Shown here: piece by piece, positions 1 through 64,000 of the stretch | How the letters are laid out: each line of letters starts with the position of its first letter | How positions within the stretch are numbered: the first letter of the stretch is position 1 | Origin: Hysterangium stoloniferum | Taxonomy: Eukaryota > Basidiomycota > Agaricomycetes > Hysterangiales > Hysterangiaceae | Reading direction: 5' to 3' | Assembly (NCBI GenBank): GCA_015178975.1 | Contig: WHVD01000058.1 | Span: forward strand, 186,001-250,000 | Length of the DNA stretch: 64,000 bases | The notes under the pieces: generated by a model | Told to the model about the DNA's origin: nothing | Seen by the model: the letters and a program-made list of their open reading frames with translations, nothing else | The model's database searches: none | Program-made: the position numbers and the translations under genes

Positions 1-318
1 GAGCTGCTTCGCAACGTAACACCTAACAATAAAAGTGACGTCTGGGCATTTGGGATGACGATACTGGTGCGTTGAGTAAATAATGGACCTTTAGTACCTA
101 TTTATATGTCTTCAAAGGAAATGGTTACCGGAAAACCACCTTATTTTGAGACGACAAATGACCCGGCAGTCATCTTAAATATCACAGGCGGCACAATACC
201 ATCTCGTCCTGAACTCTCTGCTGCACTCTTTTTATCTGATCACCTATGGGACCTATGTAGGCAATGCTGGAGGTTAGACCCGCAGGAACGACCTTTAATA
301 CAACAAATAGAGTTGTAA
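1..318 (+). CDS. protein kinase, 3' end (partial)
   Basis: This is the C-terminal end of a eukaryotic protein kinase cut by the window edge. Exon 1-66 encodes the subdomain IX signature SDVWAFGMTIL. A 51-bp intron follows (67-117, GTGCGT donor, AAG acceptor), and exon 118-318 reads on in frame with EMVTGKPPYFE and the closing CW-x3-DPQERP motif (subdomain XI), ending at TAA 316-318. The DVWAFG and CWRLDPQERP wording is that of tyrosine-kinase-like (TKL) kinases, a family greatly expanded in Agaricomycetes. Catalytic HRD and DFG motifs would lie upstream, outside the window, so activity cannot be judged. The splice junction restores the kinase motif, which supports an intact gene end. It ends right after subdomain XI, with no C-terminal extension. 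Confidence 0.85.
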
Positions 319-1029
319 ATGGCGAATGGGCCCACTGTTTTTGTTAATTTATACCTTGGACAGTCCTAAAAACACAATTACTTTGTTTGCTGAAAGGTAG
401 CTTGCTTTTGGGATGCGCATAACTTGATTAGTTTAATATGCTGTCCTTGATTCAAAGTGTTGTATGTGTTTAGTGACATGAACTAGAGCTAATGAAAAAA
501 AAATATATATATATATTTGGAAGAAATCAACATGTCGCGTAATCGCAAGTAAAATTGGCTGAATTGGAAAAAGGTAAAAACATCCACAACGGCTCAAGAG
601 AAGAGTGTACCTGATGCCGCGATTAGAGCTAAATGCCGAGGGTTGGTCCAGGATGGCTAAATTGGTGCCGTCACCTGTAGCTAGCAATTGGTAATAGGAT
701 ACTTAAACAGGGGGATTGCTTGTCCACTTCCGGCAGACAAATGGAGGAACATGCCACTTCCAACCTCCCCACAGTCGGCATGTTCCACCCCATGCTGACT
801 CCCCCGGATTTGGAGGTAACAGCAAAGGAATAATCATTGCAAACGAACATACAAATTTTTAGGTCATAAGGTAGCATTGCATGTGGAAGTTAGCCATAGC
901 AGAGCATAATGACTGCTGGTCCCGCAATGAGAAGCCAATGAAGAAAGCCAGAATTTTGTCACAATGACGCCAGTACACCAAGAAGGAAGAAGATGTCCAT
1001 CGACCCACTGACATGGCGAGAAAGGGGTT
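319..1029. other. no recognisable gene
   Basis: AT-rich intergenic DNA downstream of the kinase. It has a short (AT)n run near 506-518 and no conserved ORF, LTR terminus or RNA gene that I can identify. Confidence 0.5.
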
Positions 1030-1640
1030 GACACCCATCAGAAGTAAATGAGTTGTTCCACCGATGTGAAAGCATGATCCTTATGTCCCACCACGTCTCC
1101 CTCTCCTGGATCCCTGGGCATCATGGCTTCCATGGCAATGAAGAGGCCGATGCCCTTGCAAAAGAGGCGGTCAACTTCCACCCCCCCCTCCTCCATTCCA
1201 CTACTTCTTGGGCCCTGGAGTGTGTGAAAGCTGGTGCTCTGAAGTGCTGGTGTAAGGATTGGCTCTGCCTCCCCCACACCAACCTTGCCACCATGGCTCT
1301 CCACAAACCCCCCGCCCTGAAACTGTCAAAGTTCCACAAGGAATATGGAGGGCCATACCATATCCATACTCACATCATCCAGGCCATTGTCAGCCATGGT
1401 TTCTTTGGCAAGTACTACCACTGATTCCTCCCTGACCTACTCTCATCCTGCCCCTGTGGCACAGCGGTTATTCAGTCCCACCTCCACATCATGAGTGAGT
1501 GCCCTCTATATGAGGAATACTGCCACCTCCTAATCAATGCCTCTCAGGACCTGTCCCCCTCTCCCATCCTCAGAACTCATAAAGGGCTCAATGCTCTAGG
1601 AAAATTCATTGATGCCTCAAACACCTTTGGCAAGATGTAG
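1030..1640 (+). pseudogene. non-LTR retrotransposon (LINE) ORF2, 3' end: RNase H plus Cys/His tail
   Basis: This is a 5'-truncated LINE remnant. Near 1095-1165 the frame encodes LSWIPGHHGFHGNEEADALA, the final RNase H motif (His and Asp of the active site) of fungal Tad/I-like LINEs. The same frame continues past an in-frame TGA at 1422-1424 (context YYH*FLP, where Arg is expected) to a typical C-terminal segment with SCPCGTAVIQSHLHIMSECP (a CxC...H-x3-H-x4-C finger) and a true stop at 1638-1640. After removal of that one stop the frame is open for about 196 codons. A pyrimidine-rich 3' UTR follows and a 12-A run at about 1821-1832 may be the 3' tail. Reverse transcriptase and endonuclease domains are absent, so the copy is dead. 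Confidence 0.8.
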
Positions 1641-2039
1641 CCCCCCTCAGTTCTTCTCTTTTTCTTTTCTCTTTTTCCTTTGCTCTCTCACCCTCCCCCC
1701 ACTCTACATATATTTGACCCGCATACCCACACCTACTCACCCCAGTACTTACATACCTATCAAGGTACCTGCTCCCAACTACTATGTATCTATGTTATGT
1801 GATGTGGTATACAGATGTAGTAAAAAAAAAAAAGATGCTGCACATACACTCCAGCAATGGAACTAGACATAGGACAGGTAAGGTGCCAACTCTGGAAGTA
1901 CCACTGGTGCCCCCCACTATGACATTCCCAAAATGGTAGTGATTACAAATACGGTGGGATAATTGATAAGATTTGTCTCAATGTTCCATCCAAGCCATTG
2001 CTCCGCTAAGCCAGATGCTTGACTAATTATGGGCACTAT
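1641..2039. other. LINE 3' UTR/A-run and unassigned spacer
   Basis: T/C-rich LINE 3' untranslated sequence up to the A-run at about 1821-1832, then about 200 bp with no recognised feature before the solo LTR. Confidence 0.4.
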
Positions 2040-2044
2040 CAGGG

Positions 2045-2747
2045 TGTTACGACCATGTCGCAACCCTATCGGTCCCGAGGTTATCACCACTTATCAACGT
2101 TTCAAGTCGCCATCTCGGAAACCATTGGCCCTGAAGCTGACGTATGTTTTCACACCCACATCAAAATAACTTGTATTGTCTGGTCAAACTTTTGACATGT
2201 CCCCTTTATTATGTTGATCTGTTCAACCTTATGTTTCACATATGTTTATCTATATTTGTAGTCCTTGAACTATTTCCTTTTATCGTAATTACGCTCTCGG
2301 TTATCATCGGCCTCTGAACTAATCATAAACTTCCCGTTCCTAGTCAAGCTTATTGTTAATGCCATTTTCCGCCCTTCTCCCCATTAGTATTTTCTAGACA
2401 CCTGTTACTTGTATATGAACCCACTGTAGTTGTAGTTACTAGGCAATCAGAATATCGACTCAGAACACCCTCATATGCCTGTAATAGTCTCATACTAAGA
2501 ATCCCCCCATCCGCCTCCACGTGCGCTCGCCCACTCCCGGCCCCGACCCCTTGGCCCGATGCTTGACTTGTCCTTCGGTTCCGATCGGTATCTTGCCGAA
2601 AAGAGCTCTTTAGGATTAGTCTTCGCCCGCCCGAAATCTAAGGACACCCTACGGATATTTGCGAGGGCGCAGCACATAAGCTGAAGCCAAGTCCTTCCGA
2701 TCGGTCCCTGTCGGCCACCGACATTAGTCAGTTTTCAGTTCTTAACA
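2045..2747 (+). mobile_element. solo LTR, gypsy family A
   Basis: Begins TGTTACGACC and ends CTTAACA (TG...CA). It is flanked by a perfect 5-bp target duplication CAGGG (2040-2044 and 2748-2752), so this is a solo LTR left by LTR-LTR recombination, 703 bp. It matches the LTRs of gypsy elements 1 and 4. Landmarks: TATATGAA at 2412-2419, a predicted transcript start AATCAGAATAT at 2445-2455 (33 bp from the TATA), and the shared LTR motif GCGCAGCACATAAGCTGAAG at 2668-2687. Confidence 0.92.
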
Positions 2748-2884
2748 CAGGGGGTCATAGCACTATTGAGATGATAGGCGATGGTTTCAGGGAGGTTGGG
2801 GAAGCAAGAAAATATGAAATTCTCAAAGAGCTTGGAAGGACATAGATAGATACATGTATATCATAGAGAACACAAAGAGTTGGG

Positions 2885-3163
2885 CTAGAGGCCTCCCCTC
2901 CTCTCATCTGCATCCCCCAGGAATGCGTTTCCTTCATTTTCATCTTCATCCGCACTTCTGGCTCGATCATCACGGATTAAACTGAGAGCCCGTCCAAACA
3001 CCAACATCCCACCTTCTTCATTATCTTCTTCTAGCTCATGCTCGTGCTCCGAGTCATTAGCAACTTCATTTGTATGGTCTTCTATCTCAACTGAAGCCTT
3101 CTCTGTTGTATACCTTTGTGCAATTGTTGCAGGTAGCCTTGTCACCTTTTTTCGCCCTTGCAC
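2885..3163 (-). CDS. unassigned acidic ORF
   Basis: A minus-strand reading frame of 92 codons rich in Glu/Asp/His, with a basic N-terminal stretch (GRKKVTRLP). No family is recognised. It lies between a solo LTR and a decayed retroelement and may be part of an old element or an exon. No splice partner could be assigned. Confidence 0.2.
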   Translation of the reverse strand: MQGRKKVTRLPATIAQRYTTEKASVEIEDHTNEVANDSEHEHELEEDNEEGGMLVFGRALSLIRDDRARSADEDENEGNAFLGDADERRGGL

Positions 3164-3779
3164 ATTTCTGTTTATTGGAGTTACTCAGAGCCATCAACTC
3201 AGACTGTTGAGAATCTGATTGTACCAGCCTGGGTGTTGAGACAGGGGTGAAATTGCAAGTCTATGAAAATATTAACAGCCACAAGCTGTTACAGGACATA
3301 TGAACCACCTTTACAAGTACTGTGTGGGGCTCGTTCTTCCAGAAAAAGTAGGAGAATTGGTAAGTACCTGTGAAATTTACAAGTTGGAAGTAGAGTAGGA
3401 AGCATCTCAGGGGACACCCACCTCCTCTGCTGACTGAGACAGGTGCCCTTTTGCTGTGGAAGATCCTTGCTCCTTGCTCCTCCTTGAGCTTGGGCCCTAT
3501 CCTGGAACGAGGTGAGTATGAACATACACTATGCTGTGGACAAGAAGTTACACAGGGTGCAGATCCTCGAGCACACATTGTAGGGTGTCTATAGTATGTG
3601 AAAACCACATATATAATTGTGTTAGTATTCTGTTAATGTTGTGACAATGCGAAGGATGAACAGTCAGACATCCAACATGTTGTTTGGTTGTTTGGTTCAG
3701 ATAGTGTTTGTAGACGCATTGTTTGGTTCAGATTGTTTGGATTTGTAACAATTTCCTTTTTTGGCAAATGTCATCACCT
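3164..3779. other. unassigned sequence
   Basis: Contains several short open frames on the minus strand without recognisable motifs and a TTTGGTT-rich stretch at 3682-3742. Nothing can be named. Confidence 0.3.
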
Positions 3780-4448
3780 GTGTTCGTTCAACTCTGGTGG
3801 GAGTGGAAACTGTGGATGCAATCTCTCAACTAGCAAACTGAAAATGCCATGGGAAATTGGGTCAGCCAAATTGTCATCAGAGGCAACATAGAGAGGGGAG
3901 ATAGTGTTGTTTGCAGGAAGAAGTGAAGCCACCATTCACTGCACAGAGTCATTGCATTGTAGATTCCTTGAATAACCTCGATGGAAGGCACTGATAATGC
4001 CAGTGTTGTCACCATGAATAATAAAATTAGTGTTAGAGTAAGAAAGGTGATCCAGCCAGTGCAGAGAAAGTTTGAGAGCAATGCATTCAGCCCAACCAAT
4101 GTCCCATCCATGTGATACCTGGCTATTCTCTAAACACCATGCCACCCATTTTGATCCAACAACTAGGCCAATGCCCCATGATGTAGAAGCATCAACATAA
4201 ATATCCAAGTCAAGGACAGTATGTGGCCAAAGCAAATGAGCTGGGGCTGGATGTGCCAAAGCTGCACACCACCAGTGTAAGTCATCAATTAAAGGAGGAG
4301 AAACATGATGGTGTGCAAAATTGTTGGGAAAGTGGTAAATAAATGAAGTCAATGTAACCAGATACAAATGGCCAGCTGTGAGAATGAATGTAAGGTGTTG
4401 TAATGGACCATGGAGGGAGGTCACCTCTGGCCCAGTAATTGTGGTAGC
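3780..4448 (-). pseudogene. RT-RNase H fragment, resembling a DIRS/Ngaro-type (tyrosine-recombinase) retroelement
   Basis: Minus-strand frame from 4448 downward encodes SLHGPLQHLTFI, FPNNFAHHHV and DDLHWW, the RT connection region seen in DIRS-like and related fungal elements. It continues with an RNase H-like domain: YVDASTSWGIGLVVG (first Asp), AECIALKLSLHWL (Glu) and IIHGDNTGIISAFHRGYSRN (Asp). After an in-frame TGA at about 3936-3938 it reads on with SDDNLADPISHGIFS, the closing motif of this RNase H type. The tyrosine recombinase expected downstream is not seen. The 5' part is displaced by the LTR insertion at 4449. Assignment to DIRS/Ngaro rests on motif style only; another RT lineage is possible. 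Confidence 0.55.
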
Positions 4449-4484
4449 TGTTAGGACCAGAAAGCCCACTGGGCTCCGGACCCC

Positions 4485-5221
4485 TGTTAAGAACTGAAAA
4501 CTGACTAATGTTGGTAGGCCGACGGGGACCGATCGGGAGGACTTGGCTTCAGCTTATGTGTTGTGCCCTCGCAATTATCCGTCAGGTGTCCTTAAATTTC
4601 AGACGGGTGAAGACTAGTCCTAACGAGTACCTCTCAGCAAGTTACTGATTGGAACCGAAGGATAAGTCGAGTGTTGGGCCAAGGGGTCAGGAACCGAGAG
4701 TGGGTGAGCGCACGCGAAGGCAGATAGTGGGATACTTAGTATGAGACTTCTAGAGGTGTGAGAGGGTATTCTGAGTTGATATTCTGATTGCCTAGTAACT
4801 ACAACTACAGCAGGTTCATATACAAATATTCAGTGTCTAGGAAAATACTAACTAGAGTGGAAAATGGTATTGTCAAATAAGCTTGACTAGGAATGGGAAG
4901 GTTACAATTAGTTTGGAGGCTGTGAAATAACTGAGAGCGGAATTATGAGAAAAGGAAATAGTCTGAGGGTTACAAGTATATATAGACATATGTGAAACAC
5001 AGAGTAGAAATGGATCATCATAATAAAAGGGACGTATCAGAGTCTAACCAGATAGTATGAGTATATTTTGACGTGGGTGTAAACAGAGTTTGATCACCGT
5101 GAAAGTATACATCAGCATCGGGAGACTGACAGTTTCCGATGTGATGACTTGAACGATGACTTGAATCATCGATAGGTGGCAATAAGCTTGGGGACTGTCG
5201 GGTTGCGACACAGTTGTAACA
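4485..5221 (-). repeat. 3' LTR of gypsy element 1
   Basis: Family-A LTR, 737 bp, read on the minus strand from TGTTACAACTG (5221) to CTTAACA (4485). The internal side is preceded (minus strand) by a G-rich polypurine tract AAATGGGGGGATAC. The shared LTR motif is at about 4540-4568. Confidence 0.92.
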
Positions 5222-5337
5222 GTATCCCCCCATTTGGCTGAAATCCCAAGGAGGCTGAAAATCTAGATTCCGTACGTAAAAACTTGTCGGTTATGGTTGG
5301 TGTGTCAAAACATCATGTGACTTGGTAAAAATTTACA

Positions 5338-5345
5338 TATAAAAA
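5338..5345 (+). promoter_or_regulatory. TATA box of the antisense gene (element 1)
   Basis: TATAAAAA starts 57 bp before the ATG at 5395. The equivalents in elements 2 (22292, 56 bp) and 3 (54841 on the minus strand, 59 bp) sit at nearly the same distance although the surrounding sequence has diverged. Confidence 0.65.
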
Positions 5346-5394
5346 TTTGAGGGGTACTGGTGCTTGATTTTTCACTTCTCTTCCCTCGACCACA

Positions 5395-6394
5395 ATGACC
5401 ATAGGTTCAGGGTTGAAGCCATACCCAGTTCGGTTGACAGTCGCTCCCATGTCGGTTCTGAGTGGACCATCTAGTGTGCAAGAATGTCAACGATTGCTGG
5501 AGGAGAAGAGGAAAGCATGTGAGGAGGAGGAGCAGAAGGAGAAGGAGGAGCTGGCAGCCATAGAGGCTGAGGAGAAGAAACTGGCAGTGGAAGAGGCTGC
5601 GTGTAAGCACTGGGATGCAGTGCTTACAAAGAAGAAGCAGTAGGAGGCCGATTGGGCATGAGAGGAGGCAGCAAAAAAGAAACGAGAGGGGAAAGTAAGT
5701 CAGTTCCCATCTCTTTACGAGTTTTGCTGATTTTTTTTCAGCGCAAGGCTGTGACGCCTTCGGAGTCCAATGACGAAGAGGAAGAGGAGGACGAGGAGGA
5801 TGTACCGGGGCCGTCGAGCCCCAAGGTGGGTTCGGGTTCCTAATTCTTTTCATTTTCTAATTTTTGTTTGATTATAGAAACAAAAACAGGCCCCCAAGGT
5901 GGGGCCTGAAAATGACCCTAAGTGCAACTGGTGTACTAAACAGGGTCGGACTTGCCATCCACGGGCAAGTGGTCTGGGCCACACCTGTCAAGAGTGTGCC
6001 AACCAAAAACTCGGATGTGTATTCCCAGATGTCGACGGCAATGGGTCCTATCAAGAACAACAGGCTGATGCTCTGGAAGAGCAGAACCACCTTATGCACA
6101 CCTACTTCTCAGAGCTCAGAGATGACTCAGTTCTGATTCGAAACACTGTGACAACAAGGTCTAATGACCAAGCAGTTGCGACTTTTGGGTGTTGCACTGG
6201 AGAAACAAACCAGTGTTATAGAGTCCCTTGGAGGGCAACTTGAGCAGTATTTAGAGGTGTCGAGTTGCGATGGAGTTGGGCCCGGGGTTGATGTATTGGA
6301 AAAGATCAGTGGAGAGGTGTTGGTGGCCATTGGTGAGGGGGAAGGTTTGGAAGCCGGAGAAGAAGGGGAGGTGGTAGAGGAAACCTTTAGATAA
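5395..6394 (+). pseudogene. antisense accessory gene of gypsy element 1: coiled-coil / Zn2Cys6-type protein
   Basis: Lies between the 3' LTR and the pol end and is transcribed opposite to the element. TATAAAAA starts at 5338 and ATG is at 5395. Exon 1 (5395-5694) encodes a Lys/Glu-rich coiled coil (about residues 25-80). Intron 5695-5741 (GTAAGT...CAG), exon 2 5742-5825 (starts RKAV, acidic run, ends GPSSPK), intron 5826-5877, exon 3 5878-6394. Exon 3 has six cysteines at 5923-6018 in the order C-x2-C-x6-C-x10-C-x2-C-x6-C (CNWCTKQGRTC ... CQECANQKLGC), which is exactly the spacing class of fungal Zn2Cys6 binuclear clusters. A Glu-rich, partly helical tail follows. Damage: TAG at 5641-5643, TGA at 5658-5660 and a frameshift near 6160. 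Two further copies (22348-23490 and 53818-54782) share exon order, intron positions and promoter spacing. DNA binding is inferred from the cysteine pattern only. The stop codon is tail-to-tail with pol, 88 bp apart. Confidence 0.82.
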
Positions 6395-6482
6395 TAAACA
6401 ATATAATGATTTTAAAACAAAACAACCAAGTGTGAAAAACTTACGGCATAGTCGGAAAAAGGTCGGGTACCATGTGAAAGAC

Positions 6483-7663
6483 TTATAAAGAATTTAGAGG
6501 ACCGGGTTTATTCAGATAGGCTTGATGAAACCCTAAAATGATTTCTGAGGCATTACCGAGCTCTGTAGCTAGGATCCATGAAGTTTCTTCATCTGTACCT
6601 TCATAATCAGCCCATTTAACCAAATAAAGTAATTTGCATGAGCGTCGGCGATTGTCAATTTTTGAGTCTAGGATCTCCGATATCTCGAATTCGGGTTCTC
6701 CATCAATGATCACGGGTGGAGGTGGTAGTTGTAAGTGATCCGGTATATTGTTAGCAACACAAGGTTCTAACATAGATACATGAAATACCGGGTGCACTGC
6801 ACACAGGTTGTTGGGGAGCTGAAGCATCCATGAAAGTGTGCCGGCTTGTGCTATAACTTCAAAAGGACCTAAATATTTTTCAGAGAGCTTCTTAGAGGGT
6901 CTAGTAGTTTGGAAAATCTTGGCTTTAACGAATACTCGGTCTCTGATCTTGAAATCAGGAGGCAGAAGTTGATTCTTATCCATGGACTGTTGGTATCGTT
7001 CTTGGGCCATTATGATAGTTTTACGAAGTTCTTGATGTAGCTCGTCAAGGTTTGTAATGAAGTCTTGAGCACGAGTGGATGTGAGATCGTGTTCCAGGTG
7101 GATTGCAATATTGGGGTTGTAGCCTTTGTTTGTGAAGAAAGGTTAAATGCCAGTAGTGGCATTTGGTGTGTTGTTATATGTGAATTCGGCTAGCAGTAGT
7201 AGTGATTTCCAATTGTCTTGTTGATAGTTACAATAGACATGAATGTGCTGTTCCAAAGTTTGATTCATGCATTCGGTTTGGCCATCGCCTTCTGGATGAT
7301 AGCCCAAAGTGAAGTGTAACTTCATGTCTAGTGCTTTTCCGAGTGACCTAAGAAAGTGAGAGACAAACTCGGATCCACAATCGGATGTGACATGCGACGG
7401 AACACCATGCTTGGAAAATATGTGGGTGATGAATAATTCGGCTAACTGTACAGATGTTATCATGTCATATGTTGGAATGAAAATACTTTGCTTCGTGAGC
7501 CGATCCACAACAACTAGGATTGCTGTATGACCTTCGGATGCTGGTAGGTGCTCGATGAAATCCATAGAAATCGAGTTCCAGGGTTTTTCTGGTATCAGTA
7601 ATTGTTTGAGTAGGCCATATAATTTGTGTCACTGTGATTTAGTAAACACGTTGTACAAGATTT
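6483..7663 (-). pseudogene. gypsy element 1 pol: integrase and chromodomain
   Basis: The integrase core reads on the minus strand from 7663. Catalytic residues are present: Asp in SMDFIEHL (about 7560), Asp in TSDCGSEF and Glu in GDGQTECMNQ. The last has Cys where other copies have Arg, a CpG-type change. The core stops at a TAA near 7143, where the family has a Ser codon. It resumes at 7010 with the GPY/F-like region KYLGPFEVIAQAG and a C-terminal chromodomain (LLYLVKWADYEGTDEETSW), ending at 6483. Upstream at about 7625 an SHRHK motif reads SQ*HK through CGA-to-TGA. The chromodomain is expected to guide integration toward marked chromatin in this family. Confidence 0.85.
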
Positions 7664-8292
7664 GATTATTTGGAAGGATCGGCTCACCCGATAGATGTTA
7701 TTACTGACCACAAAAATTTAGTTTACTTTTCAACCACACACCTCCTCATCCATCGGCAAGCCCGATGGTCTGAATTCCTCTCCGCTTTCAATATGGTAAT
7801 CTGCTTCCATCCCGGCCACCTTGGTGGAAAACCCAACGCTATGACTAGACAATGGGATGTCTATCCTAAAGAGGGGAGTAGTGACTACACCACAGTTAAT
7901 CCGCATAATTTCAAGCCTATGTTTTCATCAGAACAACTGTCCACATCTATCTGAGCCACTTACCTCATTCAAGTCTTGCGAAGTGTTATCCTTATGGATA
8001 CTGAAAAGTTACATCAAGATATACTATCGGCAATTCCATTAGACCCAGTCACCAAAGCACACCTTGATAACCCATCCAACCCCAATCGACCCCGATGGTC
8101 ACTAGACTCACAAGGCTTCATTAGACTTGACAACTGCATCTATGTACCGGATTCCAATACTCTTCGGCTGTGAATCCTACAACATAAGCATGACCACCTG
8201 ATCTTGGGACACTTTGGCCTCAATAAGACTCTTTCACTCATTAGAAGAGAATATACATGGCCCGGCATCCGAGATTTCATTAAGCACTATTT
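7664..8292 (+). other. inverted pol segment (RNase H end to integrase zinc finger)
   Basis: This 630-bp block encodes on the plus strand what should be on the minus strand: [37 protein letters not shown] (RNase H end) and LSLIRREYTWPGIRDFIKHY (integrase HHCC start). On the minus strand the flanks stop exactly there: FEAFKTWR just outside 8292, and KSCTTC just inside 7660. Turning the block around restores continuity with the uninverted order in element 3. This is therefore an internal inversion; an assembly error is the main alternative. Confidence 0.85.
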
Positions 8293-9455
8293 CGCCATGT
8301 TTTGAAAGCTTCAAATATTGCAAGTAGTTCTTTATCGTGAACATTGTAGTTGAGTTCGGGTGCCAAAAATGTGCGAGACAAAAAGGCTACTGGGTGTACT
8401 TCGCCATTGGTGTCCAAAATGGACAATATCACAGCAAGTGCATAATCCGAGGTGTCAGTTTCCACAATGAGTTGAACATCGGGCTTCCAGTGCAACAAAA
8501 TAGGGGCAGATATAAATGCACTTTTCAATTCTCGGAATGCTGTTCAGCATTCTTTGGAGAAATTCCATGGGGCATCTTTACGAGTAAGATGAGTGAGTGG
8601 GACGGTAATTTTTGAGTAGTTGTGAATGAAATGACAATAAAAATTGGCGAAGCCTAAAAAGGACTGAATATCCTTAACCTTTCAGGGTTCTGGCCAATCT
8701 TGAATGACTTGAATTTTGGAGTCGTCCATGTGGAGACTATCAGGTCCCATCATGAAACCTAAAGATTCAACTGTGTCGACATCAAAAGAACATTTTTTAC
8801 CATTTGCGAAAAGACCATGTTTTCGGAGTCTTTGGAGGACTTCACGAACATGTTCATCATGAAGTGTAGGATCTTCAGAGAATATGAGGATGTTGTCTAA
8901 GTACACAATGACAAAGACATTGAGGAGGTCGGAAAGACGTCATTGATAAAATGTTGAACGATGGATGGAGCGTTGGTGAGGCCGAAAGGCATCACTAACC
9001 ATTCGAAGGAGCCATAGTGAGTGCGAAAAGCCGTTTTCCATTCGTCACCTTCGGCGATCTGAACCAAATGATAGGCATGCTTGAGATCTATCTTTGTATC
9101 AAGGGGCATCGAGTAAATCAGAGATTAGTGGTAATGGGTACTTATCTTTTCAAGTGATCACATTTAGTCCTCGAAAGTTCAAAAAAAATAGGACAGGGGC
9201 TCCATAAGGAGACTTTGAGGGTCGGATAAAACCTATAGCTAAGTGTTCGTCCAAGAAATCTCAGATAGCCGATAATTCGGACTGTGAGAGAGGATAAACT
9301 GGGCCTAGGGGTGGATGTGAACCTTCTTCAATATCAATTTTCAAATCATAAAGCCTGTGAGGGGCAAGTCGATCAGCTTTTTGTTTACTGAAGACATCTG
9401 CAAATTCATGGTATTTTTCTGGAACACCTTCTAAATCTGTGATCGGTTCAGCCAC
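8293..9455 (-). pseudogene. gypsy element 1 pol: RT and start of RNase H
   Basis: Minus-strand segments in order: the protease-RT linker with [20 protein letters not shown] (9455-9261); RT palm motifs [13 protein letters not shown] and FGLTNAP (9109-8940); the active-site motif as [12 protein letters not shown] at about 8905, where YLDD is expected (second Asp replaced by Asn); the thumb LRKHGLFANGKKCSFD; and the RNase H start VETDTSDYALAVILS with HDKELLAIFEAFK (8528-8293). Frames are broken by stops between 9260 and 9110 and near 8680. A TGA follows LSAI near 9260 and is shared with element 4. The copy is dead by both frame and active site. Confidence 0.85.
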
Positions 9456-9699
9456 TGGGGATGCAAAGTGACTGGTGACTTCGTCAACTTTAAGATTGAC
9501 TGTAAATGCTCAGGAGCTGTCCAACTTGATGGCTCTCATAAAAGCTGCGGTGTTTATTAGAGAGACGGGCGGCGGAGAGCTTGGTTTTGCCATGGGGGCC
9601 AGAGGTGCTGTAGAGGCCATATTTGCCGAAACAGGCGGAAATGGACCAGTCGTATCGGGTGCCGATGGGGTTCAGAAATGGATACTGCCCAATACCCAA

Positions 9700-10097
9700 T
9701 CAATCAATGGATTGTAGTGGGTGAGCCAGTTATGTCCTAGAACCACGGCACAGCTCGGGTCCAACTGTGTTACAAAAAATGTAACTGTCTGAAAAGTTCC
9801 ACATGGGAACCGAAGTCAGAGTTTGCAGGCTTGTGAGATTATGGAGTTTGAGGTACCATTGAAGAGTTGGAGTGGAATCAGATCTATTGCATAGGTTTTT
9901 AACTGATTTTTTTGGGAAAAACTTGTATCTATAAAACAATGGGTTGAACCTGAATCTATGAGAGCTCGAAAGGTGAGACTCCCGAGGGGTTCCAAAGTAA
10001 GATTTATAAACAAGGAATTAGGATCATACAGGGTGGATGCATTAAGATGACAATTTTCTGGTGTGCGGAGAGATTCAATGCAACTCTCCAATTGCAC
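9700..10097 (-). pseudogene. gypsy element 1 aspartic protease
   Basis: Retropepsin-like domain on the minus strand: LTFRALIDSGSTHCFIDTSF at about 9990-9930 contains the catalytic D-S-G motif. It is followed by a broken region to about 9700 (GHNWL-type flap/C-terminal strand, seen intact in element 4). It processes Gag-Pol in functional relatives. Confidence 0.8.
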
Positions 10098-10114
10098 AGA
10101 ATCCAGAGAGTTGC

Positions 10115-12057
10115 TTAATCTTTTTTTGACTTGGCAGCCAGCTTAGCTGGTTGTGAGGTCGTGGCTGTATTGGCCGATCGGGCTTTTGTGGCCTTTGGGC
10201 ATGTGGCAACTCGGTGTCCAGGATCTGTGCACAACAAACAAAGGTTGTTGTCCATTTGGCATTGCTTTTCTTGTGGTAGGAGCTTGCCGTCAGAGCCAAG
10301 TTTGCCAGTTAAGTCGGGTTTGTCTTTATATTGAGACTTATTCAACTGTTTACCCTTGCCTTTTTTGTTGTTAGAACCCTTGTTTTCGGACTTCTTATCA
10401 GAGTTCGAGTTGCTACTATTGTTGGTGTTTTGATTACCAGACTTGTTGGCATTCTTATTGTCCAATGATTTTTTGTCCAATGGGTTTTCATGACTGATTT
10501 CTGAATGTCGTTCCCAGTATTGGGCATCCATGTTTTGGGCCTTTAGACGCATGAGGGGGAGAGTCTTCGGTTTGCCAGTCTCTCCTTTGGAAACTTCGTC
10601 TTTGAGGCAAGATGGGAGGCCAGAATAAAACTGGTAACGGAAGGCTGAATTGCCTGAGTCGCAACACGTGGTGTGAGAGGTATGGCGAAATACACTCAGG
10701 AAATATAGTCGGATGAGCTCTTACTATATTTCCTTTATTATTTCTATTTTCTCTCTTTTATTATATCTATAATTAGTTCGACGACCTATGTATGCGGTAC
10801 ATCGACTCTTGTGAGTGCACACATGCCAGACTTATGTATTCTAGCGCCCGTAGTTTAGAACTCAGACACTTTTTACACCGCAACCACGACTTACCCAGAC
10901 ACCCGTTAGTGTCCTGTAAGTTGTGATTGGTGTATTGTCTCGACCGTCACAGATGGGCTTTAGCTACTCATTCAAACTGAGTTTCGAACTGTATCAGTCG
11001 AAACTCAATCCTTATCTCAACTCGCGTGGACTACATCCACACTACTCTATTATTTGACTCTCTAACTACTCTACTTGCACTCGAGCAGTTGTCCAGAATC
11101 ACACTTAACCAGTCGATTCTGCTTATTCATTCTAGCTATCTACCTCACTTTAGATAGCTACTTCTCTCTACCGTATTGAACTAAGTAGTCAATACACATT
11201 CGGTCCGTATTAGACTTAGACAGTCAATACATCGTGGTATCGTACTTCAACGGTCGATATTCTTTGTATATAGAACGGTTAGAACTTCTACCACTCTTCA
11301 CACGTGGTGAGGTTGTTGAACTGGACGATGTAGTTGGTGATGCGCTGGGTGTCTTTCATTTTGAGATTAGAAAGTGCGGTTTCAGCATCGCCGGTTTGGT
11401 CATAGGGACCGAAGTTTGTTTTGAGTTCCTCAACAAAGGCATCCCAATCGTGGAGCCAGTTGGGATCTTCAGAGGTGAGGCTGGAGAATGTGGGTTCAAA
11501 CCAGGCTGCTGCGGAATCCTTAAGGTATGAGAGTGCAAAGTTTACCTTTCAGTCATCCATTGCAAAAGCAGCTGGGCAGTCCCAAAAGTTGAATTGACAT
11601 TGCATAAGGAATGTTGGCAATTTCTTCAGGTTTGAGCCAGTAAATGGTTCAGGTTTGTTGACTCAGGTTTGCCCAGGTCCTTTTTCCTTGGTATTGCTTT
11701 TAAGGAATTCATTAAGGGATCCTAGGGTACCTGAGAACAATTCCCATGTCTTGTCCGGATCGAAAGCTGGTTTTTGTTTCATGAACTTCTTAGAACCACT
11801 AGCCTGAGGTACGGGTTGGTCACCATCCTTGGGTTTGGGTTCCGGAGCTGATTGATTGTTATCCTCTGCAGGTCCTTCGGGTTCAGTTGCTTCAGTAATT
11901 TCTTCAGCATCACCGGTAATTTCCACAAAGCGGGATTCTTCAGAGGTTTCTGGTTGCGGGGTTCTCAGAGTAGCTCGGGCTGTATACAGGAAAGGAGACT
12001 GAGAGTGGAAGATTCTGCTTCGCCACTTGGCTTGGCATCTCTTTTTCTCGGAGGCAT
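10115..12057 (-). pseudogene. gypsy element 1 gag, interrupted by a solo LTR
   Basis: ATG at 12057 (MPPRKRDAKP) lies 37 nt after the 5' LTR, as in element 4. A 1-bp deletion soon after (relative to element 4) shifts the frame. The capsid-like part covers 11926-11303 (for example TWELFSGTLGSLNEFLKS) and 10671-10553. After the 631-bp solo LTR comes an Asn/Lys/Ser-rich linker and a CCHC zinc knuckle CLLCTDPGHRVATC at about 10250-10210, ending at 10115. This is the nucleocapsid/capsid protein of the element. Confidence 0.85.
10672..11302. mobile_element. solo LTR G inside element 1 gag
   Basis: 631 bp, starts TGTGAGAGG and ends CTCTTCACA (imperfect terminal inverted repeats), with a perfect target duplication CGTGG (10667-10671 and 11303-11307). 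Removing it rejoins gag in the alignment with element 4. There is no coding content and no match to LTR families A-F by eye. Orientation is not determined. Confidence 0.88.
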
Positions 12058-12081
12058 GATTAATGGAAAATGCGAGTGTGA

Positions 12082-12092
12082 AATCAGAATAT
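12082..12092 (-). promoter_or_regulatory. candidate self-primer binding site, element 1
   Basis: On the minus strand ATATTCTGATT begins 3 nt after the 5' LTR end. It is the exact 11-nt complement of AATCAGAATAT inside the LTR (12399-12389), the predicted mRNA 5' end. There is no TGG as would be expected for a tRNA 3'-end primer. Tf1 and sushi-family elements are known to prime this way. Confidence 0.7.
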
Positions 12093-12094
12093 AC

Positions 12095-12836
12095 TGTTAA
12101 GAACTGAAAACTGACTAATGTCAGTAGGCCGATGGGGACTGATTGGAAGGACTTGGCTTCAGCTTATGTGCTATGCCCTCGCAATTATCTGTCGGGTGTC
12201 CTTAAATTTCGGATGGGCAAAGACTAGTCCTAATGAGTACCTCTCGGTGAGTTACCGATTGGAACTGAAGGATAAGTCGAGTGTCGGGCCAAGGGGTCGG
12301 GAACCGAGAGTGGGTGAGCGCACACGAAGGTGGATAGTGGGATACTTAGTATGAGACTTCTAGAGGTGTGAGAGGGTATTCTGAGTCAATATTCTGATTG
12401 CCTAGTAACTACAACTACAGCGGGTTCATATACAAATATTCAGCGTCTAGGAAAATACTAACTAGGAGAAGAGTGGAAAACGGTATTGTCAAATCCACTT
12501 GACTAGGAATGGGAAGTTACAATTAGTTTGGAGGCTGTGAAATAACCGAGAGCAGAATTCTGAGAAAAGGAAATAGTCTGAGGGTTATAAGTATATATAG
12601 ACATATGTGAAACACAGAGTAGAAACGGATAATCATAATAAAAGGGACATATCAGAGTCTAACCAGATAGTACGAGTATATTTTGACATGGGCATAAATG
12701 GAGTTTGATCACCGTGAAAGCATACGTCAGCATCAGGAGACCGACAGTTTCCAATGTGATGACTTGAATCATGACTTGAATCATCGATAGGTGGTGATAA
12801 GCTCGGGGACCATCGGGTTGCGACACGGTCGTAACA
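12095..12836 (-). repeat. 5' LTR of gypsy element 1
   Basis: Family-A LTR, 742 bp on the minus strand. TATATGAA starts at 12432 (minus) and the predicted transcript start AATCAGAATAT at 12399, 33 bp later. The shared LTR motif is at about 12150-12178. Its two LTRs differ by several substitutions and small indels, so the insertion is not recent. Confidence 0.92.
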
Positions 12837-13046
12837 ACCCCATCCTATATGCACCCAACTCTCTATATCATACCCAAGGTACAGTTACAACCAGATTACC
12901 CACTGGGACCCACACGTCACCCTATATGCACCAGTTGTCAGACTCCACTGGACCATGTCAACCTGTCTATATCTGACACTGTGTCTCATGCACCAGTCCC
13001 CCAGACTCTGCTGGACCACACATCAACCTGTTTATATCTGACTCTC

Positions 13047-14410
13047 TGTAATGTATTCAGGGGTTTCTCTTAGATAGCTCAATATATGCTATAGTGTCAC
13101 AGAGCTTCAACAATAAAACAAGCAAAGGTCCAGTAATTTAAATACTGATAGATTAATGAGCTGTGCTATTAAGCTTAAACAACTCAAATCAATGCTTATT
13201 TTTATTATTGAAAGGTTCAATAGAACAATATATGACTCTTTTAGCAAATAAAAAGAACTATTCCTTGAGAATAGGGGCTAGAAGCTGAATATATGTGCCT
13301 GGAGTCCGGCGGGATTTCCGGTCATAACACAAATAAAAGAACTATTCCTTGAGAATAGAGGCTAGAAGCTGAGTATATGTGCAGTAACTTAGCAGAGACT
13401 TGATATAAAGCTTCGGATTCTTGTATGCTTATTTGTAACTATTAATAGTTATTTAACAAGGTGTTAAATAATTTATTAATAGAGAAAATAATGTGTGTTG
13501 AATTATTTGAGTGCTTGTACTTGATTAATTCAATAAACTTAGGGCTGGGCCTTGAATAATCTAGTATTGGCAGGGAATTTCAGTAAGGATACTTAGATAC
13601 TTATTAGGTTTATTATGTAATTAATAAGCCTAAAGGGTAGCTGTGAGGCTGGGGGAACTTAGATGATTAGCTAAGTTCAAGAGTTGCTGATAAAGATTCA
13701 AGATTCTGCAAGTGTAGGTGCTTGCAGTTAGTGTATCAGACTAAGGCTATTATTGTCCTTAGGATGATTAGATAAGCTTCTGAGCTGTGCAGTAAAATAT
13801 GTGAGATAGATTGTTTATTTCGAAATTTAGCCCTCCTTATATACATTTTGATAACTAAATTATTTAACTATTTATTTATTTTATGATATCATTAATGAGT
13901 CAATAATGATATCATGTCTAACAATTTATTACCCTATTCTGTCATATGACTCCCATGTCTGAGACAAGGGTTGCACTCTAATGAACTTGAAGGTTCAAAG
14001 GCCAAGATCCGGGGTGGAAGCAAATTGATGAGTCAACTATGTGACTATAACATATGTTACAGTCACTGGTGTGACTAGTGTGACTAAATGCTAGTCACTA
14101 GTGTGACTGTATGAGCCGGATTAGGTAATTTGTCATGTGACACCCAAATGCGCACATAGGAGCAAGGCAATGTGCCGGGTGGTAATAACTAAGTAAATAA
14201 TAGATAAATAATTAGTTAAAAATTATAATAAATAAAATATAATATAATAACATTATATGAGCTCATGTATGCTATTATTATGTGAAGTTAAAAGGAACTA
14301 GGCCATAGATTTCAATAATAAATATAATAGAAATACAATAAATTCGAGAAAATATTAAATAATTCAAAGAAAATTAAGAGAACCTTACGAGATAAAGCTG
14401 ATACCTCACA
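13047..14410. mobile_element. solo LTR-like insertion F (1.36 kb)
   Basis: 1364 bp, TGTAATG...ACCTCACA, with target duplication CTCTC (13042-13046 and 14411-14415). It is AT-rich and noncoding. It contains TATATACATT at 13837 and a 12-bp perfect stem ATGATATCATTA (13883-13894)/TAATGATATCAT (13904-13915). It also holds a direct repeat of about 50 bp (13251-13300 and 13336-13383) that flanks a 35-bp scrap matching the start of a family-B LTR in reverse. TG...CA termini and a 5-bp TSD suggest a long solo LTR; another TG-CA element type is possible. Confidence 0.7.
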
Positions 14411-15059
14411 CTCTCTGTGCCCATCACTGGACTCCAACCGGACTCCTGGAACCCCTCTAACAGAGCATAGAACCCTGCTCCCATTATGGTCTAATGACCT
14501 GTCTAGTTTGTTCTCTACTTTCATTCCATCCCATCCTGAATTCCCAGTTTAGTATTTACTTGTTTTGTTTTATGTTTAATAGTTCTGCCCCTCATTATTA
14601 CCAGATTTGGTATTATTACATTTCAAAGTCTATATAAGTCTTCCATACTCATGTACTTACTCTCTAGTTCAAATCTTGAACTAGTTACCCTGAATATGTC
14701 CTGATCCAGTCTCTACCCCTCTTGTCTGTCTGCATGCTCAATTCCTGGAACTCCCATGGGAACTCCAGAATCTACATCTTCCTTTTATGTGTTCTGTCAA
14801 CTTGAAATATGTACACCTGAATGAGTGTACAAGGGTGCAGCACATGAGCTGAAGCCAAGTCCATCTCAGTACTCTCTGGTAATTATTCTGATATGTACAC
14901 TCCTTGTACTAATCCCCGGAAACTTCCCGGACTATTACCCAGGGACTCCATGGAACATTCCCAGAAAGTGTTCGGAATAATTACCAGAAAATCCATGGGA
15001 CTTCCAGATCTTTGTTTTGGAACTTAACAGTAGCTGTGGCAATCACAAGAAGCCTGTAT

Positions 15060-15350
15060 AGGTAATGGTGGATGCAAAATCTTTGCCTTTGGATTGAATG
15101 TCATGGAAAGGAATGCCCAGTGATTGGGTATACAGCCAGGATCAAGAAAGAAGAGTTGCAGGATGATCAGGCCTTGGTTGCCAGTTTGGATGATCAGTGC
15201 CAAGATCCAATTTGCTTCTTCTGCAGTCAGAAAGGCCATATCAAGATGGAGTGCAAGGAGTAAATTGAGTGGGAAAAACATAAACAAGAGAAGACTGGAG
15301 TCATAGATGTTCCTGAATCTGTTGAAAGTGAGGAAGAAGAAGGATGTTTC
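15060..15350 (+). pseudogene. possible gag fragment with CCHC zinc knuckle
   Basis: A plus-strand frame encodes a basic/acidic segment and CFFCSQKGHIKMEC (C-x2-C-x4-H-x4-C) at about 15211-15252, ending at TAA 15262. No capsid or pol region is attached. It directly follows the outer target duplication of LTR E. The minus strand here might instead continue the RT fragment at 3780-4448, so both readings are uncertain. Confidence 0.45.
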
Positions 15351-16337
15351 TGATTATTCAGCTTCTGGGAGTACATGGACCTTTTTGCTTGTATGAGCTT
15401 GCAGAAGTGTGTTGGATTTTAAGCATTATACAAGCTCATATTCCTTTGTTCCTTTCCCCCATTGTCCTCTTGTCTCACATCCTTATTGTTTTCCTCATTA
15501 GGATTCCATTGTTCTTATTTTGTGTATATACATATGTAGCTCTGTGTAAATAGAGCTCCCCCTGTGTTTGCAAGGGTCCCTGCTATACTCAGGTGAGGTC
15601 AAAGTCCGTCTCATCTCAACATGAACAAGTCACAATTTATTCACAACAGTACCTCTCAGTCAGTGATAAATCTTCACTGAGAGGCTATGTAGTCAGTCTC
15701 CATTTCATATAGTTCAGCAATGATATAAGATAGGGACAATGCAAATATAGCACCTTTATGTAATATGGGCCCCTATGTCATGTGATGTGCCAAAAGTGCC
15801 TGTAGAAAAAAAGTTTTTCAAAGAAGCAAGGCTAGGAAATATGACAAAAAATTTCTAAAATTAAAAGAGATTAGGATTGGCCTTCCTCAATGAATGTTAA
15901 GAGATTATTTCTGCCTCTTCTTCCTCTTCTTCATCCAAATCTGATTCATTTGCTTCAAAGTACTAAATACCTATCAGCCCTCTGACATCACTCTCCCTCT
16001 TTGTCTTTAGACTTTATATCTTAACACAATCCAGCAAAACAAAAGATAAAATGGGTGAACAAGAGATGATGCAGGGTAGACCTTATGAGGAATAAGGATT
16101 GAGATGGAATAGTAACAATTTCAGGGGAAACAATAAGCAGATGAATAAATGCATGTTATACAGACTCAAGGACAGATCAGAACATGAAATCTTCAAGTAT
16201 CTAGAGGGTATGGGATATCTGAATGAAGCCCAGGTAACATAAGTAATAATGTCCTTTGACAACAGAAATGTTATGAGGAAGGGTCTGGGGTCTGGCAGGA
16301 TATCTGATCCTAACAGATAGACACCAACAAGAATTAC
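15351..16337. other. unassigned AT-rich sequence
   Basis: A hydrophobic plus-strand frame at 15344-15553 and short T/C-rich stretches. No conserved protein, LTR pair or RNA gene recognised. Confidence 0.3.
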
Positions 16338-17050
16338 AGTGGCTCAAAAAACTGTCCCAATGTTTTCTTATTTTGAAAGGTCGGGTTGGTATGAACCACT
16401 GACATAGATAGGCAGAAGATCTAAGTAAACTATAGAAGATACTATCTGATGATCATGGCTTGAAGATAAGCTTGGTTCATGTGATTTGGATCAAAACCCA
16501 TTGAATAAAAAATAAAACAAAATAGCCAGTCATTGGGGCAATTTTTTGACCCATGACTATTTTACTATCTAGTACTTTGCATGACCTACCCCTTTTTTCT
16601 TTTATAACTGCCCTGAGCCTTCCAGGCATACTTCTATTAGATATTGTCAGACTTCTGGTTGGATTGCATTCCACTCCTCTACCAGTCTTCATATACTTCC
16701 TTGGGGTGATATGTCATATTTTTGGAATTGGCACTTGAGGTGTTCCCAAAGATATTCTATGGGATTAAGATGAGGGGATTGGGGAGGCCAGTATAGTACT
16801 TGAATGTCCTTGTCCTCAAACCATTGTTGCCTGCCAAGATACATGTTTAGGGTCATTTTCCTGCTGAAAGTAAAGGTTGGCCTTCTCCATTTTCAACTTT
16901 TCAAAAATTTCCACCACTCCCAGCTCCAAAATTTCACAGTATTGTTCAGCATACATCCTCCCCTGTACCTCTATGAGCTTTCCCACCCCATTTGAACCAG
17001 TGAATAGTTATGTTAGGTTTGGCTCCAATGTGTAGAGGGCCACTATCTAG
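16338..17050 (-). pseudogene. Tc1/mariner-type transposase remnant (C-terminal part)
   Basis: CAGTGGCTCAAAAAACTGTC at 16338 is a Tc1-type terminal repeat of the kind also seen at 43265. From about 17000 down to 16500 the minus strand encodes, with stops and shifts, the Tc1 C-terminal motifs SPHLNPIEYLWEHLK (third catalytic position of DD34E, about 16770) and the end of the transposase. A TIR-like TTGGGGCAATTTTTTGACCC lies at 16536-16555. The N-terminal half is missing. Confidence 0.7.
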
Positions 17051-18146
17051 ACCCTGACATCACAGCCAGGAAGTTGGACTAGCTTCTTTTGAATATTAGT
17101 TACCCAGTAATGCACTAACTGCAGCTAGTGCTCCCCTTGTGTTTAATGCAGCTTGGTTAATATGGGAATAGATATTGCATCCAGCCTGGTAGCTCTTCGG
17201 TGCGTGTGATAGAAACTGTGTATCTCGGTACTAGTTGTCAAAGTGCATAATGATGGAAGGGATCACTTGCTCTTCAGAATAGCTGGCTCCAGTGTTGGAT
17301 CAACAAGCATGGAATAGTCCACGATGGCTGTATTCGGCTATACGGCTACACGGTCATATGGTCATGCAAAGGCCGCAATATGGCCTTACGGTGATATAAA
17401 CACAGGTAACAATAGTCATTTCGTACCCTTGTCTTGATATCATATATTTGTAAGATGTTTCTGATATATTATATGGATATTTCTCTTGGCTACTAGATAG
17501 TTTAAATACAAGACAATTTAGTTAGTATCACCTCAGCTATTTGGCATACTGCATGCAAATGCTGAGGTGAGATAGTTATCACTACTTTTATTTATCTTTC
17601 TTACTCATTTATTACCTAGTATTAATTGTTGTATCTAGGTAATCAATTCAGCTATTTGGGATACTGCGCGCAAATACTGAGTATTGATTGTTGTATCTAG
17701 ACTCTTAATGCTAATATCCAGTGTAGGATTCCTCGCGACCCTTTTGATAGTATTCCTCATTTAATGTGCTCCCACATTTCGAGGTGTACTTACAGTAATC
17801 AGCAAAAGTATGCGACCGAATGGAATGTTGATATTGGGATTTAGGCGCCAGGCTATGATTAATTGTTAAACATTTACCGATACGGGCGCCGGATTGCTAT
17901 TTGTATCTAAAGTTTAGTGATGCGAGAGGAATCATTTGGGTCTGTCGAAGCCGCACGACGCATAGTGAGTTTTAATTAAAGTGATATTAGAGAAGGATAA
18001 CATTTGATCTATGTTGGGTCCTGTTTGTGAATTGTGATCACCTAAATATAGTCTACGGATCAGATCGCGTGCTAGTGCCCGTGCTCAATCTCTGACGTAG
18101 ATAACAGTACCTCTTCATCCAAGTCGTATACATATCCCGCGACCAA
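17051..18146. other. noncoding region with two hairpins
   Basis: No coding sequence recognised. It contains the hairpins described separately at 17523-17690 and, near 17312-17400, a GGCTATACGGCTACACGG-like short repetitive stretch. Confidence 0.35.
17523..17690. repeat. pair of long-stem hairpins
   Basis: TCACCTCAGCTATTTG pairs with CAAATGCTGAGGTGA (one bulged base) around a loop at about 17540-17552. A weaker relative TTCAGCTATTTG ... CAAATACTGA follows about 115 bp later. A similar pair with the same CACCTCAG arm occurs at 27573-27745. Confidence 0.55.
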
Positions 18147-18150
18147 CTAC

Positions 18151-20285
18151 TCACTCAGGCAGAGGATTCGCCTGGTGTAGCAGCCAAACCAGTTTGTGTT
18201 CCCTGCTAGGGAAGATGTGATAATCTTCCTCTTGCCAGACCGGATGCTCCTTAACGTACTTCTCCGCCTGGTATATGATAGCTTGTCATCTTCCTCCCAC
18301 ACAACATGCCCTTTGTGTCTTGGAGGGTTTTTGGGTTTTTGGCTAGATGTATAGAACGCCTGATATGGAGCCCGATATGATCGTGAAATGATTCCGCCGT
18401 CGCATAGGCCGAGGGTGAAGGCACCACTGACTCTTCGCACTGCGGAATGGGACAAAGGTAGGCAGCAGCGATCAAAATGTCAAATTGCCATTTTGAATTT
18501 ATTGCCCTCATGGCAGTGGATTTTGCCAATCTCAGTTGCCATTGGCTGACGAGGTCGGCATAGGCGTGAACCTTGACCCAATGGTAGGCCAGCTTTTCTG
18601 AAACAACCCCACACAACTTACATTGCTTAAGGTTGAAGCCCATTCCAATGTAATTTACAATATCAGAAACGCTCTTGGACGGCGTAGGAAGTGATCGAAG
18701 GTCAAAAACCACACGCAAAAGTTCTTTGCGCGGGATCTTGAGACGGTAGCGGGGATTGCGCTTCCGGGAAATGAAGGGCGTATTGTTTTGAGGTACCCCA
18801 GCCCCTTCATTTACTTTGATAACTTCGACAACCTTTCTTTTTCCTTTCTTAGCCTTGGCGGGCATGATCGGTGGGGTACTACCCGGAGATATCACGAGGA
18901 ATGTAGTGGAAAATGGGGAGAATCCCGCATCAGAGCGTCCCACTGGCTCTGGTGCAATTTTTTCATCCGGCCTCCTTCCTATAACATTACCCGACACGTC
19001 TGTGGTCCCGATATTTGTAGCCACAGAATTGTCGGGTTCGAATTTGTTACTTTGAGGGGAGCTGGAATACAAAAATGCGGTTGAGAACAATTGTCATCAT
19101 TAGTTTATATGTAAAATTCCCAGAATAAATAAACACATACATTGCTAAACTCCCCTCGTAGTGCACCCCTGACATGGGATAATAGTTGGTTACATCCGAG
19201 TGCTGCAACTCGGTGATTGTCGGATGGGAGTGGCCAATGTGGCCTTCTCCAGCTCCGTATCCATATACACTGCAACGCTTCGGTATAGATATGGGTGATG
19301 GACGCTGGCACCTACAGGATGTTTTCAGTACGAGTTGGGTGGCTGCCCCCCGGAGCCTGAGCTTGGGACTGTTCTCGGTCGTCAAACGGTGGGGCGTCAG
19401 TTGACATCATGTAGTTCTGCGCAACTCTGACGTTCATACCCATGGCTCTGGAGAAAAGTCAAGCTTGGGTTTTCTCACCAATGCTGATAACTTACAAATT
19501 GTCTGTCCAAAAGCCATGGTTGTGGGGGGTCATTGTAGACGGAATATTGTTCCCAGGGGAGGACAGTGGCAGATTGCATGATTGTACCTGGTGAAAATTG
19601 TCTCTCCCATGGACGCCATTAAATGTCATGGCGTATCGCATATGGTACGAATGCTCGTTTCCATCATCGGCGGCATTCACGAACACAGAGGAAGGATTGG
19701 ATGCTTGGTTGTCGTGACCTGTACTAGTACCTGTAGCATATTACGTTATTATTGCATTCCTACAGAGAAAACCGTCCTAACCTATATGTGAAGGGCCCAC
19801 TGTAGGACCCGTATTTGGTTCGTTTACACTGGGCACATGGTTGGTCAGACTATTGTCAACATTAAATAAGTCATACTTGGAAATATTAGTGTCGACGCGA
19901 CGCACCTCATTTCTGAACTAATTGGCATCTCTTGGGCGTACCAGGTCGGAGAGGAACCCTGTATTGGACCCGTCTGCACATTCGCATAGCCATATGCGGG
20001 ATCTCTAACATAAATTCCGTATATAAATGAATCAATTTGGACGGTAATAATTTTGGCTTACTCGTGTGATATCCTCCCACAATCCGGTTCTCTTTCGGCG
20101 ATTGTGAAATTGTGTCGGATGGCTTGAAGGGACGAAGACGCATCCGAGTTGAGTGCTAAAAATTGACCGTGGACAGGAATCTGTGGCGGGATATAATACC
20201 GTGGATGCTGGTCTTCAGACGTGGCATAGACAGCATCTTGCTGTTCAGGTGGCTGGGCGGAAAGATGTGGTATGGATCCGCTCAT
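18151..20285 (-). pseudogene. C2H2-like zinc-finger protein gene, probably decaying
   Basis: Host-type multi-exon gene on the minus strand. Exon 1 20285-20062 (ATG at 20285); intron 20061-20005 (GTAAGC...TAG, 57 bp) joins in frame to an exon from 20004 (DPAYGYANVQTGP). Later exon assignments (about 19880-19490) are unclear. The main exon (about 19090-18251) holds a basic segment (AKAKKGKRK, a possible nuclear signal) and two Cys/His fingers: CKLCGVVSEKLAYHWVKVH (C-x2-C-x9-H-x4-H) and a second C-x4-C ... H-x2-H-x3-H unit around CPIPQC. The C-terminal end is split over three frames: VVWEEDDK, then EHPVWQEEDYHIFPSREHK to a stop at 18151. That needs frameshifts rather than introns. Function unknown; nucleic-acid binding is an inference from the fingers. 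Confidence 0.55.
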
Positions 20286-20299
20286 GCTGTGTCCTCGCG

Positions 20300-21631
20300 T
20301 TGAAGAGGACGTTGTGGGGGTTGACGTTGAGGGTGGAAGCTAGATAAGTATTGGTCGAAACAATTCATCTCCAGTTCTACATGCCCGTAAACGGAATGTG
20401 ACGCCTGTCAAAATCATAGGCGCAGATTTTGCTTCATTTCTGATGGCACTGTCCGGCTGGATTCGGAATAGCAACTTAACAGCTTCCAAAACTAATCATG
20501 TAAAGTGCTTAATGAATGCCGTTTCTATATTCTAATACACATTCTAGTTGGATTCAACTTACTATATGTATTTGATATGTATCTGGATTGCCGGCTGCAA
20601 TAACCCTGAATTACAGTAGGAAGAGTTGATATGAGACTTACTTGTGTTTCATTTGTGCCTACCTTTGTGAATACTTGTGCATCACACAAGAAATAGGAGG
20701 TCGTCTACGTAAATGTCGAATATAATGCCATGCTATCATAACTAGTTGTGGAATTGACGCGGGGCCTTTGAGAACAAGGTTAAGGTGTCGTACCGGTGTA
20801 CTGCTCCTGTCAATGCCCTCATTTTGACATTAAGCTAATTCTTGATAGTTATCAATCAACTATATAGTACAATTTTTCGGATAAGCATTATGCATGATCC
20901 ATACAATCATCCAATTATACATTGATTACATCTACCTTGTACTTAACTAGCAGGTGAGTATTTGCGAGAGAAGATAGTTTCACAAGATTTTCGCCCAGTA
21001 AAACGGGAGAGAACTTCAGCCTGATAATATATCTTCTAGAACAACCCCGAACTTCCAAAGAAGTGAGTTGTCCTTTCTCGTCTAATTTCCAGTATTTCTG
21101 TTCATGAAGTAAGGCTCATTACTCAGCCTTCTCATTATTTTCTAGAGGTCTGTTCCTGCTCGTCAAGTAAATTATCATTGCTTCCACGTCTCATAGTCTT
21201 CCCGTTCCTATGCGTGTCCAAACACAGGTTGTAACAAGGGGTCTGGGAATATGCAAGGATGGGGCAGGAGACCTGGGGAATCCAAGAATATGCTATGTCA
21301 AGTTGGAATGCCCATGGGCTCCAGGAATATGCTGGTACTGGGTTCTTAGAGTGAGGGGTAGGGTACTAGGTGTGCTAAGTTGATTTTCTGATCAGATTGT
21401 AAGTACATGTTTGATTAGACTATATAGAGCTAGAGGTTATTGTACAACAAATCTGGAAAGACAAAAAGAACAAAAAGGGCAAACAAGAAAAGACTGGGCA
21501 TACCATACTAGGGACAAGGATTAAGAGAGGATGGGAACAAACACAGGAGGCATAATAAACCAGATGTCAAATAGTTCAGGGGTGGATCAGGACAAAGATC
21601 TTCAAGTGTATAAGCTCCATGTTAAGTGCCG
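20300..21631. other. intergenic, nothing recognised
   Basis: No ORF, LTR terminus or RNA gene supported. It probably contains the promoter region of the gene ending its 5' side at 20285. Confidence 0.35.
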
Positions 21632-22163
21632 TGTTGGGAACTTATTCTGGAACTATTGGAAAGTCACCGGAAAGTCGGGAACTATCAGATAGGGTCAGGA
21701 CATTGGCTTCAGCTTATGTGCTGCGCCTCTACGCAAACGCTCAAAGTCCTTAATTTCAGAAGTGAGACTTACGATGGAAGATACAGATATTCAGAGTTCC
21801 GAAGAGTTCTGAATATCGAGTATACAGAAAGATGGAAGAAGGAATAAGAAACTAAGTCGATATCAGATCTAAGGTAAAGTACAAATTCGTGGAAACTAAT
21901 ATAAGTCTTCTTGTTATTGTACTACAAACTAAGACCATAATAAGACAGAAATGGAAGTATTCTTAAAATGGAAATACAATAAGACATATCAGGGAGACAA
22001 TATTCCAAAACAGGAATATAATAAACAAACAAGTGAATACTTGTCAATGGACAAATTACCAAATGTGGAACAAGGGAAGAATGCGGAAGATACAGTAACT
22101 ATGATGTTCCGTAGTCGGAGATCGGAAGTCGGATATTGAAACATCTGGGAACGGGTCATAACA
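21632..22163 (-). repeat. 3' LTR of gypsy element 2
   Basis: 532 bp, read on the minus strand TGTTATGACCC (22163) to TTCCCAACA (21632). It is preceded on the minus strand by a polypurine tract AGGGGGGTAC. It carries the shared motif (TTGGCTTCAGCTTATGTGCT in plus orientation, 21703-21722). No partner 5' LTR in the window. Confidence 0.8.
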
Positions 22164-22347
22164 GTACCCCCCTGTTAGGCCAAAGTCCCATAGAGGTGAT
22201 TAGGTACTGAGTGATTGAAGCGATGGCTGATTATTATGTGTCATGAAATTTACGCAATTCTGGAGGTGAGAGTTTTGGCTGTTGTTCTGAGTATAAAAAC
22301 TTCCAAATATTCAAATTAATGTTTTTGTTTCTTTATCCACAACTTGC

Positions 22348-23490
22348 ATGTCAATTCGTCGGCCATTATTCATCACTACCCTGGAAGATTCAGATACCAA
22401 AATTGCTGTACTTCAAAAAATGTCGAAGGTCACAGAACTTCAACAAAAACGACAAAGGATGGAGGAGTTGAAGCGATGACAGGAGGAGGAGGAAAAGGCA
22501 TTGATGCAGGAGTTGAAAGCAGCAGAAGAGGTGGAAAAACGGGAGTTGGAGTGAGCGAAGGCGGAAAAAGAAGCATGGATACGGAAAACGGTGGAGGCTC
22601 AGAAAAAGAAGGAAGAGGCGGAAAGATTACAGCAGGAGTCAGAGGTGGCAAAAAAACGTGAGGAGATAAGGGAAGGAAAGGTAAGTGCAATCCGTACATT
22701 TCCGTGGTTCCAACCGATAACTATTGGGTACAGCGAAAAGCCGTGGAGGTTGAGGTAGAGGGAGAGGCTGGACCTTCGAGTCCTAAAGTAAGTGCATCTA
22801 CAAAAGGTCGGTATTTGATTAACTTCCGAAACAGAAGCCAAAGGTCAAGGCTCCAGAATGGATGGAAGTCATCCATGACAATCCATGTTATCGATGTTCC
22901 ATACGGAATATGACATGTTGGAAACAGAAGGTAAAATGGGTGGAACTTGCTATCCCTGTGCAGTTCTTAAACTTCTGTGCACTCTCGCCTCGAAAAGGGT
23001 TCCAAAAGGTGAGAAGGCTCAGAAAACTAATGACGCGGAAAGTTCAGGAGCGGCCAAAGCTGTGGAAACTGAGGTGCCGAAAACGGATAGTACAGGCATG
23101 GAGCTCCTCAAGGACACCATTGACGCGTTGGTCTTTATTGGGACGGAAGTCATGAAAATACAGGATACACTAGATTGCCATAATGAGATCCAGGAAAAGG
23201 GTTTCCATTTGTTGATCCGGAATTTCCAGAGACAAAAAAAATTCCTGGAGAAGATAATGGTTAGCATCAGTGTTATCGCAGTATCTGAGAGATTTTCCGA
23301 TAAGGCACGGGAACAGCCTAATGATCCGTTGGCAGAATGTGTTGAAAAAAGGTGGGAGTCAGGAAATGGGCCGGAAGTATCAGAGAGTGAGGATGAAGAG
23401 GTGCAGGATATGGTGGAAAGTGCGGAGGTTGCTGATGAGATGGGAGTCGGGATGGAAAGTGGATTTGGGGTATCAGAGACTCTAAAATAG
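22348..23490 (+). pseudogene. antisense accessory gene of gypsy element 2: coiled-coil / Zn2Cys6-type protein
   Basis: Same layout as 5395-6394. TATAAAAA at 22292, ATG at 22348. Exon 1 (22348-22680) encodes a long Lys/Glu/Arg coiled coil broken by two TGA codons where Arg is expected. Intron 22681-22733; exon 2 22734-22787 (RKAV ... GPSSPK, as in element 1); intron 22788-22834; exon 3 22835-23490. Six cysteines lie at 22886-22980: CYRCSIRNMTC, then after a 1-nt deletion CYPCAVLKLLC. Restoring one base would give C-x2-C-x6-C-x10-C-x2-C-x6-C. A helical middle region and an acidic C-terminus follow to TAG 23488-23490. Sequence identity to the element-1 copy is low outside these landmarks, so the shared exon plan implies purifying selection in the past (inference). 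Confidence 0.82.
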
Positions 23491-23597
23491 TCCTAATAAT
23501 TTTATTTTTTTTGACTTGCAAAACCTAAAAAGTGAGTGTGATAACAGAAGTGTCGGAAGTGTCAGAGACTGAACACAAGAAACAGAAAAGGGTTAGA

Positions 23598-24849
23598 GTG
23601 ATGATAAAGGTCCGGGTTTGCTTGGATAAGCTGTGTGGAAGTCAGTAACAATTTCCATAGCGTGTCCAAGTTCCGTGGCCAATATCCATGAAGTTTCCTC
23701 GTCGGTACCTTCATAACCTGCCCATTTGACTAAATAGAGCAATTTACAAGTACATCAGTGATTGTCGATTTTAGAATCCAAAATTTCAGAAACTTCAAAT
23801 TTGGGTTCTCCGTCAATGATGACCGGAGGGGATGGGGGTTGAATACATTCCGGGATTTTGTTAGGAACACAGGGTTCTAACATGGAAACATGGAAGACAG
23901 GGTGAACTGCTCGCATACTATCAGGAAGTCGGGGAGTCCATGAGAGTGAACCGGCTTGTGCTATAATTTCAAAAGGGCCTAAGAATTTCTCAGTGAGTTT
24001 TTTAGAAGGTCGGGTAGTACGGAAGAATTGAGCTTTTACAAAAACCTGATCACCAATTTTAAAATTAGGAGGTGGGATCCTGTTTTTGTCCACAGAACAT
24101 TGATAATATTCCTGTGCGGAAGAAATAGCTTTCCAAAGTTCTTGATGTAATTCATCGAGGTCGGTAATAAATTCTTGAGCACAGACAGAAGCCAAATCTT
24201 GTTCAGAATATACAGTGAGATTTGGATTATAGCCTTTGTTGGTGAAAAAAGGAGATACACCGGTAGTTGCATTTGGAGAGTTATTGTAGGCGAATTCTGC
24301 GATCGGAAGAAGGGATTTCCAGTTGTCCTGTTGATAATTGCAATAGATGTGGAGATATTGTTCCAATGTTTGATTTACGTGTTCCATTTGTCCATCACCT
24401 TCCAGGTGATATCCTGAGGTGAAGTGTAGTTTCATGTCGAGGGCTTCTCCGAGGGCCTGGAAGAAATGGGAGACGAACTTGGAGCCTCGATTGGAAGTTA
24501 CATGAGATGGAACTCCGTGTTTGGAAAATACGTGAATAATGAAAAGTTCCACTAATTGTAAGGATGCGATTGTATCATGAGTGGGTATGAAAATGCCTTG
24601 TTTTGAGAATCAATCCACAACAACTAGAATGGATGTAAAGCCTTCGGAAGTCAGGAGTTGTTCGATAAAACCCATGGAAATTGAGTTCCAGGGTTTTTCT
24701 GGTATTGGGAGTTGCTTGAGAAGGCCGTATGGCTTATGCCTCTGGGTCTTAGAGCATAAGCAGGTGGTGCATGACTTACAGAACTGGGTTACGAAATCTC
24801 GGAGGTTGGGCCAAGCGTATTCTCTACGGATTAAACCAAGAGTATTGTT
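23598..24849 (-). pseudogene. gypsy element 2 integrase and chromodomain
   Basis: Minus strand from LGLIRREYAWPNLRDFV (HHCC zinc region) through the core to the chromodomain LLYLVKWAGYEGTDEETSW, ending PLSSL and TAA near 23598. Two catalytic positions are lost (SMDFIE reads SMGFIE; TSDRGSEF reads TSNRGSKF); the Glu in GQMEHVNQ remains. Stops at about 24609 (VVD*FSKQG) and 23753 (NH*CTCK, Arg in element 3). The 5' part of pol is replaced by the fragment at 24850-25384. Confidence 0.85.
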
Positions 24850-25384
24850 AATATAATAATTTTTTTTTTTGAAAATAAAAGTAGAACATGAAAAAACATA
24901 AAAATCAAAGTCCATGGAAAATCTGCTTAGGACTTGAAAGATATGTCAGAAACCTGTAAAAGCAAAGAGAGACATAGGGCGACAGGGAATAATGAGAATG
25001 AGTCGAAATGTAACACGGGGTCTGCAGAGTGCAGTCAAAGAGAAGATAGTGGTTTGGGTTTGAGCAGGTAAGCTGTATGAAAGCCAGTAACGATTTCCAT
25101 GGCATTACTGAGTTCTGTAGCCAAAATCCATGAAGTTTCTTCATCAGTGCCCTCGTAACCTGCCCACTTGACCAAGTAAAGCAGTTTACAAGTGCATCGA
25201 CACTTGTCAATTTTCAAATCTAAAATTTGTAATATTTCAAACTCAGCTGGGATAGTGTTAGCAGTACAAGGTTCTAACATAGAAACATGAAATACCAGGT
25301 GTACCGCACGCATGCTATCCAGAAGCCGTAGGGTCCAAGAAACTGAACCTACGTGTGCAATTATTTCAAATGGACCTAAATATT
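24850..25384 (-). pseudogene. second gypsy 3' fragment: integrase end, chromodomain and 3' UTR
   Basis: The minus strand encodes LGPFEII, VFHVSMLEPCTANTIP and a chromodomain (LVKWAGYEGTDEETSW), ending PLSSL near 25035. A 3' UTR matching element 3 downstream of its pol follows. It is joined at about 24850 to the integrase of element 2 and at about 25384 to a Tc1 transposase, so both junctions are rearrangement points. Confidence 0.75.
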
Positions 25385-25937
25385 AAGTCATACAGCCCCA
25401 CATCATGAGAGAACCTATCATTCAGGCCTTCACCTACCCTTTTCCATGCCCATTTACATCCATCTGGCCGTAGGTAATTGATTTTGGTTTCATCAGACCA
25501 TATGACCTTCTTCCAGTCCTCCATAGTCCAATCCTTGTGAGCATAGGCAAAGTCTAAGTGAGCTTTGTGATGCCTAGCAGAAAGAAGGGGGGATTTTGAC
25601 TTGACCACAGCCTTCATACCAGCTTCTTCAAGTGGAGGCAGACTGTATTGGCAGAGAAGGGCTGGTTGATAATGTTGGTGAGGGCTTTGGTCACTTGGAC
25701 AGCATTTTCAGCTTTGCCAGAGGTGATGAAATGTTGAGCATGTCACATATTGGTATGGGAAAGCTTTGAGAGATGACCTCCAACAGCTTTGGGAAGGAGA
25801 GAGCATTGTTTGGAGCAAAGTTTGGATATGGCAGATGGGCTAACACCAGTTCTCTTGGCAATGGCTTCACTAGAGTGGCCAGAATCAAGCAAGGAGAGGA
25901 TGGTGTTTTGTTGAGTAAGAGAGAGGGATCTGACCAT
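25385..25937 (-). pseudogene. Tc1/mariner-type transposase, N-terminal half
   Basis: ATG at 25937. An HTH DNA-binding region (SLTQQNTILSLLDSGHSSEA, then AIAKRTGVSPSAISKL) and the first catalytic motif in KKVIWSDETKINYLRPDGC. Frameshifts lie between about 25740 and 25620. The reading stops at the junction with gypsy sequence at 25385, so the second and third catalytic residues are missing. Confidence 0.8.
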
Positions 25938-26471
25938 GATGGTGGTTAGGAATCAAGAAGTGTGGAAGTGTGTGAACTATTTTAAACTCAGACATACTAT
26001 TTACATGTATATATTTGTTTGTAATAACAAATAATGGCCATTATTCTATGATTTGACTGAGATCCTAGTCATCAGTTCAAAAGTGAAAAAACCCTTTCCA
26101 TGGTATTGCTGTTTTAAATTGATCATATCTCTACACCCTGTGGCCCACATCACGTGACCCAGGGAGCAATCCTGTAGCCAAGGGTATGTACTATGTATCC
26201 ACCATCGTCTTGCTGCATGGACATCGACAGACGAGCCAGCAGGGAAACCTGCTACCTCACAGCACAACCTATGTCAGCTTAGGTGATTGATGATCACGGA
26301 TTAAAGCCTCTACCTCCTGACAGGTGTACCACCCAACCGTATACTACCCACCATTGGGTCTCAAGATTCTTGGAATTTCATTGCATGCAAAGGTCGGCAC
26401 AAATTCATTATCTTATCACTCCCTTTGGACCAGGCTCAGTAGTAGACTCCTAAACAGTACTGGAAGGACGA
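25938..26471. other. unassigned; region carrying the hammerhead ribozyme downstream
   Basis: Includes the 5' flank of the Tc1 fragment. No protein family, LTR terminus or tRNA-like box is recognised. It may be part of the unknown repeat that carries the ribozyme. Confidence 0.3.
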
Positions 26472-26527
26472 AATGGTAGGGGTAGTGGTATCCCCCTGAT
26501 GAGAGCTTTCATCGGCTCGAAACCATT
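26472..26527 (+). ncRNA. type III hammerhead ribozyme
   Basis: All parts of a canonical hammerhead are present in order. Stem III 5' side AATGGT (26472-26477); cleavage base A 26478 (GUA triplet); stem I GGGG (26479-26482) with CCCC (26492-26495) around a 9-nt loop; core CUGAUGA (26496-26502); stem II GAGC (26503-26506) with GCUC (26515-26518) around UUUCAUCG; core GAA (26519-26521); stem III 3' side ACCATT (26522-26527), 6 pairs with the first strand. Stems I and II are closed by loops and stem III is open, which defines type III. Predicted self-cleavage is between 26478 and 26479. Such ribozymes are known in retrozymes, Penelope-like elements and circular fungal RNAs. No second copy or carrier element was identified here. 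Confidence 0.85.
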
Positions 26528-26794
26528 ACAGTCTGTTTCTCCTAGCCACCCTCTACTCTAGCTGACAAAGTTCAATCTTCAGAGACAACTGATTGTGGTG
26601 ATTGATAAGGTGGTGGTCTGCCCAGCAGTGCTCTGGTGGACACTGGTGACCATGCGTTGCTATGGTCACCTGGCTAATTGACTCCACCAAAGCTAAGCAG
26701 AATTCCCATGCTGTAAGGTGGTGCACTTCACACACTGCATTTGGGGTTAGCATGGAAAGGGTTTTTGGAGTCACTGTAACATACATTCCACAGT

Positions 26795-27198
26795 CTATAT
26801 AGTCTGGCAGATGTTGTATATACAATCCAGTCAGAAAATCAGCTTAGATCTTCCCAGTAATCTCAGTATAATTTCTGCTTTATTCCTCTCTTTGAAACAC
26901 ACTGCTATTTACCTCGTCAGAGCCCATGGGCTCTGACCTATCTATCGCTCGACCTCCAACCCATCACCACCCGACCCCTCATCCTTGTTGGAGCCTGTGG
27001 GCTCCCCAACTGGTCTTTTGACCTATCAACCCCTGACCTATCAACTACACCCAGACTCCCCAGGTTTCCTGTCTGCCCATTTGAAATTGGATGCCACGAT
27101 CTCACAAGGGCGCAGCCTATAAGCTGAAGCCAAGTCTTACCAGAATACCAGCAGGTTTCTCCAGAAACCCTCTGCTAAGCCCTGCATATGCCTTAACA
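26795..27198 (+). repeat. LTR fragment related to family B (3' portion)
   Basis: Matches the 3' half of family-B LTRs: TATATAGTCTGGCAGATGTT, AATCCAGTCAGAAAATC, the shared motif GCGCAGCCTATAAGCTGAAG (27111-27130), and an end CCTTAACA at 27198. The 5' part is missing or too diverged to place. Confidence 0.6.
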
Positions 27199-29109
27199 GC
27201 ATGTCAGTCGGCCAGATCATTGAGTGTTATTGGAAGTGTATTTGAGTATTCAAGATATTGTGGCAATGAGTGGCAGATCTTGCATGATGGGTAGGATTGA
27301 TGATACAAAAAAAAATTGGTATGTGAAGAGTGAAATCTGCATGGTAAATGTGTTGGAATTTATTCATATAGGTTGCAAGCCATTGAGTAGGTACACAGTC
27401 TTGCACTTTTTTTTCAAATACACTTGGCTATGTAGTATGGTACAGTAGTTTAGTAATACTAAATAAGCCCTGCCCATTTTCTTTAAACCATCAACATCTA
27501 ATAGAATGATGATGCATGGATGGTGATTTGTAGTAATGAGACCAAAGATGTGTTCAAGCGGGTGCTAGATAATGAAGTTATCTCAGTGTTTGCATGTGAG
27601 AGCGGGGCTAAACAGCTAATATTTACTTAGATAATGAAGTTATCTTGGTGTACATTTATGAGTACAAAAGGTAGAGCATATGTATGTAACCGAACTCACC
27701 TCAGTGTTTGCATGCGAGAGCGGGGCTAAACAGCTGAGGTGAAACTAACTAATGAACAAGTATAAGTAAGATTCGGAACTACATGGCTCGTGATACTACA
27801 AGTAAGTTCCATAAATAAGCATGATCATTGTGTTTAAGATTGAATAGACCAAGAAGACGGCAAGTTATATTTCCAAATACAAAGGATGGAACTAATCTGG
27901 TTAGGCAAGGCAGCTGATGCATGGAGCTTATGATGTATTTGTTTATTCAACAAGATGGTCTGCAACAGCACCTAGCTTTGGTGAACTAACCATGCTCTGT
28001 TTATGTTGAAGTTTTCGTGGTTCCCCCTAGACCGAATAACTTTTCATTTGTCTGAGTAAGTGATGGCTGACTTGTTGTAAACGTATGAGGACAACCCGCT
28101 TACTAATATTCCTCGAGTTCCTTGCAGCTTGGTCACCGAATTCCCAAAATGGAAAAAAGTTAAATCCGAGAGAATTGACCACACTTCAGAAAATATTACT
28201 ATGCACACCACACTAAAGAGTTCTCGACGACCTCGCAATATCAGTGACCTACATCTCACCCGCTCACACTCACCAACCTCCCCAATATCCCGCCAGAATT
28301 TGAAAAGTTCCCTCCGCTAATGATGGCTGTGGCAAGGAGAAATTTTATTTTATTTGTGATTTGTTATTTTCATTATTTTTAGACATTTTAAATATATAAA
28401 TATATGTAATTTCAGACCCCCTCCATTTGTACTTCTTTACCTCATCAATAGTGATTGGCAACCTGCTTTGGCCACCATATCTCAGGCGAGACGGCTTGGA
28501 CCGGGGTCAGGCCACGGCCTCTGGTTCATTGAGGCCTCGAAAAAAAAAGTATTCACAAAGCAAGATACACATATTCAAGAGAGCTTAGCCACAATTCAAT
28601 ATTATTTGATTTATGCCATAGTGTAGATAGCATATCTGTACTAAGCATCCAGCCAGGAGACCGATATGGCTAGCGTGGGGTTTAGGACTAATTTGGTAGG
28701 ACGGTTTCACTGATGCTGTGTATGGTTGCCATGGAGGTATCAAGGTTTCAAAGTGAATCACCATGCGGCACTCCAAGCTGTGCCCTGCGGGCTTAAAAAT
28801 ATCCCATGCCGACCGAGCCGAGCCTGTCCACCTTGCAATGAGTGGACAGCCCAAGTACAACTGGGCCTCGCTCAACTCGGGCTTTGCCAATCGCTACTCG
28901 TCACTTCTCCAACAAAGCAACTCGTTTGTTATTTTGATGTTTTTTTGCTGCCTGCGTAATGCATTCGTAACAATTCTTCGTCAAAGAACTATCACTCAAA
29001 ATCTCCGAGTACGTTGCTTGTAGAACATATATTATGATATGGCATGGTGCCAATCCACGCCAGAATGATTTATTCCTGAGACAGTAATTACAATGTACAC
29101 ATTATATGC
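27199..29109. other. intergenic region with hairpins, no gene recognised
   Basis: Contains the hairpin pair at 27573-27745. Short frames on both strands have no recognisable motif. Confidence 0.35.
27573..27745. repeat. second pair of long-stem hairpins
   Basis: CACCTCAGTGTTT pairs with AAACAGCTGAGGTG (one bulge) at about 27699-27743. A sister copy 27580-27620 has the same loop block GAGAGCGGGGCTAAACAGCT but a decayed outer stem. AGATAATGAAGTTATCT next to it is itself a 6-bp hairpin and occurs twice. Confidence 0.55.
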
Positions 29110-29709
29110 CTAGTGAACGGACGGATAAGAGTGCCTTTAAGGATAGTATAGTATGTGATATTTGTAAACGAAAGTGTAAAAAAAAAAGAGTAAAACTGGA
29201 ACACGAGAGATGAGAGAGGAAGGCATATAGGGAGTAGACTCGGAGAGAAGAGAGAGCACGTGTTGTGTGTGATAGTGGGCAGACAGGCGTCCCATGAGTA
29301 TGCATGGCTGTGTATACAAGCCAAACTTGACGAAACATTGAATTAAAAAGAAACAAGCACGGCAAAGTCCGTGCAAAAAAAAAAGGGAGGGTGCAAGAGT
29401 CGTCGTTATCCGGTGTTCAAGACCAGGTCCAAAATCCATAAATAAAAAGGGCGAAGGAGAGACGTCGAATGCCGCAAGTCAGAAAATAAAAGGTGAAATC
29501 GCCTCTCTCTCTCTTTCTCTTCCGCGTTTTAAGCTTCCCCAAGCTTCATAAAAAGGTTCCTGAAAGAAAAGAAAATAGACATTAGCATCTTCACCAACAG
29601 CGCCAAAAGCGGGGGCGGTGGCGACGCCAAGACAAGAGACATACCTCCATCGCGTCCATACCTAACCCATAGATAATCGATGATGATTCGAATGCCAGCA
29701 ATCGCCCAT

Positions 29710-32700
29710 TCAAGTCGATATCTCCTCCTTCCGCCTTTTAAGCCTCTTAAGCCTCGCAAGAAGTTCCTAAAGAGAGAAAAAAAGGAAACAATAAAAAGTC
29801 AACATCATCGCATAAAAAAACCAAGCACAACCGAGAAAAAAAACCCACCTCCATCTCCCCAATCTGCAACCCACCCACCCGCACATCCTCCCGCATCCCC
29901 CGCTCAATGCTATCCAACACCTCCCCAAACAAATCGCGGTGGTTCACGCCAAAAAACGCCGTCAGCTTCGCCGCACGCCGCCGGCGGACCTGGAACGCCG
30001 TCGGGATCGGGTCGAGGATGTCCGCGGTCGCCGTCGTCGTCGTGGTCATGATGCTCGCCACGGACTTTGCCGAGCGGATGGAGATGAGCGAGGGCGAGTG
30101 TGCGAGCGGTGCTGAGGCTTGGGAGTACACCGAGGGCGGGGACCCCGCGGCGAACGTGAGTGGCGCGAGGGACGAGTGTGCGCTCGAGGGCATCGTGCGC
30201 GCGGGGACGGGGAGGGAACGTCGTCGGGAGAGTGTGCTGCCGTTGCTGGGGGAGTGGGCGAGGTGGTGGTGCGTGGGAGTGGGCAAGTCGTCCGTATAGT
30301 TGTAGCGATCGGGGCTGTGATTATAAACGGGCTCGTTGTCTTGGTCGGACTCGGCCTCTTCAGACGACGTGCCGTTGATATACTGGTGCAATTCCGCGAG
30401 GGAGGCCTTATCGTCCTGAGTATTATTAAAGTCAGCGCTGGAAATGGCCAACGATGCAATACCGCCAAACTTGCCTTGTCAAGGATATCAACCAACGAAT
30501 TCAACGAATGCCGATAGTGAATATACATCTCCGACATGCCCACACCTCTCTCCCCACCCCTTCCACTTCCCCCACTATACCCAAACCCAAAGTCCCCATC
30601 CCCATCCACACGCTCCTCCGACCGATTAGGCCCCAACAACGGCTTGCTCGACTCGCTCGTGCCGGGCCTATGTCCCTTATGACCATGTTGATACCGCCCC
30701 TTGCCTTTATACGCCGCGGTATTAGGGTTCGGCCCCGACGGAAACGGCGCTGAGAGATATGTTGATTTATGCGGGTGGCTGCTAGAGTCGGCAGGATATC
30801 CCTGTGCTGGTGCTTGTGCGTGTGCATTGTGCGAGGAGGACGCGAGCGCGGTGACGGGAGGCGGTGGTCGCGGCGGGTTGGGGAGGGACGACGGGAACGG
30901 CGCGCTGGCGGGCACACCGACAGACCCCCACCGGCCGCGCGCCGCAGCGCGGGTTTGGTACAACATCGCAGGAGGAGGCCGCGTACCGAACATCTACACG
31001 CACCAAAGGCAAAAAGGTTGAGAAAAAAAACCGAAAAGAGAGATAAAGAAAAAAAACGCACCTGTTCCATCTTATTCGCCCTCTTCAGGTTAATAGCCCT
31101 CTCCTTTTCATCCAGCGTATCCGCCACCCGCGGCTGAGCAGCACCCGCCCCTCCAACACCGACATACCCAGGCAGCGCCGCACTCGAGCTGCTCCTCCTC
31201 CGCCTCCCCATCCACCCCTTCGGGGCATGCACATGCACCCCGTCCCCATCCTCCCCAAACACCCCCGTCGCCCCCGTCGCGACCCCCATCGCGACCCCAC
31301 GAGGCGACGACAACGACAACGGCAGCGGCAAAGACGGCGAAGGCATCGGCCGCGGCAAATCCCTCTCCCTCAGCGCATACCCCGCCCCGAGCGCCAGCTC
31401 GACGGGGACGCGGCTGCCCAAGAAGCGGTGCAGCTTCGCGAGCTTGGTGCGCATTTTGCGGCGCTCTTCGTCTTCTTGCGCCTGAGCATGAGCAGCACCG
31501 TCGCGGTTTTGGTCTCTATTTTGGTCTTGGTTTTGATCGTGGTCGTGGTCGTGGCCTTTACCGGCGGTGGTGACAGAGACCTCGAGTTCGGCTACAAGTG
31601 AAGGTGTAAGAGTCGAGGTGCACGGGAGAAGAAAAAAGAGGACGCACTATCATTCTTGTCATTTTTGTTCTTGTTTTCGCCATTGATATTATCGTCGTCG
31701 TCGCCCTTATCATTGTGGCGACCATCGTCGCGAGCATCGCCAACACCGCCACCGACACCGCGCAAATGCAAATCACTAGACGACAACTGATCATCGTCGA
31801 ACATCTCAATAAAGCTCTCCGGCGAATTCGGAACGTTGTTGTCCCGCTGGTGCTGGTGCTGGTGCTGGGCATGGCTGCCCGTCGTCAAAGTCAAAGCCGA
31901 CCCCGACCCGCGCACATCGCTCGACCGCGACCGCGCCGCATACAGCATCGCCGCATATTCCCCAAACTCGGCACTCGTCGGCGTCGAATGCCTGCGTTTA
32001 GTAGGACCGATCACGACCACCTGGTCCTCGTCCTGCTCCTGGTCCTGCTCTTGGTCACGGTCATGGCCATAACGACCCGCACGGTCGAACAGACCAGCCG
32101 ACTTGGACAGTTTATCGACAGACTTGGTCCCTTTATGGCGCGGTGTCCTGGCCTTGCCCTTCTCCTTCTCCCTGTCAGACACGACGACCTGCGCATCGTC
32201 CGACGGCCACAGCACGCCGTCCACCCCCTCGCCAAACATCTGTGCCAGCTTCCGGTGTTTCCTGAGCAGGTCCTGGCGCTCGCCAGGATCGCGGGTGTTG
32301 TGCGTCGGGGGACGGGCCTGCGGCTGCGGCTGCGCTTCTCTCCCCCGGTCCTTGCCCTTATCCTTGCTGTCCCTGTCCTTCGAGGGAACGGCGGCACCAG
32401 GCCGAGGAGACGCCGTCGCGGTCGCCGCCTTGCGCAAAAACTGCGGCGGCTTCGGGCTCCGCGGCAAAGGCGGCTTGGACGTGGACGTGCTCATTGGCGA
32501 GGGCTGACGGTGATGCTGGCGATGCTGCTGATGATGCCGGTCGTCGAGGTACGAATAAAAGGGCGCGTCGTCAATGTCGATGTCGAGGGTGGTGGGCGAG
32601 AGCTGCATGGACTGCGGGCGGGAGCGACGCGGTGCGTGGTGGCCCTGGCGGTGCCGAGCGGCAACCGTGGCATTGGCGGCAGTAGAAGCGGGGGCACCAG

Positions 32701-34153
32701 CGACCGGCTGGTACACGGCGTGGTTTTTGATCGGGGGCGCGAAGGACGGGAGCTGGCTCGTGTCGCTCCGGACACTCGCCGGGCGAGACGACGCGCGCGA
32801 CAGCCTGGACGTTGATCGGGATTTGGACCCGACGAGCTTGAACGTCGCGCGGGTCGGCGTCGGGTACATGGCGTTCGGGTTCGGGCTCGAGCCCGAGCTG
32901 GACGGCGTGGGCGAGGCGGGCGTGGAGCTGGAGGTGAAATAGGAGTATGCAGCGGGAGAGCGGGAGCCGCTCGGTGCAGATAGTGGCGGCGACTGCTGCA
33001 GGTCGCGGGGCGGGTCTTCGAGCTCGATGAAGCTGTCCCTGGCGGCGCTGCTGGGCGTGACTGAGATGGCGGAGCTGACGTAGATGCTCCCTAGGCCGAG
33101 TGTCGTGAGTGAGGCGTCAGAGGAATGGCGGATGTGGATGTGGGGGTCGGAGGACACAGAGCGATGATGTGGACGTGGACGCGGAAGAGGAGCAGGAGGA
33201 GTAGAACCTGGTGCGGCAGACGGCACCCGTGTCGCTGAGCTAGAGCGAATGGGGGCGGGCCTTGTGCTCGAGTGTGGAACGTTGGCCCTAGGCACGGGTC
33301 TCCTGGGGACATTGGGTGTATCTGAATAGTAATCAGGAGGCAGGGCGAATTCGACCTCTGACTCTGGTGAGGGAATGTCGTGGGCGTCGACGGGCTGAGA
33401 GGCAGACAATAGACTCATTGTAATGGGCGAGCCTACGTCGATGTCGACGGGGAGATCTCTGGGTGGAGATGCGGTGTGGTGGATGTTAAGAGGAGAAAGC
33501 GGTGAGGAGGGTGGAAGAGACCAGTACTGCGAGAGAAGATCCCTCGGTGGAACGGTGAGAACCTGAGAAGAGTTGTTTGGAGAACTGGGGGAGATTGGCG
33601 AGATGGGTATTCTTGATAGTTGAATTTAGGACAAGAAGTGAAATGAAAGAAACTGCTTACGGAATGGGTGCTGAACGTGGTGCAGACAATCTGGGGAGAG
33701 ATGAATGAGGGTGAGCACGAAAAATGGCGGTCCGGGTCGGGCACGTGTCATCGTGACCCATGACGACGAGTGTCCTTCGAGACAGCAACGGAAGGTGACT
33801 CACGGAATAACACCCTTGATCACTCCCTCAGCTCCAGCTCCGGCTTCAGTGCCAGGGCTGGCCACGACCCGTCCATTTCCAGCACTCCCAGGCCGAATCA
33901 AGTGTTTCGGCCGGTGTCGTCTCGGGCCTCGAGGCGGCGGCGGTAGACTCGTGTGGAGATTATTTGCATCCCTGTTCAGCTTTTGCACGCTCTGAAGCAA
34001 CGCGTTGATATCCCTCACAATGGGGAACGGGCTCTCTGGCGGTCGCAGCTGTGTAGGCACGTCCAGGATGGCTGATATGATTGGTGGGGATGGATGTGTA
34101 AATGGGGAAAGAGGGCAAGGGACAGGAGCAGGAGCAGGAGCAGGAGCAAGCAA
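29710..34153 (-). CDS. large Pro/Ser-rich protein of unknown function, seven exons
   Basis: Exons (minus): 34153-33804, 33690-33661, 33611-31648, 31591-31062, 30993-30546, 30474-29849, 29766-29710 (TGA). Introns 113, 49, 56, 68, 71 and 82 bp, all GT-AG. All seven phases join in one frame of about 1,330 codons, which is strong support. No in-frame ATG was found in the first exon, so the start lies upstream in an unplaced exon. The protein is mostly disordered (Pro/Ser/Arg/His). Three short segments look alike: RKHRKLAQMFGE (in 33611-31648), RTKLAKLHRFLGSRVP (31591-31062) and RRAAKLTAFFGVNHRDLFGE (30474-29849), which share KL-x3-[FL]G. The C-terminus is a basic helix, ELLARLKRLKRRKEEIST. The family is not recognised. 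GC-rich codon use contrasts with the surrounding AT-rich elements and suggests a conserved host gene. Confidence 0.8.
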
Positions 34154-34214
34154 GAGTATAAATGTAGAGCACCCTGGATATGCTCGCCGCTGTCAAGTTG
34201 ACTTTCCGTTTCAA

Positions 34215-36448
34215 TTTGCCTATTCTCGCTTCACGAAGCGGGCGGCGTATGTAAGCTGTTCACTCAATACTCCCACTGGCCTGCTCTCTCACCGCGAACT
34301 GCATTACTCTACTGATTTCCGGATATGTCGCCATCACAGGGCCAACTGCCAAGGAGTACTTGCAATAGCCCCAGATTCCTGTGCGTTTGCTATGCTATGC
34401 GCTACTGATTAGATCCTAATTCCGTCCTTCACTCACCTGCGCTGATCACATCAACATGACGTACACCGGACCTTGCATCGAACCGTCCAGAACTCAATGA
34501 CTCGAGACTGTCCTGAGGTGAAATGTTTTATTCACACCACTGCAAGGAAATCCGGTGTCGATCTAACATATCATAGCCAGAACTGATGTAGGCAAGATAT
34601 TGTGTGACCTCCTGGCTTATCGTAGGCAACTCTTCTTCAACAAATATCATCCGGCGTTTCCTTGGATTCCGGCGACGGCGAAAAAGGGACAACATCTAAA
34701 ATTAATCCATTCTAAATTCCCCGATTTCCCACTTGAAACTATGAGCTATCAAATTGGATAATTCATTTTACTATGTACAGCCCAGCTGCGTCCCCGATCA
34801 ATCAAGCTCGGCACCAGGCCGCACATTGATATATACATCCACATGATTAATAGATTGGGTTAAATTCACTAGTAGGGCGCGAGAGCAGTAATCGTACCTC
34901 ACAATGACATGAAGAAAAAATATCACTATATAGGATCACCATTTTATTTTGTATTCTGTGCCTTGTGTCTTGATACAGACTGGGTGTTTTTGAACCTATG
35001 CTACGGCCTAGGTCGTGATGCCTACCTCGGAGAATTGGGCCCGTCTCTGCTTCCGCCGTCATGCGGTGTCGTTGAGGCACCCAAATCCTAAATGAATCCA
35101 CCCTGTGTAACTTTATATTTGCGTGGTTTGTCACTAGATACTCCCCGAAACACCGACAGTGCAAATGAGTCTAATACATTGCGAGTGTTTGAGGCTGATG
35201 AGTATCCAGTGGAGATGTAACTTGGAGCAAAAATATACTCTCCGCAGAAATACTCTTCAAGTCAGGTGTTCCGAAAGACGCTGACATCATAGGTGTGAAT
35301 AGATTTCTCGTCCCCATCATTGCATAGGTTTCTGATCGGGGTACAGGTAGGGGTTACCGAAATAGGGAGAGTGGTCGATGGAGGTTAATTAACTACTCCA
35401 TCTGAGACCATTTCAGATCACATGCCTCTCGCCCACGTTCACTGCAGAAGATCATTTTACCGTCGCGATATACTTGGCGTTGTACTCCTTGATTTTTTTT
35501 TATTTCAGAAATTAATACTGGCCAATACCCACCCCCCAAAATGTACCAGGGGTAGGGGGGAGAAGCCTCGTCCAAGGCGAAATAACTTGCTCTCTTTAGA
35601 CTCATCCAGCCATAACTTTGCATAGACTACGCTGGACAGTCTCCTCTGACTTAAATAACACTCAGTAATGAACTCGGGAACAATCAGCAGTATAATGACC
35701 CACAGACAATCCAGCCAGGATGCCGGAACCTCCTCTGTGGCGTGGCGAGATCTCTTCGATGCCTGGTCTGGACGACGATACGACATTCTGCGGCCTGTAT
35801 TGAATTGAAAGACACCCCCATTTTGCCGGATGTCGTTTCTGAGCACCTTTATTTGTTCTCGAAAATTGGAGCATGCGCCGTTCATGTTGTGGAACCTAGC
35901 CATACATAGTGCAGAGGCCGCCGAATATGATGTCCCACGAAAGTTCATTGCCAAAGTCCGAACGATGCGTCCCCTGCGAAGAGTCCCATTGTAACGATGT
36001 CTTGGTCAGTTGCTAGGATTGGGGAGTAACAGGGAGGTCCAAGTTCACAAGTTCCTTCCCGATGCAACGGACATCGTTAATTGGCAATGTGCAAATTTGG
36101 CGTTCGGGCGATGGTTTTATCAGAAGTAGGCAGGGTGCCCCACAGCTACAATTTCGCTTGGTGAGTCCCAGATGCCGCCTTGACGATTAGACAGATCTAC
36201 TTGTGCGCAGTCGAACTGCCCTTTCTCTCAATACACCAGAGACGAAGTCGCGAGTGACCAGACGGGCCTGGTGAAACCAGTACACAAACCCGAGATGGTT
36301 CGGGTGAGACATTGTGCCAAGATCATTCTATTCGATCCGTCAATTTCGTGCCTGCCCCGCTACCTTTTCTCTCTTTGCGATATCCCATACGGTACTGTCA
36401 CTCTCTGGATATGGGCTAATCTACCACATAACAACCAGGGACACTCAC
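34215..36448. other. intergenic; weak minus-strand frame at 35505-35954
   Basis: A 149-codon minus-strand frame (35954-35505) includes a possible membrane segment WLDCLWVIILLIVPEFI. Without recognisable relatives or clear splice sites it is not called as a gene. The rest shows nothing that can be named. Confidence 0.3.
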
Positions 36449-36590
36449 TGTTAGAATACAGTATGTTCCATGAAATAATCTCACTTTCTTTAGTTTCTAT
36501 ATTTCCCGACTAAGTACAAAATTTTGTGTTACTGTATAGTTGCTTAGTAATCATAATACAATTCTTTGTTCGTATCTACCATATCTAACA

Positions 36591-36602
36591 GGTTATGGGC
36601 CC
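36591..36602 (+). promoter_or_regulatory. primer binding site, half-tRNA initiator Met
   Basis: GGTTATGGGCCC directly abuts the 5' LTR end. It is the reverse complement of GGGCCCATAACC, the conserved anticodon stem-loop of eukaryotic initiator tRNA-Met. Confidence 0.8.
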
Positions 36603-36842
36603 CGCAGAATACTAGCATAATCACTTGAATTCATCACTGCACAACATTTGTTTCCTTTGAGTTGTTACTCATTGTAATTTCTTTGAGGTGGCCATATTAA
36701 AGGGCATAGAAGCTGCAGTACATGCAAGGGAAGGGCTCTGGGGCAGTATATTCAACCTGCAGGAAGGGATCTGCAACTATTTGTTTTATTTCTTTGGTTC
36801 ATTATTCATATTTCCACATCGACACCGCCCTACTTACACACA

Positions 36843-37665
36843 ATGGGAAAGGAGAATCATTTTCAAAAACTAGGGGAGGAGAACTATAGTACATGGAGTG
36901 TCTTAGATATATGAAGGCATATCTCACTCACAAAGATGTCTGGAGTATTATTGACAGTTCGGAAATTCAACCACCTGGTTCCCCCTCTTCAAAATTGGTT
37001 TGCACATTCATTAAGAAACAGCAACTTGTGCAAGCTGAGCTCATTCTTGGCATTGAACCAGAACAAATACCTCACTTCCATGAAAATGACCCCACTATTT
37101 CTTGGGAAAACCTGCACCAAGTACACATCGCTCGTGGATTTGCGTCTTGTCTCGCTATTTGCTGCCACTTCATGACCATGAAGAAAGACGACTCACAAAG
37201 TATGCAGCTGTGGATTGCCACCGTGAAGCATGCCTCGCAACGCCTCAGCAATGCAACCAGTCCTCCAACAACTAACATGGATACCACCCTTCATCATTGG
37301 CTCAAAACCCACGAAGACAAAGAAATGATTCTGGTACTCACCAATGGCCTTGATGACTCATATTACAAGTTCGTCGTCAGCTTGGATTCCATCCCACCTG
37401 AACAACTCACCCTCGTAGTTCACCAACTGCAAGTTACAATACTGGAGGTCAGGCCCTTTTTGCCACTCATCGCCATATATCTAAGTGACCACCAAATGTC
37501 GCATGCTTCAACTGTGGTGGACGTGGTCATTATCAAAATGACTGTCCAAGTCCTAAGGATTCTGTAAATGCCAATATTGCTGAAAGTGGTGAAAATTTCG
37601 AATTTAGCAACGATCTGGAATATGTGGTGGGAGCAAACAGCACAGCTACCATTATTCAAACTTAG
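36843..37665 (+). pseudogene. Copia-type Gag with CCHC knuckle
   Basis: ATG 36843; FQKLGEENYSTWS is the N-terminal Gag signature of Copia elements. A frameshift near 36890 moves to the frame with RYMKAYLTHKDVWSIID and the helical Gag core (to about 37470). A second shift restores CFNCGGRGHYQNDC (C-x2-C-x4-H-x4-C, about 37511-37552), then an acidic tail to TAG 37663-37665. There is no protease, integrase or RT. In relatives the protein packages element RNA. Confidence 0.82.
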
Positions 37666-37846
37666 GAACACATTTTTGAAAGTTTCGATTAAGGGAGTAT
37701 ATTAGAATACAGTATGTTCCATGAAATAATCTCACTTTCTTTAATTTCTATATTTCCTGACTAAGTACAAAATTTTGTGTTACTGTATAGTTGCTTAGTA
37801 ATCATAATACAATTATTTGTTCGCATCTACCATATCTAACACTCAC

Positions 37847-38481
37847 ATCTTGGTATTTTTCTGGTATACATATCCTCATCCATGTTCATGACTGCTGCAT
37901 CCACGGCGAGACTGGAAACATCATTCATACTCGGCTTGGACTATGAGGTGCAGAGAGCCTACCTGTCGTCTTTGCCTGATACACTGCGAGCCATCCCGGA
38001 GATGGGACATAGTATGCGGCCTTCTCTACATACTCCACAATCTGATGTAAGTAACAAGAAGGTCGCTCGTGTATTGAAGTTTAACTTTGTGCAGCTTGAC
38101 ATATTATAGGTGTAGCACTTTGGTCACCACTGGTGTGGAGCCACATCCTGATCCAGGTTCAGGAGTTTGATTTCAACCCAATCCTTTGACCTCGTGATGA
38201 TATCATTAACATTCAACAGACACAAACCCTTTTGTATGTACCTGCCATGCAGGTAGAATATGTTCATAGAGGAGACTTTTGAGCTCAACTGCACTGATAC
38301 GGACAGGTACATTATCAACAGCTTGAAGGATGATGCCATGAGAACAGGTGTGTGTCAATCCCTACAGATATTAATCAATTTCTCAACCTGTCCTTCACCC
38401 CAATTAGCATTGACTCTGTCTTCCCCACTGGCAAATGAACAACCTGGACTTGACAATTAAAGTTGCAATTGCCATGCAAAT
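37847..38481. other. unassigned flank
   Basis: Short plus-strand frames (37882-38109, 38260-38460) without recognisable family. The Copia insertion split this region from 36200-36448. Confidence 0.3.
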
Positions 38482-39013
38482 TGTTAAGCTCTCTGGGCTT
38501 ATGAGTAGGGTCTGATGGGAAACCTAGTGGATAGTCTGGTATGCAGGTAGGACTTGGCTTCAGCTTATATGCTGTGCCCTTGTGAGATTGTTGTGTCTAA
38601 TTTCCAAGGGATGAATGGGAAGTCTGAAGACTTTTGGGTGGAGGGCCCACAGGTTCTGAGGGTATGAATAGAGATTTAACTAATGCAAGGTATGGGGGTA
38701 ACTTTGTTAATTTTCTGATTGGATTGTAAATATAAATGTGTCTAGTTTATATACATAGATGAGTCATTCTACAATCCCAGTGGAATGGATAAACAAACAA
38801 ATGAGTGAGAGATGGGGAGTGGGCAGGGGAGGCTGAAGTCTGGGGAAAGTCTAAGATGAATCCAGGAACATACACATAGAACATACTAGTTTAACTGACA
38901 ACCAGGTACTAAAACTGATTGGGGCAGATATTTCATATATTGTGAGAGCTGGGATCTCTGGGTGGGTGAGGTGCATGAGGGAGGTCTGGGTCCCAAGTTG
39001 TCCAGTCCTAACA
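38482..39013 (-). mobile_element. solo LTR, family C
   Basis: 532 bp, read on the minus strand TGTTAGGACTGG ... CTTAACA, perfect target duplication CAAAT (38477-38481 and 39014-39018). TATATAAAC starts at 38753 (minus) and AATCAGAAAA at 38720, again 33 bp. Shared LTR motif at about 38550-38582. Confidence 0.9.
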
Positions 39014-39602
39014 CAAATGGCCCATTGGTGGAGTGAACAACATGACTACTCTGGAACTGTGGTGTTAGAGTTTCTGTGATCTGATTTAGTGAGGCCAACT
39101 GGCTGAACAATGTTTCTGTGTTCTGGACCACAGGTGAGTTTTGTATAGCAGTCCACTTAATGAGGCCATGTGTTACGACTGTGTCACAACCCGACAGTCC
39201 CCAAGGTTATCACCACCTATCAACGTTTCAAGTTAGCATTCAAGTCGCATTGGAAACTGTTGGACCCCCAATGCTGACGTATGCTTTCGCAGTGATCAAA
39301 CTCCATTTACGCCCCCATCAAAATATACTTGTACTATCTGGTTAAACTCTGATATGTCCCTTTTTATTATGATGATCCGTTCTACTCTATGTTTCACATA
39401 TGTCTATATATACTTGTAACCCTCAGACTATTTCCTTTTCTCGTAATCCCACTCTCAGTTATTTCATGGCCTCCGAACTAATCGTAACCTTCCCATTCCT
39501 AGTTATTTGTCAAAAATGTTTTCCACTCTTCTCCTAGTTAGTATTTTCTAGATGCCGAATATTTGTATATGAACCCGCTGTAGTTGTAGTTACTAGGCAA
39601 TC

Positions 39603-39789
39603 TGAAAGGCTGCTGTCTAATGCAGCCTTACATTGGCATCGGTCCAGACGTTGATAGGACCAAACTGTATTCCTCGAGAACGGCGAATACGATACACAAT
39701 GATGACGGTAAGTAAAACGATTAACTAAAAATGATACTACACACGTCTGTGATAATGTAATCAGTATGTCGTAAGCCACCAGGCTTACA
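39603..39789. mobile_element. 187-bp solo LTR nested at the transcription start of LTR A
   Basis: TGAAAGGC...AGGCTTACA with target duplication CAATC (39598-39602 and 39790-39794). It splits the predicted transcript start of the element-4 5' LTR. It has TG-CA ends and an imperfect TGAAAGGC/TGTAAGCC inverted repeat. Very short for an LTR. Confidence 0.75.
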
Positions 39790-40132
39790 CAATCAGAATA
39801 TTGACTCAGAATACCCTCATACATCTCTAGAAGTCGCATACTAAGTATTCCACCCTCCGCCTTCATGTGCACTCGCCCACTCTCAGTCTCCAACTCCTTG
39901 GCCCAACACTCAACTTATCCTTTGGTCCCAATCGGTAGCTCACCAAGAGGTACTTGTTAGGACTAGTCTTTGCCCATCTGAAATTTAAGGACACCCGACA
40001 GATATTTGCGAGGGCGCAGCACATAAGCTGAAGCCCACTCCTTCCGATCGGTCCCCATCAGCCTACTGACATTAATCAGTTTTCAGTTCTTAACAGTATA
40101 TTCTGATTTCACATTTGCACTTTCTGTTAATC

Positions 40133-41442
40133 ATGCCTCCGAGAAAAAGAGATGCCAAGCCAAGTGGCGAAGCAGAATCTTCCACTCTCAAGTCTCCTTT
40201 CCTGTATACAGCCCAAGCTACTCAGAGAACCCCACAACCAGAAACCTCCAAAGAATCCCACTTTGTGGAAATTACCGGCGATGCTGAAGAAGTTACTGAA
40301 GCAACTGAACCCCAAGCACCTGAAGAGGTTAACAATCAATCAGCTCTGGGACCTGAACCCGAGGGGATGGCAACCAACCCATACCTCAGGCTAGTGGTTC
40401 TAAGAAGTCCACGAAACAAAAACCGGATTTCGATTCCGACAAGACATGGGAATTGTTCTCAGGTACCCTAGGATCCCTTAACGAATTCCTTAAAAACAAT
40501 ACCAAGGAAAAAGAATCTGGGCAAACCCGAGTCAACAAACCCGAACCGTTTACTGGCTCAAACCCGAAGAAATTCCCGACATTTCTTATGCAATGTTGAT
40601 TCAATTTTCAGGACCACCCAGCTGCTTTTGCAACGGATGACTGAAAGGTAAAATTTGCACTCTCGTACCTTAAGGATTTGGTAGCAGCCTGGTTTGAACC
40701 CGCATTCTCTGGCCTCACCTCTGAAGATCCTGATTGGCTTCACGATTGGGATGCCTTTGTTGAGGAACTTGAAACAAATTTCAGTCTCTATGACCAAACC
40801 GGTGATGCCGAAACTGTGCTTTCTAATCTCAAAATGAAAGACACCCAGTGCATCACTGACTACATCGTCCAGTTCAACAACCTCACCGTGCATTGCAACT
40901 GGGGTGATTCGGCCCTCCATTACCAGTTTTACTCCAGCCTCCTGTCTCACCTCAAAGATGAAGTTTCCAAAGGAGAGACTGGCAAACCAAAGACTCTCCC
41001 CCTCATGCGTCTAAAGGCCCAAAATGTGGATGCCCGATACTGGGAATGACATTCAGAAATCAGTTGCAAAAACCCATCGGACAAAAAATCATCAGACAAT
41101 AAGAATGCCAACAAGTCTGGTAATCAAAACACCAACAATAGTAGCAACTCGAACTCTGATAAGAAGTCCAAAAACAAGGGTTCTAACAACAAAAAAGACA
41201 AGGGCAAACAGTCGAATAAGTCTCAAGATAAAGACAAACCCGACTTAACTGGCAAACTCAGCTCCAACGGCAAGCTCCTACCACAGGAAAAGAAATGCCT
41301 AATGGACAACAACCTTTGTTTATTGTGTGCAGATCCTGGACACCGAGTCGCTGCATGCCCAAAGGCCACAAAAGCCCAATTGGCCAATATGGCCATGACC
41401 TCACAATTGGCTAAGCCAGCTGCCGAGTCAAAAAAAGATTAA
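40133..41442 (+). pseudogene. gypsy element 4 gag
   Basis: ATG 40133, 37 nt after the LTR. N-terminal MPPRKRDAKPSGEAESSTLK, disordered stretch, frameshift near 40370, capsid core (40678-41049, for example TLPLMRLKAQNVDARYWE), then TGA at 41047-41049 where element 1 has CGA (YWERHSEIS). Asn/Lys linker and CCHC knuckle CLLCADPGHRVAAC at about 41316-41357, stop 41440-41442. This is the best copy for the shape of the family-A Gag. Confidence 0.85.
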
Positions 41443-41449
41443 GCAACTC

Positions 41450-42360
41450 TCTGGATTCTGTGCAGTTGGAGAGTTGCATTGAATCTCCCCGCACACCATA
41501 AAATTGTTATCTTAATGCATCTGCCTTGTATGATCCCAATTCTTTGTTCATAAATCTTACTTCAGAACCCCTTGGGAGTCTTTCTTTTCGAGCTCTCGTA
41601 GATTCAGGTTCAACCCATTGTTTTATAGATATAAGTTTTTCCCAAAAAAATCAGTTAAAAACCTATGCAATAGATCTGATTCCACTCCGACTCTTCAATA
41701 GTACCTCAAACTCCATAATCTCGCAAGCCTGCGAACTCTGACTTTGGTTCCTGTGTAGAACCTTTCAGACAGTTACGTTTTTTGTAACACAGTTGGACTC
41801 AAGCTGCTCTGTGGTTCTAGGACATAACTGGCTCATCTGCTACAATCTGTTGATTGATTGGGTATTGGGCAGTATCCATTTCCGAACCCCATTGGCACCC
41901 AATACAACTTGTCCATTTCTGCCTGTTTCAGCAAATATGGCCTCTACGGCACCTCCAGCCTCCATGGCAAATCCAAGCTCTCTGCCGCTCATCTCTTTAA
42001 TAAATGCCAAAGCTTTTATGAGAGCCATCAAGTGGGACGGCTTGCAAGCATTTACAGTCAATCTTAAAGTTGATGAAGTCACCAGTCGCTTTGCATCCCT
42101 GGTGACCGAACTGATCACAGATTTGGAAGGTGTTCCAGAAAAATACTACGAATTTGCAGATGTCTTCAGTAAACAAAAAACTGACTGACTTGCCCCTCAC
42201 AGGCCTGATGATTTGAAAATTGATATTGAAGAAGGTTCACATCCACCCCTAGGCCCAGTTTATCCTCTCTCACCATCCGAATTATCAGCTATCTGAGATT
42301 TCTTGGATGAACATTTGGCTATAGGTTTTATCCAACCCTCAAAGTCTCCTTATGGAGCCC
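41450..42360 (+). pseudogene. gypsy element 4 protease and RT start
   Basis: Protease motif LSFRALVDSGSTHCFID (41577-41627), [16 protein letters not shown] (41816-41863), the linker [23 protein letters not shown] at 42185-42187 (element 1 has Arg in ADRLAPHR), TGA at about 42294 shared with element 1, and then GFIQPSKSPYGAPV, where the reading is cut by the deletion into the LTR. Confidence 0.8.
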
Positions 42361-42426
42361 CTGTGTTACAACTGTCGGTCCCCGAGGTTATCACTGTCTA
42401 TCAATGTTTTCAAGTTAGCATTCAAG

Positions 42427-43219
42427 TGTTATGACCGGAAATCCTGCCAGACTCCAGGTACTAACTTATACGCAGCCACACCCTATACGCACCCATTATC
42501 AGTCTACTGGAATTCCCACCAGACTCCATACGTCAGACTTGTCTACGTTCAACTTCATTACGTTGTGGTTCAGTCACCGGAAAACCCACTGGACTCCGTC
42601 TCTGTCTATATCCAACCTCATCCCGCATGTCAGTCACCGGACCCCACTCAGAAAACCCGTCATCCCTCTAACAGAGCCCTGTTCCCGTTTTAGTCAAATG
42701 ACCTGTCACGATTCAGACTCCGCTTCTGCTCCATTTCCTGTTATGGTTTATGATTTGTCACTATTCAGACTCCACTCCGTTCTGTCCCGTTCCTAACACA
42801 AATTTGGTGTTTACTATTCCCATTTTATGTTTTGCTCATTTCATTTCATCATTACTGGATTCGGTATGACATTCACTCCATGGTCTATTTAGTCTGGCAG
42901 ATGTTGTACATACAATCCAGTCAGAAAATCGGCTTAGATTCCCCCCAGTAATCTAATACATTTTCCGCTCTAAACTCCTACTTGAATTACACTGCTCACA
43001 CTAGTCGGAGCCCACGGGCTTTGGCACATCTATCTCTCTTACCTATCTCGACTCACAACCCACAACCCACAACCCCTGCCCGGACTCCCTGGGATTCCCA
43101 TCCGCCTGTCTGAAATTGGACAACACGATCTAGCGAGGGCGCAGCCTATAAGCTGAAGCCAAGTTCTACCGGATATTCTGCAGGTTTCTCCGGAGACCCG
43201 CCATGTATGTACCCTAACA
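42427..43219 (+). mobile_element. solo LTR, family B, inside the 3' LTR of element 4
   Basis: 793 bp, TGTTATGACCGG ... CCCTAACA, target duplication TCAAG (42422-42426 and 43220-43224). Family-A LTR sequence continues on both sides. Carries the shared motif GCGCAGCCTATAAGCTGAAG at about 43139-43158 and CCAGTCAGAAAATCGG as the predicted start region. Confidence 0.9.
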
Positions 43220-43264
43220 TCAAGTCACTGCATCGGAAACCATCAGACTCCTGACACTGACGTA

Positions 43265-44214
43265 CAGTGGCTTCCAAAACTGTCCCAATGTTTTGGTAAT
43301 TCTCAATAAATGCTTTATAACCTACCAAATAAATTTTCTAAAATAGTGAAATTATTCTCACATATACCTTAGCATACTAGCTTTGATATACCCAAATATT
43401 ACATAATATAGATGCATATTGGTGTCACAGTGAATATTTAAAAATTACCAATCAGTTTTGCAACCCTCTCTTTTCACACATTTCATTATATCATATTATA
43501 TTCTAGAGGGCCAGGAAAATTACAAGAAAATTCAAGTGATATCTATTTGATGTTCTAATTAATATGTCACATTAAATGTCACATTTTAACTATCATTCTT
43601 ATCATGAAAGCTATTTCCCCTCTCAAAAGAGAACAAACAATCTCCCTCCTACAAAATGGACTTTCCAATAGGAATGTAGCCTCTACAATAGGTCTTAGCA
43701 AATCTACTATCAGTAGAATTGCTCAGGAGATAGAGATAGACAAAGAAAACCTGAAAGGAGGATGTCCATCCAAGCTTTCTCCTACTAACCAAAGGAGGAT
43801 CATATATCAAATCATTTCTGGCAAACTAGATAATGCTGTCCAGGCCACACACTACATTAATTCCATCAATAAATATCATGTCTCACCCAAAACAGTCAGA
43901 AGGACCTTGAAACAGCATGGTTTCAAAGTTGTAGTCAATGCAAAAAGACCTTTGCTCAAGGCTCAACATAGAAAGGCCAGGTTAAGCTTTGCCCTCAAGT
44001 ACCAAAACTGGACTGTGGATGATCAGAAAAGGGTCTTGTGGTCTGATGAGACCAATATCAATAAGATTGGTCAGATGGACATCACAGCATCATGTTTGGC
44101 TTATACAAACACTTGTGTATCTGGGAAAACCAATGAACAGTCCGGAGATTTGGGCCATGTTGACCATTTAGAATCATTGTCAACACAATTCTGCATGCCA
44201 CTGGGGTAGTGCGG
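43265..44214 (+). pseudogene. Tc1/mariner-type transposon, 5' half
   Basis: Starts CAGTGGCTTCCAAAACTGTC after a TA (43263-43264) in LTR A. The transposase ATG is at 43604: an HTH (SNRNVASTIGLSKSTISRIA), a linker with GGCPSKLS, and the first catalytic motif VLWSDETNINKIG. A frameshift follows, and the element ends abruptly near 44214 without the other catalytic residues or the right terminal repeat. The best preserved N-terminal domain of the five Tc1 copies here. Confidence 0.85.
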
Positions 44215-45301
44215 GTAGGCGTTGAGCTATGCGATTCAAATAAAATTCTGAAACATTCAAGGAACGTCCACTTTGGACGAGCGCAGGTGCGTGGCTTGCA
44301 TGGCTCATATGACCTGTCATCGACATCGACTTGTTGTGGTAGTGATAATCATCAAACTTAGTGCTGCCAAAAGGACTGTGGCCCAATGAAATATTCATAG
44401 AATGTATTGGGGATGCTTTGGACTGTGCAAAGATCTGTGGGGTATGCATAGGTCAGATAAATGTATCGAAAATAAGGTAGTATGGCAGTTACATTTCGTT
44501 AACAGACAGCAGGCATATTAGATTGAGTGCATGAGCGAAGACCAGCTATAATGCATTGGAACGATATTTGATATGGGACTCACGAATATCGACTATTACA
44601 ATACATTGAAAGGTGGGCTTGAGTTGTTGGTTGACCGGGCTAAATGGCACTGAAGAATTACGCAAAGTGGAGTGATCACGGAAGGGGCGGGGGCAACGTC
44701 AAAGGATGTAGTACGTTGCACGGATTAACATACTTATATATTATATTAACAAATCAAGGATCAGTCGATCCTTGTATTCCGACGTGTGGATCATGTCGCC
44801 AAATTATTGTATTATAGGTTGTTCAGCCGTGTCGGTAATCTGGCATGAGGGTAGATCGGCAAGTTGAGTGGAGGATCTCGTGAGATAAACTTCATACACC
44901 TAGTAAGAGTGCTGCACGATCCCTGGCATGCCGGGAGAAGTTCGGCACTCAACGTCCAGCCGAGCGTACGAAGGATTCTCACGCCTTTTGACGACTCTGT
45001 CGCTCTAGTCTTTAAAAATTTTACGCTCAATTGATGCACTATCATTTTTTAAAACATTTCTAATTATTTTACCTACCCACCCCTCGCCCTTTAAGCTGAG
45101 GACAGTAGTGTTAAATCAGTTATCATTCCCAAAATTATTATATTGGATAATAGTAATGGATTAATAATGCGGGAGTTGTAACGCATGAGGAGACCCGCCC
45201 TCCTGAGCGGCGAGTCTTCCCACGCATACGCGGAGAGCTAACGCTCTCACCCTACCAAACCATACAACTTCTCGTACAGTATACATTACGTAGTAGACGA
45301 A
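44215..45301. other. unassigned region
   Basis: Two minus-strand frames (44449-44180 and 45045-44812) without recognised family. The first (HTPQIFAQSKASPIHSMN) might be an exon of a host gene cut by the Tc1 junction. Nothing else supported. Confidence 0.3.
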
Positions 45302-45599
45302 GCTGGTGTTAGAGTATGATGATTACGATTAGTATTAAATCATACCTCGTATTGAGAATGTATTTTTCCGGTCTGGTTCACATGTGATTAGCTATATTTA
45401 GTTTAGTGTTCCCTTAGTTCCAAACCAAGTGCACAGACCATGTAGCTTAGTATATAGTTACATCCAGATGAGAGTAGGACCTCATCTGGAAACCTAGCTA
45501 TATCACCGGTTTACTTCTACCCGCTCAGTCCTTAGTGGCATTCGCTCCAAGTGCCGAGAGTCATCGCACTGTGATCCCCCAGGCTTGCAGATCCTAACA

Positions 45600-45608
45600 T
45601 TTCCAGAT
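45600..45608 (+). promoter_or_regulatory. candidate self-primer binding site
   Basis: TTTCCAGAT immediately follows the 5' LTR. It is complementary over 9 nt to ATCTGGAAA at 45484-45492, which lies 33 bp after TATATA. No tRNA-type TGG start. Confidence 0.65.
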
Positions 45609-45632
45609 ATCCGTTGTCCATCACTATCGACT

Positions 45633-46169
45633 ATGTCGTCCACTGTCGCTAGTCATATGAACAAGCTGGATTCATTGCTTAAGAAGTCGCCCCCATCGAC
45701 GTCACACGCCGGGTTTAACCAAGCACTCACGTTAATCTGGTTCTTCGTCATCGAGGTCGCCCAAGCAATTGTCGCACTCGTACAGTCGACTTCGGTCCAT
45801 GCTGTCACGTTGGCGCAGTCCGCCACTGCGTCAACGAAGTCCGCCTCCGCATCCGTTAAGTGTGCGAAGTGCTCGGCCAGGGGACATCAAGCATCAGCCT
45901 GTCGTTCCAAAAACCCCGCTGCTGTCAGACGCAGGATCTCGGCTAACAATAAGCATCGCGGACGTGTCGCCGCGCTTCCACGTTATACGAACCTTCCCGC
46001 CCAGCAGTACCTCCTGCCGTTTACGCCGCCTCAAGACATCGTGCACCTTGCCGATGCTGCTGAGTTACGGCGACGTCAGGCGCAGTCAAAACGAGATAGG
46101 AAACGCCGGACTCAGCAATCTTCCGACCCGCCCGCTCCTACTAAACCCTCTACTTCTAAACGGAAATAA
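45633..46169 (+). CDS. Gag-like CCHC protein of the small LTR element
   Basis: 178 aa, uninterrupted. The ATG at 45633 is chosen because it lies 33 nt after the LTR, like gag in family A. Predicted layout: Ser-rich N-terminus; a hydrophobic/helical middle (about residues 34-60, LIWFFVIEVAQAIVALVQ); one zinc knuckle CAKCSARGHQASAC (C-x2-C-x4-H-x4-C, about residues 77-90); and a strongly basic C-terminus (RRRQAQSKRDRKRR, then KPSTSKRK). A nucleocapsid-like role in packaging is inferred from the knuckle. It lacks the capsid region seen in the family-A Gag and resembles none of the other Gags in the window. Being intact between near-identical LTRs, it is the only clearly undamaged element ORF here. 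Confidence 0.8.
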   Translation: MSSTVASHMNKLDSLLKKSPPSTSHAGFNQALTLIWFFVIEVAQAIVALVQSTSVHAVTLAQSATASTKSASASVKCAKCSARGHQASACRSKNPAAVRRRISANNKHRGRVAALPRYTNLPAQQYLLPFTPPQDIVHLADAAELRRRQAQSKRDRKRRTQQSSDPPAPTKPSTSKRK

Positions 46170-46511
46170 CCGAATATCATTCACTGGACAGTGGATATTC
46201 GATTAGGGGAAGGTGTTAGAGTATGATGATTACGATTAGTATTAAATCATACCTCGTATTGAGAATGTATTTTTCCAGTCTGGTTCACATGTGATTAGCT
46301 ATATTTAGTTTAGTGTTCCCTTAGTTCCAAACCAAGTGCACAGACCATGTAGCTTAGTATATAGTTACATCCAGATGAGAGTAGGACCTCATCTGGAAAC
46401 CTAGCTATATCACCGGTTTACTTCTACCCGCTCAGTCCTTAGTGGCATTCGCTCCAAGTGCCGAGAGTCATCGCACTGTGATCCCCCAGGCTTGCAGATC
46501 CTAACAGCTGG

Positions 46512-47889
46512 ACCAACTTGCCCTGAGTAATATGTGAATGGCATTACCATCAAAGCCTGTTTCCATTGGAAGTTGATGGTTTTTCCAAAACTGAAATGAG
46601 CATTTATTCCCATTATGCGACGAGAGCAGACCCCGCAAAGTTTTCGTTGATTTGATTCGCTCCTTCCATCCTTCTATGATCTATAATTTATTCCAGTTTG
46701 TTTCTCTGGGAACTCGGATTGATTATGTTTGTAGAACCAATCAAGTCGTGATTATACTAACTTATTCGGGACAAATCACCGGGGAGATTGTAAGACACAA
46801 TTAAGTATAAGGTAAACAATATCCTCATACCCGCCTCTAGCTTCGTTAACATATGTCCTGCACAGTTCACATGATATTAGGGGAGCAACTGAGAAACGGT
46901 GCGGCCAGAGATAATAGAAACAGGCTCGTCACTTGCGATTGTGGAGTCGTCCATCACTCTATTCTCAATTAAGTTAATTGTAAAATCCGATATTCATGAT
47001 CATGCGCGAAGCCTTCAAGGCGGACGCCTAGGATACTGTATGACAATGATGTGATCTAACCTCATCCCTTGGATGTCACCTCGTCTTAACGGAAAAGCAG
47101 AAGAATCGACGTAAAATGCAGCTAAATCATGTATATATGGAACTTATTGTTGAAATAAAATCTTAAAGCTCGTGAATCTCAAGCAATGATGAATATCATT
47201 TCCATTTGACCCTCTGTGTCTCGTAAGAGGCAAACGGATAGCGTAAGTACAAGAAATCTATGCTAGTTATATACGCCTTGAGAACAATAGACGTATGACA
47301 ACAAAGGGTTAAGCCAAACTCAAAAGAACAATAGGGTGGCAAATTGCCAGTGTGGCACCTTATGCATGCTCGCACAGCCCTATATTCCAACACTTATCGC
47401 GGCATCAGAAAATGTATATTGCAGTAAATGTATCTCAGAACTCCTGATAATCCCAGAATAATCAGTGCCCATGTATTATCGGCCATTGCTTCTGCCTCAC
47501 CACGATATATTTGTCGTTACAGGACCAAAAACCCCATTCCCGGTCTGTCTCCAGATGAAGCGAGCACGCAGTGACACGAAATATTTTAGCAACATAGAAT
47601 ATTATATGAAAGTGGCTGGACAGGATGTGTTAATATCGGTTCCATTCGTTAGATGTACTATTTACACGTGGTCCTGCTGGGGAACCTCACTATATGATCC
47701 ACTGTTTTGGTGATTAATTGTCCCTATCTCTAAGCAAGCCGCCAGACGTGGATAGATAGATGATATGTATCTGTGAAATTGGTTGTTATAGAACATGCAA
47801 AACCTACGCATCATTTACCATCTTTGAATGTCTAGCATGCCTCGCACACATCAGCCCTCAATATCAAAAAGTAATGTAATTACGCCACG
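46512..47889. other. intergenic, no assigned gene
   Basis: A minus-strand frame MGINAHFSFGKTINFQWKQA (46613 downward) was split by the small LTR element and may be host coding sequence. An 82-codon plus frame at 47465-47713 has no recognised family. Confidence 0.3.
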
Positions 47890-48560
47890 CGGAAACTAAA
47901 GGAGTATTTCAATGACCGAGGATAAAACCCGGAACGGTGCCAATCTATAATATAAAGTTATCCAGTGCTTTTTAACATGATATTCATCGATGAGACACAT
48001 GTAGCAAAACACGAGTGGTTCCCCTGGTACCAAATTCTGGCCGCTCAATGAGCATCTTTTGTAAGTGGCACAAACATCCACCTTAGTATGGTTGAACCAA
48101 TCGACGAACTCTTCGTGAGAACGGAAAGGGCCTGCACCACCCACGGTAATACAACACGGAGCGCCGCAACTTTGTGATTGGGATACACGCAGTGTCCAAC
48201 ATAGTATGCGCAGCTTTCACCAGATAGTGAGAGTGTGACAAACTTCAGCTGACAAGATGCACCCTCACTCTTCAATGTAGTCCATGACGATATAATAAAG
48301 TCATTTTTTCTGATGATCATATGTACATAGTGCCTGTACGTACGGTGGAGATCTCAGAAGGTCTGGTTGTTGAATGCGGCGTGGTAGTATCTGATTCAGA
48401 AATACATGACTGTGCATGGTCTTGATCAAGAAAAGTTGAAGACCCACCATCCGGTTCGTAGTGCGCGTCTTGTCATCAAGGAAAATGACTACATGTATAT
48501 CGTTATAAACCCCATTGAAGTGAAACCTGCCATTGCCAGCTGAAACTTGCCACACTCGCA
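47890..48560 (-). pseudogene. decayed APH-fold (aminoglycoside phosphotransferase-like) kinase
   Basis: Motifs of the fungal APH/choline-kinase-like family appear across shifting minus-strand frames. IVMDYIE, the hinge motif, lies near 48275. ITVGGAGPFRSHEEFVDWFN (48150-48090) matches the GPF-x-[ST]-x-EEF region. Near 47990-47910 are PLVFCYM (where FTHGD is expected), RNIML (the Asn of the catalytic loop) and YIIDWHRSGFYPRS (the DFG-equivalent DW...GFYP). The catalytic His-x-Asp is not preserved, at least two frameshifts and two stops are needed, and no start is clear. Substrates of intact relatives are varied and unknown here. Confidence 0.6.
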
Positions 48561-48713
48561 ATATTTGGCGAAAGCTACACATACTATTTTGAACATTACG
48601 TGGCTATACATCTTAAACACACAATATGCGAAGGCCGGACCATTCCCGGCACGCTAGACTACCAGTAGGGAATGTGTCGGAGTATCTATATTACCATGGA
48701 TAGTCCATTCTCA

Positions 48714-50870
48714 TCAAGACTTCGTCGACTGGTTCAGCCATAACAGATCTCCACCGAGCGGCCCGGAGTCTAACACCAGGGAATCACCCGTGTTTCGAAG
48801 TAATGATGTTGTTTGTAAAGCCAATTGATGTCTATCAATACTAGACAGAATCTCTTTCGCAGTATCGATAATATATTTGACTACCTGACGCCGCTCGACA
48901 GTTTCGCCATCCCATTTCCGCTTTGTTTCTGTGATTTTCTGCTGAAATTCTTCACGGACCAATTTTGCGGGAGGTCTCTTCTGCTTCCGCCTTGCTAGCT
49001 CACTAGGTGTTAGCGGTCTATCTTTTGGCTTCATTTTCAAGAGGAGTGGGTCACGATCCCTGGTTGCGATGCCTTTTATTGTCAAATATGCGTCTGTTGA
49101 TAGGAGTTCTTCATTAGAGGCATATGCAGGACCTGCAGGGTTTTTGACAGCGACAAAATGTATAATTGTGAGCGCCAGGAGGATGACATTGAGACCTTCA
49201 TCAGTCTGAAACTGGGAGGATGTTAGGGGTAATCTGCTATATGATCAATTAAGTTTTAATTTTACGTCTATATGTACAGATAGTCCCATAAGCACCCACC
49301 TGAGCACTGACAACATTAAACCGATCACGTCGACCCAAATTTCATTGAGATCGGCAAGCGATTTCTCCTTCGAACATTGTTTTAGAAAATTCACATTTGG
49401 AAAAAGATTTGCTGCTTCGTTATCTCCGACATTGGGATTGGAGAGCACACTTCGAAGATGACCGAGTACGTGGGGGATCCCATTCGGACCTCGAACGACG
49501 AGTTTGAATTCCACCTTCTGTGGGATGCAGCGGACACAAATGTTAAGCAGGGATAAACGGGCCTCTAAGAACTGCAGTACGCATTCAGAATGATAGCTGA
49601 AATGTCAAAGTGATAATTATCATCAAAGAAAGCATTTGCGAATAACGTACGGTTTCATCAGGAACTCGACCAAAATTTCCAAAGTCTCTATGTCTTTACC
49701 ATCGAGTTTCCGATAGTTTAAGTACTCATTGGATACAAAAGTTTGCAAAGCAATCAAGGCGCCTGTGTTACCGGTGTGATACGGGTTGTATAGCAAGTGA
49801 CTAGACAATGCAGTTATAAAAATGGTAGTTGCAGCAGGCATTCTAGAACGGTCTCTTGGACGATCCAGTCTGTCTTTGAGACCACGATAAATATCATCCA
49901 AGGCATCCTCTGGAAGGGTAGTGGACGGGACAGTATGGTTAATATATGATGCACAAGTCGAAACAAGAGGCTGATATGGTTCAGGTTGATTGAGCCCCTC
50001 ATTTGCCTTATTTATGATGGCCAAAGCGCATCTTCGGATGTCGTCAGAATAGCAATCCCTGCAACAAGTATGCAAGCGATAAATAGACAAAGAGATTTGG
50101 AAACATACCGAGATAATTCCAAAAGTTTATCTAAAATTTTGCAAAGATCTTCGAGGCGTTCTTCGATAATATATTCCGGTGTATCATTGCAGGACCATCG
50201 CATCCTGGAGATGAATCTTCGGCAGTGGCGTACACGGCTCCAGACGAGTAAACTCTCGGTGGTTCCTGCTATAAATAGTGTTGTACCAACAAAGGGAGAC
50301 CTGATGGTTCGCATTACACCACTAGAAGAATAAGACGGCCGAATCGTTCTCTGAATTGATGCCGTCATTGCTAATGCCGTCCACTCGATGTTGTGGCTTC
50401 TTGACGGTGGCCTTACTGAGGCCAAATTTGAGGATCCGCCCATAGAAGGCTTAAATTTATAATCCATATTTAAACGTGATTCTGGAGGTTGTGATGTCGT
50501 TACATGAGGAATACCATTACTCTAAGGAACGTCAATATCAGAAGTCAAATTGGAAGTTTAATTGAGATTCACACATACCACAGCCACTATCCACGAAGAT
50601 AGCTGTTCGTCAGAAATCGTATGGTGTTTACCGTCCTGAGAGGTGATGCATGTTTTAGAACAAGCCCACTTGCGTTCCAGAATACAGGCCAGATAATCGC
50701 GTTGACGTGATTTGAATTGCTCCTAGACATGTCAAGATCTAATATATGACTGATTAAATCTGAAGAAACTAATGACAATGTACCCATTCAACAGAGAAGC
50801 CTTGAGGAGGATATGAAATAGGGGATATTGGCGAAATCCCAATAACTGACACGGAGGCTACCTGGGACAT
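48714..50870 (-). CDS. six-exon gene of unknown function
   Basis: Exons (minus): 50870-50784 (ATG), 50722-50579, 50521-50109, 50058-49651, 49596-about 49308, 49211-48714 (TGA). Introns 61, 57, 50 and 54 bp with good GT-AG sites join in frame. The fifth junction works in frame only with donor GTGCTC (49307); the better-looking GTGGGT donor (49299) leaves a frameshift. About 612 residues. N-terminal half: EQFKSRQRDYLACILERKWA and SRVRHCRRFISRMRW; helical central part (LEDLCKILDKLLELSR, CALAIINKANEGLN). C-terminal: a helix-rich segment with basic RKQKRPPAKLVREEF. No signal peptide or membrane segment is evident and no known domain recognised. An intact, helical, probably intracellular host protein. 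Confidence 0.75.
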
Positions 50871-51804
50871 TGGCCCTTTGCGAGCAGTAATAGTGCCGTA
50901 TTAGCTATATTACAACCCGAATGTGGGGTACAGCGTTAGTATTCGTCGCAATCGATGAATGAGTGTCGGGAAAGGAGGATGCGACCTGCATCGCCATACA
51001 ATGTTAAGCGAATCGAAATAAGCTTTCACGAAAGGTCTTCTTGTAAAAAAGCGCGAAGGCGCTTTATCATGTTTCCTATTTATCGGTTATAGAATCTAAG
51101 AAAGGAGCATCATTGCAGTATCGATCCCTAATCAGAACCCTGCGCTAGTTCTTTCACCGCAAGTCAATACGGAAAACCATCTTTATTGACATGAAATTGA
51201 ATGAATCGCCTATCTGCCAGTGAAACAAAATTTCTTCTGCGTCATCACAGTGAGATTATTACCGAATGGCCAAAACTTTAACAAGGTGTTATTATATCTA
51301 AATTCTAAGTTAACATCGCCCACCCGTTTTGCTTGCTGTCCATCTTCTGATTCATTCGTCTGATGATCATTTTCTCAAGGCGATACTCGGAAACTCATTA
51401 TGTAAGCTTTTCTTGGGGAGACCTGCTGAAGTTCACAGAAGTACATCTTTTTTTACAGCAGTCATTCACCATATCATTTCAGTTAGCGTGTCCGCAAGCT
51501 ATTCCAAGTTGCCAATCATCATCTAGAAAAGAAGGACATTTCAAGCTTAACACGTACCAACCGGCATATTCGTTCATCTCTCGCATCCTCACTGTTTATG
51601 ACATTGAAATTTGAAAGTACCAAACCTTATCACCGACCTATTGACTATGAAATGCCTGAGAGAGTATATATATGTAAAAGACTATATAAGGCCATGAACA
51701 ACACAGATTTTATGGTCGAAATGCATCTGTCACTCCACCTGGAATGCACAGCTTCAAAATGTTGTCTGTAAATAAGGAGATGGGCAAGTAACTTGGCGAC
51801 ATGT
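50871..51804. other. 5' flank of the six-exon gene and unassigned sequence
   Basis: Probable promoter region of the minus-strand gene, then a plus-strand area with short frames (51329-51614) without recognised family. Confidence 0.3.
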
Positions 51805-51915
51805 CATCATGCTGAGATGCGGAGTCCATTGGGTCCCATCATGAAACCCAGGTATTCCACGGAGTCCGTGTCAAAAGTACATTTTTTACCATTCGTGAAT
51901 AAACCATGTTGTCTA
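51805..51915 (-). pseudogene. inverted RT fragment at the 5' end of gypsy element 3
   Basis: The minus strand reads GLFTNGKKCTFDTDSVEYLG and FMMGPNGL, the RT thumb segment, although the element that follows is on the plus strand. It abuts RNase H sequence at about 51940, so this is a small inversion or rearranged junction. Confidence 0.75.
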
Positions 51916-51939
51916 CCACAAAACCTAATAATTATCTGT

Positions 51940-53617
51940 TTTTGACCTGGCTGTCTCGGTGGCAAACCCGACGCTTTAACTAGACAATGGGATGTCTATC
52001 CTAAAGAGGGGAGCAACAACTATGCTATGGTAAATTCGCACAACCTGAAACCTATTTTTACAAATCAGCAACTTACTGCATCGGTCCGCACAACTTTCCT
52101 CGTCAATCCCATTATCCGTGGAATTATCATTATGGATATTGAGAAGTTACATCAAGATATTCTATCAGCAATTCCGTCTAGACCTGATAACTAAAGCTCA
52201 CCTTGACAATCCTGTGGACCCCGATCAACCTCGGTGGTCTCTTGATCAGCATGGTTTCATTAGACTTGACGATTGGATCTATATACTGGACTCCAATGGC
52301 CTCCACCTCAGGATCCTTCAATACAAACATGATCATCCACTCTCAGGACATTTCGGGTACAACAAAACTCTATCATTAATAAGAAGAGAATATACTTGGC
52401 CTGGACTCCGTGGATTCGTTAAGCACTATTGTAAATCTTGCACTATTTGTCCCCACTCTAAATCTCACCGACACAAGCCATATGGCCTTTTGAAACAACT
52501 CCCAGTACCAGAACATCTGTGGAATTCTATCTCTATGGATTTCATTGAACACCTACTGGATTCTGAAGGCTTTTCTGCCATTCTAGTCGTTGTTGACAGA
52601 TTCTCAAAACAAGGTATATTCATCCCTACTTAAGATACAATTACGTCTGTGCAGTTAGCGGAACTTTTCATTATCCACGTATTTTCCAAGCATGGAGTTC
52701 CATCCCACATGACTTCCGATCGAGGATCAGAGTTCATCTCTCACTTCTTTAGATCCCTCGGGAAATCCTTGGACATGACATTACATTTCATGTCCGGACA
52801 TCACCCAGAAGGTGATGGACAAACCGAACGTGTCAACCAGACATTGGAACAACACCTCCATGTATATTGCAACTACCAACAGGACAATTGGAAATCCTTG
52901 TTACCACTTGCAGCATTTGCTTACAACAATGCACCTTCAGCCACTACTGGCATTTCCCCGTTCTTTGCAAATAAAGGATATAATCCAAATATTACAGTAC
53001 ATCCAGAACAAAATCTTGCCTCTGCTCACACTCAAGAGTTCACCATGGACCTCCACGAGCTCCACAAGGAACTCCAGACTGCAATACTGTCTGCCCAAGA
53101 GCAATACCAACATTCAGCGGACAAACACCCCATCCTGCCACCAAACTTCAAGATTGGCGATCGTGTTTTTGTCAAAGCTCAATTCTTCTGGACAACCCGT
53201 CCATCAAAAAAGCTTGCTGAAAAATATTTAGGTCCTTTTGAAATTATCACACAAGCAGGTTCAGTCTCTTGGACTCTACGGCTTCTGGATAGCATGCACG
53301 CGGTACACCCAGTTTTTCATGTTTCTATGCTAGAACCTTGTACTGCTAACACTATCCCGGATCGCGTGCAATCTCCGCCTCCTCTGGTCATTATTGACAG
53401 AGAACCTAAGTTTGAAATCTCACAGATTTTAGATTTAAAAATTGACAACCATCGATGCACTTGTAAACTGCTTTACTTGGTCAAGTGGGCGGGTTACGAG
53501 GGCACCGATGAAGAAACTTCATGGATTTTGGCCACGGAACTTGGTAATGCCACGGAAATCGTTACTGACTTTCATACAGCTTACCCACTCAAACCCGGAC
53601 CACTATCATCTCTCTGA
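51940..53617 (+). pseudogene. gypsy element 3 pol: RNase H end, integrase, chromodomain
   Basis: Starts in RNase H ([18 protein letters not shown]), frameshift at about 52185. Integrase zinc region with HPLSGH (H-x4-H) and CKSCTIC. Core with catalytic Asp in ISMDFIEHL (about 52540), Asp in TSDRGSEF (about 52721) and Glu in GDGQTERVNQ (about 52826). Then SEKYLGPFE-type GPY/F region and chromodomain LLYLVKWAGYEGTDEETSW, TGA near 53617. One TAA at 52630-52632 (FIPT*DTI, Tyr in element 1). Best preserved integrase among the family members here; all three catalytic acids are intact. Confidence 0.88.
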
Positions 53618-53817
53618 CCGCACTCCATGGACCCCGTGTTACGTTTGGATTCATTTACATTATTCCCTGTCGCCCTATGTCTCTCTTTGCTTTTACAGGT
53701 TCTGACATGTTCTTCAAGTCCTTAAAGCAGTTTTCCTGTGGACTTTGACTTTTATGTTTTTTACGCTTTATTTTTATATACAAAAAATTATTAAACTTTT
53801 ATTCTATTCTACTTTTT

Positions 53818-54782
53818 TCAGTCTATATTTATGGGACTTTGTTTTTTCCCCACTTCCTCAGCCATCTCCTCAGGGAGCTCTGCGACCTCTGTGGCAACCC
53901 CATCCTCATCTGACCCAGCATCCTCAGAACTCCCGACTTGCAGCTCTTCATACACATAGCCACCATACTCTGCCAGGAACCTCCAAAACTCCTCGCGGAG
54001 TCCGCACAGTTCCTTCGCCACCACTATGTGGACCTTGTTGCTCTTCTGGAGAAACTCATTTTGGGCCTCTATGCCCTCGGCGATCAGTCCCAGGACTTCG
54101 TCCAACCTGGAAAACCCGTCTGACCTGCTGATGTCCCATACCCCAGACCCCGCAGCCTGCTCGTGAACAAGTGAACACCTTGCCTTGAGGTGTGCACATT
54201 GGAAGCAGCCCAGACTCTGGCCAGACTTTCAATTGCATTCAGTGTTCTGGTCATTACAACCGGAACACCGCGGGTCATTCCGTGTGGGTAGGCGGACTGG
54301 CGCCGCCTTCCTTGCCTTCTGTTGATATGGTTAGTTCCACAGTATTTCCCACGGACCCGTTGCTTACCTTTTGGGGGCTCTCCGGCTCCCCCTCGGACTC
54401 GGACTCGACCTCCGTCACCCTGCACTGAAAATAACAAGTCAGTCAAAAAAAAAAAATGACAAGTCAAATTGGGACTTACCTTTCCCACGACAATTGTGGC
54501 TCTGTCCGCAGCCACCCGCGCTTTCTCCACGGCCACCCACACAGCCTCCTCCTCATCTCTCTTCCTCTGCCTCTCAGCCTCCTCTGTGGCCAATGCCACC
54601 TGGTACTCCCTGTCTAAGGCCTCTTTGGCCTCTCTGGCCTCCTTCTCTGCTTCTTCGCAAAGTTGGTGCTGCTCTTCTTGCCACACCAAGAGTTGGGCCG
54701 CACTCCAAGTCACCTGATGCGGAGTGCCCGTGGAGGGCCTGGCGGTTGGCATCACCCGTCTTGGTGTTGGCTTTGGTCCCAT
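53818..54782 (-). pseudogene. antisense accessory gene of gypsy element 3: coiled-coil / Zn2Cys6-type protein
   Basis: Third copy, antisense to the pol at 51940-53617. TATATATAAA starts at 54841 (minus), ATG at 54782. Exon 1 54782-54480 (Glu/Ala/Arg coiled coil, EEAEKEAREAKEALDREYQ), intron 54479-54425, exon 2 54424-54368 (acidic, ends ESPQK), intron 54367-54319, exon 3 54318-53818. Cysteines at 54267-54175: CSGCNDQNTEC, then CFQCAHLKARC, spacing C-x2-C-x6-C-x9-C-x2-C-x6-C. A TGA at 54231-54229 falls between the two halves (CGA-to-TGA likely). The tail has a helical region and an acidic C-terminus, as in the other copies. The exon 1 reading frame is free of stops, so this copy is the best for studying the coiled coil. 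Confidence 0.82.
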
Positions 54783-54989
54783 TTTGTCAAAGATGGGGGT
54801 AATAAAGAAGAAGAATTTCTATTTTTTCAAATTTATATATAGGCTCATCATATTTGAACCTTACCTTCCAGATCACATGACTCCTTGACACATATGTGTA
54901 ACCGACATGACTTTTGACACATGTGTAGCTGACAAGAACCATATCGAGGTCTAGAGCCTCTTTGGGACTTTGGCATAAAGGGAGGGTAC

Positions 54990-55728
54990 TGTTACGACTG
55001 GAAATCCCGCCGGACTCCGGGAACTAACTTATACACACCTGCACCCTATACACACCTGTTATCAGTTCACTGGAAAACCCACCGGACTCCGTCTCTGTCT
55101 ATTTCCAACCTCGTCCTGCGTGTCAGTCACAGGACCCCACTCAGAATACCTGACATCCCTCTAACAGAGCCCCATTCCTGTTTTAGTCAAATGACCTGTC
55201 ACAATTCGGACTCCACTCCCACTCTGTTTCCCATTATGGTTTATGATTTGTCACTATTCGGACTCCGCTCCTTTCCGTCCCATTCCTAACACCAATTTGG
55301 TGTTTACTATTCCAGTTTTATGTTTACTATTCCCGTTTTATGTTTTGCTCATTTCGTTTCATTATTACTGGATTCGGTATGACATTCACTCCATGGTCTA
55401 TTTAAACTGGCAGATGTTGTACATACAATCCAGTCAGAAAATCGGCTTAGATTCCCCCAGTAATATAATACATTTTCTGCTCTAAAACCCTACTTGATTC
55501 ACACCGCTCGCACTAGTCGGAGCCCACAGGCTCCGGCACATCTATCTCTCTCATCAATCTCAACTCACGACCCACAACCTCCGACCTATGACTACCTGAC
55601 CCACAACCCCCACCCAGACTCCCCGGGATTCCCATCCGTCCGTCTGAAATTGGACAACACGATCTAGTGAGGGTGCAGCCTACATATAAGCTGAAGCCAA
55701 GTCCTACCAGATATTCCGCGGGTTTCTT
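54990..55728 (+). repeat. 3' LTR of element 3 (family B), truncated
   Basis: Begins TGTTACGACTGG after a polypurine tract AAAGGGAGGGTAC. TATTTAAA at 55399 and AGTCAGAAAATC at 55432, exactly 33 bp. Shared motif at about 55672-55702. The last 50-60 bp are missing; sequence switches at about 55729 to Tc1 transposase. Confidence 0.85.
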
Positions 55729-56872
55729 GGCACAAAAATGGTTTTTTGAAAATCATATTCAGGTGTTAGACTGGATGTTAGGATACGTACAGGGCAGGTC
55801 TCTGGAGAAACCTGCGGGATATCTGGTAGGACTTGGCTTCAGCTTATAGGCTGTGCCCCTTGCTAGATCGTGTTGTCCAATTTCAGACAGACGGACAGGA
55901 ATCCCGGGAAGTCTGGGTGGGGGTCGTGGGTCGAGGGGTCGTAGGTTAGAGGTCATGGGTCATGAGTCGAGATAGGTGAGAGAGATTGATGCGCCGGAGC
56001 TTGTGGGCTCTGACTAGTGCGAGCGGTGTGAATCAAGTAGGGTTTAGAGTGGAAAATGTATTAGATTACTGGGGGAATCTAAGCCGATTTTCTGACTGGA
56101 TTGTATGTACAACATCTGCCAGTTTAAATAGACCATGGAGTAAATGTCATACCAAATCCAGTAATAATGAAACAAAGCGAGCAAAACATAAAACGGGAAT
56201 AGTAAACACCAAATTGGTGTTAGGGACGGGACAGAAAGGAGCAGAGTCCGAACCATGACAAAGCATAACCCATAACGGGAAACGGAGCAGGAGCAGAGTC
56301 CAAATTGTGATAGGTCATTTGACTAAAACGGGAACGGGGCTCAGTTAGAGTGGTGACGGGATTCTGAGCGGGGTCCGGTGACTGATGCATGGGAAGAAGA
56401 CGGACATAGACAGAGATGGAGTCTGGGGGAAGTCCGGTGACTGATATGTGTAGTAATGAGGTCGAATGTAACAAGTCTTGACATACAGAGTCCGGGTGGG
56501 AGATCCTATAAACAGACAATTGGTGTGTGTAGGGCGTGGTGGCATACAAGTTAGTGCCCAGAGTCTGGCGGGATTGTCCGGTCGTAACACTGGACAGCAC
56601 AGTCGCCTAACCTGAATCCCATAGAACGTCTTTGATTCCACTGGAAGAAACAGCTCCAGAAATATCCTTCACCATTAAAGGGAGTTTAGGGCTTATAGGA
56701 GAGGGTGGAAGTGGAATGGGCAACGATTGAGCCTCAGACCTGTCAGAAACTGATTGAAAATATGCCCGGAAGACTTGATGCTGTAATAAAGCCTAAGGGA
56801 GGCCATATAAAGTACTAGAATAATAAGATATCTGATTCAAAAAGGGTGGTTGCAAAACTGTCCCAATAATTG
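55729..56872 (+). pseudogene. Tc1/mariner-type transposon, 3' part, split by a solo LTR
   Basis: WFFENHIQVLDW at 55738-55775 joins across the LTR to TAQSPNLNPIERLW (56590 onward), the third catalytic motif of Tc1 transposases. The C-terminal end GRLDAVIKPKGGHIKY follows, with stop near 56817 and a terminal-repeat remnant GCAAAACTGTCCCAATAATT at 56852-56871. Confidence 0.8.
55776..56589 (-). mobile_element. solo LTR, family B, inverted
   Basis: 814 bp on the minus strand, target duplication CTGGA (55771-55775 and 56590-56594), inserted in the Tc1. With the oppositely oriented family-B LTR ending at 55728 it forms an inverted repeat with only 47 bp between arms. Shared motif at about 55830-55856. 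Confidence 0.92.
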
Positions 56873-58184
56873 GTGTGATGTATTAGCCTTATTTTAATAC
56901 TATCTTCCAAAAAAGGAGTCCAATGCTCTATCAAAATGTGCAAATACTCAATTCACTGCAAGGTAAAATAATTTAAGTATTTGATATTAATCAGTGGCAG
57001 CCTTAGTAGACTTAGAACCCTGAAGTCAAGAGTTTACTTGAATATATGCACCCTACTTCACAAAGAAGGTTTTGAGAGCTGCTTGTACAAGCTTGTTCTT
57101 TTTCTGTGAAAATATATACTTAAAATATGAATAACAATTCACTGATTCAGAATCTAGATTCAACTTCGATTCTAGCTAGTTTATATATATTTTATACAAT
57201 TTATAAAACAGTAAAAATATTTATAAACAGGTCAAAAGGTTAGATATAGAATAAAACACTTATTTGGCTAATATATGCTTTATTTGCACTAACCTACAGG
57301 GTCTACTAACTTATCAGGATCTTAATGTAGTCTTAGGAACAGGGATTATTTGCAATGTAATAAACAGTCAAATTACTCAACTAGAGGTGACAAGGGGGTA
57401 GGATTATTATGTCAGAAGCTCAACTTGAGGTGACAAGGGATCCTGAGTTAGCTTAGGTCAGCAGCTCAACTAGAGGTGACTAAGTGTTTATATATATTTG
57501 TCCAACAGCCCAACTAGGGGTGGAATAAACTGCTTGCTGCAGTGGCACACTGATGTGGCTGATAAAATGTAGTAAAGATCATATGTTATTTATTGATTTC
57601 AAGGCTGGAGCTGAGCTCCTTATATACATTTTAGTCTGAGACATTTAGAAGATTCTAGAAGATTGAATGATGTCATTTAGAATTTGCTAGAATTTTCTAG
57701 AATTTTCTAGAGCATTGTGGAAAGTTCTAACTACTTCTAAGACACTATAGAATGTTCTTGGCACATTCTGGAATCTTATAGAATATTCTACAATATTCTA
57801 TCTATTATTAGTACATATTATCTACTATTCCATTGGAAGCCACTGGAATATTTTAGGGAATTTCCGGTTTTTTGCTGTAGTAGCATATATGATGACATAA
57901 TGTTCTCGCACCTGTGCACGCATATGACACCCTTCGCATCTTGTGACTGTCACATGTCTTTGTGACTGTTGCGTGCCCTTGTGACCATTGCGTGCCCTTG
58001 TGACAACTGTCACTCATTGTGACGATTTTCCCACGCACTGTGTAATAAGCACTAGATGGTAGAACATGTTGGCTATCTACCAACTTGAGAAATCATGTGA
58101 TTCCAATCAAAACCCATTGCTCAATAAATCAAACAAAATAATCGCTCATTGGGGTAGTTTTTTGACCCTCTATTATTTTACAAT
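56873..58184. other. AT-rich noncoding region
   Basis: No protein-coding sequence recognised. Contains four degenerate copies of CTCAACTAGAGGTGAC at about 57377-57525, the GAA/TTC arrays at 57647-57799 and a degenerate 19-bp tandem TTGTGACNNTTGCGTGCCC at 57941-58015. Confidence 0.4.
57647..57799. promoter_or_regulatory. heat-shock-element-like GAA/TTC arrays
   Basis: Three runs of alternating 5-bp nGAAn/nTTCn units in register. 57647-57661: three perfect units. 57679-57713: seven units, five perfect, four of these contiguous. 57765-57799: seven units, five perfect and two with one mismatch. This is the inverted-pentamer layout bound by heat-shock factor trimers. Whether it is functional or low-complexity sequence is unknown. 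Confidence 0.45.
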
Positions 58185-59752
58185 CTAATACTTTGCATGA
58201 CCCCCCTTTGCCTTTAAAACTGCCTGTATCCTCCTAGGCATGCTTTCTATTAGCTTCTGGCATGTCCCTAGTGGTATTTTAGTCCACTCCTTTGCCACCC
58301 TGTCCCATAATTCATGTACTCCTTTGGGTGGTATGTCATATTGTTGGAATTTGGCCTTGAGGTGTTGCCAGAGGTGTTCAATGGGATTTAGATCAGGGGA
58401 TTGGGCAGGCCACTTGATGGGAATGATGTTATTGTCAGAAAACCACTGGTCTGCCTTTTTTGAGGTATTTTTTGGATCATTGTCCTGTTGGAAGTACCAC
58501 TTATCCTCAGCCATCTCCAAACTTTCAATGCTCTCCTCCACTCCCTCCTCCAAAACCTCACAATACTGCACTGCATCCATGTTCCCCTGCACCTCTATCA
58601 GCTTCCCCACCCCATTCCAGCCCATACACCCCAAAACCATCAAGTTATTCCCCCCTCAGAGGATGATCACACTTTATTGAATATACAAAATTTTACTGAA
58701 TAATCCTCATATTTTTTAAGTAAAACTATTCCTTCTGGCCATGACAACTTATTCTATGAGTTTATATTTAATTACCTGAAATTTCATCTTTTGAGATATG
58801 CATGCCCTTTTAAAATACACACAAATGACATAGTTACACAAAATTATTTGGGTTAACCTAGATTATTTGGGTTATGACTTAATCTTTGGGTTATGATGTA
58901 TTCTCTTGTATACAAGCAAACTTTCAAATATATTTCATATAATTTAAATTTAGTTGGTTTAGAGAGTTAACCAGAACTATCTGGGGTACCAATCCCCATT
59001 GTGCAATTTATTCCAAAAGAATAATCTACAGATGATTGTTTGACTAAATTTTGTCAAATATAGGATAAATATTAATATTTTTGCATTCTTCAGAGTGATA
59101 CCTAATCAACTGAATTTGATTAAATATTAATTCTACAGCAAACAATATGAATGTATATACTTTAGTGGACAAATAACTTTTTAAAGTTTTGGGTTATCCT
59201 CCCTCCATGTTTGATAGTTGGTGTGGTGGCCCTGTCTGATACTGGTTCCCCTTGTTGCTTCCAAACATATACTTTCCCATCTGACCCAATCCTATTGATT
59301 TTTGTCTCATCAGTCCACAACACCCTCTTCTAGTCCTCCATAGTCCAATTTTCATGGTATTGGGCAAACTTTAGACATTGCTGATGATGAGACCCCTTGA
59401 GCATAGGGACTTTCTTCTTTGTTGCTGACCTAAAGCCAGCTTCCTTCAACACATTCCTAACAGTCTGAGGAGTGACAGAGGTAGATATAATGGAATTTAT
59501 GAATTGGGTGGCTTGGACAGCATTGTCAAGCTTCCCAGAGCTGATTTGACAGATAATTGACTGTTTATCATAAGGGGAAAGCTTGGAAGGATGGCCACCA
59601 GGATGATTTTCCATAACCCCCTCTACCTCCCTACTGATCCTGCCAATAGTACCCTTCCCCAGGCCAGTCCTAGCTTGAATTTGACAATGGGAATACCCCT
59701 CATTGAGGAGAGAAACAACAGAAGAATGCTTTTCAGCAGAGATGGATTTCAT
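58185..59752 (-). pseudogene. Tc1/mariner-type transposase, interrupted
   Basis: ATG 59752. N-terminal HTH (SHCQIQARTGLGKGTIGRIS), TAG at about 59328 where Trp is usual, then VLWTDETKINRIGSDGKVYV (first Asp). After an AT-rich insertion (about 58655-59210) the frame resumes with VLGCMGWNGVGKL, YFQQDNDPKNTSKKA (second Asp), PAQSPDLNPIEHLWQHLK (third position, DD34E) and the end GGHAKY at 58185. The only Tc1 copy here with all three catalytic motifs. A terminal-repeat remnant is at 58151-58170. Confidence 0.88.
58655..59210. mobile_element. AT-rich MITE-like insertion in Tc1
   Basis: About 550 bp without coding capacity between the two halves of the transposase. Ends are imperfectly inverted (AGAGGATGATCACACTTTA left; the right end in reverse reads GGAGGATAACCCAAAACTTT). 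A CCTC repeat at both edges may be the target duplication. Exact limits uncertain. Confidence 0.45.
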
Positions 59753-59820
59753 AGTGGTGGTAAGGAGTCAAGGAGATGAATGAACAAAGTTCAACATGCC
59801 AAATTGATACAAATAAGGTC

Positions 59821-59967
59821 ACATGACATGTTGATGATTCACATGACATGTTGATGATTCACATGACATGTTGATGATTCACATGACATGTTGATGATTC
59901 ACATGACATGTTGATGATTCACATGACATGTTGATGATTCACATGACATGTTGATGATTCACATGAC
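59821..59967. repeat. 20-bp tandem repeat, 7.3 copies
   Basis: ACATGACATGTTGATGATTC repeated seven times without any difference, plus a partial unit ACATGAC, ending exactly at the LTR start 59968. Identical units point to recent expansion. No spacers, so not a CRISPR array. Confidence 0.95.
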
Positions 59968-60233
59968 TGTAAGGGTTCTGCTATGAAGGAGTAGCATAAT
60001 CCCTCAGAGAGCTCTTTGCAAAAGGGAACGAAATGAGTAGGACTAGGTTCCTATTCGAAAGAGACTAAGGTCACAATACAAGAGATCTACCTATTTATGA
60101 TAATAGCAGTATAGCCCCTTGCAACAAGTAAACCCCGTGAAACAAACAACTATTAGTCCAAGACACTGCCGGCCAGGCAGTCCCAGCAGCCCCAATGCCA
60201 AGTCTGCCCTAACCCAAGTCCACTACCGTTACA
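59968..60233 (-). repeat. 3' LTR of gypsy element 5
   Basis: Minus strand TGTAACGGTAG (60233) to CCCTTACA (59968), 266 bp, inverted ends TGTAA. Preceded on the minus strand by polypurine GTGGGAGGGCGGG. The 5' LTR is outside the window. Confidence 0.7.
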
Positions 60234-60285
60234 CCCGCCCTCCCACACTGTCATCAATGCTGTGTGCAACTCACGGCGGACTGAC

Positions 60286-60909
60286 TTAACTGTGTAATTC
60301 CATGACCCCTTGATCCAACTCGTCAAGTTTGTCACTCCAATCCTGCCCGCCACTCCTGGTATCAATTTCCATTGAAATGGTCGTGTCCTGACCCTTTCCA
60401 ACAAGTACTTTAGCTCCCTGTGCTGGACAATGTTTGCTGGCCATCATAGCAATAGTACGAGAAAATGAAGTACTGATAGTAGCGTCAGGTGTTATTCTCC
60501 CCTGCTGCACAGCAATAGGTTCAATCTGCTGAAGAAGTGACCCCATGGTCGAAGACACAACCCTCTTCTTCTTTCGCTTGCCCTGTCAGCCGCGACTACT
60601 ACCCTCCTGTTCCCTATTGTGCTGCCATGGTGCCATCCCACGTGGCTCTAATCTCTCTGCCAACACAACAGACCGGTTCTGCTCCCTCCACATGCAAGTG
60701 CAGTCACTACTGCACACAGTCGTGATATCGGCCCTCATATGCCTTTGCTGCTGCTGCACCTCAATAATGTGTTGGGGATCCCTCTCCACCTCTTCCCTCT
60801 GCAACGCCCATGCGATCTGCATCCCTTTCAGTGCACTATCCCGTACGGCATTTAAAGTTGCAGTGAAGAATTCTGAAGCAATCTGTGTCTGGCCGTCCTC
60901 GGTAGACAT
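60286..60909 (-). pseudogene. accessory ORF downstream of pol in gypsy element 5
   Basis: Sense-oriented frame between the integrase end (61057) and the 3' LTR. ATG 60909 (MSTEDGQTQIASEFF), about 207 codons to 60286, with a single TGA at 60588-60586 right before a basic cluster QGKRKKKRVV (possible nuclear signal; Arg likely lost by CGA-to-TGA). Mostly helical, contains CSSDCTCMW but no complete zinc motif. Family unknown. A tail-end accessory gene could encode a protein like those in other long gypsy elements; no similarity to the antisense genes of elements 1-3. Confidence 0.55.
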
Positions 60910-61056
60910 GGTAGGACAGCCAAAGGAAGAAGATGAATTGAGAGGTAAAGCAGATCCAACATAAATATAAGGCAAACACTGCGCACTGGACAGGTGAGAC
61001 ACTGGAAACCGATTGTGCCGTTCTGCTTGCTGACCAATCTGCATGTGATTGATGGA

Positions 61057-62042
61057 TCACCCCGACCCCCTTTTCAACGATTGCACGCTCACAGCACCTA
61101 CAGCCTCCAGGTACACCTTTAATGGTGACAAGTGCTGCACGTCCTTATATGGAAGCCAAGTCGTTTGCCCTGTATTCCACATGACCTCAAACAGGGCATT
61201 GGTCCCCTTTCCTGTGTGAGCAACTATCTTGTCAGTGACCCATTCCCTGGATGACTGCCCAAAACCTGAGATTTGTCGCAACTGCCTGCCAGGGAATAGA
61301 CCGTCGTTGTTCAAAATGTGGATACAAAGCAAGGATGCATGAAACAAAGGATTAATCCCTTGTTTCTTCAACTCTGGTGACAATTCCAGGTCGTAAGTGG
61401 CCCCCGGCTCCAGTTCCCGAATGATCCTGAATGGCCCAATATATTTAGGCACTAATTTTTGTGTGCGATTCTTTGGTAACCGTAAGTTCTTTGTAGACAA
61501 ATATACGAGATTGTCGACCCCAAATGCGACAGCCCACCGATGACGATTTGCCTGCCTGGTTTGCTTGACCTGAGTGGCAATAATTGCGTCATGAGCAGCC
61601 ATGATTGCCAGCTTAATTCGCGCTGTGAACTCTTGAACCCCAGGGTATGTAGTGTCCTTATCCCAAATAAGAGGATGCGGCAACCAACCGTAGTTTAGGA
61701 CAAATGGCGAAAAGCCAGTAGTTTCGGAGGTCGGACTATTCATCGCAAACTCGATAGCCGGCAATTTCAAGACCCAATCTCTCTGATTTGGTGAGACACA
61801 CTGCCGCAACATTTGCATCATAGTCCTATTCACTCGGTCAGTAGCTCCGTCTGTCTGAGGTATGCTGATGACATCTGTAACTCAACTCCAATTAGCCGGT
61901 GAAGCTCTCTCCAGAAAATGCTAGTAAACAGTGAGTCTCTGTCACTTACAATCCTTACCGGTAATCCATGCAACTTATAAACATGTTCAAATACGACTTC
62001 TGCCATGTGACTAGCAGTATATTTGGTTCGTGTGAGCACCAA
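61057..62042 (-). pseudogene. gypsy element 5 integrase core and C-terminus
   Basis: Second catalytic Asp in VSDRDSLFTS (about 61950). The third motif, after a 1-nt frameshift near 61870, reads QTDGATDRVNRTM, with Asp where Glu is expected. Then SPFVLNYGWLPHPL, LVPKYIGPFRII (GPY/F module) and a diverged chromodomain-like end WVTDKIVAHTGKGTN ... LFEVMWNTGQTTWLP, stopping at 61057. Confidence 0.8.
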
Positions 62043-63411
62043 ATGGCATACATGTTAAATGGTCGATTATAACACAAATGCTGTCAAACTCCCCAAGGCG
62101 ATTTTTGGACACTGGCAACGGACCAACAAAATCAATGCCAATTGCCTCCCATGGCTGTGAAGGCGCTTCCAAACTGTGGAGGAATCCCTGTGATTTCTGT
62201 GTCTCCGATTTTGATGTGGCACAAAGACTGCATGAGTTGCAGAACAACTCAACATCCTTCATCATCGATGGCCACCACACTGTGGACCGCAAATATGTGG
62301 CAGTTTTCCACACCCCTAAATGGGCCAAAATCGAATGTGCCTGTGAGATTACCATTTCTCGCACACGTCTATTGCCCACAGTAAGGTCAGGTATACAAAG
62401 GAGTTTGGTCCCTGCCATATTGAAGAACAAAAGGCTGTCCTGCAACTCAAAACCTTTATACTCCCTCGGTGCGACCAGTATTTTTGAAAAGAAGTGGTTG
62501 GTACCGTAGCTTCCCCGAAATATGTTGGGAATGTCCAGCCCTGGATTAGAGTCTGAAACAATATTCGCTAGGGAGAAATCGGAGAATGATCCCCCTTGTG
62601 ACTGGTGCCTCCCACCCTCCATTGTCAATGGTGGGTCGATCTCCTCAGAAGGGCTGGGTCCTGTAGCCTCACTAGGTGTACCTGCCCTCATCCCCTGTGG
62701 TGGGTTCTCTGTAGAATGACCAGGGGAACCTTCCCCAGTCTGATCCATGGTACCTTCTTCTGGCTTCCCACCATGTTGTCCCCATGATACTACTCCAGCC
62801 AATGTTGCATACGATGGACACAGAAGAGTGGCCACCCTACTTGACCTCCTCGATGGTTCCTTGGCGACCAGTACCATAGACCCAGTGTACAATGGTGTTG
62901 ACACACCTATCCCCCATACCCTTGGAGCCGGCTTTGCTCCCTTCTCTTCATCATCTAAGAGTGGCGCATCAGTTACATACTCAGATTCCACCCTTACAAT
63001 CCCCAAAGGTTCGTTACTGTATATCCGCGACAGCACATCGGCAAACGTATTTGACTCCCCAGTAATAAAGTAAATATCGAAGTCAAACTCGTTCAAAAGG
63101 TCCAGCCAACGTGTCTGTCTTGGAGATAGGCTCTTCTGTGTAAGGATATACTCTATACCTTTATGGTCAGTACACACTCGAAATTTGACACCTAGTAACT
63201 GAGGATGAAACTGCTTCAAGGACTCAACAATTGCCAACAACTCTTGCTCATGCACAGGATAGTTCTGCTGAGCCACGTTGAACTTCCCAGACCAGAAAGA
63301 TACCACTGCTGCTGTCGTTACATTATCACCTTGACTCAGGATACCACTGGCGCCAGTTAAGCATGCATCTGTAACCAGATTGATAGTTGGGTGACCTGGT
63401 GAGTAGTTCAA
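62011..63411 (-). pseudogene. gypsy element 5 RNase H, linker and integrase N-terminus
   Basis: RNase H acids: VTDACLTGASGILS, YPVHEQELLAIVESL, RVCTDHKGIEYIL, FADVLSRI. A roughly 120-residue Pro/Ser/Gly-rich linker follows (about 62950-62560). Then the HHCC zinc finger (HSILAHLGVWKTATYL ... CNSCSLC) and the first integrase Asp in AIGIDFVGPLP (about 62128). The open frame of 466 codons is the longest intact stretch of any element here. Confidence 0.88.
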
Positions 63412-63429
63412 AGCAATCCAATACCGATC

Positions 63430-63987
63430 TCAATGAGCGTGAACGATACACTTGACATCCTCAAAAGCACATTGTTCGGTTGCACCCCATCGCCACGCCT
63501 TGTTGACACTGGTAAGTGTGGCCAGATTGGCCATGGGAATTTGAACGCCCTCACAGTTATTAGCCAGATAGCCAACTGCCCCCAGAAAACCAGCCAAGAG
63601 GGCCTTATTTGTAGGTACCTTCCAGTTGGCTACCATATCTACCTTACATGGGTCCATCTTTATTCCTTTATCATTTATCACATGCTTTAATAAGTTCAGT
63701 TCTGAGGCGAACAAATGCATCTTGTCGACTGCTAGGTATAGTTTCTCCTGACGGAGCACCTTGAAGATGGTTTGGAGGTGCTTTACGTGATCTTCAATGG
63801 AATCCGAATATACCACGATGTCGTCAAGGTATACATCCATAAACACCCCAATGTATGACGCAAAAAGATGGTTCATGAGAGTCTGATATGTGGATGGTCC
63901 ATTGCAGTCACCAATCTGTAACGTCAAACTTTCCATGGTCCCATCGGGAGAAGTGAACAATGTGCGGTGAACATGCTCAGGTACCAC
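63430..63987 (-). pseudogene. gypsy element 5 reverse transcriptase (5' end beyond window)
   Basis: RT palm with intact active site VYLDDIVVYSDS (about 63840), fingers/thumb motifs STYQTLMNHLFASYIGVFMD and KLYLAVDKMHLFASE, and connection LLAGFLGAVGYLANNCEG. A stop near 63430 separates it from RNase H. The element continues past the right edge. It is not closely related to elements 1-4. Confidence 0.85.
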
Positions 63988-64000
63988 TTGGATTTACTCG

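Follow-up and report, generated by a model that had tools for sequence, protein, structure and literature searches.

Chromoviruses of the agaricomycete Hysterangium stoloniferum (Hysterangiales) carry a gene that is antisense to gag-pol and sits in the interval from pol to the 3′ LTR; it belongs to the transposing unit. Our preferred reading, to which we give a probability of roughly 0.55, is that it is a third chromovirus gene, antisense and with introns, and that it probably makes a nuclear nucleic-acid-binding regulator of its own element. The gene occurs three times in the window, by which we mean the whole 64-kb stretch of DNA that was analyzed (contig C509, positions 186001-250000), and copies were found elsewhere in the source genome, a 111-Mb assembly of 554 contigs. 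Three families are distinguished, named A (the type of gene 3 in the window), B (the type of gene 1) and C (the type of gene 2).

Window genes and their host elements

The initial annotation had given each of the three window genes a TATA box, three exons and two short introns. A recheck of the window sequence agrees with the exon and intron coordinates and the intron sizes, and alignment of the upstream regions confirmed the distances from TATA box to ATG. Every intron is GT..AG and in phase 0. Gene 1 lies on the + strand: the TATA box (5338..5345, 57 bp before the ATG) is followed by exon 1 (5395..5694), which encodes a long charged helix and holds two in-frame stops, intron 1 (5695..5741, 47 bp), exon 2 (5742..5825), whose product runs from RKA through an acidic stretch to GPSSPK, intron 2 (5826..5877, 52 bp) and exon 3 (5878..6394), which encodes the six-Cys domain (5923-6018), a helix and an acidic tail and is frameshifted after about 6150. 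Relatives of gene 1 have a second in-frame AG 12 bp downstream of the intron 2 acceptor. Gene 2, also on the + strand, consists of a TATA box (22292..22299, 56 bp before the ATG), exon 1 (22348..22680, with two stops), intron 1 (22681..22733, 53 bp), exon 2 (22734..22787), intron 2 (22788..22834, 47 bp) and exon 3 (22835..23490), where a frameshift near 22940 splits the Cys domain. Gene 3 lies on the - strand, with its TATA box at 54834..54841 (59 bp before the ATG), exon 1 at 54480..54782 (open; compare locus L039), intron 1 at 54425..54479 (55 bp), exon 2 at 54368..54424 (product ending in ESPQK), intron 2 at 54319..54367 (49 bp) and exon 3 at 53818..54318, whose six-Cys domain (54175-54267) is interrupted by a single TGA, the only damage to this gene. 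Stops or frameshifts interrupt each of the three window copies, damage that went unmentioned in the initial annotation, and the claim for a gene therefore rests on copies elsewhere in the genome.

The pattern C-x2-C-x6-C-x8-11-C-x2-C-x6-C has two in-frame occurrences in the six frames of the window, which are those of genes 1 and 3; it appeared in none of 40 dinucleotide shuffles of the window.

The element that holds gene 1 is complete in the window. Its two LTRs (3′ LTR, 4485..5221; 5′ LTR, 12095..12836; both on the - strand, as is pol) are 91% alike, have TG..CA ends and are flanked by a 5-bp target duplication, ACCCC, at 4480-4484 and 12837-12841. Adjoining the 3′ LTR is a block (5222..5260, +) made of the polypurine tract complement and GCTGAAATCCCAAGGAGGC, which is common to families A, B and C. 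The pol region (approximately 6483..10337, -, the upper limit being set by correspondence to the pol of locus L070) is broken, with about 7665-8291 in the opposite orientation, and its 3′ end faces the antisense gene. In the gene 3 element, the 3′ part of pol (52649..53617, +) has a Tf2-1-like SH3 domain above the Pfam cut-off, while the integrase end and the chromodomain (23.5 bits, cut-off 25.1) score below theirs. The 3′ LTR of this element (54990..55727, +) starts with TGTTACGAC, and a second LTR disturbs its right end.

A complete and recent chromovirus with an intact antisense gene was found at locus L069 (C1:2162600-2172400; positions below are within the locus). Its LTRs, 821 bp each at 177-997 and 7455-8275, are 100% identical, and the 5-bp target duplication CAGCT flanks both. 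The gag open frame (1013-2323) contains Retrotrans_gag, and the pol open frame (2137-6048, 1304 residues) contains, in this order, RVP_2, RVT_1, RT_RNaseH, Integrase_H2C2 and rve (all Pfam), with a chromodomain (PF00385) at 27.7 bits against a cut-off of 25.1. The element thus has the gag and pol order, the chromodomain C-terminal to the integrase, the LTR ends and the target duplication of a chromovirus. Its antisense gene, with a TATA box and three exons encoding 294 aa, lies on the opposite strand between pol and the 3′ LTR, the position and orientation that define the antisense ORFs called aORF-3R in plant elements. Its ATG is at 7244, followed by an exon 1 of 327 bp, an intron of 49 bp, an exon 2 of 57 bp, a second intron of 49 bp and an exon 3 whose stop ends at 6262.

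The same arrangement recurs genome-wide. Among 150 listed reverse transcriptase (RT) matches, 56 have an exon 3 match of family A or B, from the best-scoring matches of these families, within 6 kb; the nearest such match is on the opposite strand and on the 3′ side of RT in 53 of the 56 (same strand in two, 5′ side in one). The other 94 RT matches have no exon 3 match among the A and B matches listed.

Copies, shared plan and selection

Protein searches of the same genome with exon 3 products gave at least 150 matches for each family. Among the best-scoring matches listed, counted by eye, the matched stretch is free of stops in 105 of 150 for A, 68 of 150 for B and 123 of 150 for C; the family A query included about 43 wrong-frame residues, and nearly all its matches start at residue 38-44, at or beyond the end of that stretch (one at 29). 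A simple three-exon finder applied to 60 loci returned an open model of some length at 36 and none at 23, the Cys pattern being lacking at the remaining one. Nineteen of 30 family A loci have an open model of at least 286 residues, one of them (L042) with a shifted start. Eleven further loci gave a model in nine cases (L075 has no open model and L076 no Cys pattern). L074 encodes a complete family C protein, 339 residues long, and L071-L073 are open only from inside exon 1. Family B proteins have 288 residues at L077, L079 and L081, 260 at L078 and 287 at L080, where the frame stays open only if an unusual acceptor is used for intron 2. The open copy L081 lacks a TATA motif where one is expected. 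The frame is present and open in many of the relatives examined.

Gaps in the open family A copies were counted against L069. They are 0, 24 or 42 in exon 1 (L042 excepted), there are none in exon 2, and they are 0 or 21 in exon 3 of most copies (1 in L047, L051, L054 and L068; 4 in L055). Compared with L069, most copies have an intron 2 that is more diverged than their exons; the divergence of intron 1 is about that of exon 1.

The proteins of A, B and C can be aligned with each other only over 34-116 residues, at 28-41% identity. Across representatives of the families both intron places and their phase are the same, and the six-Cys spacing is x2/x6/x9-10/x2/x6. The six cysteines and a KRKA..SP.K junction are invariant (one representative of each family), and the acidic tail is kept. 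A TATA box lies 55-60 bp from the ATG in all eight upstream regions aligned (two A, two B and one C copies and the three window genes), the ATG being the choice of our gene finder in the five copies and of the initial annotation in the window genes. Since the finder prefers an ATG with a TATA box 45-80 bp upstream, the TATA distances of the open models are partly by construction. Common to the eight regions is the block adjoining the 3′ LTR, made of the polypurine tract complement and GCCGAARTCCCAWAGAGGC or a close variant. The antisense, intron-containing gene with its TATA box at a fixed distance is a possession of all three diverged families, as had been proposed.

For 14 family A copies (31 rows, from which 8 lacking a segment and 9 near-copies were removed), distances between antisense genes correlate with distances between pol sequences (r 0.71) and best with distances between the antisense genes' own promoters (r 0.84), and in each case none of 2000 permutations reached as high a value.

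The initial annotation had attributed the common plan to selection, and dN/dS in the reading frame supports purifying selection on the gene inside chromodomain gypsy elements. Ratios were calculated by the Nei-Gojobori method and pooled over pairs. The family A set held nine of the 19 open models of at least 286 residues, after removal of L041 and L042 (near-copies of L040, L042 with its shifted start), L055 (shifted acceptor) and L062-L068 (near-copies of L061). For family B we used L077-L081, with exon 3 taken from the downstream acceptor, leaving out L030 (frameshifted at the end of exon 3) and shorter open models. The family C set was exon 3 of L071-L074, L075 and L076 being without a model. 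Over pairs that are not independent, among copies chosen for being open and with near-copies removed, dN/dS is well below 1: 0.226 in A (95% CI 0.177-0.295; nine copies), 0.264 in B (CI 0.190-0.354; five copies) and 0.227 in exon 3 of C (CI 0.156-0.337; four copies). When the sense frame is shifted, the ratio is 0.95-1.60 in the coding sequences of A and B and 0.93-1.20 in exon 3 of C.

A comparison with pol was possible in seven of the nine A copies (L040 and L051 lack part of it); there the 3′ part of pol has a ratio of 0.273 against 0.244 for the antisense gene, two of the seven copies having two pol stops each. The family B value depends on its deepest member, L080, whose pairs have ratios of 0.16-0.22. 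Without L080, the four close copies give 0.432 (CI 0.275-0.703), an interval that overlaps that of one shifted frame (0.615; CI 0.404-1.007). Decay after insertion may weigh more in such close pairs.

Among the six frames, the antisense frame has the lowest ratio in every one of the five exon sets. Next comes the pol-strand mirror frame (0.26-0.45), because the wobble positions of the two frames face each other; in the B and C copies that are open, no pol-strand frame over exon 3 is free of stops. The excess of third-position changes stays in all five exon sets after CpG-type transitions are dropped. Judged by selection, the gene is functional at the protein level, firmly in A and C and more weakly in B.

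Introns and the encoded protein

Introns are expected to persist in this gene, and do, because it is antisense to the genomic RNA. Laboratory retrotransposition assays use a reporter with an antisense intron, and the Hysterangium gene would be a natural counterpart, in that introns can last in a retroelement gene if it is antisense to the genomic RNA. Exact intron loss was found in none of 120 scored candidate copies (40 per family, searched with exon-junction queries, many matches being in pieces), and processed intron-free copies were accordingly dropped as a proof of splicing. In one family C copy (L082, at C13:410k) a deletion between short repeats has removed the greater part of intron 2. 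Among public H. stoloniferum proteins, P0003 is joined at both predicted introns and P0002 at intron 1; both are gene predictions from decayed copies, not transcripts.

The antisense protein contains no Pfam family above cut-off. Fungal Zn2Cys6 proteins have the spacing C-x2-C-x6-C-x5-12-C-x2-C-x6-8-C, which the six cysteines of A, B and C fit, and like the fungal Zn(II)2Cys6 factors the antisense protein is predicted to have a helix and an acidic stretch after the cluster. It differs from them in scoring below the PF00172 cut-off of 21 bits (15.0 for A, 13.4 for B and 10.0 for C). The Zn2Cys6 fold has two metal-bound halves with a short helix in each, and basic recognition residues lie between Cys 2 and Cys 3. 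By eye, the residues at this place are basic in B and mixed in C, and include acidic ones in A, unlike the usual factors.

When A, B and a protein designated P0004 are matched to the PF00172 profile, the first half of their motif falls on the profile's second half; C aligns in native order. Swapping the halves of the Cys domain raised the PF00172 score from 15.0 to 16.8 bits in A and from 13.4 to 14.6 in B, and the match was lost in C, so the swap was kept as a lead only. P0004 has the same six-Cys plan and scores 16.9 bits with PF00172; its match to the antisense protein has an E value of 7.8 (CWQCRHVKARCSLV against CYQCAHLKARCSLV). It may hint that the family extends beyond Hysterangium. Apart from P0004, protein searches returned only H. 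stoloniferum fragments as relatives, these searches yielded only three fragments of the family among named protein records, scans of viral contigs gave no relative of the antisense protein, and NCBIfam gave only weak matches of coiled-coil type, far below cut-offs.

A profile search of structures brought up solved Zn2Cys6 chains only at E values of 0.7-5, behind three unrelated matches at 0.008-0.52. In the alignment used for this search, for one protein search and for one viral-contig search, the intron 2 junction of L080 was set by analogy with L077, departing from its DNA. An AlphaFold model of the window exon 3 has low confidence (mean pLDDT 52.9); it places short helices at the two CxxC pairs and a long one behind them. 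The initial annotation had spoken of a Gal4-like or Zn2Cys6 regulator. The six-Cys spacing of that proposal stands; the PF00172 cut-off is not reached, the structure matches are weak and the fold model is poor. As PF00172 stays below cut-off, "Gal4-like" is only a lead. Zinc binding is likely from the six invariant cysteines, and the basic junction, read by eye, may serve nuclear entry.

Clustered CGG triplets are the usual target of Zn2Cys6 proteins. Clustering of CGG pairs has a z score of 7.0 in the family A LTR, 1.1 in the family B LTR and 0.8 in a related window LTR at 42.4 kb, against 1.4-5.1 in non-LTR controls. It is also strong in the antisense gene and pol of B, and was discarded as an unspecific sign of Zn2Cys6 binding.

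Possible roles and known counterparts

Under the preferred reading, a promoter just inward of the 3′ LTR would produce an mRNA opposite to the genomic RNA. Splicing would act on this antisense transcript only, and transposition would proceed via the sense RNA, in which there would be no introns to remove. The predicted protein is laid out as a charged helix, a KRK..acidic..SPKK junction resembling a nuclear signal, a six-Cys zinc cluster, a helix and an acidic tail. It would enter the nucleus and bind nucleic acid, most likely the LTR or promoter region of its own element, and the binding would regulate the element's own expression. A more specific proposal is that one lineage of basidiomycete chromoviruses has evolved a nuclear regulator of its own, a zinc-cluster protein with its Zn2Cys6 halves in opposite order, with a dedicated antisense promoter beside the 3′ LTR and introns kept by antisense position; this we advance tentatively, with the odds clearly against it.

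The protein might instead be an anti-silencing factor directed against host cytosine methylation or RNA silencing, as are the VANC proteins of plant VANDAL transposons, which act against silencing. Most stops in the decayed copies of A and B are TGA, a change of the CpG-to-TpG kind, which therefore suggests CpG-type mutation of the elements, probably from methylation. The protein differs widely between families, with pol at about 73-77% DNA identity, as might be expected in an arms race, and the close agreement of promoter and protein-gene distances noted above also suits such a factor. Yet selection within families is purifying, pooled dN/dS gives no sign of positive selection, and the likeness to VANC is drawn by analogy; we consider this role unlikely. 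A part in the life cycle, as a nucleic-acid chaperone or an adaptor for nuclear import of the preintegration complex and not in transcription, seems to us a little more doubtful again. The basic and Cys-cluster regions would suit nucleic-acid binding, the basic junction does not vary among the three representatives, and nuclear import or other accessory roles have been suggested for plant antisense ORFs (PMC7264820, in the text available), but a separate antisense promoter would let the gene be expressed independently of gag-pol, as would suit a regulator more than a component of the particle.

Two further possibilities deny the protein a role. The antisense RNA alone might matter, through duplex formation, silencing or self-limitation, with the open frame incidental. 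The transcript would complement the 3′ part of the genomic RNA, and noncoding antisense RNAs are known in other elements (PMC7264820, in the text available); nevertheless the conservation is specific to the frame, with an excess at third positions, and dN/dS largely refutes this explanation, which we hold to be very improbable. The same is to be said, slightly more strongly, of a captured host gene or chance ORF carried as a functionless passenger: protein searches gave no clear relative outside this genome, as such an origin would allow, but intron places and promoter plan agree across three diverged families, in which the gene is under purifying selection, and this largely refutes it.

If the protein is a regulator of its own element, as we prefer, it would be an accessory regulator comparable in layout to HBZ of HTLV or GENE23 of the plant element Grande. 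HBZ of HTLV-1 is spliced and has a bZIP fold. It resembles the Hysterangium gene as an antisense regulator gene at the 3′ end of a retroelement (PMC11963269, in the text available), and differs in being a bZIP protein with no zinc cluster and in having its promoter inside the LTR; no homology is claimed.

The initial annotation knew of no description of such a gene. That nothing like it is described is not supported: plant elements, and Boty among the fungi, have antisense ORFs lying between pol and their 3′ LTR. Boty-like retrotransposons with the antisense gene brtn were reportedly the subject of work by Zhao et al. in 2011. Like the A, B and C elements, Boty is a fungal Ty3/gypsy element with a chromodomain and an extra antisense gene in the same place; unlike them it has an ascomycete host, and the likeness to brtn is one of description only, not of BRTN sequence. 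In the portions of the sources available, brtn of Boty from Botrytis cinerea lies between pol and the 3′ LTR and has its role given as unknown (PMC7264820; PMC8365987), and the gag-pol of Boty includes a chromodomain (PMC4227169).

The plant aORF-3R group comprises, in the available text of two sources, maize Grande (GENE23), rice RIRE2, Silene Retand (ORF4) and PvRetro13 (PMC7264820; PMC11963269). Place and orientation are those of the Hysterangium gene, and Grande has an upstream promoter of its own for the antisense gene. The same texts state that GENE23 reaches the nucleus and that the TRP28 domain of Retand is thought to be DNA-binding (PMC7264820, PMC11963269). The plant genes differ in the protein domains described for them (TRP28, SMC), and Retand belongs to a non-chromovirus lineage. 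The word "intron" is absent from the main text of both sources (PMC7264820 and PMC11963269), so far as that text was available. For fungi, a chromovirus survey notes, in the legend of a figure, a further ORF whose function is unknown (PMC2864245), and a survey of LTR elements does not use "antisense" in the main text (PMC3248453), each in the portion available. No description of this antisense gene in basidiomycetes was found in the open-access literature, searched by titles and the starts of abstracts, with subscription papers mostly outside. Genes of this kind are known already; what looks new is the family of proteins, encoded with introns and bearing a zinc-cluster-like domain.

With three diverged families in a single genome, at least 150 matches to each of them, a complete insertion of recent date and an antisense protein under purifying selection, the role of such genes becomes testable. 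For such tests the Hysterangium elements offer a defined promoter and a domain that is a candidate for nucleic-acid binding, as well as natural replicates. Annotation that relies on repeat masking may miss genes of this kind.

Synonymous difference in pol and the antisense gene

Across the same 7 copies of family A (the type of window gene 3), synonymous difference (pS) was 0.089 in the 3′ part of pol, much below the 0.228 found in the antisense six-Cys gene. For family B (the type of window gene 1) the corresponding values were 0.150 in pol, a figure covering 99 codons, versus 0.194 in the antisense gene.

Rearranged copies and window repeats

One family B copy, L070 (G000:C167:18300-27900), carries at approximately 1033-2676 an inverted duplicate of its LTR and of the start of gag, fused with antisense exon 1 at the exon's end. 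We compared it with two sister copies, L083 and L084, on contigs C203 and C8. Both have the LTR at the corresponding place but lack inverted gag there; the rearrangement therefore seems confined to this one insertion and perhaps arose by autointegration.

A family C copy, L082 (G000:C13:410150-410650), has lost most of intron 2 through a deletion between short ACAAAAGGTC-like repeats.

Within the window, two identical 295-bp stretches (45305-45599 and 46212-46506; spacing, 907 bp) are perhaps the LTRs of a short non-autonomous element, and a tandem array at 59799-59987 contains at least six perfect copies of the 20-bp unit TCACATGACATGTTGATGAT.

Stop codons in decayed copies

Among the matches listed genome-wide, stops other than TGA are commoner in decayed copies of family C (the type of window gene 2). 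TGA makes up the majority of stops within decayed copies of families A and B, as would arise from CGA, and this points to CpG-type mutation of silenced elements.
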